NCBI RefSeq assembly: GCF_026157105.1
Contig: NZ_JANPVQ010000001.1
Location: 551,501-615,500, forward strand
DNA from: Sphingomicrobium marinum
GTDB lineage: Bacteria; Pseudomonadota; Alphaproteobacteria; Sphingomonadales; Sphingomonadaceae
DNA: 64,000 bases
Direction: 5' to 3'
The notes under the pieces were generated by a model that ran no database searches, was not told the DNA's origin, and saw nothing but the letters and a program-made list of their open reading frames with translations. The position numbers and the translations under genes were made by a program. The first letter of the stretch is position 1. Each line of letters opens with the position of its first letter. This document shows positions 1 through 64,000 of the stretch, one piece after another.

Positions 1-18
1 CGCGAGCGTATCATTGAG

Positions 19-30
19 TTGAACGTTCAA
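19..30. repeat. 12-bp perfect palindrome upstream of the first gene
   Basis: TTGAACGTTCAA is a perfect 12-bp palindrome ending 30 bp before the first start codon. Its position would suit an operator or dimeric regulator site, but no known consensus fits convincingly and there is no second copy nearby. Confidence 0.3.
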
Positions 31-60
31 TCAAGAGCGCGGACTTGAGGTAAACAGCGG

Positions 61-411
61 ATGGGCGCAGCGTGTACGGCCATGTGGTGGTTGGCTCTCA
101 TTGTCGTTCAGGATGTCGGCCCGGTAGATCCGGACCGCCCGCGTCCATGCCCTGAAGCGCAAGAGGACGAGGTGCTGGTGTGCGGTGATCCGCCGCCGTC
201 ACCCTACCGCCTAGCCCCCGACTTACGACGACCCCGGCCAATCAATCGACAAGGCGATTACACTGTGATCCGCGAGCGCATGCGCTGGATCGAAGGCGAT
301 CCGATGGATTATATGGGCTATTGCAGCCCCGTTGGCCCCAATGGCTGGCAGGGCTGCATGTTCGAGGAATGGAAGCGCCAGCGGCAGAACCAGAAAGGCA
401 TGGCCTACTGA
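61..411 (+). CDS. small cysteine-containing protein, paralogue of the gene at 45783-46181
   Basis: A 116-aa protein of unknown function. A short hydrophobic N-terminal stretch (about residues 8-16) may be a weak export signal. The mature part carries four cysteines in two patches: C-P-x-A-x-E-D-E-V-x-V-C (about residues 30-41), and a C-S-x-V-G-P patch followed by G-C near the C-terminus. The same two patches, in the same order, occur in the periplasmic protein encoded at 45783-46181, so the two are paralogues. The start is preceded by a GAGG at 46-49, which is a rather long spacing. Four conserved cysteines in a probably exported protein suggest two disulfides (inference). Confidence 0.6.
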   Translation: MGAACTAMWWLALIVVQDVGPVDPDRPRPCPEAQEDEVLVCGDPPPSPYRLAPDLRRPRPINRQGDYTVIRERMRWIEGDPMDYMGYCSPVGPNGWQGCMFEEWKRQRQNQKGMAY

Positions 412-426
412 TCCTGCGCTCCGCGC

Positions 427-561
427 CTATCGCATGACGCCTGCCCGATCTTGCTTGCGCGCATAATAAAGAAGTCCCGCAGCGATGACGATGACGACGA
501 TCGGCATGATTGCGACGATCCGCAAATGCGTCGGCGCCCTGGCGGTCATGTCATCCATCAT
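427..561 (-). CDS. 44-aa single-pass membrane peptide
   Basis: A short reading frame beginning ATG-ATG, with a good Shine-Dalgarno AAGGAG (complement of 570-575) 8 nt upstream, ending in TAG at 427-429. The predicted 44-aa peptide has a charged N-terminus, one strongly hydrophobic stretch rich in Ile/Val (about residues 14-32) and a basic end (RKQDRAGVMR). It lies 26 nt downstream of the membrane protein at 588-1034 on the same strand, so the two are probably co-transcribed. I recognise no family. It could be a small membrane subunit or regulator of its neighbour (inference). Confidence 0.6.
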   Translation of the reverse strand: MMDDMTARAPTHLRIVAIMPIVVIVIAAGLLYYARKQDRAGVMR

Positions 562-587
562 TAATACCACTCCTTATGGTGGCGAGG

Positions 588-1034
588 TCAACGCAACACG
601 CCGCGCGCTGCCATGGCACGGCTGTAAAAGTAGAGGCCGACCGTCACCACGACGATGACGATCGAAAAGACGATCATGCCCGGGCTTTGCAGTTCCTCGG
701 GCGTTTCGACGAAGAGGAATTGGGCAATCGACGTGCCGATCAGGCCGATGATCGACAAAAGGAAAGCGGTGACTGCATGGCGGCTGCGAAACAGCAGCAA
801 TAGCGAACCGATGAAGGCGCCCCAGGTGCCCAGAGCCCAAAAGCCATGCGCCCAGACGGGGAAGCTTTCGATCCAGCCGATCATGACGTCATAGTCGGCG
901 CCCGACATTTCCAGATAGGCGCGGTTGCGCAGTTGGCTCATCGTATAGTCGATGACCCCACCCGCGTTGAAGATGAGCGTGAGTACGCCAACCACCCACA
1001 GGTGCCACGGCGCTTTTGTCGTCTGTTCGATCAT
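588..1034 (-). CDS. small four-helix membrane protein, unknown function
   Basis: A 148-aa hydrophobic protein with four likely membrane segments (about residues 10-28, 55-75, 82-100 and 110-135). It resembles uncharacterised sphingomonad inner-membrane proteins. No catalytic motif is visible. The reading frame extends 17 codons upstream, but the ATG at 1034 is chosen because a strong AGGAGG-type ribosome-binding site (complement of about 1041-1050) sits just before it. It probably heads a two-gene unit with the 44-aa peptide that follows. Confidence 0.65.
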   Translation of the reverse strand: MIEQTTKAPWHLWVVGVLTLIFNAGGVIDYTMSQLRNRAYLEMSGADYDVMIGWIESFPVWAHGFWALGTWGAFIGSLLLLFRSRHAVTAFLLSIIGLIGTSIAQFLFVETPEELQSPGMIVFSIVIVVVTVGLYFYSRAMAARGVLR

Positions 1035-1164
1035 GGATATCCCCCTCCTGCGATCAGGAGGAAGACTATGTCGCCTACCCGTCATTAGGCAAGCGGCTTG
1101 TGTTCTGGCAGTCCGAGCTTATCGATAAGTCTTCGTATGTAGCGTAGTTACCCAGGGGGCATTC

Positions 1165-2493
1165 ATGAAAAATAGCTGGTTGGCAGGCGCCGCGGCGCTG
1201 GCGGTCATGTCGTGCGGCGGCGGTTCGGGCGGTAGTTCAGGCGGCGGCGGTGGCGGCGGTTCGTCCAACAGCCCGCCGACCTTTTCGCCCCCCGCCACAG
1301 TCGACTTTGTTGAACAGGCAGAGGAAGATATTCTGACCTTGTCGGCGAGCGATCCTGATGGCGACAACGTCACCTTTACGGTCGCCGCGGGCAAGGATGG
1401 CGAGTTCTTTACGATCGAAGGCACTGCCCTCTACTTCAACCAGGCCTTGAGTTTCGAGACCCCGCGTGATGCCAACGGTGACAATGTCTATGAGGTAGAC
1501 ATCGTTGCAAGCGACGGCACGGCCAGCGTCACGCGCACGATTGCGGTCACGATCACCAATTCCAAGGAAGGCATCCAGACCGTACGACGTATCGACATTT
1601 GCCCGGGCAGCCAGGCTACCTCCTCTTCCTGGATATCGGATGTCGAATTTCTCGTAACCTGCCGCAATGGCCGGGCGATGAGCTACGATATGAATAGCCA
1701 GACCGCCAGCCTGATCGTCGACGTGAGCGTCGATCGGCCCGGTGAAGCGCTGAACGCGGGCTATTATTACGATGCGTTCTTCCGGCGCTTCTTTTTCACG
1801 ACGCAAGAGAGTGGCGGCACCTGGCGGTTGCACAGCTACAAGGTCAATTTCCCGGCTACCGGGCGGGAAGTGAGCTATGAAGCTCAACTGCTGGAAGAAA
1901 ATCTCACTGCCAGCACGTTTTTGCGCACGTCAATGTCGGACTGCTTCAATAACGAATTGTGTGTGTTGGCAGGCGACACGCAAAGCGGCACCTTCACGAA
2001 TGCGCTGACCGTTTTTACTCTGGATGAAATCCCCGGCGGCGATTTGTCTTGGAGCAGCCAGACGCAGCTGTCGGGTCTGGCCTGGCCGGGTGATCTAACG
2101 CGCGTGGAGCGCCGCTTCTTCATCACTATGCGCGATAATTCGCAGATCGGACGTTATGAGTTTGACAGCGATAGCTACACGGATGAAGCGCAGCTCTACA
2201 ATTTCTCGAATGCCAGTGCGCTGCGACCGATCGAATATTATGCGGGCGGCACGCTCTTCAGTCTCGTCGACTATATCGTAACGGGCGACGAATTCGGCCA
2301 GATTTTGACCGTGCCTCGTGGGGCCCTTCAAGATGGCATGCTGGACGAGGTCGGTGTCGAGAACCGGACCTTGGATTTCGAGCCCGATACGGGGCCGTTT
2401 GGCGCCATCGCTTCGATCGAGAACAGGCTCGACCGGCTATTTATCATCGAGGTCGGCAACGGCACACTTTACGAGGTCACGAGCACGCTATAG
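1165..2493 (+). CDS. cadherin-like-domain lipoprotein
   Basis: A 442-aa predicted lipoprotein. The signal peptide ends in a lipobox with the acylated cysteine at residue 17 (AVMSC), followed by a long Gly/Ser linker (about residues 18-33). Residues ~36-130 look like a cadherin/Ig-like beta-sandwich, with the calcium-type motif ASDPDGDNVTF and a second D-A-N-G-D-N. Residues ~135-442 are beta-rich with repeated aromatic strands and may form a propeller-like domain. It is probably an outer-membrane or surface adhesion or binding protein. GGGGG at about 1155-1159 serves as the ribosome-binding site. The next gene, another lipoprotein, begins 43 nt downstream. Confidence 0.6.
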   Translation: MKNSWLAGAAALAVMSCGGGSGGSSGGGGGGGSSNSPPTFSPPATVDFVEQAEEDILTLSASDPDGDNVTFTVAAGKDGEFFTIEGTALYFNQALSFETPRDANGDNVYEVDIVASDGTASVTRTIAVTITNSKEGIQTVRRIDICPGSQATSSSWISDVEFLVTCRNGRAMSYDMNSQTASLIVDVSVDRPGEALNAGYYYDAFFRRFFFTTQESGGTWRLHSYKVNFPATGREVSYEAQLLEENLTASTFLRTSMSDCFNNELCVLAGDTQSGTFTNALTVFTLDEIPGGDLSWSSQTQLSGLAWPGDLTRVERRFFITMRDNSQIGRYEFDSDSYTDEAQLYNFSNASALRPIEYYAGGTLFSLVDYIVTGDEFGQILTVPRGALQDGMLDEVGVENRTLDFEPDTGPFGAIASIENRLDRLFIIEVGNGTLYEVTSTL

Positions 2494-2536
2494 CGCGCGT
2501 GCTTCACATATGCGTCGAAGGGGCTACATAGGAGGC

Positions 2537-3112
2537 ATGAAACATAGCCTCCTTCCCATCGCCGCCCTTCTCGCTGTTTCTGCCTGTGCGCGGGTCGAGC
2601 CGATCGACATGAACGAAATTGGGGAGGTCGAACCCGGAGCGATCGAAAACGCGGTTGCTGAAGCGGCACCGGGGCTCGATGGCGGGTTGGGCTGGGTCAT
2701 CGAGGGCCAGAGCGCTACGTACGGGCCGCCAGAAGGTGCGCAGCTCCTGGCGTTTGCGTGTGAGAATGGATCGCTCGAAGTCACGCGCTTCGCGGCAAGC
2801 ACGAGCGGTGCTGGCACGCTTACCTTCGGTGCGGGGGAAGCCTTGGCGTCGGTGGCCGTGGCAGCCGATAACCAGGCGGTCGAGAACCAGCGCTATGAAG
2901 CGTCGCTTGCGCCTGGCGATATCGGCGATGACCTGGTCGCGGTATTTGCCGACGGCACGCCCATCAACGTTACGATGACCGGCGTCGAACCGCTGATCGT
3001 GGCCGCGGACGCTGCGGTCGGCAGCCTTATCACCCAATGCATTGGCCGCGAGCAACCGCCCGAGGCTGTGGCGCCTGCCGATGCGGCCGCCGCGACCAAT
3101 ATAACCAGCTAG
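2537..3112 (+). CDS. small lipoprotein of unknown function
   Basis: A 191-aa predicted lipoprotein: signal peptide MKHSLLPIAALLAVSAC with a good lipobox, acylated at Cys17. The remainder is acidic and Ala/Gly-rich with one late pair of structural features (a beta-rich core and a single Cys near residue 170). No recognised domain. GGAGG at 2531-2535 is only one nucleotide from the chosen ATG, which is tight. An in-frame ATG at 2510 would add nine residues but has no ribosome-binding site. It probably forms an operon with the preceding lipoprotein. Its TAG stop overlaps the stop of the convergent DUF389 gene in a shared CTAG. Confidence 0.6.
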   Translation: MKHSLLPIAALLAVSACARVEPIDMNEIGEVEPGAIENAVAEAAPGLDGGLGWVIEGQSATYGPPEGAQLLAFACENGSLEVTRFAASTSGAGTLTFGAGEALASVAVAADNQAVENQRYEASLAPGDIGDDLVAVFADGTPINVTMTGVEPLIVAADAAVGSLITQCIGREQPPEAVAPADAAAATNITS

Positions 3113-4653
3113 TTTTCCAGCGCGTTCCAGGTGACACGGATGGTGTCACCGTCATCCTCCACGGTGCGCACATTCTCGGCGCCCGCCGCTACCATGGCGG
3201 TGCGCGCTCTCTCTACTTGCTCGGAGGGGCCGGTCAGCGTGATGCCATTGTCGCGCCGCGCCGCTGCCCACGCCGCCAGCCTTACCGCCTCCGCATCGAG
3301 CACGCCGTCGTCATTCCAGCTGATCGGCGGGATCGGACGCAGCGGCGGCACGACCTGGACATCCCAATCGGGCGCGGTCGCTGCGACGCGGCGCTCGAGT
3401 TCGCGGTAAGCGCCCAACGACGCGCCATCGATGATGCGCGCGCGTGCAAGAGCGCGGCGGTTGTCGCGGTCGATCGTGATCTCGTTTGCTTCGCGCCCCG
3501 TGACCAGTGACAGGTCGCGGCGCAGGCTGACGATGCGCTGCTCGGCGGCCTCCGCGGCCTCGCGGTTACGCGCCGCGGCGAGCTGCTCGGCCTGCGCGTC
3601 TGCAGCGTTGGCGACGATCAGCTGGTTCAAGGTCAGGTCGACCGGCTCTCCGATCGACGCCGACACCCGTTCTTCCACTATGCGCTCGGCATTTGCGCTG
3701 AAGCGCGGCGTGTTGACGACGGCGGTCACGGCAATCGGGTCTGCGGACATGTCGACATTGAATTCCGCGAGATAGCCGCCGACACTGCGAAACTCGCTCG
3801 TGATGCTGTTGCGCGCCAGCGTGGTCGTGCGGGTCTCGCGGGCGATGCCGAGGAGCGATATCGTGAGCGGAATGGCGAGCAGGATCAGGACAAACAGGAT
3901 GCCAAACGACTGCCATTGGCTGCGCTTTTTCGACAGGTTCGTGCGGAACCCGTAAAGACGCGCCATCACGGCAGCGCCGGCCGTTATGGTCACCAGGTTG
4001 GTGATGAACAGCATCAGTGCGCCGCCAAAGACTGGCCAGTTCAAGGTGGCAAGCCCGAAGCCGACGACGGCGAGGGGCGGCATCAAGGCCACCGCGATAG
4101 CAACGCCGACGATCGTGCCGCCGCGCCCGCGGATCATCGCGTAGGCACCGGCCAGCGCCGAAAACAGCGCGACGCCCAGATCGAGCAGACTGGGCCTGGT
4201 GCGGCCGGCAATTTCGGGGGTGATGGTCTGGATCGGACTCATCCAGGTAATCAGCGCGGAAATGAGGATCGCGGCAATCACGCCGACAAACAACGTCCTG
4301 CCGCTTTCGCGCAGCCATTTGACGTCCCAGATGGCAATCGCGAAGCCGGCACCGATGATCGGACCCATCAGCGGCGACAACAACATCGCGCCGATGACGA
4401 CGGCCGTCGAGGGAATGATCAGGCCGAGTACCGCGATCCCCGCCGACATGCTGGTCATGAAGACATAGCGCCCGACTAGCTCGCATTCTTCCTTGGTCCG
4501 GCGGATGACGTCGAGCTGGTCGACAGTGGCGACGAAGGTCCGCCGCCACCATTGGCGCGCTGCGGCGAACAGTTTCAACGTTTCGCGGTCGCGAATACGC
4601 AGCTTTTCCGGATCGGTCGCCGCCGGTTCGGCCGTGGGTGCATCAGCGCTCAT
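3109..4653 (-). CDS. DUF389 (TIGR00341-type) membrane protein
   Basis: A 514-aa inner-membrane protein of the DUF389 family, function unknown. After a cytosolic N-terminus (about 60 residues), residues ~65-270 form the family's membrane core, including the typical Ser/Pro/Gly-rich stretch IGAMLLSPLMGPI. A long soluble C-terminal half (about 280-514) follows; it contains a coiled-coil-like, Ala/Glu/Arg-rich part near 350-390 and an acidic end resembling BON-type periplasmic modules. It is separated from the upstream autotransporter gene by an intrinsic terminator, so it is probably transcribed independently. Confidence 0.85.
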   Translation of the reverse strand: MSADAPTAEPAATDPEKLRIRDRETLKLFAAARQWWRRTFVATVDQLDVIRRTKEECELVGRYVFMTSMSAGIAVLGLIIPSTAVVIGAMLLSPLMGPIIGAGFAIAIWDVKWLRESGRTLFVGVIAAILISALITWMSPIQTITPEIAGRTRPSLLDLGVALFSALAGAYAMIRGRGGTIVGVAIAVALMPPLAVVGFGLATLNWPVFGGALMLFITNLVTITAGAAVMARLYGFRTNLSKKRSQWQSFGILFVLILLAIPLTISLLGIARETRTTTLARNSITSEFRSVGGYLAEFNVDMSADPIAVTAVVNTPRFSANAERIVEERVSASIGEPVDLTLNQLIVANAADAQAEQLAAARNREAAEAAEQRIVSLRRDLSLVTGREANEITIDRDNRRALARARIIDGASLGAYRELERRVAATAPDWDVQVVPPLRPIPPISWNDDGVLDAEAVRLAAWAAARRDNGITLTGPSEQVERARTAMVAAGAENVRTVEDDGDTIRVTWNALEN

Positions 4654-4680
4654 GGCGCGCTTTTAGCCCAGCTTTTGGCG

Positions 4681-4723
4681 CAAAAGAATAGGGGCGGTGC
4701 ACCGAAATGCGCCGCCCCTATTC
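4681..4723 (-). terminator. intrinsic terminator of the GDSL autotransporter gene
   Basis: On the minus strand the 12-nt arm GAATAGGGGCGG pairs perfectly with CCGCCCCTATTC (arms 4712-4723 and 4686-4697). The loop contains a further GCA/TGC pairing, and TTTTG follows (complement of 4681-4685). It lies 23 bp after the autotransporter stop codon. This is a classical GC-rich stem with a U tract. Confidence 0.85.
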
Positions 4724-4746
4724 TTCAATTCAAAGTGGGAAGCTGG

Positions 4747-6594
4747 TTAGAAACCGATCGAGAGCGAGAGTGCCGCGCTCGATTCTTCCCCATTATTCTT
4801 GCTGATGGTCGTCGACAGCGAGGCATCGATATGGATCGCGCTCGACAGGCCGGCGGTCAGACCGACGGCGAGGCGGCCGTAGGGATCGCCATCGTCGCCC
4901 TCCACCATCCAGCTGTTGACGATGCCGGGGCTCGACGTTTGCGAGAAGGTGAAGTTGCGATCATCGCTGTTGAGCTCCGCTTCGATGCCGATCATGCCGT
5001 GCGGGCGCAGGATCGCTTCGCCCATGCCGGCATCGCCGCGAATCTCGAGGCCCAGCAGGCCGCGGGTCGAGCTGTAGCTGATGTCATCGACGATCAGGTT
5101 GAGCGCCGGGTCGCCGCTTTCGGTATAACCGTCGACGTCGACGCGAGCATAATCGATCGCCGCGACCGGTCCGACGCGGATGCCGCCGGTCCCGAAGAGG
5201 TAGCCGACCTTGCCCCCTGCGACGATATGATCGCCGTCGGTTTCCGCCGTGCGGCCAAGGCTCTGGATGATACCCGCGCGCATCAGGTCATGATCGGCGG
5301 TCCCGATGCCGCCATAAGCCTGGAGGAACACCGGGCCGAGCGAATAGACGCCGTAAATGCCACCCGAAATGCTGGTCAGTTCGGCTTCCGCGCCGCTCGG
5401 GCCGGTATATTCGCTGTCGGGGACGCCGTAGCGACCCATGAGGCCGATCTTGCCGGTGCCGAAGCCATATTCGAGGCCACCACCAACGCCGAAGCCCTGA
5501 ATCTTGAGCGGGTCGGTATCCATCGTCATTTCGCGCGACGTCGAGAATGCGTCGCCGCCAACCCAGAAGGTGAGGCCGTCGGCGGTTTCACCGTCACGCG
5601 GGCTGGGCGTGTCCATGCGGTTCTTCATGGCAAGGCCAAGGCCGCGCGCATCGGCCATCGCCAGTTCGGACGATGCCGAAAGGGTCAGCGGGGCGCTGAG
5701 TTGCGCGGCGACATATTCGCCGAGCACTGCGAAGCCGGCAGACGTCAGGTGCAGCTGATCGAAATAGAACAGATACTGATTGGCAAGCTGCTGGTCGACA
5801 ATGCAGCTGGTGTCGGCGGGGCAGGCTTCGCCGATGAAACCGAATTCGGAGAGATTGGCGTTCACGTTTGCGCCCACCAGCCCGATGTCGAGCGCATGGA
5901 CCATGACGCCCTGGCTGGCCAACGTGCCGAGATAGGGCAGGGTCGCTGCGTTATAGGCCGCCGAAAAGGCCGAGCGCACCGCAGTGCCGCCGACAAGGTC
6001 GCTTTCGGGCAGCGTGCCGCTGTCGCCGTAAAGCCAGCTGATATTGCGCGCGCCGGCGTTTACGAGCGCGCCGACGCCAGCATTGGCGGCTGCGGCCGAG
6101 GCCTGCGCCGCGACCGTGGCACCGGCGACCGTGCCGCCGTTAAGCTGGTAGAAGCGTGCATCGTTGCCGCCGATGTTTATGGCGACGAGGTCATTTGGAC
6201 CGAAGGTACCCGAACTGGTCGGGAAGGCACCGCCGCCGCCAGAAAGGAAGATGCCGACTTCACTGGGGAAACCCGGAATGCCGCCCGAGGACGGGGGCAG
6301 GCCGCCCGAGTTGGTGTTGCCGCCGACAGCGCGCGCGCCGCCGATCGCATAGTTATCCACCGGCACGTCGAGCAGCGCCGAAAGCGTGTCGATATAGTTG
6401 GAGCCGCCCGAGAAGCGACCCGTCGTGTAGGCACCTGTCGTAATCGGGTCGACCCCGATCAGTTCGAACAGGTTGCCGTCGTCGGCATAGCTGTCGCCGA
6501 AGGCTATGACGCGATCGACGCGCTGGGCCTGTGCTGGCGTGGCGGCAATCGCGGCAGCCGCGATGATCGTGGTGGCTAGAAGCTTGGTCTTCAT
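4747..6594 (-). CDS. GDSL-family esterase/lipase autotransporter
   Basis: A 615-aa type Va autotransporter. The signal peptide is cleaved after about residue 23 (TPAQA). The passenger is a GDSL/SGNH hydrolase: block I FGDSYADDGN with the nucleophile Ser35, block III IGGND, and a late D-x-x-H (DQLHLTSAGF, near residue 280) completing the triad. From about residue 335 to the end the sequence is an autotransporter beta-barrel of alternating strands ending in phenylalanine (SLSIGF), the usual outer-membrane signature. It should display an esterase on the cell surface. The gene has a strong AGGAG site upstream and a terminator downstream, so it is monocistronic. Confidence 0.88.
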   Translation of the reverse strand: MKTKLLATTIIAAAAIAATPAQAQRVDRVIAFGDSYADDGNLFELIGVDPITTGAYTTGRFSGGSNYIDTLSALLDVPVDNYAIGGARAVGGNTNSGGLPPSSGGIPGFPSEVGIFLSGGGGAFPTSSGTFGPNDLVAINIGGNDARFYQLNGGTVAGATVAAQASAAAANAGVGALVNAGARNISWLYGDSGTLPESDLVGGTAVRSAFSAAYNAATLPYLGTLASQGVMVHALDIGLVGANVNANLSEFGFIGEACPADTSCIVDQQLANQYLFYFDQLHLTSAGFAVLGEYVAAQLSAPLTLSASSELAMADARGLGLAMKNRMDTPSPRDGETADGLTFWVGGDAFSTSREMTMDTDPLKIQGFGVGGGLEYGFGTGKIGLMGRYGVPDSEYTGPSGAEAELTSISGGIYGVYSLGPVFLQAYGGIGTADHDLMRAGIIQSLGRTAETDGDHIVAGGKVGYLFGTGGIRVGPVAAIDYARVDVDGYTESGDPALNLIVDDISYSSTRGLLGLEIRGDAGMGEAILRPHGMIGIEAELNSDDRNFTFSQTSSPGIVNSWMVEGDDGDPYGRLAVGLTAGLSSAIHIDASLSTTISKNNGEESSAALSLSIGF

Positions 6595-6868
6595 GAAAGG
6601 TCACCTCTCCTGGAGGGGCGTTATCGCCCTCATAATGATGCCGATTCTTTTAGCTGACCGTGACAGCAACACAAGTGACGCGAAAGCCACAACTGACCAT
6701 AGAGTCAGTTGGGCTCGATGAAGGTACGATGGCGGCGAGCTTCGGGTTCGAACCGTTCATCCTGTCGCCGGAGCATTCGATCGCGGCTTGGAGTGGATAA
6801 AATTTCTGTCCTACACCTAACCAAATAGGTTATTGCATTCGCGACTCGTAGGGTTGGCGGAGAGCAAA
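6595..6868. other. divergent intergenic region of 274 bp
   Basis: The largest gap of the window, between the leftward autotransporter and the rightward endolysin genes, must hold both promoters. It contains an 8-bp inverted repeat (6690-6711) and an A/T-rich stretch near 6800-6830 that could be the endolysin promoter. A clear -35/-10 pair could not be assigned. No gene is evident. Confidence 0.4.
6690..6711. repeat. 8-bp inverted repeat between divergent genes
   Basis: CAACTGAC (6690-6697), a 6-nt spacer, then GTCAGTTG (6704-6711), a perfect inverted repeat. It lies between two divergently transcribed genes and is a plausible operator for either one. No U tract follows, so it is not an obvious terminator. 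Confidence 0.4.
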
Positions 6869-7453
6869 ATGCGTAAATTGGGTAATGAAGCGAGCAGCAC
6901 GGCGCTAGCCGACGGGCTGATCGAAGCCGTGATCGAGCGGGAGGGCGGCTATATCGATCATCCCGACGATCGCGGTGGGCCGACGCGCTTTGGCATCACG
7001 CGAGCAGTCGCGCGCCAGCACGGCTTTACTGGAGCCATGGATGCATTTCCGCGCGAAGAAGCCGTGGCGATCTACCGGCGCCTCTTCTGGTTGCGTCCAA
7101 AATTTAATGAGGTGGCCAGGCGCGTCCCGCGCATTGCGGCGGAGCTGTTTGACACCGGCGTCAATATGGGCCCCGCCGTCGCCACCGGCTTTCTCCAGCG
7201 CGCGCTGACCGCGCTCAACCGCCAAGCTAGGGATTATCCGGATCTGGTGCCCGACGGGAGGATCGGTCCCAAGACGCTGGCGGCGCTCGACGGTTATCTC
7301 GACGTGCGCGGCGAAAGCGGCGGCGAGACCGTGCTGCTGCGCGCGCTCGAGGCGCTGCAGGGGGAGCGCTACCTCAAACTCGCCGAGCAGCGTCCCGCCA
7401 ACGAGAGCTTTCTCTACGGCTGGCTGGCGAACCGCATCGGCCAGCTCGGCTGA
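6869..7453 (+). CDS. GH108-family endolysin/secretion-activator-type muramidase
   Basis: A 194-aa peptidoglycan hydrolase of the glycosyl hydrolase 108 type. Residues ~15-110 carry the hallmark EGGYIDHPDDRGGPTRFGIT, where Glu25 in E-G-G-Y is the expected catalytic acid. Residues ~115-175 hold the peptidoglycan-binding C-terminal part (PDGRIGPKTLAAL). There is no signal peptide, as expected for a protein released by a holin. The ATG at 6869 is preferred over upstream ATGs because GGCGGAGAG at 6856-6864 precedes it. A holin gene follows 22 bp downstream. Confidence 0.85.
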   Translation: MRKLGNEASSTALADGLIEAVIEREGGYIDHPDDRGGPTRFGITRAVARQHGFTGAMDAFPREEAVAIYRRLFWLRPKFNEVARRVPRIAAELFDTGVNMGPAVATGFLQRALTALNRQARDYPDLVPDGRIGPKTLAALDGYLDVRGESGGETVLLRALEALQGERYLKLAEQRPANESFLYGWLANRIGQLG

Positions 7454-7475
7454 CCCCCATCGAAGGAGAGACATC

Positions 7476-7889
7476 ATGAGCATCATCGACACCATCATCG
7501 GCCCGGTGGCCAAGATCATCGACAAGATCATTCCCGACAAGGAAGCCCGCGACCGCGCCAAGCTGGAATTGCTGCGCCTGCAGGGCGAACAGGAATTGAA
7601 GGAACTGGAAGTTTCGATCAGCGCGATCGTCACCGAGGCACAGTCGAGAGACCCGTGGACCAGCCGCGCCCGCCCCAGCTTCATGTATGTGATGTACACG
7701 CTGATCCTGTTTGCCATCCCCATGGGTATCGTCAGCGTTTTCAGTCCTGAAACCGCGACCGGAATTTCGTCCGGAATGACTACCTATTTGCGCGGCATCC
7801 CCGAAAGCCTCTATGCCCTCTTTGGCACGGGCTATCTCGGCTACACCGCTGCGCGTACCTACGGAAAGGTGAAGGGCGTCGAACGATGA
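7476..7889 (+). CDS. holin of the 3-TM superfamily
   Basis: A 137-aa protein resembling the Holin_3TM family. It has an amphipathic N-terminus (about residues 1-25), a charged helical segment (25-55), then the motif SRDPWTSRARP and hydrophobic segments (about 66-88 and 100-122). Its expected role is to permeabilise the inner membrane and release the GH108 enzyme encoded just upstream. A strong GAAGGAGAG site precedes the start, and its TGA overlaps the next ATG (ATGA). No phage structural genes are present, so the pair is isolated or domesticated. Confidence 0.78.
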   Translation: MSIIDTIIGPVAKIIDKIIPDKEARDRAKLELLRLQGEQELKELEVSISAIVTEAQSRDPWTSRARPSFMYVMYTLILFAIPMGIVSVFSPETATGISSGMTTYLRGIPESLYALFGTGYLGYTAARTYGKVKGVER

Positions 7890-8794
7890 CACGAATGATG
7901 CGGCTCAAACGGCAGGCACAACGCCGCGCGCGCCGCATCGGTATCGCGGGTGAAAAGATGCTTTCCAACCTCGAGCGGATCGGGGTCAGTCCGGCCAGTT
8001 TGCTCGACGCCGGCAGCCGGTTGGTCGGCGATCCGTCGCGGCATCTTGCGCATGGAGTTGCCTACGGCCCCGATGCGCGCCAGCGGCTCGACATCTGGGC
8101 ACCAAAGGAAGGGGACGGGCCGTGGCCGGTCGTCGTCTTTTTCTATGGCGGCGGCTGGGTGACCGGGCACCGCAGCGAATTCGCCTTTGTCGCGCGCGCG
8201 CTGGCGACCCGGGGCTATCTGGTGGTGATGCCCGACTATCGGCTCGCGCCGACCTCGCGCTTTCCCGATTTCGTCGAGGACGGTGCCGATGTGCTCAAGT
8301 GGGTGGAAGAAGACATTCACCTCTACGGCGGCGATGCCGATCGGTTGGCGATCGGCGGCCATAGCGCGGGCGGACATCTGGCGGCGCTGCTGCTGCTCGA
8401 TCCGCGATATCTGGAAGCGGCCGGCGTCTCGCCGCGGCTGCTCAAGGCGGGCGTGCTCCTTTCCGCGCCATTGGATTTCTACCCTTTTTCGGACCCGCGC
8501 CCGATTGCGGCGCTAGGAGAATGGCCCAATCCCGAAGAAACCCAGCCGATCACTTATGCGCGCGGGGATGCCCCGCCGATCTTTATCGCGCACGGCAAGA
8601 GCGACATCGTCGTGCGGGCGCGCAACAGCCAGCAGATGGCGCGCGCGATCGAAGCCAAAGGCGGCGCGGTGGAGCTGAAAATCTACGATGGGGCCGGGCA
8701 TAGCGACCCGATCAAGGCGTTCAGTCCGATCTTCCGTAAGCGGATGACGCTGCTCGATGACGTGACGGACTTCCTAGAGCGGCGTATTGGGTGA
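7886..8794 (+). CDS. alpha/beta-hydrolase, carboxylesterase-like
   Basis: A 302-aa hydrolase of the BD-FAE/hormone-sensitive-lipase-like group. The oxyanion-hole motif FYGGGW is at about 86-91 and the nucleophile elbow GHSAGG centres on Ser160. The acid and His are probably in HGKSDI and GAGHSDP near the C-terminus. There is no signal peptide, and the N-terminus is basic. The start overlaps the holin stop in ATGA, so translation is probably coupled to the lysis genes. The substrate is unknown. It could be an ordinary esterase that drifted into the operon. Confidence 0.8.
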   Translation: MTRMMRLKRQAQRRARRIGIAGEKMLSNLERIGVSPASLLDAGSRLVGDPSRHLAHGVAYGPDARQRLDIWAPKEGDGPWPVVVFFYGGGWVTGHRSEFAFVARALATRGYLVVMPDYRLAPTSRFPDFVEDGADVLKWVEEDIHLYGGDADRLAIGGHSAGGHLAALLLLDPRYLEAAGVSPRLLKAGVLLSAPLDFYPFSDPRPIAALGEWPNPEETQPITYARGDAPPIFIAHGKSDIVVRARNSQQMARAIEAKGGAVELKIYDGAGHSDPIKAFSPIFRKRMTLLDDVTDFLERRIG

Positions 8795-8831
8795 CTTGCG
8801 CTCCTGACGCGCGCTCCCCACATTCGCCTCC

Positions 8832-9365
8832 ATGGAACAATATCACGGAACGACGATCCTCGGCGTGAAGCGCGAGGGGAAGACGGTGATCGCGGGGGAC
8901 GGTCAGGTATCGCTTGGCAATACCGTCATCAAACCCAACGCCACCAAGGTTCGCCGGCTCGGCTCCGAAGGCAAGGTCATCGGCGGCTTTGCCGGCGCCA
9001 CGGCGGATGCCTTCACGCTGTTCGAGCGGCTCGAAAAGAAGCTCGAGGCGCATAACGGCAAGCTACTGCGTGCCGCGGTCGAACTCGCCAAGGACTGGCG
9101 CACCGACAAGTATCTCAGAAATCTCGAGGCGATGATGATTGTCGCCGACGCCGACACGCTGCTGGTAATCACCGGCAACGGCGACGTGCTCGAGCCCGAG
9201 GCCGGGATCACCGCGATCGGATCGGGCGGCAATTACGCTCTGAGCGCGGCGCGCGCGCTGGCCGAATACGAGCCCGATCCTGAGAAACTGGCGCGCAAGG
9301 CGATGCAGATCGCCTCTGAAATTTGCGTCTTCACCAATAATAATCTGGTCGTCGAAACCGTTTAG
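8832..9365 (+). CDS. hslV: ATP-dependent protease peptidase subunit HslV
   Basis: A 177-aa threonine protease of the HslUV (ClpQY) complex in the cytoplasm. The sequence is collinear with Hsl[21 protein letters not shown] at the N-terminus, then the conserved [13 protein letters not shown] segment. The catalytic Thr corresponds to Thr7 (G-T-T-I), so a six-residue propeptide (MEQYHG) must be removed, as in other alphaproteobacterial HslV proteins, rather than just the initiator Met. Its ATPase partner hslU lies 1.7 kb downstream, separated by two unrelated genes. Confidence 0.95.
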
Positions 9366-9381
9366 CGACTAAAGTGCAGCG

Positions 9382-9918
9382 ATGCTGCGCTCCCGCCTAG
9401 CGACCATTGATGACCTGCCGCAATTGCGCGCGATCATGGCGCTTGCGATCGATACCTTGCAGGATGACTTTCTCGATCCGGCACAAGTGCGCGCGAGCCA
9501 TGCCGTCATGGGGTTGGATACCCAGCTGATCGACGATGGCACCTACTTCGTCATCAAGGAGGACGAGATCGTGGGCTGCGGCGGCTGGGGCCGACGGCGT
9601 ACGCTTTATGGCGGCGATCATAGCGCGGCCTTGCGCAGCAACGACTTGCTCGACCCCTCCAGCGAGCCTGCGCGGATCCGTGCAATGTACACACATCCCG
9701 ATCATGTCCGACGCGGGATCGGGCGGATGGTGCTCGCGCTTTCCGAAGGGGCGGCGGCGCGCGAAGGTTTCACGCGGTGCGAGCTGATGTCGACGCTCGC
9801 GGGCGAACCGCTTTATGCCGCCTGCGGATACAAGCGCGTGGTCGAAGAGAATGCGTCGATCGATGGCGTGATCGTGCCCCTCGTCCTGATGGAAAAAGAT
9901 ATCGCGGACGATGGCTGA
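9382..9918 (+). CDS. GNAT-family N-acetyltransferase
   Basis: A 178-aa GCN5-related acetyltransferase. The acetyl-CoA-binding motif A is visible as YTHPDHVRRGIGRMVL (about residues 98-113), followed by the beta-bulge region and PLYAACGYKRV near the C-terminus. It starts 16 bp after the hslV stop and overlaps the next gene by 8 nt, so it belongs to the hslV transcription unit. The substrate cannot be deduced; many sphingomonad homologues are annotated only as GNAT. Confidence 0.85.
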   Translation: MLRSRLATIDDLPQLRAIMALAIDTLQDDFLDPAQVRASHAVMGLDTQLIDDGTYFVIKEDEIVGCGGWGRRRTLYGGDHSAALRSNDLLDPSSEPARIRAMYTHPDHVRRGIGRMVLALSEGAAAREGFTRCELMSTLAGEPLYAACGYKRVVEENASIDGVIVPLVLMEKDIADDG

Positions 9919-11020
9919 CGTCGACGCCCGACCAGTTGCACTGGATCGCCGAACCTTCCTTGCCGCATCGGGGGCTACTTTTGTCGCGGGCTGCGCCTCC
10001 ACACCGCGCGTGCGTACGCCAGACATGCAGTGCCTGCCGCGCATTGACGCGTCGCCCGACCGGGTGGTGCGGACCGTGGCCGGGCTGCGGCCCTATCGCG
10101 ACAGCGGCTTCGTGGTGTCGTCGCAGATGCTGGACGACAGCTTGCTCGTCCACAATTACGGTCACGGCGGCGCGGGGATCACGCTCAGTTGGGGCAGTAG
10201 CGAACTCGCAGTGAACCTCGGCAGCATCGTCGATCGCGGCGCGGCGGCGGTGATCGGCGCGGGCGTGATGGGGCTGACGACCGCGCGGCTGCTGCAGGAA
10301 CGCGGCCAACAGGTCACGCTCTACACCGACAAGCTTCCCGAAGAGACGACGAGCTGGGTCTCGGGCGGGCAGATTCATCCGGCGAGCCATTATCGCGGCG
10401 GCGCGGTGACCGACGGGTGGCGCCAGCAATATGCGGCGGCGATGGCGATCAGCTGGAAGCGTTTCCTGGCGCTCGATCCCTCGACCTACGGCATTCGCTG
10501 GCACGACACCTACCAGCAGTCGCGCCGCGCGCCGCCCGAATGGATGCGGCCCTATTATCCCGGTTTCACGATGGTCGAAGGACCGCAAAACCCTTTCCCG
10601 CTGCCCCACATGCAGCGATATCGCACCATGTATGTCGAAGTCCCGCGTTTCCTGACGCACTCGAAGGCAGACGTGCTGCAGGCGGGCGGGCGTATCAAGG
10701 TACGGCGCTTCGAAACGCTGGCCGATGTCGCAGCGCTCGGCGAGCAGCTCGTCTTCAACTGCACGGGCTTGGGGGCACGCGAGTTGCTTGGCGATACGCA
10801 GCTGCAGCCGATGCGCGGGCAACTGGCCATTCTCCAGCCCGACCCGCGGATCGACTATGCCTATTCTCTCAGCGTGGGATACATGTTCCCGCGGCCTGAC
10901 GGGATCATCCTAGGCGGCACCTTCGAACGCGGCGAGGAGCGCGCGGTGACGACGACGGGCGCCATCGCGTCCATCCTCGCTTCGCATCGCCAGCTCAATG
11001 GCGAGAGCTGCGCCGCTTGA
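9911..11020 (+). CDS. Tat-exported, circularly permuted D-amino-acid-oxidase-like flavoprotein
   Basis: A 369-aa FAD-dependent oxidoreductase. A twin-arginine motif DRRTFL (12-17) and hydrophobic stretch ending at Cys28 indicate Tat export, possibly with lipidation. In standard D-amino-acid oxidase the Rossmann motif is N-terminal and the motif hNYGHGGxGxTxxWG closes the C-terminus. Here [15 protein letters not shown] lies at 81-95, preceded by LRPYR (58-62, the substrate-arginine region), and the dinucleotide motif VIGAGVMG follows at about 114-121. The remaining DAO elements ([23 protein letters not shown]) come later. The gene is wedged between hslV and hslU. The family is known as an FAD-dependent oxidoreductase; the permuted order is my reading. 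Confidence 0.82.
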
Positions 11021-11051
11021 AGCTGGGGCCAAGGCTCCCCAAATTCACGGC

Positions 11052-12380
11052 ATGAACCAACCTTTCCAGATCGTAGAACCCAACGCCGACCCGTTGACGC
11101 CGCGCGCCATCGTCGCGGCGCTCGACGAACATATTATCGGCCAGAAGGAGGCCAAGAAGGCGGTCGCGGTCGCACTGCGCAATCGCTGGCGTCGGCAGCA
11201 GTTGAGCGATGAGCTCAAGGCCGAGGTCACGCCCAAGAACATCCTCATGATCGGGCCGACCGGGTGCGGCAAAACCGAGATTTCGCGGCGGCTGGCCAAG
11301 CTTGCCGATGCGCCTTTCGTGAAGGTCGAGGCAACCAAGTTCACCGAGGTCGGCTATGTCGGGCGCGATGTCGAACAGATTGCGCGCGACCTGGTCGAGG
11401 ACGCGGTGCGGCTCGAGCGCGACCGGCGCCGCGAGGCGGTGAAGGAAGCCGCGCAGGACGCGGCGATCGAGACGCTGCTCGATGCGCTGGTCGGCAAAGG
11501 TGCGTCCGAAGCGACGCGGCAGAGCTTCCTCAAGCGGCTCGACGATGGCTCGCTCGACGAGACCGAGGTCGAGATCGAGGTTTCCGAAGCCCCGCAGATG
11601 CCGTTCGACATGGGTGGCAACGGCCAGATGGGCATGATCAACCTGTCTGACATGATGTCCAAGCTTTCGGGCCAGATGCCCAAGAAGAAGCGCAAGCTGA
11701 AGGTAAAGGCAGCGTTCGAACGCCTCGTCGAAGAAGAAGCCGACAAGCGCCTAGACATGGACGATGTGAACCAGACGGCGCTCGAAAATGCCGAAAGCAA
11801 CGGGATTGTATTTCTCGACGAGATCGACAAGATCGCGGTCAGCGATGTGCGCGGCGGCTCGGTGAGCCGTGAGGGCGTCCAGCGCGACCTCTTGCCGCTG
11901 ATCGAAGGCACGACGGTGTCGACCAAATACGGGCCGCTCAAGACCGATCACATCCTCTTTATCGCCTCTGGTGCGTTCCATGTGGCCAAGCCCTCGGACA
12001 TGCTGCCCGAACTGCAGGGCCGCTTGCCGATTCGCGTCGAACTGCGCGCGTTGACCAAGGAGGACTTCGAGGCGATCCTCAAGGACACGCGCGCCTCGCT
12101 GACCGAGCAATATCGCGCGCTGCTGGCGACCGAGGATGTCACGATCGACTTTACCGACGACGCCATCGCCAAGCTTGCGGAGATCGCGGCCGACGTGAAC
12201 GAGACGGTCGAGAATATCGGCGCGCGGCGGCTGCAGACGGTGATGGAGAAGCTGCTCGAAGACGTGAGCTTCACCGCCGAGGAAAAAAAGGGGCAGACGA
12301 TCACGATCGATGCCGATTTCGTTGCCGAGCAGCTCGCCGAGATTGCCGGCGATACCGACCTCAGCCGCTACGTCCTCTAG
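11052..12380 (+). CDS. hslU: ATP-dependent protease ATPase subunit HslU
   Basis: A 442-aa AAA+ unfoldase that feeds substrates to HslV. Walker A GPTGCGKT is at 68-75, the pore motif GYVGRD near 98, an inserted I-domain spans about residues 110-240, Walker B is FLDEIDKI, and sensor/arginine-finger regions follow. The C-terminus DLSRYVL is the HslU tail that docks into HslV. The ATG at 11052 gives the family-typical N-terminus, whereas the frame open from 10998 overlaps the previous gene. Its TAG overlaps the stop of the convergent DUF2459 gene. Confidence 0.95.
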
Positions 12381-13081
12381 GGCGCGTCGGGTTCCCGGTA
12401 CCGCCAGGGAAGCCCCTTGGAAAAGGGGCTCCAAAGGCTGGTTTCGACGCCTGCAATTCTCAAGCGCTCGGCGACCCACTGGTTGCACGTCTTCACCAGG
12501 TTGAAGGGTCCCGTGCCTTCATAAAAGGCATCCGAGCCGAAATAGCCTTCAACGCCGAGCCGCTGTGCGCTGCCGTCTTCCTGCAGTTCGAAGGTTTCGC
12601 GGGCGGCAGCGAAGAGGCGGCGATATTCGGCCTCGGTGAGGCGCAGTTCCGCGGCGGTCCAGTCTTCGGGGCGGGTGACCCATTGCACGTGCATCACCCG
12701 GTCGCCGCTGAGCATTGAATTGAGCGCGATCTCGGGCCTCAGATCGGCCCAGTCCTTCGCAGTGGTGTAGATGCCCCTGTCGCCAGCGCCGATCATCACC
12801 CAGTCGGCATCGTACCAGCGCGGATCGGCAATGTCGGTCGGCGAGAACAGCGGGCGCCAGTTTACGCCCGCGGCTTCGACCGGGAAGACGATGTCGAGGT
12901 GAACGCCGTTATCCGAAAGATAGATGGTGACGCCCTCTTCGGGCTCCTCCCAGCCGCTATTGACCGGGATGACGCTGCCCAGCATTGCGAGCCCGATATA
13001 ACTGGCGAGCGGAATCAGGATGATTGCCGCCAGGGTCTTGGCGAGTTGCTTGACGCGGGACGGTTTTTTGCGGCGGGGCAT
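12377..13081 (-). CDS. DUF2459 (TIGR02117-type) periplasmic protein
   Basis: A 234-aa protein of the DUF2459 family, function unknown. A basic N-terminus (MPRRKKPSR) is followed by one membrane-anchor or signal segment (about residues 15-35). The conserved body then carries the motifs [21 protein letters not shown] and a late KTCNQWVA with Cys, resembling a cysteine-peptidase-like fold (inference). It is the first gene downstream of tRNA-Pro on the same strand. Its stop codon overlaps that of hslU in a shared CTAG. Confidence 0.82.
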
Positions 13082-13148
13082 GGGGCAGCTTTTTCAGATG
13101 GCGTCGCTGAAGGGAAGCGTTGTGCGACGAAGCGCGACATCCGTCGGC

Positions 13149-13285
<137 letters not shown>

Positions 13286-13453
13286 ACCGGCCGCGAACTT
13301 GTTTCGGTGTCGCGGCGAGGGCGCTCCCTAGCGCCGTCGGCGAGGCAGTGCAACATTCTTGGCAGGGTCTTGATCAGATGATAGGGCGCTCCCACGTCTT
13401 TGCCGGGGGAAGGTATGCCAACCCGGCTATCTCCGAGAGAATAGAGCTTCACG

Positions 13454-13783
13454 ATGATCCAACCTGCTTTCCTGATGGCTGCTGCCGCCCCAACGGGCGC
13501 TGGTGGTTTCCTCGTCCAGATCATGCCGCTGGTGCTGATCTTCATCATCTTCTGGTTCCTGCTGATCCGTCCGCAGCAAAAGCGGATGAAGGAACATCAG
13601 CAGATGGTCATGGCCGTCAAGAAGGGCGACCGCGTCGTTACCGGCGGCGGGCTGCTCGGCAAGGTCAGCAAGGTCACCGATGACGAAGTGGAGATCGAAT
13701 TGGCGCAGGGCGTGAAGGTCAAGGCCGTCAAGTCGACGCTCCAGACCGTCATCGATCCCAAGGCAAAAGCGGCGAACGACTAA
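13454..13783 (+). CDS. yajC: preprotein translocase accessory subunit YajC
   Basis: A 109-aa inner-membrane protein of the Sec holotranslocon. One transmembrane helix (about residues 20-40, IMPLVLIFIIFWFLLI) is followed by RPQQKRMKEH and the conserved cytosolic domain VKKGDRVVTGGGLLGKV. Length and motifs match YajC. It is the first gene of the yajC-secD-secF cluster. Its TAA overlaps the secD ATG by one base (TAATG). Confidence 0.95.
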   Translation: MIQPAFLMAAAAPTGAGGFLVQIMPLVLIFIIFWFLLIRPQQKRMKEHQQMVMAVKKGDRVVTGGGLLGKVSKVTDDEVEIELAQGVKVKAVKSTLQTVIDPKAKAAND

Positions 13784-15375
13784 TGCTCGATTTTCCCCGT
13801 TGGAAGGTGATCGCCATTTGGTTGATCATTTTCGCTGGCGTCTTCCTGTCGATTCCCAGCCTGATGAACGAAGAGCAGCGCGCGGCCTATTGGCCCGAGC
13901 CGTTGCCCCAATCGACGATCAGCCTCGGGCTCGATCTTGCAGGTGGTTCGTACCTGCTGCTCGAAGCCGATGCGGCAGATGCGCAAGTGCAGCGCCTCCA
14001 GCGAATGGAAGACCTCATCCAGACGACGATGCGCCAGAACGAGCGTATCCGGATCGGCGACGTCTCGACCGCGGGCGGCCGCGTCTCCTTCATGGTGCGC
14101 GATGCCACCCGCGTGGATGCGGCGGTCGAACGGCTGCGCGCCGAGACTGCGCCGGTTGCGCTCACTGGCCAGCGTAACTGGGACATCACGGTCGAAGATT
14201 CCACGCGCGTCGTCGCGACGCCGACGGAGAGCGGCGCACAAGCCGAGCTTGAAGAAGCGATGACGGTCGCGCGCGATGTCGTGCGCCGCCGTATCGACCC
14301 GTCGGGCACCAAGGAAATTACGGTCCGGACGCAGGGCGATAACCGCGTGCTCGTGCAGGTGCCGGGCATCGAGGATCCCGAGGCGCTCAAGGAACTGATC
14401 GGGCAGACCGCCCGCCTCGAATTCAAGCTGGTCGATCTCGACGCCGATCCCACGCTGACCGCGCAGGGCCGCGCCTCGCCGGGTAGCGAGGTGCTGCCGT
14501 TTGCCGACGGCACCGGCAACATCGCGGTCCAGCGCCGCGTCATGGTGTCGGGCGAAAATGTCGTGCGCGCGCAGCAGGCCTTCGATCAGGACAACAATGC
14601 GGTCGTATCGATCACCTTCGATACGCAGGGCGCGCGCCGTTTCGGCCGCGTCACGCAGGAAAATGTCAACAAGCCTTTCGCCATCATTCTCGATGGCCAG
14701 GTGCTTTCGGCCCCCAACATCAACGAACCGATCCTGGGTGGTCAGGCGCAGATTTCGGGCGGCTTTACCGTCGATAGCGCCAACCAGCTGGCGATCGCGC
14801 TGTCATCGGGCAAGCTGCCCGTGAAGCTGAACGTGGTCGAGGAACGCACCGTTTCGGGCGATCTTGGCGCCGATTCGATCGACAAGGGCATGAAAGCCTC
14901 GGCGCTCGCCGTCGTGCTGGTGCTGCTCTACATGCTGATCACCTACGGCCGCTTCGGCGTCTATGCGAACATGGCGCTGCTCATCAACGCCTTCATGATC
15001 CTGTCGGTCATGGCGATTTTCAACGCGACGCTGACGCTGCCCGGCATTGCCGGCTTCATCCTCACCATCGGTGCGGCGGTCGACGCCAACGTGCTGATCA
15101 ACGAACGCATCCGCGAGGAATTGCGACGCGGGCGCAAGATCAGGGATGCGGTCGAACATGGCTACAAGGAAGCTTCGACCGCGATTTTCGACGCCAACAT
15201 CACCAACACCATCGCCGCGGCGCTGATGTTCTACTTCGGTTCGGGCCCGATTCGCGGGTTCGCGGTCGTGCTTCTGATCGGCATCATCACCTCGGTCTGG
15301 ACCGCGGTGACCTTCACCCGGATGATGGTCACGCTCTGGCTCAACAAGTCGCGCCCCAAGGCGCTCAACATTTAA
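13783..15375 (+). CDS. secD: protein translocase subunit SecD
   Basis: A 530-aa inner-membrane protein that, with SecF, uses the proton motive force to drive late steps of protein export. TM1 lies at about residues 7-27, and a large periplasmic P1 domain follows (including the conserved SLGLDLAGGSYLLLE and VQVPGIEDP). Five further helices occupy about residues 365-525, with the family motif VDANVLINERIREE. The length is normal. The start overlaps the yajC stop and secF follows 12 bp later. Confidence 0.96.
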   Translation: MLDFPRWKVIAIWLIIFAGVFLSIPSLMNEEQRAAYWPEPLPQSTISLGLDLAGGSYLLLEADAADAQVQRLQRMEDLIQTTMRQNERIRIGDVSTAGGRVSFMVRDATRVDAAVERLRAETAPVALTGQRNWDITVEDSTRVVATPTESGAQAELEEAMTVARDVVRRRIDPSGTKEITVRTQGDNRVLVQVPGIEDPEALKELIGQTARLEFKLVDLDADPTLTAQGRASPGSEVLPFADGTGNIAVQRRVMVSGENVVRAQQAFDQDNNAVVSITFDTQGARRFGRVTQENVNKPFAIILDGQVLSAPNINEPILGGQAQISGGFTVDSANQLAIALSSGKLPVKLNVVEERTVSGDLGADSIDKGMKASALAVVLVLLYMLITYGRFGVYANMALLINAFMILSVMAIFNATLTLPGIAGFILTIGAAVDANVLINERIREELRRGRKIRDAVEHGYKEASTAIFDANITNTIAAALMFYFGSGPIRGFAVVLLIGIITSVWTAVTFTRMMVTLWLNKSRPKALNI

Positions 15376-15387
15376 GGGTCAGGTACG

Positions 15388-16362
15388 ATGAAACTTCTCA
15401 AACTCGTCCCGGACAATACGAACATTGACTTCATGCGCTGGCGCAAGGTCGCGATTTTCCTGACCATGGCGCTGGCCGTTGCGGGGTTCGTGATTACTGG
15501 CGTGCGCGGCCTCAACCTCGGGATCGACTTCGTCGGCGGCCAGGTCGTCGTGGCGGAATTCGCCGACGATGTGCAGATCGAGGATTTACGCGCCGATGTC
15601 GCCACGATCGGTGCGGGGGCCGCCTCCATCCAGCAATTTGGCGACGAACGCACCTACCAGATTCGCCTTCCCAAACCGGAAGGGTCGGTCAATGACGGCT
15701 CCGCCAACCAGGTTGTCAGCGAACTGCGCACCATGCTGGAAACCGAGCATCCGGGCGTCGACGTTGGCGCGGCACAATCGGTGTCGGGCAATGTCAGCGA
15801 AGAGCTGGCGCGTGATGGCGCGCTGTCGCTGATCTTCGCGATGATGGGTATCGCCGCCTATATCTGGATTCGCTTCGAATGGCAGTTCGGCGTGGGCGCG
15901 CTCGCAACGCTGTTCCACGATATCGGCCTGCTGCTCGCTTTCTTTTCGATCACGCGGCTGGAGGTCGACCTCAACATCGTTGCCGCCTTCCTGACGGTGG
16001 TGGGCTATACGCTCAACGATACTGTCGTGATCTATGACCGCATCCGCGAAAACCTGCGCAAATTCCGCAAGATGGGGATTGTCCCGCTGATCAACCTGTC
16101 GCTCAACGAGACGCTGTCGCGCACCATCACGACGTCGGTCGCGCTGCTGCTGGCGATCGGGGCGCTGCTGGTACTTGGCCCCGAAGTAATCTTCGGCCTG
16201 ACCATCGCGATTTTCCTGGGACTGTTCATCGGCACCTATTCGTCGATCTACATCTCGGCGCCGATGCTGGTGTTCCTTGGCGTGACCCCGGACAGCTTCG
16301 TCCATGACGACGACGGCAAGGAACAGCCGCGGGGCCCGAAGACCGAAGCCATCGGCGGTTAA
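15388..16362 (+). CDS. secF: protein translocase subunit SecF
   Basis: A 324-aa partner of SecD in the Sec translocase. TM1 is near residues 21-40, followed by LGIDFVGGQ, a short periplasmic domain and five C-terminal helices with the motifs GALATLFHD and YTLNDTVVIYDRIREN, all typical of SecF. The C-terminus is hydrophilic. It forms a continuous operon with yajC and secD. Confidence 0.96.
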   Translation: MKLLKLVPDNTNIDFMRWRKVAIFLTMALAVAGFVITGVRGLNLGIDFVGGQVVVAEFADDVQIEDLRADVATIGAGAASIQQFGDERTYQIRLPKPEGSVNDGSANQVVSELRTMLETEHPGVDVGAAQSVSGNVSEELARDGALSLIFAMMGIAAYIWIRFEWQFGVGALATLFHDIGLLLAFFSITRLEVDLNIVAAFLTVVGYTLNDTVVIYDRIRENLRKFRKMGIVPLINLSLNETLSRTITTSVALLLAIGALLVLGPEVIFGLTIAIFLGLFIGTYSSIYISAPMLVFLGVTPDSFVHDDDGKEQPRGPKTEAIGG

Positions 16363-16435
16363 TGCGAGGCATTTAAGAGGACGACTGGCCGTTTGCGTGC
16401 TTGGCGAGGGCCTTCGCGCTGGCTAAGGAGAGATC

Positions 16436-17203
16436 ATGTTGAAAAAGACCGCCCTTTTCGCCCTGCCCGTCATCCTTGGCCTGTCGGCCTGTGCCGGCGG
16501 CGGCGCTCGCGTCGATACCGAATATGTCGCCCGCGACGTCGGTACGCTCTATTCGCTCGCCAAGAGCCGCGCCGATCGTGGCGACTGGAAGGACGCGGCT
16601 TTGCTGTTCCTCGAAGTGGAACGCCAGCATCCCTATTCGGTCTGGGCACGCCGCGCGCAGCTGATGGGCGCGTTCGCGCACTACATGGACAAGAATTATA
16701 TCGAAGCGACGGGCGCCGCCCAGCGCTTCCTGACGGTTCATCCGGGTAACAAGGACGCGCCTTATGCGACCTACCTGATCGCGATGTCCTATTACCAGCA
16801 GATCGAGGACATCCAGCGCGACCAGCGTATTTCGGAGCAGGCGCGCGATGCCTTCAACACGCTGGTGCGGCGTCATCCCAACACGCCTTATGCGGCCGAT
16901 GCGCGGCTGAAGCTTGACCTCATCAACGATCACCTCGCCGGCAAGGAAATGGAGATCGGTCGCTTCTATCAGGATCAGCGGCAGTGGTTGCCGGCGACGA
17001 TGCGGTTCCGCCGCGTGATCGACAATTTCCAGACGACCAGCCATGCACCCGAAGCGCTGCATCGCCTGGTCGAAAGCTATCTGGCCCTCGGTATCCCGGC
17101 AGAAGCGCAGAAGGCTGCGGCAGTGCTTGGTGCCAACTATCCGGACAGCGAATGGTATGAACGCACTTACCGGCTGATCAACCGGCACGTTCCGCAGAGC
17201 TAA
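16436..17203 (+). CDS. bamD: outer membrane assembly lipoprotein BamD
   Basis: A 255-aa lipoprotein of the BAM complex, which inserts beta-barrels such as the autotransporter and TonB receptor encoded in this window. The signal peptide ends in LGLSAC with the acylated Cys19. The rest is TPR-like helical repeats, including DWKDAALLFLEVERQHPYSVWARRAQLM and a later YLIAMSYYQQI, characteristic of BamD/ComL. AAGGAGAG precedes the ATG. recN follows 7 bp downstream, an arrangement common in alphaproteobacteria. Confidence 0.93.
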   Translation: MLKKTALFALPVILGLSACAGGGARVDTEYVARDVGTLYSLAKSRADRGDWKDAALLFLEVERQHPYSVWARRAQLMGAFAHYMDKNYIEATGAAQRFLTVHPGNKDAPYATYLIAMSYYQQIEDIQRDQRISEQARDAFNTLVRRHPNTPYAADARLKLDLINDHLAGKEMEIGRFYQDQRQWLPATMRFRRVIDNFQTTSHAPEALHRLVESYLALGIPAEAQKAAAVLGANYPDSEWYERTYRLINRHVPQS

Positions 17204-17210
17204 ACCGTCC

Positions 17211-18863
17211 ATGCTGAGCCGCCTGTCGATCCGCGACGTGGTGCTGGTCGAGCGGCTCGACCTTAATTTCGACGCAGGCCTTTGCGTGCTTACCGGGGAG
17301 ACCGGTGCGGGCAAGTCTATCCTGCTCGATGCGCTGGGGCTGGCGCTGGGCGCGCGCGCCGATAGCCGGCTGGTTCGCGCCGGCGCCGACCAGGCGCAGG
17401 CGATGGCGGAAATCGAGGTTCCTGCCGGTCATGCCGCATTGGCGCTGCTCGACGAACAAGGCATCGAACCCGAGCCCGGCGAGCCCATCCTCCTTGCGCG
17501 CACGGTAAAAGCCGATGGCGGAAGCCGAGCACGTGCTTGCGGGGCGAGCATCGCTGCCGGTGCCTTGCGCGATGTCGGCGCGGCGCTGGTGGAAATCCAT
17601 GGGCAGCATGACGAACGCGGCTTGCTCGATGCCAAGGGGCACCGGGCAATGATCGACGCGTTTGGCAAGATCGAGACGCGCACCGTTGCCGCCGCATGGG
17701 ACGCGTTGTCGCAGGCCAAGGCGCGCCACGCCGAAGTGAAGGGAGAGGTCGAGGCTGCCGAGGCCGATCGCGATTTTCTCGATCATGCAGTGGCCGAGCT
17801 GGATGAACTCAACCCGCAGGCTGGCGAGGAAGAGGAATTGGCGACGATGCGCCAGCGCCAGAAGGATGCGGCCAAGGTCGAGGAGGACCTCGAAGAGCTC
17901 GACCCATTGTTGTCGGGTGCAGAAGGTGCGCTCGCGCAGATGCGGCAGGCGGCGCGGCGATTGCAGCGGGTAAGCGAACTGCACCCCGCGCTGGCCGAAG
18001 CGTTGGCGGCGACCGATCGCGCCATCATCGAAGCCGATAGCGCGGAGGAGAGCATCATCGAGGCCCGCCGCGAACTGATGCACAGCCCCGCCGATCTCGA
18101 TGCCGCCGAAGAGCGACTATTCGCGATCCGCGGGCTGGCGCGCAAGCACCGCGTCGAGGCGGACGCGCTGCCCCAGTTGCTTGCGGACATGCAGCAAAAG
18201 CGCGATGCCATCGCTACGGGGGCGGAGCGGCTCGCGGCACTCGAGAAAACAATTAAGGATGCCGAGGCCGCTTACGATGCGGCGGCGCTGAAAGTCAGCG
18301 AAGCGCGCAGGGCCGCTGGCGAAAAGCTCGATGCGCGGGTGGCGGATGAACTGAAGCCGCTCAAGCTCGATGCCGCGCAATTCAGGACCGACATCCGCGA
18401 AGGCGAGTCGGGGCCGCAGGGGCGCGACAGCGTCGAGTTCACCATCTCGACCAACCCGGGCTCGCCCTTCGGACCGCTCAGCAAGATTGCCTCGGGGGGC
18501 GAATTGTCGCGCTTCATCCTCGCGCTCAAGGTGGCGCTGGCGGAGGTCGGCAGCGCGGGCGCGATCATCTTCGACGAAATCGATCGCGGCGTCGGCGGCG
18601 CGGTGGCGAGTGCCATCGGTGAACGGCTGGCGCGGCTGGCCACTGAAGCGCAGGTACTGGTCGTGACCCACTCCCCGCAGGTGGCGGCGCGCGCGGCGCA
18701 TCATTATCGCATCGAAAAATCGAGCGACGGCACGGTCACGCGCACCAGCGTCGCCAAGCTAGATGAGGCGGAACGCCGCGAGGAGATCGCGCGTATGCTT
18801 TCGGGCAGCGCAATCACCGACGAAGCGCGCGCACAGGCAGAAAAACTGATGGAGGCGGCATGA
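17211..18863 (+). CDS. recN: DNA repair protein RecN
   Basis: A 550-aa SMC-like ATPase of double-strand-break repair. Walker A GETGAGKS is at 29-36. A coiled-coil region (about 150-360, rich in Glu/Ala/Arg) joins the halves, and the C-terminal ATPase part carries the signature ASGGELSRFILALK, Walker B IIFDEIDRGVGG and the H-loop VVTHSPQVAA. Length is typical. The stop overlaps the start of the next gene (ATGA). Confidence 0.95.
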   Translation: MLSRLSIRDVVLVERLDLNFDAGLCVLTGETGAGKSILLDALGLALGARADSRLVRAGADQAQAMAEIEVPAGHAALALLDEQGIEPEPGEPILLARTVKADGGSRARACGASIAAGALRDVGAALVEIHGQHDERGLLDAKGHRAMIDAFGKIETRTVAAAWDALSQAKARHAEVKGEVEAAEADRDFLDHAVAELDELNPQAGEEEELATMRQRQKDAAKVEEDLEELDPLLSGAEGALAQMRQAARRLQRVSELHPALAEALAATDRAIIEADSAEESIIEARRELMHSPADLDAAEERLFAIRGLARKHRVEADALPQLLADMQQKRDAIATGAERLAALEKTIKDAEAAYDAAALKVSEARRAAGEKLDARVADELKPLKLDAAQFRTDIREGESGPQGRDSVEFTISTNPGSPFGPLSKIASGGELSRFILALKVALAEVGSAGAIIFDEIDRGVGGAVASAIGERLARLATEAQVLVVTHSPQVAARAAHHYRIEKSSDGTVTRTSVAKLDEAERREEIARMLSGSAITDEARAQAEKLMEAA

Positions 18864-19591
18864 ATCGCAGCGAATTGAGCCAGGACTATGAGGGCAAGCA
18901 GCTATCCCATCTGGTGTTCGAAGATGGCTCGGGCGTGGCGCGGCCCGGCGTGGTCATCCTTCCGAGCTTCGCCAATCGCGGGCCGCTCGAGGAAGAGTTT
19001 GCCGCCAAGCTGGTAGACCTTGGTTATTCGGCGCTCGTCGCGGACATTTACGGCGCGGACATGATTGGCATCGATGTCGGTGAAGACGAAGGCAAGCAAA
19101 AGGCCTTCGACACGATGAACGAGAAGATGGAAGATCGCGGCGCCTATGCAAAGCAGCAGGCGGCGATCCTCGATTTTGCCAAGGGTCTCGATGCTTTTGA
19201 CGGCAACAAGATGGCCGTCATGGGCTTTTGTTTCGGCGGGCTATGCACGCTCGACCTGGCGCGGTCGGGCGCGGACTTCAAGGTCGCGGGCTCCTTCCAT
19301 GGACTGCTCACCATCCCCAACTTCAAGACGCAGGAGATCAAGGCCAAGGTCGCCGTCTTCCACGGCTGGGACGATCCCATGGCGCCGCCCGCCGATGTCG
19401 TCGCGCTGGGGCAGGAATTGACCGAACAGGGCGCATGCGACTGGCAGATCCACGCTTATGGCGGCGTCGGCCACGCCTTCACCAATCCCAACGCAAGCAA
19501 GCTTGGCATCGACAATGTTGCGCACGATGCAACCGCTGCGGCGCGTAGCTGGGACAGTTTCTGCGACTTGTTGAGCGAAACGCTGCGCTAG
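18860..19591 (+). CDS. dienelactone hydrolase family protein
   Basis: A 243-aa alpha/beta hydrolase with the dienelactone-hydrolase triad. The cysteine nucleophile is in MGFCFGG (about residue 122), the Asp in FHGWDDPM (about 172) and the His in GGVGHAFTNP (about 204). It is cytosolic with no signal. The gene is translationally coupled to recN, but there is no functional link I can see, and the physiological substrate is unknown. Confidence 0.88.
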   Translation: MNRSELSQDYEGKQLSHLVFEDGSGVARPGVVILPSFANRGPLEEEFAAKLVDLGYSALVADIYGADMIGIDVGEDEGKQKAFDTMNEKMEDRGAYAKQQAAILDFAKGLDAFDGNKMAVMGFCFGGLCTLDLARSGADFKVAGSFHGLLTIPNFKTQEIKAKVAVFHGWDDPMAPPADVVALGQELTEQGACDWQIHAYGGVGHAFTNPNASKLGIDNVAHDATAAARSWDSFCDLLSETLR

Positions 19592-22532
<2,941 letters not shown>

Positions 22533-22536
<4 letters not shown>

Positions 22537-23468
22537 TCGCTTTCCTTTGCAAGCCGCGCGTCGAGGCGAGCGCGCACGCTATTCGCATAATTGACGCACG
22601 CGGCTTCGTCGACCAGCGGGGCGCGACCGGCAAAACGGTCAACCATGTCGGACGCCGAAGGATGCGGGGTGAGGAGGAGGTTGCAGGGCGCTTCGGCAAC
22701 GCGGTCCAGCGCCTTGCGATAGGCAGCGACATAGTTCGCATCGTCGCTAAAACGATATTGGTCGCTGCTCACGGGCGACAGGCTGTCGGCATAGACGATG
22801 CGGTGGCAGGTCGCCTGCTCGCACGCGCCCCAGCGCCAGCTCATTGCGCCGGGCGAATGGCCGGGTGTGGCGATGGCGGTCACCTCGATATTGCCGAGGC
22901 GGACGACATCGCCGTCGGTAATCACGCGGTCGACGCTGACCAGCGCCATGGGCGCATGCATCCCCGATTGCGGATCGTTGGGGCGCACCACGCCGCTCGC
23001 AAAGACTTGGCTGGCCTCGCTCGATGCATAGAGCGCGGCGCCGGTGAGCGACTTCAGCTTTCCCATGCCGCCGACATGATCGAAATGTTCGTGGCTGTGG
23101 AGGAGGACCTTCACGTCATCGAGGTCGAAACCGAGGCGGCGGATGTTGGCGGCAACGACGCTCGCGCGAGCCTCGGTACCGCTGTCGATCAGGACGTGGC
23201 CTCCATCGCCGGTGATGAGGATCGCGGCAATGCCGCAAGTCCCGACATAATAGGTATTGCCGTGGATGCGCACCAGCGGGGCGGGCTTGTCCCAATCGTC
23301 CCAGTCGGTGCAGGCCTGTCCGAAGGCGGGGCCTGCAGTTTCGATCGGGGCGCGGGGGCGATCAACCTGGCGCGGGGTCGACTGGACCGGAATCTGCGTG
23401 ACGCAGGCGGAAAGCGCGGCGGTAGTCAGTGCCAACGCTGTCGCCCTAACGAACAAAGCTGGCTCCAT
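22533..23468 (-). CDS. subclass B3-type metallo-beta-lactamase, predicted lipoprotein
   Basis: A 311-aa metallo-hydrolase. The signal peptide carries a lipobox (LSAC, Cys22), suggesting a membrane-anchored periplasmic enzyme. Zinc ligands of subclass B3 are intact: H126-x-H128-x-D130-H131 (HSHEHFDH), H204 in TPGHSPGAMSW, and H269 in LLTPHPS. The B3 hallmark of a non-cysteine second site is met, because no Cys follows H204 at the ligand position. Sphingomonads often carry intrinsic B3 enzymes. The gene overlaps the end of the upstream SDR gene by 23 nt and the start of prmA by 4 nt. Beta-lactam hydrolysis is inferred from the motifs only. Confidence 0.82.
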
Positions 23469-24165
23469 TGACGTCGATCACCGCGCCCGTGGCGCTGGGC
23501 GGCGCGTCGATGGCAAGCCACCGGATTGTTTCGGCAATCTCTTCGGGCTGCGCGACCTTGCCGAGCGGGATGTCTTCGAGAAGCTTGGGCCCGCCGCGGC
23601 TTTCCAGATAATCTTCTGCCATGCCCGTCATGGTGAAGCCCGGCGTCACGGCGAATGCCAAAATGCCTTCTTGCGCATAGCCTCTCGCGATCGTCTTGGT
23701 CATCGCGACCATGCCGGCCTTGGCGGCGGCATAATGCCAGTGCTGCGGGCTGTCGCCGCGATAAGCGGCGCGGCTGGCGACATTGACGATGCGCCCGGCA
23801 TCGTCCGCCTCGCCGACCTCGTGACTGCGGAAATTGGCGATGGCGAGGCGGCACAGATCGGCGCTGGCCTGCAGGTTGACCTGCAACGTCTTCGCCCAAG
23901 CCGCGTGCCACTCCTCGTCGCTCGCCTTATCCGATACCGGTTCGAAAATGCCCGCATTGTTGATGAGGACATCGATACGCTCGCCGAGCTGCGCGAAGGC
24001 CTGTTCCCACAATTGGCGCGGGGCATCCTTATCGTTGAAATCGGCGGCGATCAGGCCATCGCCGCCCTTGGTCGACTGGCCCGCCACCTTGTGACCTGAG
24101 GCTTTCAGCGCCTTGTAGGTGGCCGCGCCGATGCCGCGGCTCGCGCCGGTGAGAAGAATATGCAT
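23446..24165 (-). CDS. short-chain dehydrogenase/reductase
   Basis: A 239-aa NAD(P)-dependent oxidoreductase of the classical SDR family. The cofactor motif TGASRGIG is at about 6-13, NNAG occurs near residue 85, and the catalytic Ser...YAAAK motif follows (S about 135, HYAAAKAGM near 148-156). It has no signal peptide. Its 3' end overlaps the start of the metallo-beta-lactamase gene. The substrate is unknown; FabG-like reductases share these motifs, but the context gives no pathway. Confidence 0.9.
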   Translation of the reverse strand: MHILLTGASRGIGAATYKALKASGHKVAGQSTKGGDGLIAADFNDKDAPRQLWEQAFAQLGERIDVLINNAGIFEPVSDKASDEEWHAAWAKTLQVNLQASADLCRLAIANFRSHEVGEADDAGRIVNVASRAAYRGDSPQHWHYAAAKAGMVAMTKTIARGYAQEGILAFAVTPGFTMTGMAEDYLESRGGPKLLEDIPLGKVAQPEEIAETIRWLAIDAPPSATGAVIDVNGASFVR

Positions 24166-24218
24166 GGCCCGCTTCTACCCCGCACGAGCAAGGTGGGAAA
24201 GCGGCTTGGCGCTATGCT

Positions 24219-25505
24219 CTAGATCGCGATGCTGGCGGCAAAGGTGCTCGAGACGGTGCTTATCTCATCGATCTGGCGGCTGAAGTCGGAAAAGTCCTTC
24301 TCGACGCCATCGATATCGTCGACGACCCGTTCGGTGTCGGCGCGGATCGCTGCGATGGTGCTGCTCATCGAATCGGCGGCCAGCGCGGTTTCGTCGACCG
24401 CAGCGGTGATCGTGGTCACCGTCTGCGCCTGGCTTTCCATCGCCTGGCGGATGCGCTCGGCGGACGTCTGCACCTCTTCGACCGTCGCCTGGATCGATGC
24501 ATTGCTGTCGACCGTCTGCTTGGTCGCCGCGGTGATCGCGGTGATCTTGCTCGTGATATCGTCGGTCGCGCGCGCCGTCTGGCTGGCGAGCGATTTCACT
24601 TCCTGCGCCACCACGGCGAAGCCGCGGCCGGCATCGCCCGCACGCGCCGCTTCGATCGTGGCGTTGAGCGCAAGGAGATTGGTCTGCCCGGCAATGTCGC
24701 GGATGAGGCCGAGGATCGATTCGATGGCTTCGACATGGTTCGACAGGTCTTCGGAAACCTGCACGGCCTCCTTGGCCTGGCTTCCGGCACGGCTTGCGAC
24801 ACCGGCAGCGCCTTCGACTTCGGAGCGCGCATCTTCGATGGCGCGAATGAGCCCGGCGGCGGTCTGCGCGGCTTCGCGCATGGCGACCGCACTCTGTTCG
24901 GCAGCGGCGGCGACTTCGCTGGTTTTGCCCAGCATGCCGCGTGCGCTATCCGATGACTGGTTGGCGCGGCCAAGCAAGTTCTTCGCGCGGCCCGAGGCCT
25001 CATCCGAAAGGCGCTTCATTTCGCCCTGGAACTGGCGGCCCTTGCCGCTGCGGCGTTCCTGTTCTTCCCTGGCTTCGCACACGGCAACTTGCGCGAGCAT
25101 GACATCGGTCGAATAGAGCGCCTTGCGGACGACCGCATCGACCAGCTTGGCGCGCAGCTCGGGTTCGCCGTGATAATGATCGCAGATGCTGTTGATCATG
25201 GCGCCGGCAGCATCCGCGCGGCGCACCATGAGATGGGGGACGCTCTCATCCTCGATGAAAAGGCGGCGGCCCAGTTCGGCGACATTGTCGATCCAGTCTT
25301 CACCGAAGCTCTGGCCATATTCGCCGCGGGCGCGTTCGGCGCTGCTCTTGCCGAAATGACCCTCGATTGTGGCCTCGATCAGCTCGCCCGCTTCTGCCCA
25401 TAATAGCGCGCGGGCCTGTTCGAAGTGATCGTCCGCACCATAAGCGTCTATCCGGCTGGCGACCTGTTCCGCACTCAGCGGTTTCACGACATTTTCCTTG
25501 CCCAT
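24219..25505 (-). CDS. soluble methyl-accepting chemotaxis-type protein, possibly globin-coupled
   Basis: A 428-aa protein with no transmembrane segment. The N-terminal ~165 residues are all-helical and resemble a protoglobin/globin-coupled sensor (HemAT-like), with a candidate heme His in VPHLMVRR. The C-terminal half is an MCP signalling hairpin with the tip sequence [20 protein letters not shown], preceded by the A/E-rich coiled coil. An in-frame ATG at 25538 would add 11 residues; 25505 is chosen to match the conserved start. No other chemotaxis genes are nearby. Confidence 0.75.
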
Positions 25506-25567
25506 CAGAGTTTCCCCAAGTGAACCTTGGCTCCTCATTGGCGAAAATTGGTTAAGGGGCAGTTAGG

Positions 25568-25610
25568 ATGCCCTGCTTTCGGGCATATTGAGGGGCAAAT
25601 GCTTGCCCTC
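25568..25610 (+). other. two tandem hairpins in the sdhC leader
   Basis: Hairpin 1 pairs ATGCCC (25568-25573) with GGGCAT (25581-25586) across a 7-nt loop. Hairpin 2 pairs GAGGGGCAA (25590-25598, one bulged G) with TTGCCCTC (25603-25610) across a 4-nt loop. They lie 55 bp before the sdhC start, between divergently transcribed genes, so they are probably in the sdh 5' leader. No U tract follows either one. Confidence 0.4.
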
Positions 25611-25665
25611 TATGGCTGCACCGCCTAGGGGCAATAGCCAGCAAATTGGGCGAAGAGGAATAGGT

Positions 25666-26061
25666 ATGAGTTCGGGCGCTGAACGGCCGCTATCACCACA
25701 TCTGGGCGTGTACACGTGGGGACCGCACATGCTGGTCTCGATCCTCCATCGCGTGACGGGCGGGGCCATCACCGTTGCCGGTCTCGCGATCCTTACCTGG
25801 TGGCTGGCGGCGCTATCGGGCAGCGATGCGGCTTACGAGACATTTCAGTTCGCCATCACCCACCCGGTCGGCAAGATCATCCTGCTCGGCCTGACCTGGG
25901 CATTCTGGCAGCATCTCTTTTCGGGGCTGCGCCACCTCGTCCTCGACATCGGTGCGGGCTACGAGCTCACCACCAACAAGTTCTGGTCGATCATGACGAT
26001 CGTCGCGTCGCTGGTGGCGACTGCGGGCACCGCGCTACTCTTCGTCGGAGGCGCACAATGA
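25666..26061 (+). CDS. sdhC: succinate dehydrogenase cytochrome b556 subunit
   Basis: A 131-aa membrane anchor of complex II. The signature SPHLGVYTW...SILHRVTG occurs near the N-terminus, three transmembrane helices follow, and the heme-ligating His is in HLFSGLRHLVLDIG. The ATG at 25666 has a GAGGAA site upstream; the frame extends further, but an earlier start would overlap the hairpin region. The stop overlaps the sdhD start (ATGA). Confidence 0.95.
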   Translation: MSSGAERPLSPHLGVYTWGPHMLVSILHRVTGGAITVAGLAILTWWLAALSGSDAAYETFQFAITHPVGKIILLGLTWAFWQHLFSGLRHLVLDIGAGYELTTNKFWSIMTIVASLVATAGTALLFVGGAQ

Positions 26062-26447
26062 GCCGCGGGAAAAGCGCTACGCCGCTTGCCAAGGTGCGCG
26101 GGCTGGGTTCGGCCGGCGAAGGCGGCGACCATTGGCTCCACGAGCGGTTCACCAGCGTGGCGCTGGTCCTGCTGTCGGTTTGGCTGATCGCCAGCCTTGC
26201 CATGCTGCCCGATCTGACCCAGTCGACGATGCGCGAATGGCTGGCCGGACCGCTCGGCGCGGTACCCATGGCGCTGTTCGTCGTCACAGCCTTTAGCCAC
26301 GGCATTAATGGCCTCAAGGTTGTCGTCGACGACTATGTCGATGGCGAAGGCAACCGCATTGGCTGGCACTTCTTTTTAAACATGGTCGGTATCGCGGGGG
26401 CCTCGCTGGCTCTCTTCGCGCTGGCCAAAATCGCGTTCGGAGCCTGA
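26058..26447 (+). CDS. sdhD: succinate dehydrogenase hydrophobic membrane anchor subunit
   Basis: A 129-aa second anchor of complex II. Its sequence has the SdhD pattern: a short hydrophilic N-terminus, [12 protein letters not shown] leading the first helix, then two more helices with [15 protein letters not shown] (a conserved heme/quinone-site His and Asp-Tyr). Translation is coupled to sdhC by ATGA, and sdhA starts 7 bp later. Confidence 0.92.
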
Positions 26448-26454
26448 TCCTTCC

Positions 26455-28254
26455 ATGTCCGATTACAAGATTATCGATCATCTCTATGACGTCGTCGTTG
26501 TCGGCGCGGGCGGCTCCGGCCTTCGCGCCACCATGGGCGCGGCGGAAAAGGGTCTCAAGACTGCTTGTGTGACCAAGGTCTTCCCGACGCGCTCGCACAC
26601 CGTCGCGGCGCAGGGTGGCATCGCCGCGTCGCTCGGCAATATGGGTCCCGACCACTGGACCTGGCATATGTACGACACCGTCAAGGGATCGGACTGGCTG
26701 GGTGACCAGGATGCGATCGAATATCTTTGCCGCGAAGCGCCGGCTGCGGTCTACGAGCTCGAGCATGCGGGCATGCCGTTCAGCCGTACCGACGAGGGCA
26801 AGATCTACCAGCGCGCCTTTGGCGGCATGACGCAGAACATGGGTGAAGGCCCGGCAGCGCAGCGCACCTGCGCCGCGGCCGATCGCACCGGCCATGCAAT
26901 GCTTCACACGCTCTACCAGCAGAGCCTCAAGTACGATGCCGATTTCTTCATCGAATATTTCGCGCTCGACCTGATCATGGAAGACGGCGAGTGCCGCGGG
27001 ATCGTGGCGATGTGCCTCGATGACGGGTCGATCCATCGCTTCCGTGCGCAGGCGGTGGTGTTGGCGACCGGCGGATATGGCCGCGCTTATTACAGCGCCA
27101 CTTCGGCGCACACCTGCACGGGCGATGGCGGGGGCATGGTGCTGCGCGCCGGGCTGCCGCTGCAGGACATGGAATTCGTCCAGTTCCACCCGACCGGCAT
27201 TTACGGCGCGGGCGTGCTGATCACCGAAGGCGCGCGCGGCGAGGGCGGCTATCTCACCAATTCAGAAGGCGAGCGCTTCATGGAGCGCTACGCACCGTCA
27301 GCCAAGGATCTCGCGTCGCGCGATGTCGTGTCGCGGTCGATGGCGATGGAAATCCGCGAAGGCCGCGGCGTGGGTGACGAGAAAGATCACATCTTCCTCC
27401 ACCTCGATCACATCGATCCCAATATCCTGGCCGAGCGCCTGCCCGGCATCACCGAGACCGCGAAGATCTTCGCTGGTGTCGACCTGACGCGCGGCCCCAT
27501 CCCGGTGGTGCCGACGGTCCATTACAATATGGGCGGCATTCCGACCAACTATCACGGCGAAGTCGTGACGCTGAAGGACGGCAATCCCGATTCGGTGGTG
27601 CCCGGCCTGTTCGCGGTGGGTGAAGCCGCCTGCGTCAGCGTGCACGGCGCCAACCGGCTTGGCTCGAACAGCCTCATCGACCTCGTGGTGTTCGGCCGCG
27701 CGGCGGGGCATCGCCTTGCCGAGGTTGTCACGCCCAACGCCGCGCAGCCCAACCTGAAGGAAGGCGCGGCCGATCTGGCGATCGAGCGCCTCGACCAATT
27801 CCGCAACGCCAAGGGCGGTAGGCCGACCGCCGAAATTCGCCTCGACATGCAAAAGACGATGCAGGCTGACTGCGCCGTCTTCCGGACCGAGGAAACGTTG
27901 GCCGAGGGCGCCAAGAAGGTCGACGCGATCTGGCATTCGATGGCCGATGTCGGTGTCACCGATCGCAGCCTCATCTGGAATTCGGATCTTATCGAGACGC
28001 TCGAACTCGACAACCTGCTGAGCCAGGCCAAGGCGACGATCGACCTTGCCGCCAACCGCAAGGAAAGCCGCGGCGCGCACATGCACGAGGATTATCCCGA
28101 TCGCGACGATGCCAACTGGATGAAGCATTCGCTCATCTGGGTCGACGGCTGGGGCGGCAAGGGCAGCGGCTCGAAAATCGACTACCGCCCGGTCCACAGC
28201 TACACGCTGACCGACGACGTCGAATATATCGAGCCCAAGAAACGGGTCTACTAG
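26455..28254 (+). CDS. sdhA: succinate dehydrogenase flavoprotein subunit
   Basis: A 599-aa catalytic subunit that oxidises succinate to fumarate. The FAD-binding motif [11 protein letters not shown] is at about 15-25. [11 protein letters not shown] contains the His that covalently binds FAD. Substrate-site motifs such as [11 protein letters not shown] and [19 protein letters not shown] are present. Length and ending (KRVY) are typical. It is the last sdh gene of the operon here: a terminator and creD follow and no iron-sulfur subunit gene (sdhB) is present. Confidence 0.97.
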
Positions 28255-28278
28255 CCGCTTCGATAGCTGAAGCACATG

Positions 28279-28314
28279 CGGGCGTCCCGGTCGAACGGGG
28301 CGCCCGTTTGCTTT
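28279..28314 (+). terminator. intrinsic terminator after sdhA
   Basis: CGGGCGTCCCG (28279-28289) pairs with CGGGGCGCCCG (28296-28306), with one U-G wobble, across a 6-nt loop. TTTGCTTT follows. The structure begins 24 bp downstream of the sdhA stop codon. Confidence 0.85.
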
Positions 28315-28330
28315 GGAGCGATGTGCTGAC

Positions 28331-28360
28331 TTGACGGCGAACCGTTGTTTTCTGTAGATG
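28331..28360 (+). promoter_or_regulatory. possible sigma70-type promoter of creD
   Basis: TTGACG (28331-28336) followed 18 bp later by TAGATG (28355-28360). It lies between the sdhA terminator and the creD start. The -35 is good but the -10 is poor, so the assignment is weak. Confidence 0.3.
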
Positions 28361-28415
28361 AGTCGTTGAAACGAGTGTTTTGGGCGACGAAGCGTTTTAG
28401 AGAAAGGAACAGGGT

Positions 28416-29807
28416 ATGGCTTGGCGAGGCGGCACGAGGGGGCGGACGCCCGGAGGCCAACTTGCAATCACGATCTTGATCGGTCTCCTGCTTGCTGTGC
28501 CGCTCTTCACGGTTTGGGCGCTGGTGTACGACCGTCAGAGCCAGTCAGAGACGGCGCAAGCGTCGATCACCGATGGCTGGGGCGACGAGCAGGTGCTGTC
28601 GGGGCCGCTCCTTATCGTCCCCTACACCGACGTCGTCGAGGAGCAAATTCAGGAGAACGGCGTCACGCGGACGGTGCGCCGCTCGGTACGCGGGCACCTG
28701 ACCCTCTCGCCCGAACTGGCGGAGGTCGAGACGACTCTCGACCCGAGCCGGCGCGGGCGATCCATCTACGAAGCGATCGTCTACGAAGCCGCCATCGAAG
28801 GCCAATCGCGCTTTGTGCTCACCGACGACTTCGAGCGGTACGATATTACCGCTGACCAGGTCGAGTGGGATGAAGCGCAGCTGCAATTCGGCGTTCGCGA
28901 TCCGCGCGGGCTTACCGGCAATCCGGTAGTGACGATCGGCGGCGAAACCGCCAGCCTGAAGCCGGGCCGCGGCAGTGAGGGCGGGCAGGGCTTCTTTGCC
29001 TATGTCGATGCATCCGAGATCCTCGAAGGGCCGATGGTCGCCAGCTATAGCTACACGCTACGCGGCGCACAGCGCATGGCAATGCTGGCCGATGCCGGGT
29101 CGACGCGCTGGTCGGTGCGGTCGAACTGGCCGCATCCCAGCTTTACCGGCGCGTTCTTGCCCGACGACCCGGAGGTCAGCGATCGCGGCTTTGCGGCGAC
29201 GTATGAGATCGGCAACCTCGCGCTCGGTCGCACCCTGCTCACCGATGGGGAGAAGAAGCCCAACCTCGATGCGGCGGTTGCGGTGTCCGGCTACGCGATG
29301 GAACGCGGCGATGCGGTATCGCACGGCCAGGCAGCCGTGGTCAGCCTGATCGATCCAGTCGATCTCTATTCGCGGGTCGATCGTGCGGCCAAATATGGAT
29401 TTCTGCATATCGGCTTCACCTTCCTTGCGCTGCTGATGTTCGACGTTGTCGGGGGCAAGCGGGTCAGTGCCGTTGCCTACCTCCTCGTCGGGGCGGCGCT
29501 GGTGCTGTTCTTCGTGCTGCTCTTGGCCTTTGCCGAAGTCATCGGGTTCGGACCCGCCTATCTGGTTGCGTCTGCGGCGATTGCCGGATTGGTGACGCTC
29601 TATACCAAGGCGGTCCTGAACGGATGGAAGCCAGCATTGATTGTCGGCGGCTTGCTGGCCGCGCTCTATGCGGCGCTTTACGTCCTTCTGGGACTTGAGA
29701 GTTTGAGCCTGCTGATCGGATCGCTGATGCTGTTCGCGGCGCTCGCGGCGGTGATGTACGCAACCCGCAATCTCGATTGGGGCCACGCCGAACAAGTGCC
29801 CGAATAG
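28416..29807 (+). CDS. creD: CreD-family inner membrane protein
   Basis: A 463-aa membrane protein of the CreD family. One N-terminal helix (about residues 16-36, LAITILIGLLLAVPLFTVWALV) is followed by a large periplasmic domain (to ~315) and five or more closely spaced C-terminal helices (about 325-445). In enterobacteria creD is induced by the CreBC two-component system; no creB/creC is in this window. GAAAGGAAC supplies the ribosome-binding site. It may be co-transcribed with the following LOG-family gene, 25 bp away. Confidence 0.85.
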   Translation: MAWRGGTRGRTPGGQLAITILIGLLLAVPLFTVWALVYDRQSQSETAQASITDGWGDEQVLSGPLLIVPYTDVVEEQIQENGVTRTVRRSVRGHLTLSPELAEVETTLDPSRRGRSIYEAIVYEAAIEGQSRFVLTDDFERYDITADQVEWDEAQLQFGVRDPRGLTGNPVVTIGGETASLKPGRGSEGGQGFFAYVDASEILEGPMVASYSYTLRGAQRMAMLADAGSTRWSVRSNWPHPSFTGAFLPDDPEVSDRGFAATYEIGNLALGRTLLTDGEKKPNLDAAVAVSGYAMERGDAVSHGQAAVVSLIDPVDLYSRVDRAAKYGFLHIGFTFLALLMFDVVGGKRVSAVAYLLVGAALVLFFVLLLAFAEVIGFGPAYLVASAAIAGLVTLYTKAVLNGWKPALIVGGLLAALYAALYVLLGLESLSLLIGSLMLFAALAAVMYATRNLDWGHAEQVPE

Positions 29808-29831
29808 GCCAAAAAAGAACCTAGGAAAGGA

Positions 29832-29859
29832 CATGGGGAGCGGCTACCCACTCCCCATG
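29832..29859 (+). promoter_or_regulatory. 9-bp stem-loop carrying both candidate start codons of the LOG-family gene
   Basis: CATGGGGAG (29832-29840) and CTCCCCATG (29851-29859) form a perfect 9-bp stem with a 10-nt loop. Each arm contains an in-frame ATG (29833 and 29857) of the downstream gene. If the hairpin forms in mRNA it would hide the start codon next to the AGGAAAGG ribosome-binding site. Confidence 0.5.
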
Positions 29860-30732
29860 TCCGACAAGCACAAACCTTCCGACCCGGTCTTTGCCTCGTC
29901 AAAGTCCGACGCCACTGCCGCCAGCCACGTCACGTCATCGCCGCAGACCGAGAGCGAGGCCTACAAGCTCGCCTTCCAGGATCACGAGTTCCTGCTGCGC
30001 GACGATCTCCGGCCCGTTCGTTTCCAGCTCGAGCTTTTGAAGCCCGAGCTTCTCATGAACGAAGCGAAGATCAGGTCGCTGTTCGTGATGTATGGCAGCG
30101 CGCGCGTGCCCGAACCGGTCAAGGCGCAGGAATTGCTCGAAAAGGCCGAGACCGAATATGAGCGCAAGGTTGCCGAGCGGCTGGCTGCCAAGTCCAAATA
30201 TTATGACGAGGCGCGCAAGTTGGCGCGGATCGCGAGCACCTACCCGATCGACGAAGATGGCTGGCGCCATTTCGTGGTGACATCGGGGGGCGGGCCCAGC
30301 TTCATGGAAGCGGCCAATCGCGGTGCCCACGACGAAGGCAAGGAATCGATCGGCCTCAACATCGTGCTGCCGCACGAACAGCTGCCCAACACCTTCATCA
30401 CGCCCGAGCTGAGCTTCCAGTTCCACTATTTCGCGCTGCGCAAGATGCACTTCCTGATGCGCGCGCGCGCGGTTGCGGTGTTCCCGGGCGGGTTCGGCAC
30501 GTTCGATGAACTTTTCGAGCTGCTGACCCTCGTCCAGACCGGCAAGGTCCGCCCGATGCCGATCTTGCTGTTCGGCAAGGAGGAGTTCTGGGACCGGGTG
30601 GTGGATCTCGAAGCGCTGGCGCTCGAAGGCACGATCTCGCGGCATGACCTAGATCTCATCACCTGGTGCGAAACGGCCGAGGAGGCGTGGGAGAAGGTGT
30701 GCGAAGTCTACGAGGTAGACGACCACTACTAA
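29833..30732 (+). CDS. LOG-family (TIGR00730-type) protein
   Basis: A 299-aa Rossmann-like protein of the lysine-decarboxylase-like/LOG group. The family motif is seen as GGGPSFMEAANRGA and PGGFGTFDELFELLTLVQTGK (P-G-G-x-G-T-x-x-E). Canonical LOG proteins cleave cytokinin-type nucleotides to the free base and ribose phosphate; longer members such as this may act on other nucleotides. The ATG at 29833 is kept because AGGAAAGG sits 3-10 nt before it. The alternative ATG at 29857 (MSDKHKP) lacks such a site but would remove the odd N-terminus. Confidence 0.85.
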   Translation: MGSGYPLPMSDKHKPSDPVFASSKSDATAASHVTSSPQTESEAYKLAFQDHEFLLRDDLRPVRFQLELLKPELLMNEAKIRSLFVMYGSARVPEPVKAQELLEKAETEYERKVAERLAAKSKYYDEARKLARIASTYPIDEDGWRHFVVTSGGGPSFMEAANRGAHDEGKESIGLNIVLPHEQLPNTFITPELSFQFHYFALRKMHFLMRARAVAVFPGGFGTFDELFELLTLVQTGKVRPMPILLFGKEEFWDRVVDLEALALEGTISRHDLDLITWCETAEEAWEKVCEVYEVDDHY

Positions 30733-30736
30733 ACGG

Positions 30737-31213
30737 TCAGCCGCGCTTGCCCTTGCCGATGGCCGCTTCGCGTTCGGTGATCGCGGCCTTGGCGAATTGT
30801 TCGGGGTCGACGTCGATGGCCGCGGCTATCGCGTCCCATTCCAGATCGTCCTCATGCTGGAAGCGGATGCAGCTCTTGCCCATGTCGAGCTTCTTGCCAG
30901 CTTTCTTGTGCGCGTCGAGTAGCGCCTGTTTGCGCTCCTCGTTCATATAGGCGCACATGATATAGAGCCCGATATGCTTCTTCTGCGCAGCGAGCGCGGC
31001 GAACATCAGCGGCTTCTTGTTATAGGTCGGCCCTGAAACCGAAAGTGGGACCTCCCAGGTTGGGAAGCCCCACGTCATGTTCTCGTCATAGCCGTCGGGA
31101 ACCAGGCCCCGCATCTTGTCGACCAGCGCGGCAAACGTCTCACGACGCTTGTCGTCGACGCTGTCGATGTAGGCGGCGACGCTCGGTGAATTCCGATTGC
31201 CCGCCGATTGCAT
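30737..31213 (-). CDS. DUF1801-domain protein
   Basis: A 158-aa cytosolic protein of the DUF1801/YdhG-like type. The conserved features are the TPSVAAYI-like start, ENMTWGFPTWEVPLS and KKPLMFAALAAQKKHIGLYIM, with a C-terminal SCIRF segment. The family is structurally known but its function is not established. It follows the cytochrome c gene with a 1-nt stop/start overlap (TAATG), so the two are co-transcribed. It ends 4 nt from the convergent LOG gene. Confidence 0.85.
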   Translation of the reverse strand: MQSAGNRNSPSVAAYIDSVDDKRRETFAALVDKMRGLVPDGYDENMTWGFPTWEVPLSVSGPTYNKKPLMFAALAAQKKHIGLYIMCAYMNEERKQALLDAHKKAGKKLDMGKSCIRFQHEDDLEWDAIAAAIDVDPEQFAKAAITEREAAIGKGKRG

Positions 31214-31905
31214 TATTGCGCCTCGGGAACGTCGACGCCGCCGGCATCGCCGGTTCCCTCGACCTCGTCCTCGTTCAATTCGACATTGGTGTCTTCGGCG
31301 GTCTGCGCATCGCCATCGGCCGCGGCATCTTCGGCAGCGGCCTCATCCTCGCTCACCGGCGGCGGCGGGGGCGGGATCGCGATGCCCGAGCCCATCTGGT
31401 TCATATAGAGCATGATGTCGGCGCGGTCCTGCGGGTCAGGCAGGCCGGCAAAGCTCATCTTGGTGCCGGGGGCGAACGCCGAGGGCTTCTTGAGCCACTC
31501 GTTCATGTTGTCCCAGTCCCAGTTGCCGCCCTTTCCGGCGAGCGCATCCGAATAGCTGTAGCCGGCGTGGCCGGCGATCGGGTTGCCCATCGTATTGTAA
31601 AGCCCCGGGCCGATGCCGTTGGCACCGCCCTGGTTGATCGCGTGGCACGCCTGGCACTTGGCGAATTGCGATTCGCCGCGCGTGGCGTCGCCCTGCGCGA
31701 GATAGAAGGCGATCGGTTGTTCGGCCTCTACATCCCCAGTCGGGACGGACGCGTCCGCGACATAAGACGGGCAATAGCCGTCGCCCGCCGTGCAGCTGTC
31801 AAAATCGTCGTCATGGAAGATTTCGCCGGTCAAAAGAGCGGCACCTAATGCGATGATGCCGGCGAAAAGTGCCCAGCCGGCGATGGTGTTTTTGCGGTCG
31901 TCCAT
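31213..31905 (-). CDS. membrane-anchored c-type cytochrome with Pro-rich acidic tail
   Basis: A 230-aa cytochrome c of the class I c552/CycM type, held in the inner membrane by an N-terminal helix (about residues 9-27). The single heme site is C84-Q-A-C87-H88, and the axial Met is probably in GTKMSF. Typical c-type elements GIGPGLYNTMG, YSYSDAL and PQDRADIMLYM follow. After residue ~175 comes an unusual tail: six consecutive prolines and then about 50 residues dominated by Asp, Glu and Ala. It probably carries electrons between bc1 and the terminal oxidase. Confidence 0.9.
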   Translation of the reverse strand: MDDRKNTIAGWALFAGIIALGAALLTGEIFHDDDFDSCTAGDGYCPSYVADASVPTGDVEAEQPIAFYLAQGDATRGESQFAKCQACHAINQGGANGIGPGLYNTMGNPIAGHAGYSYSDALAGKGGNWDWDNMNEWLKKPSAFAPGTKMSFAGLPDPQDRADIMLYMNQMGSGIAIPPPPPPVSEDEAAAEDAAADGDAQTAEDTNVELNEDEVEGTGDAGGVDVPEAQ

Positions 31906-31959
31906 GGATCCCCGTCCGAAAAATGCGTTGCCGCCCTTTAGGGCGATGGGTTCAAAGGT

Positions 31960-32979
31960 TCAAGCGATCAGCGAAGGTTCTCGTTCCGAGGCCCGCCAGA
32001 CCGCTACGGCCTTGGCGTAAAGGGTCGGCAGGCCCGCTTCTTCAAGACGGTCGATCGGCTGCCACCAGCCGTCAATATCGTCCGGCACTGCATCGCGCGA
32101 TTCGATCTGCAGCGTGAGCGCGAAATGGGTGAAGACATGACGCACGGCTGGCAAGGGGGCCTGCAGCGGCTCGCCATCGCGCCAGTCTGTACCCGGCAAG
32201 GCGGCCATACCACCGAGCAGCCCGCTGGCCGGGCGACGGACCAGGAAGATGTTGCGGTCTTGCTCGATGATCCACGCAGTCCCGTGTCGTTCGGGCTTGG
32301 CTGTCCTTGCAAGCTTGGGCGGGAACGCTTCGGGTGTCCCCGAGGCGTAGGCCTTACAGACGCCTGCCAGCGGGCAAGCGTCACAGCGTGGCGCCGTGGG
32401 GCGGCAGATCGTAGCTCCAAGGTCCATCAGCGCCTGCGCGATATCGCCCGAGGGACCGTCGGCGAACAGATCGGCGGCGAGCGCGCGGATTTGCGGGCGT
32501 GTATCCTTGATCGGGCGATCGATGGCATGGAGGCGCGCAACGATGCGCTCGACATTGGTGTCGACCACGGTCGCCTGCTCGCCGAACGCGATCGCGGCGA
32601 TTGCCGCAGCGGTGTATTCGCCGATGCCGGGGAGTGCACGCAGGCCCGTTTCGTTTGTCGGAAAGCCGCCCATGGCTGCCACTTTGCGGGCGCAGGCGTG
32701 CAGATTGCGAGCGCGGGCGTAATAGCCAAGCCCTGCCCATTCGGCGAGCACCGCTTCGAGCGGCGCGGCGGCAAGATCGTCGATGGTAGGCCAGCGTTCG
32801 AGGAAACGCCGGTAACGCGGCGTCACCGTTGCCACGGTTGTCTGCTGCAACATGATTTCGCTCAGCCAGACATTGTACGGGTCAGCGGGCTCGTTGCTGC
32901 CGGGCGGCGTTCGCCACGGCAATTCTCTCGCCGTTTGACGATAATGATCGAGCAGTCGGGGAATCGCGGTAGCGGGCAC
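31960..32979 (-). CDS. mutY: adenine DNA glycosylase MutY
   Basis: A 339-aa base-excision-repair enzyme that removes adenine opposite 8-oxoguanine. The catalytic Glu41 lies in VWLSEIMLQQTTV. The HhH segment is LPGIGEYTAAAI, and VVDTNVERI contains the catalytic Asp region. The [4Fe-4S] ligands follow the family spacing C-x6-C-x2-C-x5-C (CRPTAPRCDACPLAGVC). A C-terminal NUDIX-like domain recognises 8-oxoG. A GTG at 32979 is chosen as the start; the frame is open further upstream but would run into the divergent dciA gene. Only 27 bp separate the two starts. Confidence 0.93.
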   Translation of the reverse strand: MPATAIPRLLDHYRQTARELPWRTPPGSNEPADPYNVWLSEIMLQQTTVATVTPRYRRFLERWPTIDDLAAAPLEAVLAEWAGLGYYARARNLHACARKVAAMGGFPTNETGLRALPGIGEYTAAAIAAIAFGEQATVVDTNVERIVARLHAIDRPIKDTRPQIRALAADLFADGPSGDIAQALMDLGATICRPTAPRCDACPLAGVCKAYASGTPEAFPPKLARTAKPERHGTAWIIEQDRNIFLVRRPASGLLGGMAALPGTDWRDGEPLQAPLPAVRHVFTHFALTLQIESRDAVPDDIDGWWQPIDRLEEAGLPTLYAKAVAVWRASEREPSLIA

Positions 32980-33006
32980 GGTCCTGCTATGGCATGAGGG
33001 CCGCCT

Positions 33007-33585
33007 ATGGCAAAGACGCCCTATCGTCCCGGTTCGCGCAAAAACCACGATCCCGACAAGCGGATCGGGAAGGTGCGGCGTGCGGGCGACCTTGTCGGCA
33101 AGATCGGCGGGGCGAGCTTCAAGCGCTTCGGCTTCGTGCAGGGCGCAATCGTGCATCGCTGGCCCGAAATCGTCGGCGAAAATTACGCCAAGGTGAGCGT
33201 ACCCGAATCGATCAAGTTTCCGCAGGGTCGCAAGACCGGCGGGACTTTGACGCTACTGGTGGAAGGTGCCCACGCGCCGCTGATGCAGCATATGGCGCCG
33301 CTCATCATCGATAAGGTCAATGCCTTTTTCGGACATGGCGCGATTGCCAAGCTGGTCTATCGCCAGGGCCGCGTCCCCAAGCCCGAACAACGCGTCGAGC
33401 GTACCGGCCCCAAGCCGGTGCCCAAGGAGCTGGGCGAGGGGCTGCGCGAGGTGGCCGATCCCGAACTTCGCGCCGTGCTGGAATCGCTGGCCGGCGCTAT
33501 CGAAGGCTCGCAAGGCGGGCCCGTCATCCCTAAGGTAGGCAAATTGACCGACCCGATTACCAAACGGAGCGAAAATGATTCGTGA
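33007..33585 (+). CDS. dciA: DUF721/DciA-type replicative helicase loader candidate
   Basis: A 192-aa protein of the DUF721 (DciA) family, whose characterised members load the DnaB replicative helicase in bacteria lacking DnaC. The KH-like core sits at about residues 40-120, with HRWPEIVGENYAKVSVPESIKF and the beta-strand region GTLTLLVEGAHAPLMQH. It is divergent from mutY and overlaps the following DsbA-like gene by 11 nt. Symbol assignment is by family; no experimental link is available here. Confidence 0.82.
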   Translation: MAKTPYRPGSRKNHDPDKRIGKVRRAGDLVGKIGGASFKRFGFVQGAIVHRWPEIVGENYAKVSVPESIKFPQGRKTGGTLTLLVEGAHAPLMQHMAPLIIDKVNAFFGHGAIAKLVYRQGRVPKPEQRVERTGPKPVPKELGEGLREVADPELRAVLESLAGAIEGSQGGPVIPKVGKLTDPITKRSENDS

Positions 33586-34336
33586 AGCAATTTTGAGCGC
33601 CAGCGTGCTGGCATTGGCAGCCTGCGGCGGTTCGGATACCGGCGGCGAGATTACCGGCCCGGACGATCCGATCGAAGCCGTAGCGGCACCCGAGGGATCG
33701 ACTTGGAGCCAGGTCGTCAGCAAGACCGATGCCGGCGGCTACCTCATGGGCAACCCCGATGCGCCAGTGAAGATCATCGAATTTTCCAGCCTGACCTGCC
33801 CCACCTGCGCGCGCTTCGAAGCCGAAGGCATGCCGGTGCTAAAGGAAAAATATATCGATAGCGGCCGCGTGAGCCTTGAATATCGCAACTTCGTCCGCGA
33901 TCCGCTCGACATCACGGCGGCGATCATCGCGCGCTGCGGCAGTGATGCCAGCTTCTTCCCGCTGACCGAGGCGCTGTTCGCCAGCCAGCAGCAGTGGGCG
34001 AGCCAAGGCATGCAGAACCTGCAGGCGCAGGCGGCGCAGATTGAGCAGCTCGCGCCCGATCAGCGTTTCAACGCCATCGCCGAGGCAGCGGGCCTCAAGA
34101 CGTTCGCGGCGCAGCGCGGCCTGCCCACGGCGCAGACCGAGGCCTGCCTGTCCAATGCAGACAATGCGACCTTGCTGACGACCATGCAGTCCGAAGGTTC
34201 GCAGGACTTCGACGTTACCGGTACGCCAACCTTCATCATCAACGGATCGAAGGTGCAGAACGCGGCGGTCTGGGCGCAGCTTGAACCGGTGCTGGCCATC
34301 GCGGTCGGCGAACCGCTGCCCGAAGACGGCGAATGA
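33575..34336 (+). CDS. DsbA-like thioredoxin-fold lipoprotein (CPTC)
   Basis: A 253-aa predicted lipoprotein with lipobox LALAAC (Cys17). The thioredoxin fold (DSBA-like, thioredoxin_4 type) begins around residue 50, with active site C75-P-T-C78 in SSLTCPTCARFEAEG and a late TGTPTFIING cis-Pro loop. It probably forms or isomerises disulfides in the periplasm. It overlaps dciA by 11 nt and is coupled by ATGA to a second DsbA-like gene, so the two are a tandem pair. Confidence 0.88.
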   Translation: MIREAILSASVLALAACGGSDTGGEITGPDDPIEAVAAPEGSTWSQVVSKTDAGGYLMGNPDAPVKIIEFSSLTCPTCARFEAEGMPVLKEKYIDSGRVSLEYRNFVRDPLDITAAIIARCGSDASFFPLTEALFASQQQWASQGMQNLQAQAAQIEQLAPDQRFNAIAEAAGLKTFAAQRGLPTAQTEACLSNADNATLLTTMQSEGSQDFDVTGTPTFIINGSKVQNAAVWAQLEPVLAIAVGEPLPEDGE

Positions 34337-35004
34337 TCCGGCTGCTCTTGGCGCTGGCGGCGGCGCTGTTCGTCGCCGCGCCCTCCTTCGCACAGGATGG
34401 CAACTGGTCGCAGACGCGCGCCGTTACCGATGCCAGCGGCTATGCGATGGGCAACCCGCAAGCGCCCGTCCATCTGGTCGAATATGTGTCGATCACCTGC
34501 CCGCATTGCGCTCACTTCATGGCCGAGGCGATGGAGCCGCTGGTCGCCGACTATGTCGACACCGGCAAGGTCTATTTCGAAATCCGCAATTTCATCCGCG
34601 ATCCCGCCGATCTTGCGGGCGCGATGATGGCGCGGTGCAGCGGCACGGATGGCTTTTTCAGCATGACTGACACGCTGCTCGCCAACCAGCAAAGCTGGCT
34701 CGGCGCGCTGCAGGCGAAACCGGCGGACGAACTCAACATGTTGCTCCAGACCCAGGGACTTGAAGGCATCGTCACGGTATCGGGCATGGCCGCGTTGGCC
34801 GAGGCGGAGGGACTCGATCCCGCTACCCGCGCGCAGTGCCTTTCGGGTCAGCCGCATGTCGACCATCTGATCAACATGACGCAGGTCGCAAGGCAGGAGC
34901 ATGGCGTTCGCGGCACGCCGTCATTCCTCGTCAATGACGTCTTGGTTAGCGCCCATGACTGGGCTAGCCTCAAACCCTTGTTGGATGCCGCATCAGCTGA
35001 GTAG
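34333..35004 (+). CDS. DsbA-like thioredoxin-fold protein (CPHC)
   Basis: A 223-aa periplasmic protein with a cleavable signal (MIRLLLALAAALFVAAPSFA, cleavage after residue 20). The active site is C56-P-H-C59 in SITCPHCAHFMAEA, the same dipeptide as E. coli DsbA, and RGTPSFLVND is the cis-Pro loop. It shares the GYxMGNPxAPV lead-in and overall order with the preceding lipoprotein, so they are paralogues with different active-site dipeptides. The likely oxidant DsbB is encoded at 46759-47262. Confidence 0.88.
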   Translation: MIRLLLALAAALFVAAPSFAQDGNWSQTRAVTDASGYAMGNPQAPVHLVEYVSITCPHCAHFMAEAMEPLVADYVDTGKVYFEIRNFIRDPADLAGAMMARCSGTDGFFSMTDTLLANQQSWLGALQAKPADELNMLLQTQGLEGIVTVSGMAALAEAEGLDPATRAQCLSGQPHVDHLINMTQVARQEHGVRGTPSFLVNDVLVSAHDWASLKPLLDAASAE

Positions 35005-35028
35005 CGATTCGCGGCGGGGGAGAATGGC

Positions 35029-38000
35029 TTGCAGTTTCGCCGCCTGAAACTCAGCGGCTTTAAAAGCTTCGTCGAACCGGCCGAATTGCGTATCGAGCCG
35101 GGGCTGACCGGGGTCGTGGGTCCCAATGGCTGCGGCAAATCCAACCTATTGGAAGCCATCCGCTGGGTGATGGGCGAAGGTTCGCCCAAATCCTTACGCG
35201 GCGGCGGCATGGAAGACGTCATCTTCGCGGGCACCGAAACCCGTCCCGCGCGCGATTTCGCCGAAGTCTCGCTGCTGATCGAGCGCGGCCAGGAGGCGGG
35301 CGAGGAAGCGGGCGAGAACGAGGTCACCCGCCGGATCGAACGCGGCGCTGGCTCCGCTTACCGCATGAACGGGCGCGACGTGCGCGCCAAGGATGTCAGC
35401 CTGCTGTTTGCCGATGCGGCGACGGGCGCGCACAGCCCCGCGCTCGTCAGCCAGGGCAAGATCGGGCAGGTCATATCGGCCAAGCCGCAGCAGCGGCGCC
35501 AGATGCTGGAAGAGGCGGCCGGGATCGCCGGCCTGCATCGCCGCCGCAAGGACGCCGAACAGAAGCTGCGGCAGGCGGAAACCAATCTCGAGCGCTTGGA
35601 TCACCTGCTTGGCGAACAGGCGGCGCGCGCCGCGGCGTTGAAGCGCCAAGCGCGGGCGGCGGAGCGCTATCGCAAGCTGTCCGAAGAGATAAAGGTCGCC
35701 GAAGCGCGGCTGCTCGTATCGCAGTGGCAGGACGCCGAGCGCATGGCGAAGGCGGCGCGCGAGGAAGCCGAGAAGGCCAAGGGGCGCACCAGCGAACTCA
35801 GCGAAGCACGCACCAAGGCGCAGGAAGCCCAGGTCATGGCGGCCAAGGCATTGGCGACGGCGCGCGACGATACGGTCAATGCGCGCTCGGCGGGGCAGGA
35901 GATGGCGCACCGGCTGGCGACCGCACGCGCCGAGCATGATGCGACCAAGCGGCGGATCGACGAACTCGACGCGGCCTATTCGGCGCTCGCGGCAGAAACC
36001 GCGCGTGAAGAAGCGCTCAAGGAGGATGCTGCCAAGGCCATCGCGGCGCTGAGCGCCGAACGCGAACGGCTGGACGAGCGGATTGAGGCGAGCGAGGCCT
36101 CGGCGGGCGAGATGGCCGAAGCGCTCGGCGCGGCCGAAAGCAATGCAAGCGATGCCGATGCCGCGCTTGCCGCCCTGGTGGCACGCGATGCGGCGATGCG
36201 CGCCGAACGACGCGTGGCCGATGCCGCCTTGGAAAGCGCCGAAGCGCAGCTGGCGCGGATCACGGCCGATCTGGAGCGTATCGACGACCTGGCGGGGGAA
36301 CTCGGTGACGGGAGTGAAGAACAAACGCGGCTGAAAGCGGCCGAGAAAGCCCGGGCGGACGCCGAGAATGACGCTAAGGCGGCCGAGGCCGCGATGGCGC
36401 GCGCCGAGCGAGAGCGGCTGGCGGCGGTCGAGGCGCGTGACGAAGCGCAAAGCGCGCTGGCGGCGGCCAAGGCCGAACTGGCGGCAGCAAATAGCGAACT
36501 CGAGGCCTTGTCGCGCGCGCTCGACCAAGGCGGAAAGGGCGCGATCGCGGGTCTCAAGGCCGCGCCGGGGTTCGAACAGGCGCTGGCCGCGGCTTTGGGC
36601 GACGATATCGAAGCCGAGATTGGCGGCGACGGGCCGCGGCGCTGGGACATGCCGGATGGCGGCGATGACCCCAAATTGCCCAACGGTGCGGTGCCGCTCG
36701 CCGCGCGGGTGGAGGCGCCAGCCGAACTGAAGCGTCGCCTTGCGATGGTCGGCGTGGTCGATCGTGACACGGGGCAAAAGCTCGCCGCCGGTCAGCGGAT
36801 CGTCACGCGCGACGGCACGATGCGACGCTGGGACGGGTTCACCGTGCGCGGTGCGGGGGCGGCTGCGGCCGAACGATTGGTGCGGATCAACCGCAAGGAT
36901 GCGCTGGGGCGTGAGCTACCAGGCCTCGAAAAGGCGGTGGCGGCGGCCGAGGCGGCGCTAAGCGCAGCGTCGGGCGATGTCGAGGCGCAGCGCCGTGCCG
37001 GCGAGGAAGCGCGCACCGCGCTCGCCGAGGCAGAGAAAAAGGGGCGCGAAGCCGGGCGCGAGGCCGATGCCGCGCGCGTGGCGATCGAACGACTGGCGAG
37101 CCGCCGCGAGACGATCGACCAGCGCCGCGACGAACTCAAACCCCTCCTGAAGACCGCCAAGGAAGCGGTGGCAGAGGCCGAAGCGGCGATGAAGAAGTTG
37201 CCCGACAGCGACAAGCTCGAAGCCGAGCTTGAGGAAGCCCGGGCAGCAGCCAACGCGGCAGGGCAAGCCGTGGCCGAACAACGCGCCGCAGCTGCGACGC
37301 GCCAGCGCGAGCTTCAGGCGGCGCGCGAACGCCACGCAGCCGCGGGCAAGGAAATGGGCGACTGGCGGGCGCGGGCGCGCGATGCCGAAAAGCGTCTGGA
37401 AGAGACAGCGGAACGGGCGGAACGCCAGGCGCAGGAGCGCGCCGCCCTGCGCGAAAAGCCCGCGCAACTACGCGAAGCCATTGCCAAGCTGGAGGCCGAA
37501 AGCAGCGAAGGTGATGCCGCGATTTCGAAAGCCGCGGCGATCGAGGAACAGGCGCGCGAGGCATTGTCGAGGGCCGAGACGGTCCTCGCCGACGCCGCCG
37601 AAGCCTTTGCCTCCGCGCGCGAACGCCGCGCCGCCGCGTTGGCGCGGGCCGAAGCGGCAGAAGAGCGGCGCGGCGATGTGTCGCGGCACTGCCAGGAACG
37701 CTTTGACCGTGCGCCGGGTGCGCTTCCCGCCCTCTTCGACTTCTCCGCCGATGACTTGAAAGGTGCCGAGGCCGAAAAAGCCGACCACGACCGCCTGGTC
37801 GCGGATCGCGAACGGATCGGGCCGGTCAATCTCGTCGCCGAGCAGGAATTGAAGGAGCTGGAGGAAACCCAGCTCGCCAATGCCGAAGAACGCGAGGAGC
37901 TGGGCGAGGCGATCAGCCGTCTGCGCGGCTCGATCGGCCATCTCAATCGCGAAGGCCGCGTGCGGCTGCTGGCTGCGTTCGAACAGGTCAACGATCACTT

Positions 38001-38442
38001 CAAGTCGCTGTTCACCACGCTGTTCGGCGGCGGCCAGGCGCACCTGGCGCTGGTCGATAGTGACGATCCTCTCGAGGCGGGCCTCGAGATCATGGCGCAG
38101 CCGCCGGGCAAGAAGCTGGCCGCGCTCACGCTGCTGTCGGGCGGCGAACAGGCACTGACCGCGGTGGCGCTGATCTTCGCGCTGTTCCTTACCAACCCCG
38201 CCCCGATCTGCGTCCTCGACGAAGTCGACGCGCCATTGGACGATGCCAACGTCGAACGTTTCTGCGACCTGCTCGACCGGATGAACCAGGAAACCGACAC
38301 GCGCTTCATGATCGTCACGCATAACGCGGTGACGATGAGCCGGATGGACCGGCTCTACGGCGTGACCATGATCGAAAAAGGCGTCAGTCGCCTTGTCTCG
38401 GTCGATCTAGGCGCAGCGGAGGAACTCATCGCCGCCGAATAG
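35029..38442 (+). CDS. smc: chromosome segregation protein SMC (TTG start)
   Basis: A 1137-aa chromosome-condensation ATPase. Walker A GPNGCGKS is at 31-38. Long coiled coils (about 160-495 and 645-930) flank a hinge with the GLKAAPGFEQALAAALGDD region. The C-terminal head has the signature LLSGGEQALTAVALIFALF and Walker B PICVLDEVDAPLDD. The start must be the TTG at 35029: an in-frame TAG at 35002-35004 leaves no upstream ATG or GTG, and GGGGGAG at 35015-35021 is well placed. An out-of-frame ATG at 35024 is a decoy. Confidence 0.95.
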   Translation: MQFRRLKLSGFKSFVEPAELRIEPGLTGVVGPNGCGKSNLLEAIRWVMGEGSPKSLRGGGMEDVIFAGTETRPARDFAEVSLLIERGQEAGEEAGENEVTRRIERGAGSAYRMNGRDVRAKDVSLLFADAATGAHSPALVSQGKIGQVISAKPQQRRQMLEEAAGIAGLHRRRKDAEQKLRQAETNLERLDHLLGEQAARAAALKRQARAAERYRKLSEEIKVAEARLLVSQWQDAERMAKAAREEAEKAKGRTSELSEARTKAQEAQVMAAKALATARDDTVNARSAGQEMAHRLATARAEHDATKRRIDELDAAYSALAAETAREEALKEDAAKAIAALSAERERLDERIEASEASAGEMAEALGAAESNASDADAALAALVARDAAMRAERRVADAALESAEAQLARITADLERIDDLAGELGDGSEEQTRLKAAEKARADAENDAKAAEAAMARAERERLAAVEARDEAQSALAAAKAELAAANSELEALSRALDQGGKGAIAGLKAAPGFEQALAAALGDDIEAEIGGDGPRRWDMPDGGDDPKLPNGAVPLAARVEAPAELKRRLAMVGVVDRDTGQKLAAGQRIVTRDGTMRRWDGFTVRGAGAAAAERLVRINRKDALGRELPGLEKAVAAAEAALSAASGDVEAQRRAGEEARTALAEAEKKGREAGREADAARVAIERLASRRETIDQRRDELKPLLKTAKEAVAEAEAAMKKLPDSDKLEAELEEARAAANAAGQAVAEQRAAAATRQRELQAARERHAAAGKEMGDWRARARDAEKRLEETAERAERQAQERAALREKPAQLREAIAKLEAESSEGDAAISKAAAIEEQAREALSRAETVLADAAEAFASARERRAAALARAEAAEERRGDVSRHCQERFDRAPGALPALFDFSADDLKGAEAEKADHDRLVADRERIGPVNLVAEQELKELEETQLANAEEREELGEAISRLRGSIGHLNREGRVRLLAAFEQVNDHFKSLFTTLFGGGQAHLALVDSDDPLEAGLEIMAQPPGKKLAALTLLSGGEQALTAVALIFALFLTNPAPICVLDEVDAPLDDANVERFCDLLDRMNQETDTRFMIVTHNAVTMSRMDRLYGVTMIEKGVSRLVSVDLGAAEELIAAE

Positions 38443-38465
38443 GCAAGAAGTGCCATTTTGCTATT

Positions 38466-38484
38466 GCGAATGATTTTCAATAAC
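38466..38484 (+). promoter_or_regulatory. Fur-box-like iron operator
   Basis: GCGAATGATTTTCAATAAC matches 13 of 19 positions of the classical Fur box by hand count. It lies 35 bp before a TonB-dependent siderophore receptor, the expected place for an iron-responsive operator. Confidence 0.55.
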
Positions 38485-38518
38485 GGTAGCGACGCTCCCA
38501 ACATCTAAGGGAGTAATC

Positions 38519-40663
38519 ATGAGTCGTACCGCAGGCCTGTTGGCCGCCACCGCCATTTTTGTCACCGCACCGGCATTCGCCAGCGACAGTCGCGATGCGG
38601 GCTTCGCCGATGCAGAGCCGGGCGATCCGATCATCGTTACCGGCGTCCGTGACGGCTATGGCACCGACCGCACCAGTACTGCGACCAAGACCGATAGCGA
38701 TCTCAACGACGTCCCCCAGGCGGTCAGCATCATCACCGCCGAGAAGATCAATGACCAGGCGCTGCGTTCGATCAGCGATATCGTCCGCTTCGTTCCGGGC
38801 GTCACGGCCAGTGCGGGTGAGGGGCACCGCGACCAGCTTGCCATCCGCGGCCAGTATACGACCGCGGACTTCTTTTCGGACGGGCTTCGCGATGACGTGC
38901 AGCACTATCGCGGTCTCTACAATGTCGAGCGGGTCGAGGTCGTCAAGGGACCCAATGCGCTGATCTTCGGCCGTGGCGGCGGCGGCGGCATCGTCAATCG
39001 CGTCATCAAGCGGCCGTTCGACGATTACGCCGTGTCTGGCGCCGTGTCGCTCGACAATGAGGGCGCGGGCTTCGTGGAAATCGATGCCAATAGCCCGCTC
39101 GGGCAGGACATTTCGGGTCGTCTGACGGCGACCTACGAACGGTTCGATAACTTTCGCGACATCGAAGGTGACCGCATCGGCGTCAATCCGACGCTGGCTT
39201 TCCAGATCGCGCCCGATACGCGGCTCGATGTCGGCTATGAATACGCCGAGGACCAGCGCGACGTCGACCGCGGCCTGCCCAGCGCGTTCGATGGTACGCT
39301 CGCCAACCCCGCTCGTGCGATTGAAGGGTTCGACGAGACCTTCTTCGGCGTGCGCGGCGTCAACCGGACCGCGCTGACCAAGCATGTGTTCGACGCGAAG
39401 CTGGGCCACGATTTCAGCGACACGCTAAGCGTCACCTCCAAATTGCTCTGGGGCGACTATGACAAGCTCTATCGCAACGCCTTGCCGATCAGCCCGGTCA
39501 CCGACATCGATGGCACCCCCAGCGTCCAGATCGAAAGCTATGAGGATGTGACGCTGCGCCGCAATTTCCTGTGGCAGAACGATCTGGTCGCCGAGTTTGC
39601 GACCGGCGGCGTTGGCCACACGCTGCTTGTCGGCGTGGATTTTGCCGACCAGGGGACCGATGCGGCGCGTCTGCGCGGCTTCTTCGACACCCTGCCGCCC
39701 GAGGACACGCAGACCAGCGGACGCCGCACCTTCGTGCCGCTGGCTGATCCGGTCGCGATCCCCCCGATCACTTTCCGCGGTGGATCGGGCGAGCGCGCGG
39801 CGCGTAGCGATGTCGAGAATTTCGGTATTTACATTCAGGACCAGATCGCGGTGGGCGACCATGTCGAGATCATTGCTGGCCTGCGCCACGATTGGCTCGA
39901 CATTCGGGTGCAGGATTTCATCGGCGATACGGATCTCAGCCGCTCGGACGATTTGCTGAGCCCGCGCTTGGGCGTCGTGGTGAAGCCGACAGAGGATGTC
40001 AGCCTGTGGGCGAGCTGGGCACGAAGCTACCTTCCGCAATCGGGCGACCAGTTTAACAGCCTGTCACCCACCGACGCTGCGCTGAAGCCCGAAAAGTTCA
40101 CCAACCAGGAAATCGGCATCAAGTATCGGGCCTTCGACACGCTCGACATCACGCTTGCCGCCTATCGGCTCGACCGCGAAAACACGACCGCCCTCGATCC
40201 GCTTTCGAGCGAGATCGTGCTGACTGGCGCGCAGCGTTCTGAAGGGGTCGAGCTCGAGGTGCAGGGCAAGGTCGGCGCGCTGTCGGTCACCGGCGGCCTC
40301 GCCTTCCAGAACGCCGAGATCACCGAGGACACGACGTCGGCCCCGGCCGGCCGCGCCGTTCCATTCTCGCCCGATTTCCAGGCATCGCTGTGGGGTCGTT
40401 ACGACATCCGCGATGGGCTCGGCATCGGTGTCGGCATCAGTCACCAGTCGGACATTTTCGCGAGCATTTCGAACGAGGTCGTGGTCGACGGGTTTACCCG
40501 CGTCGATGCGGCGGCATTTTATGATGTCAGCGACAATGTCGCGCTGCAGGTCAACGTCGACAACCTGTTCGATGAGGACGCGATCGCACTCGCCTACAAC
40601 GACAACAACCTCTACCCGATCGCGCCGCGGACGGTTCGCGGTACGCTACGCTTCGCCTTCTAG
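38519..40663 (+). CDS. TonB-dependent siderophore receptor
   Basis: A 714-aa outer-membrane receptor of the TIGR01783 siderophore group. A signal peptide (about residues 1-22, ending APAFA) is followed by the plug domain: VPQAVSIITAEKINDQALRSI, DIVRFVPGV and the conserved GRGGGGGIVNRV segment. A 22-strand-type barrel runs to the terminal RGTLRFAF with C-terminal Phe. The gene lies alone behind a Fur-box-like site, so iron regulation is likely. The specific siderophore cannot be told. Confidence 0.9.
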   Translation: MSRTAGLLAATAIFVTAPAFASDSRDAGFADAEPGDPIIVTGVRDGYGTDRTSTATKTDSDLNDVPQAVSIITAEKINDQALRSISDIVRFVPGVTASAGEGHRDQLAIRGQYTTADFFSDGLRDDVQHYRGLYNVERVEVVKGPNALIFGRGGGGGIVNRVIKRPFDDYAVSGAVSLDNEGAGFVEIDANSPLGQDISGRLTATYERFDNFRDIEGDRIGVNPTLAFQIAPDTRLDVGYEYAEDQRDVDRGLPSAFDGTLANPARAIEGFDETFFGVRGVNRTALTKHVFDAKLGHDFSDTLSVTSKLLWGDYDKLYRNALPISPVTDIDGTPSVQIESYEDVTLRRNFLWQNDLVAEFATGGVGHTLLVGVDFADQGTDAARLRGFFDTLPPEDTQTSGRRTFVPLADPVAIPPITFRGGSGERAARSDVENFGIYIQDQIAVGDHVEIIAGLRHDWLDIRVQDFIGDTDLSRSDDLLSPRLGVVVKPTEDVSLWASWARSYLPQSGDQFNSLSPTDAALKPEKFTNQEIGIKYRAFDTLDITLAAYRLDRENTTALDPLSSEIVLTGAQRSEGVELEVQGKVGALSVTGGLAFQNAEITEDTTSAPAGRAVPFSPDFQASLWGRYDIRDGLGIGVGISHQSDIFASISNEVVVDGFTRVDAAAFYDVSDNVALQVNVDNLFDEDAIALAYNDNNLYPIAPRTVRGTLRFAF

Positions 40664-42099
40664 GCGGCGAGCGCGGCGGCGCGGTCGGCGGCGCGCTTGA
40701 GATCATCGATGAACCGTGCGCGCTGCTCGGCGCGCGCGGCTTCGTCGGGAAGCCGCAAGAGATAGCTTGGGTGGATGGTGACCATCCCGGTCCCGCCGCC
40801 CGGAAGCGCCAGTTCCTCGCCGCGCACCTTGCTGATCGTCACCGTTTTGCCGGTGATCGAGCGGGCCGCGGTGGCGCCAAGCGCAAGCGTGAGCCCCGGT
40901 TGGACGAGTTCGCGTTCGGCTTCCACCCACCAGCGATAATGCTCTATATCGCCGGCCGTCGGCTTGGCGTGAATGCGTTTCTTGCCGCGCTGGACGAACT
41001 TGAAGCGCTTGACGGCATTGGTGACGTACAATTCGCTGCGCTCGATCCCTGCACGTTCGAGCATTTCGTCGAGCAGCTGGCCGGCGGGGCCGACGAAGGG
41101 CTGCCCGGCCTTGTCCTCTTCATCGCCTGGCTGTTCGCCCACGAGCATCAGCGCTGCATTGCGATTGCCCTCACCGAAGACGAGCTGCGTTCCGCTGTTG
41201 GTTCTGTCGGTGCCGTGGCGTTCGCGCGCCAGCTTCGCAAGTTCTTCCCAAGAGGCGATTGGGGCGGCGGTATCGAGCAGGCTCTCCTGCGCGCGGCTGG
41301 TTTCGATCATCGCCGCCTCGCGCGCCTGCGCAGAGGCGAGCAACTCGCCGATCGCTTCGGTTTCCGGCATGTTTTTCCAGTATTTCTTGGGCATTTCGGC
41401 GGTCATAGCTTTCACCTTCACCCGCGCGGGATTGAAGATCGATTTGTAATAGGTCTTCCACGTCTCCTCGACCGGATCTCCGCCTGGCGCGTCCGCCTTG
41501 GTCGCGCCCGGGCTTTCGCGCAGCGTCTCGCCATCCCAATGAATGCAAAGCTGCGGGGTCAAAATCGACCAGCGCATGTTGGTGAAGCGGCGCATGAAGA
41601 AACCGGCTTCGCGCCGCACGATATAATTATCGGGTTCGAACCACGCGACCATGCGTTCGCCGTCTTCATCTTCCACTTCGCGAAAGCGGACGAAAGCGTG
41701 CATCTTGTGCGCATCGCGGCGCACTTCCTTTTCCATTTTGCGGAGGCGATCGAGGAGCGGATCGGCGCGATCCTCCATCGCGCGGCGATTGGTGCGCAGT
41801 TTCCACAACATCGCATATAGCAAGCTGAAGCGTTCGGGATCGCGGTGGCAGATCACCGTTGTAGCCAGACCGATAAAAGACTTGGGTACGGAAAATCCGC
41901 CTCCCGACGGTGCGGGAGGCGGCTGCGAGCCGAACAGTTCGTCGGTTTGCCCCTCCACCGTCCAAGTGACGGCTTCGGGCGGCACGCCGGCCTCGGCAAG
42001 GCCGCGGGCGGCATCGCGCCACCCTGCAAAATCATCCTGCCGATCGAGCGCGACGCGATGAATATCGATCTGCGGCCCGTCGGGCAGGATGCGTGTCAT
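40660..42099 (-). CDS. DUF4130-UdgX fusion with cysteine-free glycosylase domain
   Basis: A 479-aa fusion. Residues ~1-255 match the SAM-linked DUF4130/TIGR03915-type DNA-metabolism domain (AFVRFREVED...AWFEPDNYIVRR). Residues ~280-479 match uracil-DNA glycosylase family 4/UdgX (TIGR03914): GEQPGDEEDKAGQPFVGPAG (321-340), TIHPSYLLR, and the UdgX-specific loop KRIH with His377, the residue that forms a covalent bond to uracil-derived DNA in mycobacterial UdgX. Family members bind a [4Fe-4S] cluster through cysteines, but the expected positions here are Arg294, Thr297 and Tyr388, and the glycosylase part contains no Cys. It is translationally coupled to the upstream HHE gene. Confidence 0.87.
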   Translation of the reverse strand: MTRILPDGPQIDIHRVALDRQDDFAGWRDAARGLAEAGVPPEAVTWTVEGQTDELFGSQPPPAPSGGGFSVPKSFIGLATTVICHRDPERFSLLYAMLWKLRTNRRAMEDRADPLLDRLRKMEKEVRRDAHKMHAFVRFREVEDEDGERMVAWFEPDNYIVRREAGFFMRRFTNMRWSILTPQLCIHWDGETLRESPGATKADAPGGDPVEETWKTYYKSIFNPARVKVKAMTAEMPKKYWKNMPETEAIGELLASAQAREAAMIETSRAQESLLDTAAPIASWEELAKLARERHGTDRTNSGTQLVFGEGNRNAALMLVGEQPGDEEDKAGQPFVGPAGQLLDEMLERAGIERSELYVTNAVKRFKFVQRGKKRIHAKPTAGDIEHYRWWVEAERELVQPGLTLALGATAARSITGKTVTISKVRGEELALPGGGTGMVTIHPSYLLRLPDEAARAEQRARFIDDLKRAADRAAALAA

Positions 42100-42584
42100 T
42101 ATTCGCGATCGTCTTCCATATCGACGCCCTCGAGCGCGCGCTGATATTCCGCAGGCTTGCGCTCCTCGAACTTCTTGGCGAGCTCGACTTCCTTTTCCTT
42201 GGTCAGCCCTTCTTCGGCCGCCGGGAACATGTCCTGCTCTTCCTCATCGATATGATGGAGATAGTCGTGCTTGAGCTTCTTGAACTTCTCCATCCACTCG
42301 GGCGAGCTCGGGTCAAGGTCGGCGATTTCGGCCATAAGTTCGTCGAGTTCATGATGCTCGGCAACCGAGTGCTGGCCATCGTGGCGCAGTTCCGGCTTGG
42401 CGAGCATGGTGGAATAGAGCGTCTCTTCTTCCGCCGCGGCATGCGCGGTCACCTCGGTACGGAAACTCTCGAAAAGCTGCTTGCGCTCGTCATTATTGTC
42501 GGTGGCGCTTTCGATGCGGTTGAGCAGCTCGCGATGCTTGTCGTGGTCTTTTTCAAGCTGCGTGAAAATAGTCGTGTCGGTCAT
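42099..42584 (-). CDS. hemerythrin-like HHE domain protein
   Basis: A 161-aa cytosolic four-helix protein of the HHE/hemerythrin family. Candidate di-iron ligands are present in order: H14/H17, H48-x3-E52, H77/H78 and H110-H111 with E115. Such proteins bind O2, NO or iron and often act in sensing or metal and oxidative-stress defence. The ATG at 42584 has a GAGGAA site upstream. The stop overlaps the start of the DUF4130-UdgX gene by one base, and the radical SAM gene lies just upstream on the same strand. Confidence 0.88.
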   Translation of the reverse strand: MTDTTIFTQLEKDHDKHRELLNRIESATDNNDERKQLFESFRTEVTAHAAAEEETLYSTMLAKPELRHDGQHSVAEHHELDELMAEIADLDPSSPEWMEKFKKLKHDYLHHIDEEEQDMFPAAEEGLTKEKEVELAKKFEERKPAEYQRALEGVDMEDDRE

Positions 42585-42634
42585 AAATCTTCCTCGCAAT
42601 AATTGGCTAACCAACGGAAATCAGCCGCTTTGGT

Positions 42635-43897
42635 TCAGATCGACGCGATGGAATGCGGAGTGAACAGGTCAAGTTGCGACGGTGCGGGAAGGAGCATGGA
42701 CTTAAGGTCAGCCCGGTCAGTCAGCAGCGTCGGGCGCCAGTCGGCGGCAACGATGAAGGGCCTGATCTTCTTGAGGCTGACGGTCAGGCGCGCCACGTCA
42801 TCGAGGCGCAATGAGCGATGCCGCCGCGACGACAGAATGCGCCCGACCGCCTTGGTGCCCAGGCCCGGGACGCGAAGAAGCTGCTCGCGCGTCGCTCGAT
42901 TGACGTCGACCGGAAACTGTTCGCGAAACTTGAGCGCCCAGGCGAGCTTGGGATCGATGTCGAGCGGCAGCATGCCCTTTTCATCGGTCGCCGCGACAAC
43001 TTCGTCCGGCGTGAAGCCGTAAAAGCGCATCAGCCAGTCCGACTGGTAGAGACGATGTTCGCGCATCAATGGCGGGCGCTGCAATGGCAGGACGGCGCTC
43101 GGTTCGGGAATGGGCGAAAAGGCGCTGTAATAGACGCGGCGCAGGCCGAAGCGGTCATACAGCCCCTTGGCGCGCGTCACGATGGCGCCATCATTGGCAT
43201 CGTCGGCGCCCACGATCATCTGGGTCGACTGGCCGCCCGGCGCGAAGCGCGGCGCAGAACGGTATTTCTTGCGCGCGTCCTTATTGTCGAGGATCGCGAG
43301 CTTGGTATCGCCCATCGCGCCTTCGATGCGCTTGTCGTCCTTTTCGGGGGCGAGCCGCTGGAGCCCCGCACGCGTGGGCAATTCGACGTTGATCGACACG
43401 CGATCGGCGTGGAGCCCCGCCTGGTGCACCAGTTCAGGATCCGCGTCGGGAATGGTTTTGAGATGGATGTAACCGCGAAAATCATGATCCTCGCGCAGGC
43501 TACGGGCGACCTCGACCAATTGCTCCATCGTATAGTTGCTCGAACCGATGATGCCTGAGGAAAGGAACAGCCCCTCGATATAGTTGCGCTTGTAGAAATT
43601 GAGCGTCAGCTGGACGACCTCTTCGGCTGTGAAGCGGGCGCGGCGGACATTGCTGCTCTTGCGGTTGATGCAATAATGGCAGTCGAAGATGCAGCTGTTG
43701 GTGAGCAGTATCTTGAGGAGGCTGATACAGCGGCCGTCGGGCGCATAGGCATGGCAAATTCCCATGCCCTCGGTCGAGCCCATACCCTTGCCGCCGCGGC
43801 TATCGCGCTTGGATGACCCCGACGACGCGCACGACGCATCGTATTTCGCCGCATCGGCGAGAATCGCAAGCTTCTGACGAGTATCGAGGTGGGCCAT
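42635..43897 (-). CDS. putative DNA modification/repair radical SAM protein (TIGR03916-type)
   Basis: A 420-aa radical SAM enzyme of the rSAM_link_UDG type. The cluster motif is C69-x3-C73-x2-C76 (NSCIFDCHYC). Typical family features are the N-terminal KLAILADAAKYDASC and MGICHAY, FLSSGIIGSSNYTMEQL, and a C-terminal helix-hairpin-helix (LLRVPGLGTKAVGRILSSRR) suited to DNA binding. Members sit beside TIGR03915/TIGR03914 partners, as here, and their chemistry is unknown. The start at 43897 gives the family-typical length. The longer frame to 43948 adds a non-conserved segment. Confidence 0.88.
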   Translation of the reverse strand: MAHLDTRQKLAILADAAKYDASCASSGSSKRDSRGGKGMGSTEGMGICHAYAPDGRCISLLKILLTNSCIFDCHYCINRKSSNVRRARFTAEEVVQLTLNFYKRNYIEGLFLSSGIIGSSNYTMEQLVEVARSLREDHDFRGYIHLKTIPDADPELVHQAGLHADRVSINVELPTRAGLQRLAPEKDDKRIEGAMGDTKLAILDNKDARKKYRSAPRFAPGGQSTQMIVGADDANDGAIVTRAKGLYDRFGLRRVYYSAFSPIPEPSAVLPLQRPPLMREHRLYQSDWLMRFYGFTPDEVVAATDEKGMLPLDIDPKLAWALKFREQFPVDVNRATREQLLRVPGLGTKAVGRILSSRRHRSLRLDDVARLTVSLKKIRPFIVAADWRPTLLTDRADLKSMLLPAPSQLDLFTPHSIASI

Positions 43898-44034
43898 ATG
43901 TTCACCATACGTTCTATCCCGTGGAGAGAAAAGACCGATGCCCGACACAAGCGCAAAAAACCGCCGGTCGATTGGCGTCTTGCCTTTGCCCGCCTAGCCA
44001 GTAGCTTCGCCGCGACTTTGACAGGGAGACCCTC

Positions 44035-45780
44035 ATGCGCCTTTCGCTTCTCGCCGCCGCTTCACTGCTTGCCATCGCGGCGCCGGCTTTCGCCACGCCG
44101 CAGGAAGATTTCGAGGATCTCACCGATCGCTACTGGGAATATGTGAAGCAGGAAAATCCGACGCTGGCGTCGTCGGTTGGCGACAAGCGCTATGACGACA
44201 AATTGTGGGATTCCAGCCTCGCCGCGATGGATCGCCAGGCAGCGCAGGCGCAGGCCTTTCTTGATGAACTGAACGCGATCCCATCGGATGAACTGGACGC
44301 GGACACGCAGGTCGCCAAGGCAATCCTGATGCGGAGCCTTTCGGAGACGGTGGAGGCCAATAGCTATGGGCAACGCCTGATGCTCTTTACCAATCGCGGC
44401 GGCTGGCACCAGTCGATTGCAGGGCTGGGGCGTAACCTCGTCTTCGAAAATGCGCAGGATTACGAAAATTATCTTGCGCGGCTCGCGGCGTATCCGAAGC
44501 TCAATGCCGATGCGATCGCCGTATCGCGCATGGCGGTGAAAGGCGGCTACACCTTGCCGTGCGTAGCGCTCGACGATTTCGCGGAATCAATTACCGGCGT
44601 CATCCCGGAGGATGCCACGCAAAGCCGACTGTACGAACCTTTCCGCCGCGAAGCCCCTGCCAACATCGATTCCGGTCAATGGGCCGACCTGCAAGCGCGG
44701 GCGCAAGCCTTGATCGATACTGAGCTGCGCGCGGCGTATGCGACGCACGCCGAGTGGTACGTCAACGATTACGAGTGCAGCGATCAGGTCGGCATCTCGA
44801 ACCAGCCGGGCGGGCGCGAATATTATGATTTCCGCATCCGCCAGATGACCACGACGGGCATGTCGGCGGACGAAATTCACGCGCTCGGCCTGTCCGAAGT
44901 CGCCCGCATTCGCGCCGAGATGGAGCAGGTCGCGGCAAGCGCAGGATTTGCCACGCGCGAAGCCTTCATCGAAGACCTGCGCACCAACCCCGTCTACTAC
45001 GCCAAGACGCCCGAAGAGCTGATGCAATATGTCGCGCGCGAAGCGAAGAAGATCGACGGGCTGATGCCGACATTGTTCGGTTTCCTGCCGTGTCTGCCCT
45101 ACGGCATTCGCGAAATTCCGGCGGAAATCGCGCCGGGCACGACGACCGCTTATTATAATCCGGGCAGCCCGGAGCTCGGCATTGCGGGCACCTACTACGT
45201 CAACACGTCAAAACTCGACCAGCGTCCGCTGTGGGAAGTGCCCGCGCTGACGGTGCATGAAGGCGTGCCGGGCCATCACCACCAGATCTCGATCCAGCAG
45301 GAGCTGGACATGCCCGAATGGCGCAAGAACGGCACCTTCTTCACTGCCTTCGTCGAAGGCTGGGGTCTCTATTCGGAGCGGCTCGGGATCGAGATGGGGC
45401 TGTATGACACGCCCGCCAAGGACATGGGCCGCCTAAGCTACGAAATGTGGCGCGCGGCGCGACTGGTGGTCGATACCGGGCTGCACAGCAAGGGCTGGTC
45501 CAAACAGCAGGCGATCGATTTCATGCTCGACAACACGGCGCTCAGCCCCGCCAATATCGAGGCCGAGGTCAATCGCTACATTTCATGGCCGGGGCAGGCG
45601 CTCGCTTACAAGATCGGCGAATTGAAGATTCGCGAACTGCGTACCCGCGCCGGCGAGATGCTGGGCGACGATTTCGACCTACGCGAATTCCACGATGTCG
45701 TGCTGGGACAGGGCAGCGTCCCGCTCGACGTGCTGGAAATGCAGGTGATGGCCTGGGTCGAGGCCAAGCAGGGCGAATAG
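44035..45780 (+). CDS. DUF885-family metallopeptidase-like protein
   Basis: A 581-aa exported protein with a signal peptide ending near residue 20 (APAFA). DUF885 members are related to zinc-dependent peptidases, and the candidate metal motif HEGVPGHHHQ (near residue 408) is present. FVEGWGLYSERLG and YISWPGQALAYKIGELKI are family hallmarks. The enzyme should act in the periplasm. It is divergent from the radical SAM gene (137 bp apart) and ends 2 bp from a convergent small gene. Confidence 0.87.
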   Translation: MRLSLLAAASLLAIAAPAFATPQEDFEDLTDRYWEYVKQENPTLASSVGDKRYDDKLWDSSLAAMDRQAAQAQAFLDELNAIPSDELDADTQVAKAILMRSLSETVEANSYGQRLMLFTNRGGWHQSIAGLGRNLVFENAQDYENYLARLAAYPKLNADAIAVSRMAVKGGYTLPCVALDDFAESITGVIPEDATQSRLYEPFRREAPANIDSGQWADLQARAQALIDTELRAAYATHAEWYVNDYECSDQVGISNQPGGREYYDFRIRQMTTTGMSADEIHALGLSEVARIRAEMEQVAASAGFATREAFIEDLRTNPVYYAKTPEELMQYVAREAKKIDGLMPTLFGFLPCLPYGIREIPAEIAPGTTTAYYNPGSPELGIAGTYYVNTSKLDQRPLWEVPALTVHEGVPGHHHQISIQQELDMPEWRKNGTFFTAFVEGWGLYSERLGIEMGLYDTPAKDMGRLSYEMWRAARLVVDTGLHSKGWSKQQAIDFMLDNTALSPANIEAEVNRYISWPGQALAYKIGELKIRELRTRAGEMLGDDFDLREFHDVVLGQGSVPLDVLEMQVMAWVEAKQGE

Positions 45781-45782
45781 GC

Positions 45783-46181
45783 CTACTGCTCGGGCGCGGT
45801 CTCGTCTTCCTCGAGCGCCTCGCGGCGCGCGGTCGCTTCGTCGATTTCCTGCTGCAGGCAGCCTTGGGCGGCGGCGGGGCCGACCGCGCTGCACTGCGGA
45901 ATGCCCGTCACGTTTTCGCGTTCGAGATATTGCACGCGCGCGGCCCAGCTTTGACGCGCTGGATCGGTGGCGGGCGGCGAGGCGCGGAATTCCTGCGGAA
46001 TGCGATAGCGGTCCTCTTCCGGGCGGCGGCGGCAGACGACGACTTCGTCTTCGCTGGCGCGCGGGCAGGGATCGTCGCCGTAGACGATGACTTCAAGCTG
46101 CTGGCTTTGCGCCGAGGCGGGCGTGGCGAGCGCGAAGATCGCGGCTGCGGGAGCGCCAAGCGCCAGTACCAATTTCGACAT
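45783..46181 (-). CDS. small periplasmic cysteine protein, paralogue of the gene at 61-411
   Basis: A 132-aa protein with a clear signal peptide (cleavage after ASA, about residue 24). The mature part has C-P-R-A-S-E-D-E-V-V-V-C, a helical middle, then C-S-A-V-G-P and G-C, the same two cysteine patches as the protein encoded at 61-411. The ATG at 46181 is preferred because AAAGGA lies 6 nt before it; the upstream ATG at 46187 sits directly on that site. It probably ends the nadD-to-coq7 transcription unit. Confidence 0.7.
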   Translation of the reverse strand: MSKLVLALGAPAAAIFALATPASAQSQQLEVIVYGDDPCPRASEDEVVVCRRRPEEDRYRIPQEFRASPPATDPARQSWAARVQYLERENVTGIPQCSAVGPAAAQGCLQQEIDEATARREALEEDETAPEQ

Positions 46182-46225
46182 CGTCATTCCTTTCGTGACG
46201 CCAAGGCAGGGCCAAGCCCTGATAG

Positions 46226-46762
46226 CTAAATTCGTTTCGACAGCGCAATTGCTGCCTTGCAGCCCAGCCGGATCACGCCGGTCAGCACGGGATAGGCAAT
46301 CGCTTCTTCGCTGCCATGTTCGCGCGCCGTGTCGCGATGTTCCAGTTCTTCTTCGCGGAACTGTGCGATATCCGCGCTGAGTTCGGGGTCGCTGTCGCCC
46401 AGCTGTTCCAATTGTTCGGCATAGTGAAGGTCGATCTCGGTTTCGACCGCATCGGTGCAGGCCATTGCAGCCTTGGGGCCAATGAGCGCGGTCGCTGCGC
46501 CCAGCGCAAAGCCGGCCACTTCCCAGAAGGGCTGTAGCGCCGTCGGGCGCACGCCGCGCTTGGCGATAAGTTCGTTAAAGCGGGCAAGGTGGCGTTCTTC
46601 CTGCGCGGCCATCTTGGCGATTTCATGCGCAGTGGGACCGCGATCACCCAGAACGGCCAATTGGCCGGCATAGATGCGGGTCGCGCCATATTCACCGGCC
46701 TGGTCGACGCGGATCATCGCATCGACGTCGGGTTTCGCATCGCCGGGTTGCCACGCGCTCAT
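46226..46762 (-). CDS. coq7: ubiquinone biosynthesis hydroxylase COQ7/Coq7
   Basis: A 178-aa di-iron hydroxylase for ubiquinone biosynthesis (demethoxyubiquinone hydroxylation). The conserved N-terminal IRVDQAGEYGATRIYAGQ, the QEERHLARF and the EEELEHRDTA motifs provide the metal ligands. Length fits the short Coq7 type. Start at 46762 gives a 4-nt overlap (ATGA) with dsbB. The longer frame to 46858 is non-conserved. Aerobic quinone synthesis fits the sdh and cytochrome c genes elsewhere in the window. Confidence 0.92.
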   Translation of the reverse strand: MSAWQPGDAKPDVDAMIRVDQAGEYGATRIYAGQLAVLGDRGPTAHEIAKMAAQEERHLARFNELIAKRGVRPTALQPFWEVAGFALGAATALIGPKAAMACTDAVETEIDLHYAEQLEQLGDSDPELSADIAQFREEELEHRDTAREHGSEEAIAYPVLTGVIRLGCKAAIALSKRI

Positions 46763-47262
46763 CGCGATCCTTTCTTCACGCCGATCAGGATCAATAGCGC
46801 CCCGATCAGCGAAATAGTTGCATTCCATGCGGCTAATGACAGTCCCATGAACGACCAAGGGATCTGGTCGCAGCGGACGATCGGCGCGGCCATGATCTCG
46901 GCCAGAAGGTCATCGGGATTGGTGGTGCCGCCGCCGACGGCGGTAGAACAGCCGGTAATACCTTCCCACCAGCCTTGCTCGACACCCGCGTGAAAGACAC
47001 CGATGGCGCCCGATGCGGCGATGGCCAGCGCGGCGAGGATGACGAGCGGCGTGCGCGCCTTGGGCACGACGAAAGCAAGAATGGCAAAGCCGATGGCGAT
47101 GGCATGCGGCCAGCGCTGCCAGATGCACATCTCGCACGGGTAGAGCCCGCCGACAAATTGCGAAAGAAGCGCGCCGCCCAGCAACCCGGCCGGGATCAGC
47201 AGGGCAAGCGCTCGGGCGCCAGCTGGGCTCAAGAGCCCTTTCGGCTCACGCTTTGCGAGCAT
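46759..47262 (-). CDS. dsbB: disulfide bond formation protein DsbB
   Basis: A 167-aa inner-membrane quinone reductase that re-oxidises DsbA. The first disulfide pair is C43-x-x-C46 (YPCEMCIWQRW) and the second comes in a periplasmic loop (ITGCSTAV...VRCDQIPWS). Four transmembrane helices are visible. It overlaps the upstream ctp gene by one base (TAATG) and the downstream coq7 by four. It probably serves the DsbA-like pair at 33.6-35.0 kb. Confidence 0.92.
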   Translation of the reverse strand: MLAKREPKGLLSPAGARALALLIPAGLLGGALLSQFVGGLYPCEMCIWQRWPHAIAIGFAILAFVVPKARTPLVILAALAIAASGAIGVFHAGVEQGWWEGITGCSTAVGGGTTNPDDLLAEIMAAPIVRCDQIPWSFMGLSLAAWNATISLIGALLILIGVKKGSR

Positions 47263-48605
47263 TATTTGCGGCCTGCTACCTTGGTGGTGCGCGTGAGCGA
47301 GGCGACGCGATTGAGCGTCTTCACTGCGTAATGGAGCTGGTAATCTTCGATGCCCGCTTCTTCGAGCTCTTCGGCCTTGGCCGAATAGCGCGGATCGCGC
47401 TTGTCGCCGTCGTCTTCGAGGACTTCATCCTCAACGCCCTTTTGCGCCACGAGATGGCGGCGAAGATCAGCTTCGCGCAGCCGCGGGCGGCTGAAATAAT
47501 CGGGGTCGGTCAGCTGGGGCACGATGATGTCGGGTTCGATCCCGCCAGCCTGCACCGACTTGCCCGACGGCGTGTAATAGCGCGCCGTGGTGAGGCGCAG
47601 CGCGCTTTCGGGGCCGGTCTGGATGACGGTCTGCACGCTGCCCTTGCCGAAGCTGCGTTCGCCCATGACCACGGCGCGGCGATGGTCCTGCAGGGCCCCG
47701 GCGACGATTTCGGACGCCGATGCCGAGCCAGCGTCGATGAGGACGATCAGCGGACGGCCTTCGGTCAGATCGCCGCGGGTGGCGTAGAAACGCTCGATGT
47801 CGCGCTTGTCGCGGCCGCGTTCGGAAACAATCTCGCCGCGCTCGAGGAAGGCGTCGGAAACTTCGATCGCCTGGTCGAGCAGACCGCCCGGGTTGGACCG
47901 CAGGTCGATGACATAGCCAGCGGGCTTGCGGCCGAGCGAGCGTTCGATCGAGCGGATCGCATCTTCCACGCCATCGCCGGTGGCGGCGCTGAAGGCGTTG
48001 ATGTTGATAACGCCGATATCGTCGACGATTTCCCATTTGACGGGCTTGAGTTCGATGATCTCGCGCGTGATTTCGACGTCGAACGGGGCATCGGCGCCGG
48101 GACGGACCACGGTCAGCGTGACCTTGCTGCCCGGCGCGCCGCGCATCTGTTCAACGGCCTCATCCAGCGTCAGGCCGAACAGGAGGTCGCCGTCGAGATG
48201 GGTGATGAAGTCGCCCGCCTTCAATCCAGCGCGATCGGCGGGGGTGTCTTCGGTCGGCGTGACGACGACGACAGCACCGTCCTGCTGGCTGACGGTCAGG
48301 CCCAGGCCGCCATAATTGCCGTCGGTGGACAGGCGCATGTTGGCGAAATCGGAGGCTTCGACATAGCTGCTGTGCGGATCGAGCGCGGCGAGCATCCCGT
48401 CGATGGCGCCCTTGATCAGCGTATGATCATCGACCTCTTCGACATAGGATTCGCGCACCCGCTGGAAGACGGCGAGGAAGTTTTCAAGCTCGCGATAGGT
48501 ATCGACATCCTGCGCCGCGACCGTCGCGGTCGTCGTCGGAATGGCCGCCAGCGCGCCGACCACGGCAAGCGGCGGCAGGATACGGGCGAGCGTCTTGTTC
48601 TTCAT
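47262..48605 (-). CDS. S41-family C-terminal processing protease
   Basis: A 447-aa CtpA/Prc-like serine protease of the periplasm. A signal peptide (about residues 1-28) is followed by a PDZ domain (GGLGLTVSQQDG...GLKAGDFITHLDG). The catalytic Ser is in GSASASEIVAGAL and the Lys in GERSFGKGSVQT, giving the S41 Ser-Lys dyad. Start at 48605 gives MKNKTLARI with AGGGA upstream. It lies between the envC-like gene and dsbB. CtpA-type proteases often degrade envelope proteins and PG hydrolases. Confidence 0.93.
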   Translation of the reverse strand: MKNKTLARILPPLAVVGALAAIPTTTATVAAQDVDTYRELENFLAVFQRVRESYVEEVDDHTLIKGAIDGMLAALDPHSSYVEASDFANMRLSTDGNYGGLGLTVSQQDGAVVVVTPTEDTPADRAGLKAGDFITHLDGDLLFGLTLDEAVEQMRGAPGSKVTLTVVRPGADAPFDVEITREIIELKPVKWEIVDDIGVININAFSAATGDGVEDAIRSIERSLGRKPAGYVIDLRSNPGGLLDQAIEVSDAFLERGEIVSERGRDKRDIERFYATRGDLTEGRPLIVLIDAGSASASEIVAGALQDHRRAVVMGERSFGKGSVQTVIQTGPESALRLTTARYYTPSGKSVQAGGIEPDIIVPQLTDPDYFSRPRLREADLRRHLVAQKGVEDEVLEDDGDKRDPRYSAKAEELEEAGIEDYQLHYAVKTLNRVASLTRTTKVAGRK

Positions 48606-48665
48606 GTGAAGTCCCTTTTGCACATCTTCACCAGCAATCTAGCGCGGTTTTGCCTTATCTAACAA

Positions 48666-49799
48666 TCATTTCGATGAACCTGCGATGATTGCCGCCGAAC
48701 GGGGTGTCCCGCTTTGCCACAGTTCGAGCGTCACCTCGCCGCGGGCCCGCCCGATCGCGGCGCCGGCGCCGATTTTGTTACCGGCTTCAAGCGGGCTCGT
48801 CACGCCGGTCAAAAGGCTGGCCCAGCCATCGCCGTGATCGATGATCAGGACGCCGTCATAACCCCGAAAAGGGCCGGAAAAGGTGACAGTGCCCGCCGCC
48901 GGTGCCACCAGCGCAGCGCCGCGGCGGGTGGCAAGCGTAAGCCCGCGGCTTCGAATACCGCCTTCGCGCAAGGTGGCGAAGCCCTCGCTAACGGCGGCAT
49001 CGCTAGGCATGCGATAGTTTTTCGGGCCGCGGGGTCGATCGGGATCGGCGGACGAGGGTCGGGGCGGTGCCGGATCATATTGGGCGAGCGCCCGCGCCTG
49101 CACACGGGTCATCGCGCGCGATTGTGCGGTTTGCCCGAGTTCGGCGAAGTTTTCCGCGACGGCGAGGCTCTGGCGTTCGGCGCTGAAGGCGGCATCGGCG
49201 AGCGCCTGCGCATTGGCCCGCGCTTCGGCCTCCTGCTCGGCAAATTGCGCCCGCGCTGCATCGCGGCGTTCGCGCCGGTCGGCGATCGCCGCCTGCTGCT
49301 TTTCCGCTTCGTCTGCCAGCGCGCGCGTTTTTGCGGCATCGGCTTCGATGGCAGCGCTGCGGCGTTCGATCTCGGGAAGGCTGGCATCGATCAGCATCTG
49401 GACGCGCACCAGCTCGTCGACCGAACCGCTGTCCGCTAGCGCCAGCAAAGGCGGCTGGCGGGCCATCGTCGCCAGACCTGCGAGCAGGCGCGCGATTGGC
49501 GCTTTTTCCGCCTCGAAAGCGGCCTCGTGCGCGGCAAGGCGGGCCCTGATTTGTTCGAGCCGCAAAGTTTCTTCGGTCAGCCGCAATTCGTCGGCGGCGA
49601 TTTCTTCGGCAAGGGCCGCGCGCCGCGCTGCGAAGGCTGCTGCCGAATCGCTTGCCGCGTCGGCTTGGGCGCGCAATGCGGCGGCGCGCTTTTCCGCCGC
49701 GCGGGCTTCGGCCTGAGCGCTGGAAAGGCGTTGCGAGACATCCTGAGCCCCCGCTGCACCGATGAGCAGCGCAAAAAGCGCGAGCCACCAATACCTCAC
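48666..49799 (-). CDS. murein hydrolase activator EnvC-like protein (GTG start)
   Basis: A 377-aa exported protein. The signal peptide (VRYWWLALFALLIGAAGAQ) leads to a long coiled coil (about residues 22-230, heavy in Ala/Glu/Arg) and a C-terminal LytM domain (about 260-377) with GVLIIDHGDGWASLL. The LytM metal ligands look incomplete, as in EnvC, which activates amidases rather than cleaving peptidoglycan. GTG at 49799 overlaps the rlmH stop as GTGA; the longer frame to 49880 is not favoured. Confidence 0.87.
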   Translation of the reverse strand: MRYWWLALFALLIGAAGAQDVSQRLSSAQAEARAAEKRAAALRAQADAASDSAAAFAARRAALAEEIAADELRLTEETLRLEQIRARLAAHEAAFEAEKAPIARLLAGLATMARQPPLLALADSGSVDELVRVQMLIDASLPEIERRSAAIEADAAKTRALADEAEKQQAAIADRRERRDAARAQFAEQEAEARANAQALADAAFSAERQSLAVAENFAELGQTAQSRAMTRVQARALAQYDPAPPRPSSADPDRPRGPKNYRMPSDAAVSEGFATLREGGIRSRGLTLATRRGAALVAPAAGTVTFSGPFRGYDGVLIIDHGDGWASLLTGVTSPLEAGNKIGAGAAIGRARGEVTLELWQSGTPRSAAIIAGSSK

Positions 49800-50233
49800 C
49801 TTGCGCCCTCGCGATGATATGGGTGTCCCGACAGGATAGCGACAGCGCGGAAGAGCTGCTCTGCCAGCATGGCGCGGCACATCATGTGCGGCCAGGTGGC
49901 GGGGCCGAAGGAAAACAGCAGGTCGGCGCTGTCGACCACTTCTTGCGCATGGCCATCGGCGGCACCGATCAGGAAGCGCGTTTCGCGCACGCCTTCATCG
50001 CGCCAGCGACCGAGCAGGTTGGCGAACTTGACCGAAGTCATCGTCTTGCCGCGCTCATCGAGCACCACCGTCTTGGGCGCCGCGGCGCCGGTATCGGCAA
50101 CGGGGATCGAGCCGCCTTCGTCAGGCAGCTCGGTCACCTTGGTCTTCCACTGGATACGGTCGAGATAACGCTCGACCAGGTCGGCTTCGGGAGAGCGGCC
50201 AATCTTGCCCCGTGCAATGATGTGCAACTGCAC
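49796..50233 (-). CDS. rlmH: 23S rRNA pseudouridine-1915 N3-methyltransferase RlmH (GTG start)
   Basis: A 145-aa SPOUT methyltransferase modifying helix 69 of 23S rRNA. The trefoil-knot motif is FLIGAADGHAQEV and the C-terminal LAEQLFRAVAILSGHPYHR is the family end. Start is GTG (VQLHIIARGKI), since no ATG occurs near that position. A stop at 50245 belongs to the preceding rsfS gene, 11 bp away. Its own stop overlaps the next gene (GTGA). Confidence 0.92.
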   Translation of the reverse strand: MQLHIIARGKIGRSPEADLVERYLDRIQWKTKVTELPDEGGSIPVADTGAAAPKTVVLDERGKTMTSVKFANLLGRWRDEGVRETRFLIGAADGHAQEVVDSADLLFSFGPATWPHMMCRAMLAEQLFRAVAILSGHPYHREGAR

Positions 50234-50244
50234 GGGGAAAAGCC

Positions 50245-50637
50245 TTACGCGTTGCCCGGCGGCGTGGCGGCGGCATCGTCCCCGAACGCCCACATGCGTT
50301 CGAGATTGTAGAAGCTGCGCACTTCGGGCCGGAACAGGTGGACGACAACATCGCCAGCATCGATCAGCACCCAGTCGGCGACCGGCAGGCCTTCGATGCG
50401 CGCGATGAGGCCGGTTTCGCGCTTGATCCGCTCGGCCAGCTTGGTGGCCATCGCCGCAACCTGGCGCGTCGAGCGACCCGACGCGATCACCATGTGATCG
50501 GCGATCGAGCTTTTCCCGGACAGCGGGATCGTCACCACTTCTTCGGCCTTGTCGTCATCGAGGCTCTTGAGCACGAGGTCGTGCAGCGCTTCGACTTCGG
50601 GATCGACGGGCAGGGAAGGCGAGGCGGTATCGGTCAT
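50245..50637 (-). CDS. rsfS: ribosome silencing factor RsfS
   Basis: A 130-aa ribosome silencing factor that binds L14 and blocks subunit joining. The RsfS/Iojap core is visible: LVLKSLDDDKAEEVVTIPL, ADHMVIASGRSTRQVAAMA and DWVLIDAGDVVVHLFRPEVRSFYNLERMW. ATG at 50637 gives the family-typical N-terminus; a longer frame upstream overlaps nadD. It lies between nadD and rlmH, the usual bacterial order. Confidence 0.93.
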   Translation of the reverse strand: MTDTASPSLPVDPEVEALHDLVLKSLDDDKAEEVVTIPLSGKSSIADHMVIASGRSTRQVAAMATKLAERIKRETGLIARIEGLPVADWVLIDAGDVVVHLFRPEVRSFYNLERMWAFGDDAAATPPGNA

Positions 50638-50680
50638 GGTCTCAAGCTCGGGCAAGGGTCCTCCAACAGGAAAAGACGCA

Positions 50681-51283
50681 TCAGCCCGCCGCCTTTTTGC
50701 GGTAGGCCAGATGCCAGTCAGGGTGAAGCGCACGCAGGGCGGTAGCGGATGAATTATCGGGCGGTAGACGCAGGAACGTGATCGCCGGACTTCTCCATTC
50801 TGTCCACTCTTTCGCCGTGGATGCGGGGCGGACGAACCACCGCAGCCAGCCCATCGCGCGTGCCGTGCGGGCATCGCTCTTATACCCCGGGCGAGTCATG
50901 ACTGCAATCGGGATGCTTCTGGCCAGCCCGCGCCAGTCTTTCCACTGATGAAAATTGGCAACACTGTCTTCGCCCATCAACCAGATGAAATCATGGTGAG
51001 AAAAGTGGCGCTGGATCGCCGATATGGTGTCGATCGTGTACTGCGTGCCTGCCTGCACTTCGAAATCGGACACCATGATCGGCGCGCGCGCCGCCATCTC
51101 GCGAGCAGAGGCCAAACGGGCCTCGTAAGGCGCCATGTCCTTGTCGGATTTGAGCGGATTTTGCGGACTGACGAGCCACCATACGGCATCGAGCCCGAGC
51201 GCTTGCAATGCCGCCAGGCTGGCCTTTCGATGGCCGATATGCGCCGGGTTGAAGCTGCCGCCCAGGAGGCCGATTTTCGCCAT
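50681..51283 (-). CDS. nadD: nicotinate-nucleotide adenylyltransferase NadD
   Basis: A 200-aa NAD-biosynthesis enzyme. The nucleotidyltransferase motif GGSFNPAHIGH is at about 8-18, WWLVSPQNPLK is the substrate loop, and the C-terminal part has SATALRA, a variant of the usual SSTxIR motif. It starts the leftward nadD-rsfS-rlmH operon and is divergent from the DUF3667 gene (82 bp gap). Confidence 0.93.
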   Translation of the reverse strand: MAKIGLLGGSFNPAHIGHRKASLAALQALGLDAVWWLVSPQNPLKSDKDMAPYEARLASAREMAARAPIMVSDFEVQAGTQYTIDTISAIQRHFSHHDFIWLMGEDSVANFHQWKDWRGLARSIPIAVMTRPGYKSDARTARAMGWLRWFVRPASTAKEWTEWRSPAITFLRLPPDNSSATALRALHPDWHLAYRKKAAG

Positions 51284-51365
51284 ATCCAGCGCGCTAGCAC
51301 GAAGTTCTTGGACCGCGCCAGCACGTCGGTGTATGAGGGTATTACGTCACCAATCGGGGGAACGG

Positions 51366-52472
51366 ATGAGCGGCGTCGATGCAGCAGGCGAAATTATCGG
51401 AGGCGGGCTCGCCGGCCGCGCGGTCGAGCACGAGCTGTCGACCGACGAAAAAGGCCATGGCGATCGGCCTCCCAATTGCCTCAATTGCGGCACGCCGTTG
51501 GTCGACGACTTCTGCCATCATTGCGGCCAGAAAGCGCACATCCACCGCACGCTGGGCGGTCTGCTCCACGACATCGTCCACGGAGTGCTGCATCTCGACG
51601 GGAAATTCTGGAATACGCTGCCCAAGCTGGTGTGGAAGCCGGGCCAGCTGACCCGCGACTATATCGAGGGCAAGCGGGCGCGCTACATCAGTCCCATCGC
51701 CTTCTACCTTTTCACGGTGGTCGCGATGTTTGCGCTGGTCGTGTCTATTGGCGACCTCGACAACGCCGACATCAAGCTCACAGCAGACGCCAGCGACATC
51801 GAGACAATAGAGGAAGCCGAAACAGCGCTCATAGAACTCGATGCCAATATCGCTGAACTAGAGGCGCAAGACTTTCCCGGCGTCGGTGGCGCGATAGCCG
51901 GAATCAAGGCGCAGCGAGATGCCACGCGCGAGCGGCTGGTGGAATTGGGCGGCACAGTGCCAGACATCGCAGCGAATACCGGGGAAGAGGACAACGAAAT
52001 CGTCCAAATGGCCGGCCCCAACAAAAGCGAATATGAGGGGACTTGGTATGAAGGGATTGCGGCCGGATTCGACAGGGCAACTGACAATCCGGCGCTGTTT
52101 CTCTACAAGGTGCAGACGACCAGCTATAAGTTGAGCTGGCTGCTGATCCCGCTGTCGCTCCCCTTCATGTGGCTGCTCTTTCCCTTCTCGAAGCGGTTCC
52201 GGATGTACGATCACGCGGTGTTCGTGACCTATTCGATCAGTTTCATGATGCTGATGGTGATCATCGTGGGGCTGGTGGCCAAACTCGTCGAACCCGATCT
52301 CGCGATCGTCGTGGCGCTAACCTACGCGCCGGTGCACATCTATCGTCATATCAAGGGCACTTATGAGCTCAGCCGATTGTCGGCCATTTTGCGCACGGCG
52401 GCGTTATCCATCATCACCTGGACCGTGCTGGGCATCTTCCTGGGGCTGATGTTCGCGCTGGGTGCGCTTTAG
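51366..52472 (+). CDS. DUF3667 membrane protein with zinc ribbon
   Basis: A 368-aa protein of the DUF3667 family. Residues ~30-55 hold a zinc-ribbon-like CLNC...CHHC motif. A helical GLLHDIVHGVLHLDGKFWNTL region is followed by LTRDYIEGKRARYISPIAFYLF leading into the first transmembrane segment. A hydrophilic, partly coiled-coil loop (about 135-220) precedes four C-terminal helices. Function unknown. The start has a GGGGG site upstream. The gene ends in a shared TTAG with the convergent small gene. Confidence 0.85.
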   Translation: MSGVDAAGEIIGGGLAGRAVEHELSTDEKGHGDRPPNCLNCGTPLVDDFCHHCGQKAHIHRTLGGLLHDIVHGVLHLDGKFWNTLPKLVWKPGQLTRDYIEGKRARYISPIAFYLFTVVAMFALVVSIGDLDNADIKLTADASDIETIEEAETALIELDANIAELEAQDFPGVGGAIAGIKAQRDATRERLVELGGTVPDIAANTGEEDNEIVQMAGPNKSEYEGTWYEGIAAGFDRATDNPALFLYKVQTTSYKLSWLLIPLSLPFMWLLFPFSKRFRMYDHAVFVTYSISFMMLMVIIVGLVAKLVEPDLAIVVALTYAPVHIYRHIKGTYELSRLSAILRTAALSIITWTVLGIFLGLMFALGAL

Positions 52473-52840
52473 GTGCAGGGATATTTCTGCGCGAGCACGC
52501 GCGTCATCATTTCCTGGCTGTCGATCTTGCGACGCTCTGCTTCGGGTATCATCTCGACACGGCGGATAAGCTCGCCCGATCCCATTGTCTGTTCGCCCTC
52601 GGGCGCGCAAAAACGAGGCTTTCGCCCCGCAGCCTTGTTGGCACGGGCCTCGGCGCGCGCGGCATCCGCAGCGGCCTGCAGCTCCTCACGTATCTCCCGG
52701 AATTCCGGGGTTACCAGCGCCAGCGGGCCCTGCGCCTTGAGCGCGACCCCCGCCTCGTAGAGCCTCTGCGCATTCATGTCCTGCGCGCTCGCGGGAGTGG
52801 CGCAGAGCGTGGCCAATCCGATCAGCAGACAAACGCGCAT
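52469..52840 (-). CDS. small secreted protein, possibly Rap1a/Tai-like
   Basis: A 123-aa exported protein (signal peptide about residues 1-20, ending ASAQ). The mature part is helical and charged, with cysteines in FCAPEG and at the end in YPCT. The C-terminal KYPC pattern with a preceding Cys-Pro segment recalls Rap1a/Tai-type immunity proteins, but the resemblance is weak and no type VI effector is nearby. Start at 52840 follows AGGAG at about 52850-52854; a TTG two codons upstream is possible. Confidence 0.55.
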   Translation of the reverse strand: MRVCLLIGLATLCATPASAQDMNAQRLYEAGVALKAQGPLALVTPEFREIREELQAAADAARAEARANKAAGRKPRFCAPEGEQTMGSGELIRRVEMIPEAERRKIDSQEMMTRVLAQKYPCT

Positions 52841-52901
52841 CAGCAAACTCCTACTCGCTGCAAACCTTTAGTTCGCAACGCGCTGAATACGGGTTTAACA
52901 G

Positions 52902-54860
<1,959 letters not shown>

Positions 54861-54928
54861 AATTCCAGTCCAATAAACGGGGGCGACCCCTAAGATAGGG
54901 TTTCTTGCGCTGCGCTACAATAAGTGGG

Positions 54929-55903
54929 CTATACGGTCTTTCTGGGCGGCGCCTTGGTGAGGTGCCACCGCCCGTCGATCATCTCGACGAGTAGCTTGCC
55001 CAAGATTGCCTTTCCACCGCCTTTCAAACGCGCCATTGCGCGTTCGAGGTCCGGGCCGCGGGGGCTCCGGTCGCCCAGGCGGTCGAAGCCTGCCAGCAGC
55101 AGTCGGCGCGCGACTTCATCGGGCAGTCCGCGCGTATCGATGACGAGCCCGTCCCGATCGGCAACGAGACGCTTTTGGGCGAGCGTGGCGGTGAGCCATT
55201 GCAAGGCCTCATCGGCCTGTTGCAGATGGCGCGCGCTGTTGGCGTATTGCCGCGCGTCGCCAAAGCCGCCCTCCTTGAGCGCGGTCCGCAGCTGCACCCG
55301 ATCGAAGCGGTCATCGTCGTTCATCGGATCGTTGGCAACGGGCAGGCCTGCGCGCATGACTAGTGCCATCAGCAGGACCTTTTCCCAATCAAGTAATGGC
55401 CGCACCAGCGTGACCTTGTCGCCGAGCGGTCGCCGTTCCCGGATGCCTGACAGTCCCGAGAGGCCCGCGCCGCGCGCCAGCCGCATCAGCAGTGTTTCGG
55501 CCTGGTCGTCGGCATGATGTGCCGTTGCCACGAACGCGAGCTCGTTTCGTTCGGCCCAGTTACCGATCATGGCGTAGCGCATCTTGCGCGCCGCAGCTTC
55601 GATATTGGCGTCAGGGACGCCCTCGCCCCACTCGGCCTTGAGAATGGTGTGCGGAATGGAATGAGCCAGGCAGATCGCCGCGACGGTCTTCGCTTCCTGC
55701 GCGCTTTCGGATCGCAGCGCATGATCGACGGTAACGGCCTGCACCATGCCTGGCCGCGCCGCGTTGGCAAGCAGCAGCAAGGCGAGACTGTCGGGCCCTC
55801 CGGAAACGGCAAGGCCGACCGCCTGAGTTGTCGGAACCAGCCGATCAAGCGATGCGCTAAAGCGATCGACCGCGACCTGATCGGGCATCAGGTCCTTGCT
55901 CAT
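54929..55903 (-). CDS. tilS: tRNA(Ile)-lysidine synthase TilS
   Basis: A 324-aa ATP-dependent enzyme that modifies the anticodon wobble C of tRNA-Ile(CAU). The PP-loop motif SGGPDS is at 34-39, TVDHALR follows, and the HHADDQAETLLMRLARGAGLSGLSG segment is diagnostic. The C-terminal part is shorter than in E. coli TilS, normal for alphaproteobacteria. Start 55903 lies 7 bp after the cpoB stop; the longer frame to 56008 is not conserved. Confidence 0.93.
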   Translation of the reverse strand: MSKDLMPDQVAVDRFSASLDRLVPTTQAVGLAVSGGPDSLALLLLANAARPGMVQAVTVDHALRSESAQEAKTVAAICLAHSIPHTILKAEWGEGVPDANIEAAARKMRYAMIGNWAERNELAFVATAHHADDQAETLLMRLARGAGLSGLSGIRERRPLGDKVTLVRPLLDWEKVLLMALVMRAGLPVANDPMNDDDRFDRVQLRTALKEGGFGDARQYANSARHLQQADEALQWLTATLAQKRLVADRDGLVIDTRGLPDEVARRLLLAGFDRLGDRSPRGPDLERAMARLKGGGKAILGKLLVEMIDGRWHLTKAPPRKTV

Positions 55904-55910
55904 CGGGCGA

Positions 55911-56801
55911 CTAGCTGCAGTTGGCGCGGGCCCGGGCGTTGGGCAGGCGTTCGCGCAGATATTCGCGCACGCTGCTGCCGTAGACTTCCTCGAGCTCGTC
56001 ATAGGCACGGCAGGCCTGGCCGGGCTGGTTCAGTTCCATCAACGCCTGGCCGAGGAAGAAGAGGCTGTCGGCGGCGCGCTCACCCTTGGGATCATTGCGA
56101 TAATTGGCGAGCAGCGCCTCGGCGGCCGCGCGCGGCTGGCCGCTGTCGAGAAGGGCGCGGCCGATCAGATTGCGCGCCCAGCTGACACGGCGGTGGCCGG
56201 GAAAGCTCGTTTCCATGGCCCGCAATACCGTGATCGCGCGCTGGTTATTGCCGTCATTCCACAGGCGGTAGCCTTCGATATAGGCTTCTTCGCCGGCGAG
56301 CTCGAAATTAGGGTCGTTGCTCGCGATCGCTGCGATGGGTTCATCGTCGTTGGCAGGCGTATCGATATCGCCGCCCACCGGCTCGTCATCGGTTTCGAAG
56401 CGCGGCGTGGAAACGAGCGGCGGATCGTCCTCTTCAGCGGGAGCGGCCGGGCGAGCTACCATCTCGCCGCGCAGCCGCGCGATTTCGGCTTCCATCTGCC
56501 CGAGGCGGTATTGGCTTTCCTGGCTTTCACGAATCAACGTGGCCAGCTGGCGTTCGAGCGTGTCGACGCGGCCGGTAAGGATGTCGACCGATTGCCGGGT
56601 GGCAACGGGCTCGTCGTAAAAGCCCGCGGTGTCGGCAGGGCGGCCTTCCGGATAGACCTCTTTCTGCATCTGACGCACCTGGCGCTCCAGCCGCTCGATC
56701 CGGTCGCGATTTTCTCGCTCCCGTCGGCTGTCGCTTTCCTGCGCAAAGGCAGGCTGCACGACGAACAGGGTGGCGAGAATGGCGATGAGAAGTCTTTTCA
56801 T
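55911..56801 (-). CDS. cpoB: cell division coordinator CpoB (YbgF-like)
   Basis: A 296-aa periplasmic protein with a signal peptide (cleavage near residue 21, PAFAQ). An N-terminal coiled coil (about residues 25-120, ERLERQVRQMQKEV and MEAEIARLRGEM) is followed by a TPR domain (about 170-290), matching CpoB/YbgF. CpoB links peptidoglycan synthesis with Tol-Pal during division. Tol-Pal genes are not in this window, but cpoB-tilS-ftsH is a common alphaproteobacterial order. Confidence 0.87.
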   Translation of the reverse strand: MKRLLIAILATLFVVQPAFAQESDSRRERENRDRIERLERQVRQMQKEVYPEGRPADTAGFYDEPVATRQSVDILTGRVDTLERQLATLIRESQESQYRLGQMEAEIARLRGEMVARPAAPAEEDDPPLVSTPRFETDDEPVGGDIDTPANDDEPIAAIASNDPNFELAGEEAYIEGYRLWNDGNNQRAITVLRAMETSFPGHRRVSWARNLIGRALLDSGQPRAAAEALLANYRNDPKGERAADSLFFLGQALMELNQPGQACRAYDELEEVYGSSVREYLRERLPNARARANCS

Positions 56802-56864
56802 GGGAAATCCGATAGTTTGAGTCGCTCTACTGTGTCTTGGCGAGCCTGAAGCCCGCGTGAATCA

Positions 56865-57821
56865 TTAGCCGGTCGCACCGCCATCGCCAGCATCGTCAGT
56901 GGCCGCTTCTTCCTGAGCGGCAGTCGGCGGCGGCGGCGGGGGTTCTTCCGCAGGTGGTGCCGGCCGGGCTGACCTTGCCAACGGACGTGGCGAGGGTTGA
57001 GCCGAGGGCGGGATGGCGCGCGGTGCTGGCACCGTGGTGCTGCCCGCTGCAGCCGCGCGCGGGCCGCGCAGCAGGTCGGGCGGCAGCAGGCTGACGCCCG
57101 TCACGCGTTCGCCATCGGGCCCCACCTGCGGCGCATCGTTGCGACCGACGAGGATACGCAGGCCTTCCGGCCGTGCGGTTTCCAGCATCGGCGCGACCGC
57201 ATCGAGCGGCACGGTATAGCTGTTGTTGGGCCCGAGTTCGGTTTCGACGAGGGTCTCGCCGCCGTCGGTAATACGCACCCATACCGGACTATCGGCCATC
57301 AGCATGACGCGCTGCGCGGTGACGACGGCGTCGTCGGCAGCATCGCTTTCGGCTTCTTCTTCGGGTCCGATCGTGCTCAGCGCGGGGGGCTCCGCCCCTT
57401 CGGCACCAAGCAGGCTGCGCTCGGTATAGAAGACGAAGAAAACGATCGCTGCGATCAGCGCGAGGATCGCGCCCCATACCAACCATCTTGGCATCGAGCG
57501 GTTGGGATCGACCGGTTCGAAGCCGGTCTGTTCCTCTACGCGCGGAGCAAATCCGTCCATTTCCTCGCGCAGCTGAGCCGATACCTCTTCCACGTCCATG
57601 TCGAGGACGCGGGCGTAATTCTTGGCGAAGCCCATCGAATAGGTGGGCGCGGGCAGATCGGCATAATTGCCGGTTTCAAGATTATTGAGGTGGCGTTTGG
57701 GAATCCGCGTTGTCGCCGCGACGTCGTCGATCGACAGATCCTTGGCCTCGCGCGCTTCCTTGAAGCGCTGGCCGAGCGGCACGATGTTCGGCAATTCTTC
57801 CTGTTCGAGCTCTTCGTCCAT
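56865..57821 (-). CDS. RodZ-like helix-turn-helix membrane protein
   Basis: A 318-aa protein with a cytoplasmic HTH of the RodZ/HipB type (about residues 15-80, FKEAREAKDLSIDDVAATTRI), a single helix at about 112-132, and a periplasmic DUF4115 domain (about 165-250, SPVWVRITDGGETLVETEL). A Pro/Ala-rich tail ends in EEPPPPPP-type repeats. RodZ organises MreB-dependent cell-shape machinery. The gene lies between ptsP and cpoB, within the same leftward run. The gene name is not certain. Confidence 0.8.
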   Translation of the reverse strand: MDEELEQEELPNIVPLGQRFKEAREAKDLSIDDVAATTRIPKRHLNNLETGNYADLPAPTYSMGFAKNYARVLDMDVEEVSAQLREEMDGFAPRVEEQTGFEPVDPNRSMPRWLVWGAILALIAAIVFFVFYTERSLLGAEGAEPPALSTIGPEEEAESDAADDAVVTAQRVMLMADSPVWVRITDGGETLVETELGPNNSYTVPLDAVAPMLETARPEGLRILVGRNDAPQVGPDGERVTGVSLLPPDLLRGPRAAAAGSTTVPAPRAIPPSAQPSPRPLARSARPAPPAEEPPPPPPTAAQEEAATDDAGDGGATG

Positions 57822-57888
57822 CAGCCACTCCCTTTGGCGCCACTGTTGAAAGGCAAGGCCGCGCTGTCAACGCGAAAAGGGCAAGGCC

Positions 57889-60150
57889 TTAGCTCAAATC
57901 AACCGCTTGCTGCCGCGCCCAGTCGATCACGGCCTCGCGGAACATCTTCGGCGGGTCGGCCAGCAGGCTTTCGAACTCGCGGCGTGCAGCGCCGGCATCG
58001 AGCGAATGGATCATTGCTTTCAGGGGGCCAAGCGCGGCCGGCGTGACCGAAAAAGCTTCCATCCCGATGGCAATAAGCGCCAGCGCCTCGGGCGGGCGCC
58101 CGCCCATTTCGCCGCAGACGCGAACAGGGACGTCGGCCGCCTTGCACTGGTCGACGATGCGTTTGAGAAAGCGCAGGATCGAGGGACTGAGCCAGTCATA
58201 ACGCTCGGCCAGACGCGGATCCGCGCGGTCGGCGGCGAAAAGAAATTGGGTCAGGTCATTGGTGCCGATCGACAGGAAATCGATCCGCGGCAGCAGCTGG
58301 TCGAGCATTTCGGCGAGGCTTGGAACCTCGAGCATGCAGCCATATTCGATGACCGTCGGCAGCACGCGCTTGCGATCGCGTAGCCATTTCACCTCTTTTT
58401 CAAACAGTTGGCGTGCTTCTTCGAATTCCCAGGGTTCGGAGACCATGGGGAACATGACGCGCAGATGGCGCCCGCCCGCGGCTTCGACCAGCGCGCGGGC
58501 CTGCGCCTTCATCAGTGCCTTGCGGTCGAGGCTGAGCCGCAGCGCACGCCAGCCCATCGCCGGATTTTCGGCCTCGTCCTTCTCGTTGAGATAGGGCAGC
58601 GCCTTATCGCCGCCGATGTCGAGCGTGCGGAAGATGACGGGCCGGTCGCCGGCAGCGTCAAGCACGTCCTTGTAGAGTTTCTGCTGGCTTTCGCGGCCGG
58701 GCAGGCGCGCGGCGATGAGGAACTGGAATTCGGTGCGGAAGAGCCCGATCCCCTCGGCGCCGTTGGCGGCAAGCTGCGCGGCATCTTCGGGCAGGCCGGC
58801 ATTGACCATCAGCTGGATGCGCTGACCATCGATCGTTTCGGCAGGCTGGTCCTTTAGCGCGGCATATTCGGCGCGGCGTTTGGCCGTTGTCGCCATGCGC
58901 ATATCGAAACTGTCGATGGTGGTGCGCGACGGGCGGACGCAAATCGTTCCCTGATCGCCATCGACGAGGATCTCATCTCCGTCATTGGCGATGTGACGGA
59001 TGTCCTCGATCTTGCCGACCGTCGGCACGCCCATCGCCCGCGCGACAATGGTGACGTGGCTGGTGAGCGAGCCTTCCTGGAGTACCACGCCCTTCAGGCG
59101 GCGTCGGTCATATTCGAGCAGTTCGGCGGGCCCGAGATTGCGGGCGATCAGGATCGTGTCCTCATCGAGCCCGGTCTGCGCCGCCGTCGTCATCCGCCCG
59201 GCGACGATGCGTAGCAGGCGGTTCGACAGGTCCTCGAGATCGTGCATCCGCTCGGCAAGCAAGGGATCGTCGATTTCCTTCATTCGCGTGCGCGTATGCT
59301 GCTGCACGCGTTCGATCGCCGCTTCTGCGGTCAGGCCGCTGTCGATGGCTTCGTTGATGCGCCGCGCCCAGCCCTCGTCGTAGGCGAACATCTTGTAGGT
59401 CTCGAGGATCTCTTCATGCTCGCCCGTGGTGCCGAATTCGGCATCGCGCGTCATGTTGTCGATCTGTTCGCGCATCTTGCGGAAGGCCGCATAAACACGC
59501 GCACGTTCGGCCTCGGTATCTTCCGCGACCGTATGTTCGACGGTGACCTTGGGCTGGTGGAAGACCGCCTTGCCGCGCGCCATGCCGGTGACGAGCTGGA
59601 GCCCGCCCAGCTGCTGTTCGCCCGAAGACCGGCTCCGTCCGCGCGTACCATCGGCAATGCCGGCATTGGCCAGCATTTCGCTCATCACCATCGCGACGGT
59701 CTGCAGCGCCTCGATCTCGACGTCCTGGTATTTGCGGCTGTCTTCGTGCTGCACGGTGAGGACGCCGATCGGCTCCTCGCGGCGCACGATGGGGATGCCG
59801 GCAAAGCTGTGGAAATGTTCTTCGCCCGTTTCGGGGCGATAGGAGAATTGCGGGTGCGCGCTGGCTTCTTCGAGGTTGAGCACGCGGGTCTGCTCGGCGA
59901 TCGTGCCGACGAGACCTTCGCCGAGGCCGAGGCGGGTCACGTGCACCGCTTCCTTGTTGAGACCGTGGGTCGCGTACAGCTCGAGCATGTTGTCGCGCAT
60001 GACGTAGATCGAGCAGACCTCGCTCGCCATCTTCTCGGCGATCAGGTCGACGACATGGTCGAGCTTCGACTGCGCGGTGCCGCGCCCGGCCATCACGTCA
60101 TGGAGGCCGGTCAGGATTTCGCGGGCGGAGGCGGCTGCGCTTTCTACCAT
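57889..60150 (-). CDS. ptsP: PTS-Ntr phosphoenolpyruvate-protein phosphotransferase
   Basis: A 753-aa enzyme I of the nitrogen-type PTS. An N-terminal GAF domain (about residues 10-165) is followed by the PEP-N domain (about 185-305), the phosphohistidine swivel domain with H365 in EGSLTSHVTIVARAMGVP, and the PEP-binding TIM barrel (about 430-735). This order is diagnostic of PtsP rather than PtsI. It phosphorylates NPr. The gene sits with a nitronate monooxygenase and lysC upstream. Confidence 0.93.
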   Translation of the reverse strand: MVESAAASAREILTGLHDVMAGRGTAQSKLDHVVDLIAEKMASEVCSIYVMRDNMLELYATHGLNKEAVHVTRLGLGEGLVGTIAEQTRVLNLEEASAHPQFSYRPETGEEHFHSFAGIPIVRREEPIGVLTVQHEDSRKYQDVEIEALQTVAMVMSEMLANAGIADGTRGRSRSSGEQQLGGLQLVTGMARGKAVFHQPKVTVEHTVAEDTEAERARVYAAFRKMREQIDNMTRDAEFGTTGEHEEILETYKMFAYDEGWARRINEAIDSGLTAEAAIERVQQHTRTRMKEIDDPLLAERMHDLEDLSNRLLRIVAGRMTTAAQTGLDEDTILIARNLGPAELLEYDRRRLKGVVLQEGSLTSHVTIVARAMGVPTVGKIEDIRHIANDGDEILVDGDQGTICVRPSRTTIDSFDMRMATTAKRRAEYAALKDQPAETIDGQRIQLMVNAGLPEDAAQLAANGAEGIGLFRTEFQFLIAARLPGRESQQKLYKDVLDAAGDRPVIFRTLDIGGDKALPYLNEKDEAENPAMGWRALRLSLDRKALMKAQARALVEAAGGRHLRVMFPMVSEPWEFEEARQLFEKEVKWLRDRKRVLPTVIEYGCMLEVPSLAEMLDQLLPRIDFLSIGTNDLTQFLFAADRADPRLAERYDWLSPSILRFLKRIVDQCKAADVPVRVCGEMGGRPPEALALIAIGMEAFSVTPAALGPLKAMIHSLDAGAARREFESLLADPPKMFREAVIDWARQQAVDLS

Positions 60151-60183
60151 GGCCTAGGGGCTAGCAGAGGCATGGCGCGGTGC

Positions 60184-61239
60184 CTAGCGAGTCTCCAGCG
60201 CGGCGGCGGCCTCGTCCACCAGTTCGGCGAGGATGTCGGCAACCGGTTCCTCTTTCTTGACCATGCCGACCGACTGGCCGGCCATCACGCTGCCGCTTTC
60301 GACATCGCCATCGATGACCGCACGCTTGAGCGCACCCGCCCAATAATGCTCGATCTGGAGCTGGGCTTCGGCCATTTCGACGCTGCCCTTGTCGAGCAGG
60401 TCGGCGACCTCGCGCTGCTTGGCGGCAAAATTTTCCATTTCGCGGTTCTTGAGCGCGCGGACGGGGATGACCGGCAGGCGCGGATCGATCTGGACCGACG
60501 GGACGGCATCACGCGCCGAGGCGCGAATGAACATCTTCTTGAAATTCTCGTGCGCGATGCTCTCGGTGGCGCAAACGAGGCGCGTGCCGATCTGGACGCC
60601 GACCGCACCCATTTCGAGATAGGCGGCGATCGCTTCTCCGCGACCGATACCGCCGGCCACGAAGACCGGCATTTCCTCGGCCATACTCGGCAGAATTTCT
60701 TGTGCGAGCACGCTAGTCGAAACCGGGCCGATATGACCGCCTGCTTCCATGCCCTCGACGACAAGCGCATCGACGCCAGAACGCTTCAGTTTCTTGGCGA
60801 GCGCAAGCGCGGGGGCAAAAGCGATCAGCTTGGCGCCGTTGCCCTTGATCCGCTCGATCGCCTTGCCGGGCGGAAGCCCGCCCGCCAGCACGATATGGCC
60901 GACTTCGTGACGCGCGCAGATGTCGATCAGCGCATCGAGATCGGGGTGCATGGTGATGAGATTCACGCCGAACGGCTTGTTCGTGCGCTTCTTGGTCTCG
61001 GCGATCTCGGTGTCGAGCAGTTCGGGCGTCATCGCGCCGCAGGCAATGACGCCGAAGCCGCCCGCATTGGAGATGGCGGACACGAGGTTGCGTTCGGACA
61101 CCCAGCTCATCGCGCCGCCCATGATGGCGGTCTGGCACCCGAGGAAATCGGTACCGCGCTTCATCAGTTCGGCAAGCCGGGCAGCGCCTGTGCCGCCGGG
61201 CATCGGCCGGGGTTCCGCGATCAAACCTTCACCACTCAT
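60184..61239 (-). CDS. nitronate monooxygenase family FMN enzyme
   Basis: A 351-aa TIM-barrel flavoprotein. Diagnostic segments include the N-terminal MGGAMSWVSERNLVSAISNAGGFGVI, the VEGMEAGGHIGP core and FVAGGIGRGEAIAAYLEMGAVGVQIGTR, which binds FMN phosphate. Members are called nitronate monooxygenase or enoyl-ACP reductase II, and the sequence alone does not separate them. AGGAAG precedes the start; the gene begins 9 bp after lysC. Confidence 0.85.
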   Translation of the reverse strand: MSGEGLIAEPRPMPGGTGAARLAELMKRGTDFLGCQTAIMGGAMSWVSERNLVSAISNAGGFGVIACGAMTPELLDTEIAETKKRTNKPFGVNLITMHPDLDALIDICARHEVGHIVLAGGLPPGKAIERIKGNGAKLIAFAPALALAKKLKRSGVDALVVEGMEAGGHIGPVSTSVLAQEILPSMAEEMPVFVAGGIGRGEAIAAYLEMGAVGVQIGTRLVCATESIAHENFKKMFIRASARDAVPSVQIDPRLPVIPVRALKNREMENFAAKQREVADLLDKGSVEMAEAQLQIEHYWAGALKRAVIDGDVESGSVMAGQSVGMVKKEEPVADILAELVDEAAAALETR

Positions 61240-61248
61240 AGTATCTTC

Positions 61249-62424
61249 CTAACTGTCGAGCCCGAAGGCCGTATGGAGGGCGCGCACGGCGACATCGACG
61301 TGATTGTCGTCGATCAGCGCCGCGGCACGAATTTCGCCGCTCGAGGCCAGGTGTACCGCGATGTCGCGGTCGGCCAATACGGCATAGAATTTGGCGGTCA
61401 AATGCGGATCGGAACGCAGGCCCACGCCGACGATCGAGATCTTGGCGACGTCCTCGTTGGTGTCGATGCCGCCGGCACCTGCTTTTTCGAGCAGCGCGAT
61501 GGCCTGCACCATCGAAGCGCGCGGCACGGTCAGCTTGAGCCCATCGTCCGATTGGCTCAGCATGTCAGCGGCAATCCCCGCATCGGCGAGCGCACCGGTG
61601 GCGGTAGCGATGCCGATGTCGCGCGCGCTCAAGAGCACTTCGCCCCGATCGGCGGCGATCCCGGCAATGGCGGTGCGTTCCATATTCTCTCCCAATTCGG
61701 CGACGATGCTCGTGCCCGGTACGTCCTCGAATGCGGACACGACCCGCAGCGGCATTTTCTCGCGCATGGCGAGCCCGACCGAGCGCACCTGCAACACCTT
61801 TGCCCCAGCGCCCGCCAGTTCGAGCATTTCCTCGAAAGTGATCGCGTCGAGCTTGCGCGCCTTTGGCGTCAGGCGCGGGTCGGTCGTGTAGACGCCATCG
61901 ACGTCGGTGTAGATGTCGCAGCGATCGGCCTTCACGCCGGCCGCGATGGCGACCGCGCTGGTGTCCGACCCGCCGCGGCCAAGCGTCGCCAGCCGGCCAT
62001 CCTCGGTCGCGCCCTGAAAGCCCGGAATGACGCAGATGGTGCCGTTGCCCAAGGCGTCCGAAAGCAGATCGCTTTCGATTTTTTCCACGCGCGCATTGCC
62101 GTGCACCCCGCTGGCCTTGACCAGCTGCCAGCCCATGAAGCTGCGCGCTTCGAGCCCGGCATTCTGCAACGTCATCGCGAGAAGGCCTGCGGTCACCTGT
62201 TCGCCGCTGGCAACGACAACGTCATATTCGCGCGGGTCGTGGGTGGCGGCGGCTTCCTTGCAGAACTGCACCAGCCGGTCGGTCTCCCCCGCCATAGCGG
62301 ACACCACGACCAGCACCTCATCGCCATTGACAGCCTGGCGCGCGACGATGTCGGCGACATGGCGGATCCGCTCGATGCCTGCCATCGAGGTGCCGCCAAA
62401 CTTCATGACAATGCGCTCGCCCAT
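61249..62424 (-). CDS. lysC: aspartate kinase
   Basis: A 391-aa enzyme that starts the aspartate-family amino-acid pathway (lysine, threonine, methionine, diaminopimelate). The kinase starts MGERIVMKFGGTSMAGIERI, with the substrate segment GRGGSDTSAVAIAAG and DVDGVYTTDPR, and two C-terminal ACT domains (from about residue 260) for feedback control. ATG 62424 gives the conserved N-terminus, whereas the frame stays open upstream across the divergent ubiG. The two starts are 27 bp apart. Confidence 0.93.
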   Translation of the reverse strand: MGERIVMKFGGTSMAGIERIRHVADIVARQAVNGDEVLVVVSAMAGETDRLVQFCKEAAATHDPREYDVVVASGEQVTAGLLAMTLQNAGLEARSFMGWQLVKASGVHGNARVEKIESDLLSDALGNGTICVIPGFQGATEDGRLATLGRGGSDTSAVAIAAGVKADRCDIYTDVDGVYTTDPRLTPKARKLDAITFEEMLELAGAGAKVLQVRSVGLAMREKMPLRVVSAFEDVPGTSIVAELGENMERTAIAGIAADRGEVLLSARDIGIATATGALADAGIAADMLSQSDDGLKLTVPRASMVQAIALLEKAGAGGIDTNEDVAKISIVGVGLRSDPHLTAKFYAVLADRDIAVHLASSGEIRAAALIDDNHVDVAVRALHTAFGLDS

Positions 62425-62451
62425 AGAACCCCAAGCTGGTAGGGAGCGGGC

Positions 62452-63171
62452 ATGGCAAAGACAAGCATCCTCGATAAGGAAGCCGCCCATTTCGGCGGCA
62501 TGGCCGACGACTGGTGGGACCCCAAGGGCAAGAGCGCGATGCTCCACAAGCTCAATCCTGTGCGGCTCGGCTATGTGCGCGACCAGGTCGACCAGCATTT
62601 CCACTGCGATGAATGCAGTTTCCGTCCGCTGGAGGATAAGAGCGCGCTCGATGTCGGCTGCGGGGCCGGGCTGCTGGCCGAGCCATTGGCGCGATTGGGC
62701 GCGAAAGTGACGGGCGTGGATGCTGCTGCCGAAGTGATCGAGGTCGCCAAGGCGCACGCCAAGGCTGCCGGGCTGGACATCACGTACAGCGCGGGCGGGG
62801 TCGAGAATATCGAGGGAGCCCACGATCTCGTGACCGCGATGGAAGTGGTTGAGCACGTGGCTGACCCGGCGGCCTTTGTCGCAGACCTGGAGGCGCGGGT
62901 CGCACCAGGCGGCCTGCTGATCATGTCGACGCCCAACAAGACGGCCTGGTCGCGGTTGCTGACGATCACGCTGGCCGAAGGCTTCGGCCGGATCCCGCGC
63001 GGCACGCACGACTTCGAACAGTTCCTGCCGCCCGAAGAGCTCTCTGCGCTGATCGAGGCCGCGGGCATGAAGGTGATCGACACGCGCGGCATCGCGGTGA
63101 GCCCGCTTCAAGGCTTCCACCTCAGCGAAGATACGCGGCTTAACTATCTGCTGACGGCGGTGAAGGCCTAG
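62452..63171 (+). CDS. ubiG: ubiquinone biosynthesis O-methyltransferase UbiG
   Basis: A 239-aa SAM methyltransferase acting on two hydroxyl groups in ubiquinone biosynthesis. The UbiG start HFGGMADDWWDPKGKSAMLHKLNPVR, the SAM motif LDVGCGAGLLAEPLARLGA and MEVVEHVADPAAF are all present. It complements the coq7 gene in this window. It is divergent from lysC and shares a CTAG stop overlap with the GST gene. Confidence 0.93.
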   Translation: MAKTSILDKEAAHFGGMADDWWDPKGKSAMLHKLNPVRLGYVRDQVDQHFHCDECSFRPLEDKSALDVGCGAGLLAEPLARLGAKVTGVDAAAEVIEVAKAHAKAAGLDITYSAGGVENIEGAHDLVTAMEVVEHVADPAAFVADLEARVAPGGLLIMSTPNKTAWSRLLTITLAEGFGRIPRGTHDFEQFLPPEELSALIEAAGMKVIDTRGIAVSPLQGFHLSEDTRLNYLLTAVKA

Positions 63172-63839
63172 AAGTCGACCTTGTCGTAGTGGCTTGGCGG
63201 GACGATGCCGTCCATGCGTTCGCCGAGTAGCGGGCGGAAGCAGGGGCGGGACTTCATGACGCTATACCAGGCCTTGCTCTGGTCGTGCCCGCGCCAGTCG
63301 ATGCCGCCCAGATAATCGACCACGCTGATCTGCGCCGCCGCGGCAAAATCGGCCAGGCTCAGCGAGTTGCCCGCCATCCAGCGGCGATGGTCGAGCAGGT
63401 AATCGGCATAATCGAGATAGGCGTTGGCCACGCGCATGGAATTGCGCAGTGCCATCGTGTCGGGGCTTTCATGCGTGACGATACGCTTGGTCATCCGCTC
63501 GTGCAGGATCGGGCCCGTGACGTCGCGGAAGAATTTGTCGTCATACCATTCGGTGAGACGGCGGATTTCGGCGCGCTGCGCAGCGCTGCCCTGGATCATC
63601 GGCGCCTTTTCCACCGTCTCGTCAAAATATTCGGCGATAGGCTGCGAACCGATCAGGACCACTTTTGCATCGGTTTCGACTAGCACCGGCGTTTCGGCGG
63701 CGGGGTTCAGGTCGACAAACTCGTCGCGCCGTTCCCACGGATGCTCTTTCACCAGTTCGTGCGCCACGCCTTTTTCGCCCAGCGCGAGGCGCACCTTGCG
63801 CGAAAAGGGACAAAGCGGGAATTGGTAGAGCTGCCACAT
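63168..63839 (-). CDS. glutathione S-transferase family protein
   Basis: A 223-aa protein with an N-terminal thioredoxin-like domain starting MWQLYQFPLCPFSRKVRLALGEKG, in which C-P-F-S is the glutathione-site signature. ETPVLVE is the cis-Pro segment, followed by the SQPIAEYF motif. The C-terminal half is all helical with SLADFAAAAQISVVDYLGG, typical of GSTs. Substrate unknown. It ends in a shared CTAG with ubiG. Confidence 0.88.
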   Translation of the reverse strand: MWQLYQFPLCPFSRKVRLALGEKGVAHELVKEHPWERRDEFVDLNPAAETPVLVETDAKVVLIGSQPIAEYFDETVEKAPMIQGSAAQRAEIRRLTEWYDDKFFRDVTGPILHERMTKRIVTHESPDTMALRNSMRVANAYLDYADYLLDHRRWMAGNSLSLADFAAAAQISVVDYLGGIDWRGHDQSKAWYSVMKSRPCFRPLLGERMDGIVPPSHYDKVDF

Positions 63840-63918
63840 AGGTCAACACCTACGGACGCGCGGTCCGCCCTTCAAGCAGGGGCAGCCGACTTATCCACCG
63901 ATTATTCGAAAAAGCGGT

Positions 63919-64000
63919 TTAATCGCGTGCGATAGCTTCGAGTTCGCTGCGCAAGGTCTCGACGGCTGCCAGCAGCGCCGGCAGCGTGACGACGGCAGCA
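63919..64000 (-). CDS. 3' end of an unidentified gene, cut by the window edge
   Basis: An open minus-strand frame reaches the window end and terminates in TAA at 63919-63921, giving a C-terminal peptide of 26 complete codons ending LRSELEAIARD. Composition is helical and Ala/Leu/Glu-rich like neighbouring genes. The family cannot be named from so little sequence. Confidence 0.5.
   Translation of the reverse strand, partial: AAVVTLPALLAAVETLRSELEAIARD

Follow-up and report, generated by a model that had tools for sequence, protein, structure and literature searches.

The 64,000-nucleotide stretch of Sphingomicrobium marinum DNA analyzed here (the window) carries a leftward set of three genes in which a LexA-repressed operon, encoding a radical SAM protein (rSAM) and a DUF4130-UdgX fusion, has probably gained a general-stress gene for an HHE hemerythrin-like protein along with that gene's EcfG-type promoter, which would place HHE and UdgX under dual induction. 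Since the HHE gene appears to bring its own general-stress promoter, udgX may answer two alarm systems.

All three genes lie on the minus strand, and the gene calls and operon layout of the original prediction stand on curated profile scores and coordinates. The rSAM protein (positions 42635 to 43897, 420 amino acids) belongs to TIGR03916, scoring 569.3 bits (cut-off 343.5), and its SAM-binding CxxxCxxC motif is present as predicted, with C69, C73, and C76 invariant across 51 aligned sequences (alignment A4). Cysteines 23, 48, and 57 are also invariant and could form an auxiliary cluster. The C-terminal HhH proposed earlier does draw Pfam matches, but all of them fall below their cut-offs. In a fold search, the predicted model (pLDDT 83.7) is nearest to assorted radical SAM enzymes, HydE first, and a PDB sequence search using the rSAM profile gave no match. 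The HHE protein (42099 to 42584, 161 amino acids) bears out its assignment by matching PF01814 at 69.1 bits (cut-off 25.3), and its candidate metal ligands H14, H48, E52, H72, H77, H111, and E115 are all invariant. The third protein (40660 to 42099, 479 amino acids) is confirmed as a DUF4130-UdgX fusion by TIGR03915 (215.1 bits, cut-off 112.25) and TIGR03914 (276.8 bits, cut-off 189.95), with PF13566 also matched.

The start of the fusion gene overlaps the stop of the HHE gene by one base (TAATG), as had been noted, and 50 nt separate the rSAM stop from the HHE ATG. A pattern scan detected no minus-strand terminator-like site in the rSAM-HHE interval, and the single sigma-70 promoter-like site that it returned is located outside it. 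From this layout, the three genes are presumably co-expressed. A role in anti-phage defence was dropped, since PADLOC models gave 0 matching families for the three proteins at E values up to 0.001.

Control by the SOS response is indicated by a LexA box of perfect alphaproteobacterial form, GAACGTATGGTGAAC, at 43900 to 43914 on the minus strand, ending 2 nt before the rSAM ATG. A putative −10 element (TATGGT, 43904 to 43909, minus strand) lies inside the box, to judge by the columns conserved among 63 loci whose box has the same position. A LexA-repressed promoter at the rSAM start, with almost no leader, would follow; its −35-like element, at about 43927 to 43932, is weak in the window relative to relatives. 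With the pattern allowed in either orientation, the 250 nt upstream of the anchor contain a box in 79 of 81 anchored Sphingomonadaceae loci, all 45 further loci of the genus having enough upstream DNA, 22 of 23 class loci, and 77 of 80 named loci. When only the GAAC strand is considered, these numbers become 75/81, 46/46, 21/23, and 72/80. These sets share some members, and the counts cover loci with a start anchor (which L070 lacks) and sufficient upstream DNA. The background rate is 0.010 per 250 nt. The conserved GAAC-N7-GAAC at the promoter is that of a LexA regulon member. Counting against this reading, besides the poor −35 element of the window, is that other families do not keep the 2 nt between box and start, a spacing seen in 4 of 23 class loci.

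The same type of box precedes lexA, recA, uvrA, radA, and pdeM in this genome, as well as ribonucleotide reductase, PA0069-type rSAM, and RmuC-like genes. Among 40 stretches of the genome inspected for such boxes (including two overlapping pairs), in nine the box stands before a gene recognizable as a repair, nucleotide, or DNA-modification gene; in many of the rest it falls within or next to an unrelated open reading frame. Genome-wide, GAAC-N7-GAAC has 48 matches versus 56 for a backwards-pattern control, showing no excess; hence, the box is convincing by its position and conservation, not by its number.

The original prediction had named a promoter or terminator between the genes as evidence against their association, and a predicted EcfG-type promoter does lie between rSAM and HHE. 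This putative element, TGAAC-N16-CGTT (42613 to 42637, minus strand), has a −35 box that overlaps the TGA stop codon of rSAM. The strict form, GGAAC-N15..18-CGTT, has 0 matches in the window. In the published motifs of sphingomonad EcfG promoters, AAC is nearly invariant and GCAAC is one of the two most frequent −35 boxes (PMC7083833, PMC6599016). HHE orthologs resemble members of this regulon in bearing the published motif (PMC6599016, PMC7083833): GGAAC-N16/17-NGTT stands before 30 of 44 HHE orthologs outside the operon (the places of the 52 strong orthologs described below, excluding G079 and G036), against a shuffle rate of 0.003 per sequence. The word "hemerythrin" is absent from the main texts of both papers in a term look-up. 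The genome encodes NepR and a divergent PhyR, so the general stress response switch is present, as judged from these two proteins.

A looser motif, NNAAC-N16/17-NGTT, occurs in 5 of 6 operon gaps of the family, 11 of 19 HHE gaps of the genus, and 6 of 8 named HHE operons, sets that overlap (L250 with G547; L269 shares its gap motif with the G499 locus) and are not additive. The named operons with the motif include those of the culturable strains Sphingomonas zeae DSM 100049 (L292) and Stakelama flava (L256). As controls, it was found in 1 of 129 regions downstream of rSAM without HHE and in 1.8% of 20,000 random 90-nt windows. All 11 long gaps of the genus contain AAC and CGTT (the search itself imposes AAC and GTT) while their spacer diverges. 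The other 8 of the 19 genus operons with HHE, G077 included, combine a short gap with the lack of an EcfG-like motif; dual control is therefore not shared by all members even of this genus.

In the fusion, the DUF4130 domain occupies residues 88 to 246 (41362 to 41838, minus strand; domain match) and the UDG domain residues 308 to 468 (40696 to 41178, minus strand), the latter with motif A GEQPGD and motif B HPSYLLR. Matches in the fold search of the fusion were taken up by the UDG part, and hence allow no statement on the DUF4130 fold. The motifs by which UdgX is defined, namely GEQPG, a KRRIH-like R-loop, and HPSxLLR (PMC10359453), appear here as GEQPG, KKRIH, and HPSYLLR. GEQPG, the KRIH R-loop, and HPSxLLR are thus common to the window protein and Mycobacterium smegmatis UdgX (6ajo/6ail; PMC10359453), onto which the predicted UDG model superposes at Z 27.9 over 195 residues with an rmsd of 1.7. 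His377 of the R-loop (40969 to 40971, minus strand) aligns to the cross-linking His109 of that enzyme.

Unexpectedly, the window UdgX has lost all four apparent [4Fe-4S] ligand positions while retaining the nucleophilic His. R294 and T297 (within residues 294 to 297, 41209 to 41220, minus strand) align with the CxxC pair of relatives, R365 with their His, and Y388 with their Cys, so that where the M. smegmatis protein has CxxC, His, and Cys, the window has R/T, R, and Y in place of the inferred C, C, H, and C. The CCHC pattern is found in 168 of 175 UdgX rows having all columns; G077 is an example of a relative whose UdgX has CCHC. As UdgX is described as 4Fe-4S containing (PMC10359453), we regard the window protein as a cluster-less variant and not a typical member. 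A link between HHE and this loss is not supported: the ligands are lost in 3 of 19 rows with HHE, all from one clade, and in 4 of 154 rows without it. We entertain only tentatively a broader scenario, in which capture of an iron-binding stress gene and its promoter has brought the damage operon under the general stress response, with UdgX, which cross-links itself to uracil-DNA, induced in the absence of DNA damage, and in which UdgX has in parallel become iron-sparing and oxidation-proof, its [4Fe-4S] cluster shed in at least three lineages (C-C-H-C to mostly R-x-R-Y/F) and its nucleophile kept.

The distribution of HHE bears on whether it serves as a functional third component, protecting or sensing the redox or iron state for an oxygen-sensitive rSAM/UdgX system. 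The rSAM and UdgX genes flank HHE in 6 of the 82 Sphingomonadaceae loci (81 above the cut-off plus the partial L082 of G116, which ends with rSAM and is counted among the 76 without HHE), and the idea that HHE is universal in the operon was rejected. In the class sample, all 22 loci belonging to other families are without HHE; that sample has 24 loci, of which L147 repeats G041 (L046) and L150, the single HHE-bearing one, is the Sphingomonadaceae genome G091 (L058) again. HHE as a general partner of rSAM/UdgX is therefore not borne out, and the enrichment sought by the original prediction is tight in the genus of the window but rare elsewhere. Within the genus, HHE fills the gap in 19 of 49 loci, and 20 of 61 genomes have HHE, all 20 at the rSAM-UdgX locus (19 in the gap, and G513 one inserted gene beyond it). 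This exclusivity, the invariant HHE ligands, and the clustering of the HHE label on the rSAM tree (8 changes versus 20.8 in shuffles; corrected labels, 22 rows) all favor a redox partner. However, among 52 family-sample genomes with a strong HHE ortholog (E below 1e-30), 6 have it in the gap and 46 elsewhere, most family rSAM loci do without it, and the stress motif precedes the majority of tested copies outside the operon. Moreover, the window UdgX lacks apparent cluster ligands, leaving rSAM alone to protect. We consider a redox partnership unlikely.

Alternatively, the rSAM-UdgX junction could simply tolerate insertions, with HHE one of several passengers of no regulatory consequence. Outer-membrane-like and transporter-like open reading frames (named by eye) lie at the same junction in relatives among the loci listed, so that HHE, too, may be a neutral insertion, and the genus operons with short gaps lack the EcfG-like motif. 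Against such hitchhiking, several genera have HHE at this junction, 11 of 11 rows of one genus clade (support 100) carry it, and every long genus gap keeps the motif despite the diverging spacer, which makes a neutral passenger improbable. On the HHE tree, the 6 operon copies group with 9 non-operon copies (15 rows), with bootstrap support not settled, and both one insertion followed by losses and several insertions are possible; the trees omit short or duplicate rows. Very unlikely is a dormancy factor coupling repair to growth arrest, like the ribosome- and FtsZ-binding Pseudomonas aeruginosa PA2171, which represses translation and FtsZ polymerization (PMC13041383): HHE matches the PA2171 family model NF053874 over residues 10 to 149 at E 4.4e-17, but its 62.3 bits lie far under the cut-off of 190, placing it outside that family and perhaps reflecting just common HHE ancestry.

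We thus favor the gain of a general-stress HHE gene with its promoter, and what we infer of transcription from both promoters, of dual induction, and of the biochemistry is as follows. DNA damage would relieve LexA repression at the rSAM-start promoter, which has its −10 within the box, and all three genes would be transcribed; general stress would additionally fire the internal EcfG promoter, yielding transcripts of HHE and DUF4130-UdgX only. UdgX would trap uracil/AP sites covalently via His377, rSAM and DUF4130 would perform some base-modifying or repair step, and HHE would be a di-iron accessory of stressed cells handling iron, O2, or NO, rather than an essential component of the DNA enzymes.

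The rSAM-UdgX core pair is already known, as the original prediction had recognized. We take COG4277 to be the TIGR03916 protein, which would make the COG1573-COG4277 operon this core pair. That operon is described as a putative base-excision operon with SOS regulation in Bacteroidetes by a study that cites previous reports from Verrucomicrobia and Alphaproteobacteria (PMC8565304). The window resembles it in placing a UDG-family gene and a second repair gene under LexA, and differs in HHE and the second, general-stress promoter, neither of which is mentioned in the available portion of that text (PMC8565304). DUF4130 has likewise been linked to SplB-like rSAM and UDG (PMC3765255). All three models of the TIGR03916/TIGR03915/TIGR03914 set score above cut-off here, whereas HHE is inserted and the UdgX domain has no apparent Fe-S ligands. 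The rSAM-DUF4130-UdgX set is found in many bacteria, and we found no chemistry for it as a whole in the literature. Its conserved SOS control links it to DNA damage, and in a UdgX that lacks the Fe-S cluster, cross-linking would be uncoupled from that cluster. The proposed insertion of a stress promoter makes the regulation of this operon directly testable in culturable strains.

The three genes lie on the minus strand in the order TIGR03916 radical SAM protein (rSAM, 43897..42635), hemerythrin-like protein (HHE, 42584..42099) and DUF4130-UdgX fusion (42099..40660), with 50 nt between the end of rSAM and HHE and a one-base overlap joining HHE to the fusion. Plus-strand genes for a TonB-dependent siderophore receptor and a DUF885 protein flank the operon, and a search of the genome finds a single TIGR03916 copy. 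A terminator-like 10-bp GC-rich hairpin followed by ATTTT is present within the fusion's coding region, on its coding strand (41897-41922).

In rSAM, the residues C69/C73/C76 and also C23, C48, and C57 are invariant across 51 sequences, which suggests an auxiliary cluster formed from the latter three. The predicted structure is confident throughout apart from residues 23-53 and the C-terminal end; because its fold matches are only to assorted radical SAM enzymes, with HydE among the best, no substrate can be deduced. According to PMC3765255 (available part), DUF4130 is predicted to be an enzyme related to mutagenesis and is linked both to SplB-like radical SAM proteins and to uracil-DNA glycosylases. 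A pairing of UdgX with radical SAM was not found in the main texts of the open-licence literature. Six loci of the alphaproteobacterial class sample (L144, L148, L149, L152, L153, and L154) match the UdgX fusion at 233-258 bits, scores lower than those of most other loci in the sample with an equal 1.5-kb flank, and this branch may thus differ in architecture.

A LexA-type box, GAACGTATGGTGAAC, is located at 43914..43900, its end 2 nt upstream of the rSAM ATG; the window holds four boxes of this type against 1.5 expected. Our Sphingomonadaceae sample comprised 119 genomes, 81 of them with rSAM over the cut-off, which together with one partial locus (G116) gave 82 family loci, 81 with an anchored start. 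A GAAC-N7-GAAC box in either orientation occurs within 250 nt upstream of rSAM in 79 of these 81 (chance expectation, 0.010 per 250 nt), L039 and L054 having none within that distance. It is likewise found in all 45 additional loci from the window's genus whose upstream DNA was long enough, in 22/23 class-sample loci (two of which are family genomes over again; L145 is the exception), and in 77 of a set of 80 named loci, those without it being L310, L315, and the Xanthomonas locus L321. On the GAAC strand alone, the counts are 75/81 (family), 46/46 (genus), 21/23 (class), and 72/80 (named). The box ends 2 nt upstream of the nearest in-frame start in 64/81 family and 43/46 genus loci, compared with 4/23 class and 40/80 named loci, so that this tight spacing is a family trait. 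Genome-wide, the box count is not above that of a reversed-pattern control (48 versus 56).

Where the position of the box is the same (63 loci), TATAAA-like letters within the LexA box are preceded, 17 nt upstream, by a TTG-like -35 element whose two best columns are 94% T and 89% G; the window's own -35 for rSAM is weak. With these letters inside the box, LexA would cover the -10 element, and the transcript would have almost no leader. As positive controls in the same genome, boxes of the same type stand 12-74 nt before lexA, recA, uvrA, radA, and pdeM, as well as before genes for ribonucleotide reductase, a PA0069-family radical SAM protein, an RmuC-like protein, and a DNA cytosine methyltransferase; the UvrA sequence is truncated where its locus ends, and both UvrA and RmuC score below their cut-offs. 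For the methyltransferase gene (L181:1695-2756; G000:C1 near 630128) the box is GAACATAAATAGAAC, 51 nt upstream, and for the second radical SAM gene, of the PA0069 family (L173:310-1380; G000:C1 near 1379904), it is GAACATAACAAGAAC, 24 nt upstream. We take COG4277 to be the TIGR03916 rSAM family. Since SOS control has been published for a two-gene COG1573-COG4277 operon in Bacteroidetes, we count such control of the present operon as already known; the available part of the same paper also cites an SOS-controlled uracil-DNA glycosylase repair system in Verrucomicrobia and Alphaproteobacteria (PMC8565304).

The HHE gene is a far less constant member of this arrangement. It occupies the gap between rSAM and UdgX in 6 of 82 family loci (the window, G077, G055, G044, G021, and G091) and in none of the 22 class-sample loci of other families, within the DNA stretch examined at each; the sole class-sample locus with HHE is G091 over again. 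In the named set, HHE follows rSAM on the same strand in 8/80 loci, at distances of 49 to 517 nt: L250 (a Pseudomonadota MAG), Sphingomonas sp. RIT328, Sphingomonas sp. CFBP 13720, Stakelama flava, Sphingomonas sp. Leaf22, MAG SS_bin_122 (Sphingomonas sp.), Sphingobium cupriresistens, and S. zeae. Within the genus (61 genomes, 49 with rSAM), the gap holds HHE at 19/49 loci, and a genome search with the HHE protein (E up to 1e-12) gives matches in 20/61 genomes, namely the 19 gap copies and G513, in which HHE sits on the strand of rSAM, about 1.5 kb downstream and beyond an inserted transporter-like ORF. Some HHE match is present in 84/119 family genomes; 52 have one HHE place at E below 1e-30, six of them in the gap.

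In a tree of 50 HHE orthologues, all six operon copies fall into one 15-row group with nine non-operon copies (support 100/99, the bootstrap not having settled), and the remaining 35 rows include none. Rows labelled for HHE (22 of 146) cluster strongly on the rSAM tree, where the label needs 8 changes versus 20.8 in shuffles. One insertion followed by several losses and a few separate insertions both fit this history. Outer-membrane-like proteins, named by eye, also occupy this position in L204, L221, and L050, after rSAM and, where UdgX is in view, before it; the junction thus takes in other genes too. Residues H14, H48, E52, H72, H77, H111, and E115 show no variation among 24 operon rows (one of them a repeat) or among 44 non-operon rows and, by analogy with the HHE family, would bind metal. 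A remote kinship of HHE to the persister protein PA2171 (E 4.4e-17, below the family cut-off) leaves a growth-arrest role possible (PMC13041383, available part).

Upstream of 30/44 non-operon HHE orthologues, 66-94 nt before the gene start used as anchor, we found GGAAC-N16/17-NGTT, which arises in shuffled sequences at 0.003 per sequence. In sequence, this motif is the published sphingomonad EcfG (general-stress sigma factor) promoter, given in the available texts as GGAAC-N16-CGTT in Sphingopyxis granuli, in which AAC hardly varies and the -35 box is most often GGAAC or GCAAC (PMC7083833), and as GGAAC-N17-20-GTT in Sphingomonas melonis (PMC6599016). The window's genome encodes NepR and a divergent PhyR. 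A looser pattern, NNAAC-N16/17-NGTT, occurs in 5/6 family HHE gaps, in 11/19 genus HHE gaps, and in 6/8 named HHE operons (L251, L254, L256, L259, L269, and L292; not found in L250 and L277), against 1/129 rSAM downstream regions without HHE and 1.8% of 20,000 90-nt windows drawn at random from the loci analysed. Measured from the rSAM stop to the anchor, all 11 genus gaps of 64-81 nt carry it and all eight of 42-53 nt are without it. AAC and GTT are imposed by the search pattern; in the 11 motif-bearing genus gaps the free base before GTT is always C, the spacer varies freely, and in 10 the first bases of the -35 (TGAAC) are the rSAM stop codon. The match in the window, a putative EcfG-type promoter between rSAM and HHE, is at 42637..42613. 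Retention of the motif in many operon gaps argues that HHE and the downstream DUF4130-UdgX gene probably have a predicted general-stress start of their own. In the main texts of the open-licence literature, hemerythrin was not found together with the general stress response and EcfG, nor hemerythrin of the HHE type together with Sphingomonas and stress.

The UdgX domain (40696-41178) bears GEQPGD, KKRIH, and HPSYLLR, marks of UdgX defined in PMC10359453 (available part), and the predicted fusion structure superposes on Mycobacterium smegmatis UdgX (Z 27.9, 195 residues, rmsd 1.7). Four columns that almost every relative fills with Cys, Cys, His, and Cys hold R294, T297, R365, and Y388 in the window. 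From the alignment to M. smegmatis UdgX and their joint loss, we infer that these columns are ligands of a [4Fe-4S] cluster. Of the 175 aligned rows that are complete at these columns, 167 read CCHC together with the R-loop His, and one reads CCHC with Asn in place of that His. The Cys pair is lost in seven (the window, L269, L237, L014, L061, L076, and L326), only L326 still having the His column, and all seven keep the nucleophilic, cross-linking His. On the tree (FastTree), this loss requires at least four changes; leaving out L326, all four positions are replaced in three separate lineages (window/L269/L237, L014, and L061/L076), mostly by R-x-R-Y or F. In a search of the open-licence literature for UdgX with iron-sulfur, a UdgX variant without cluster ligands was not described in the available part of PMC10359453.

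We propose that DNA damage would remove LexA and allow transcription of all three genes, a step suggested by the conserved sequence and published SOS control, and that general stress would fire the internal promoter, as the conserved motif suggests, so that HHE and the fusion are transcribed. Judging from their families, UdgX would then capture uracil-containing or AP-DNA, and HHE may handle iron, O2, or NO.
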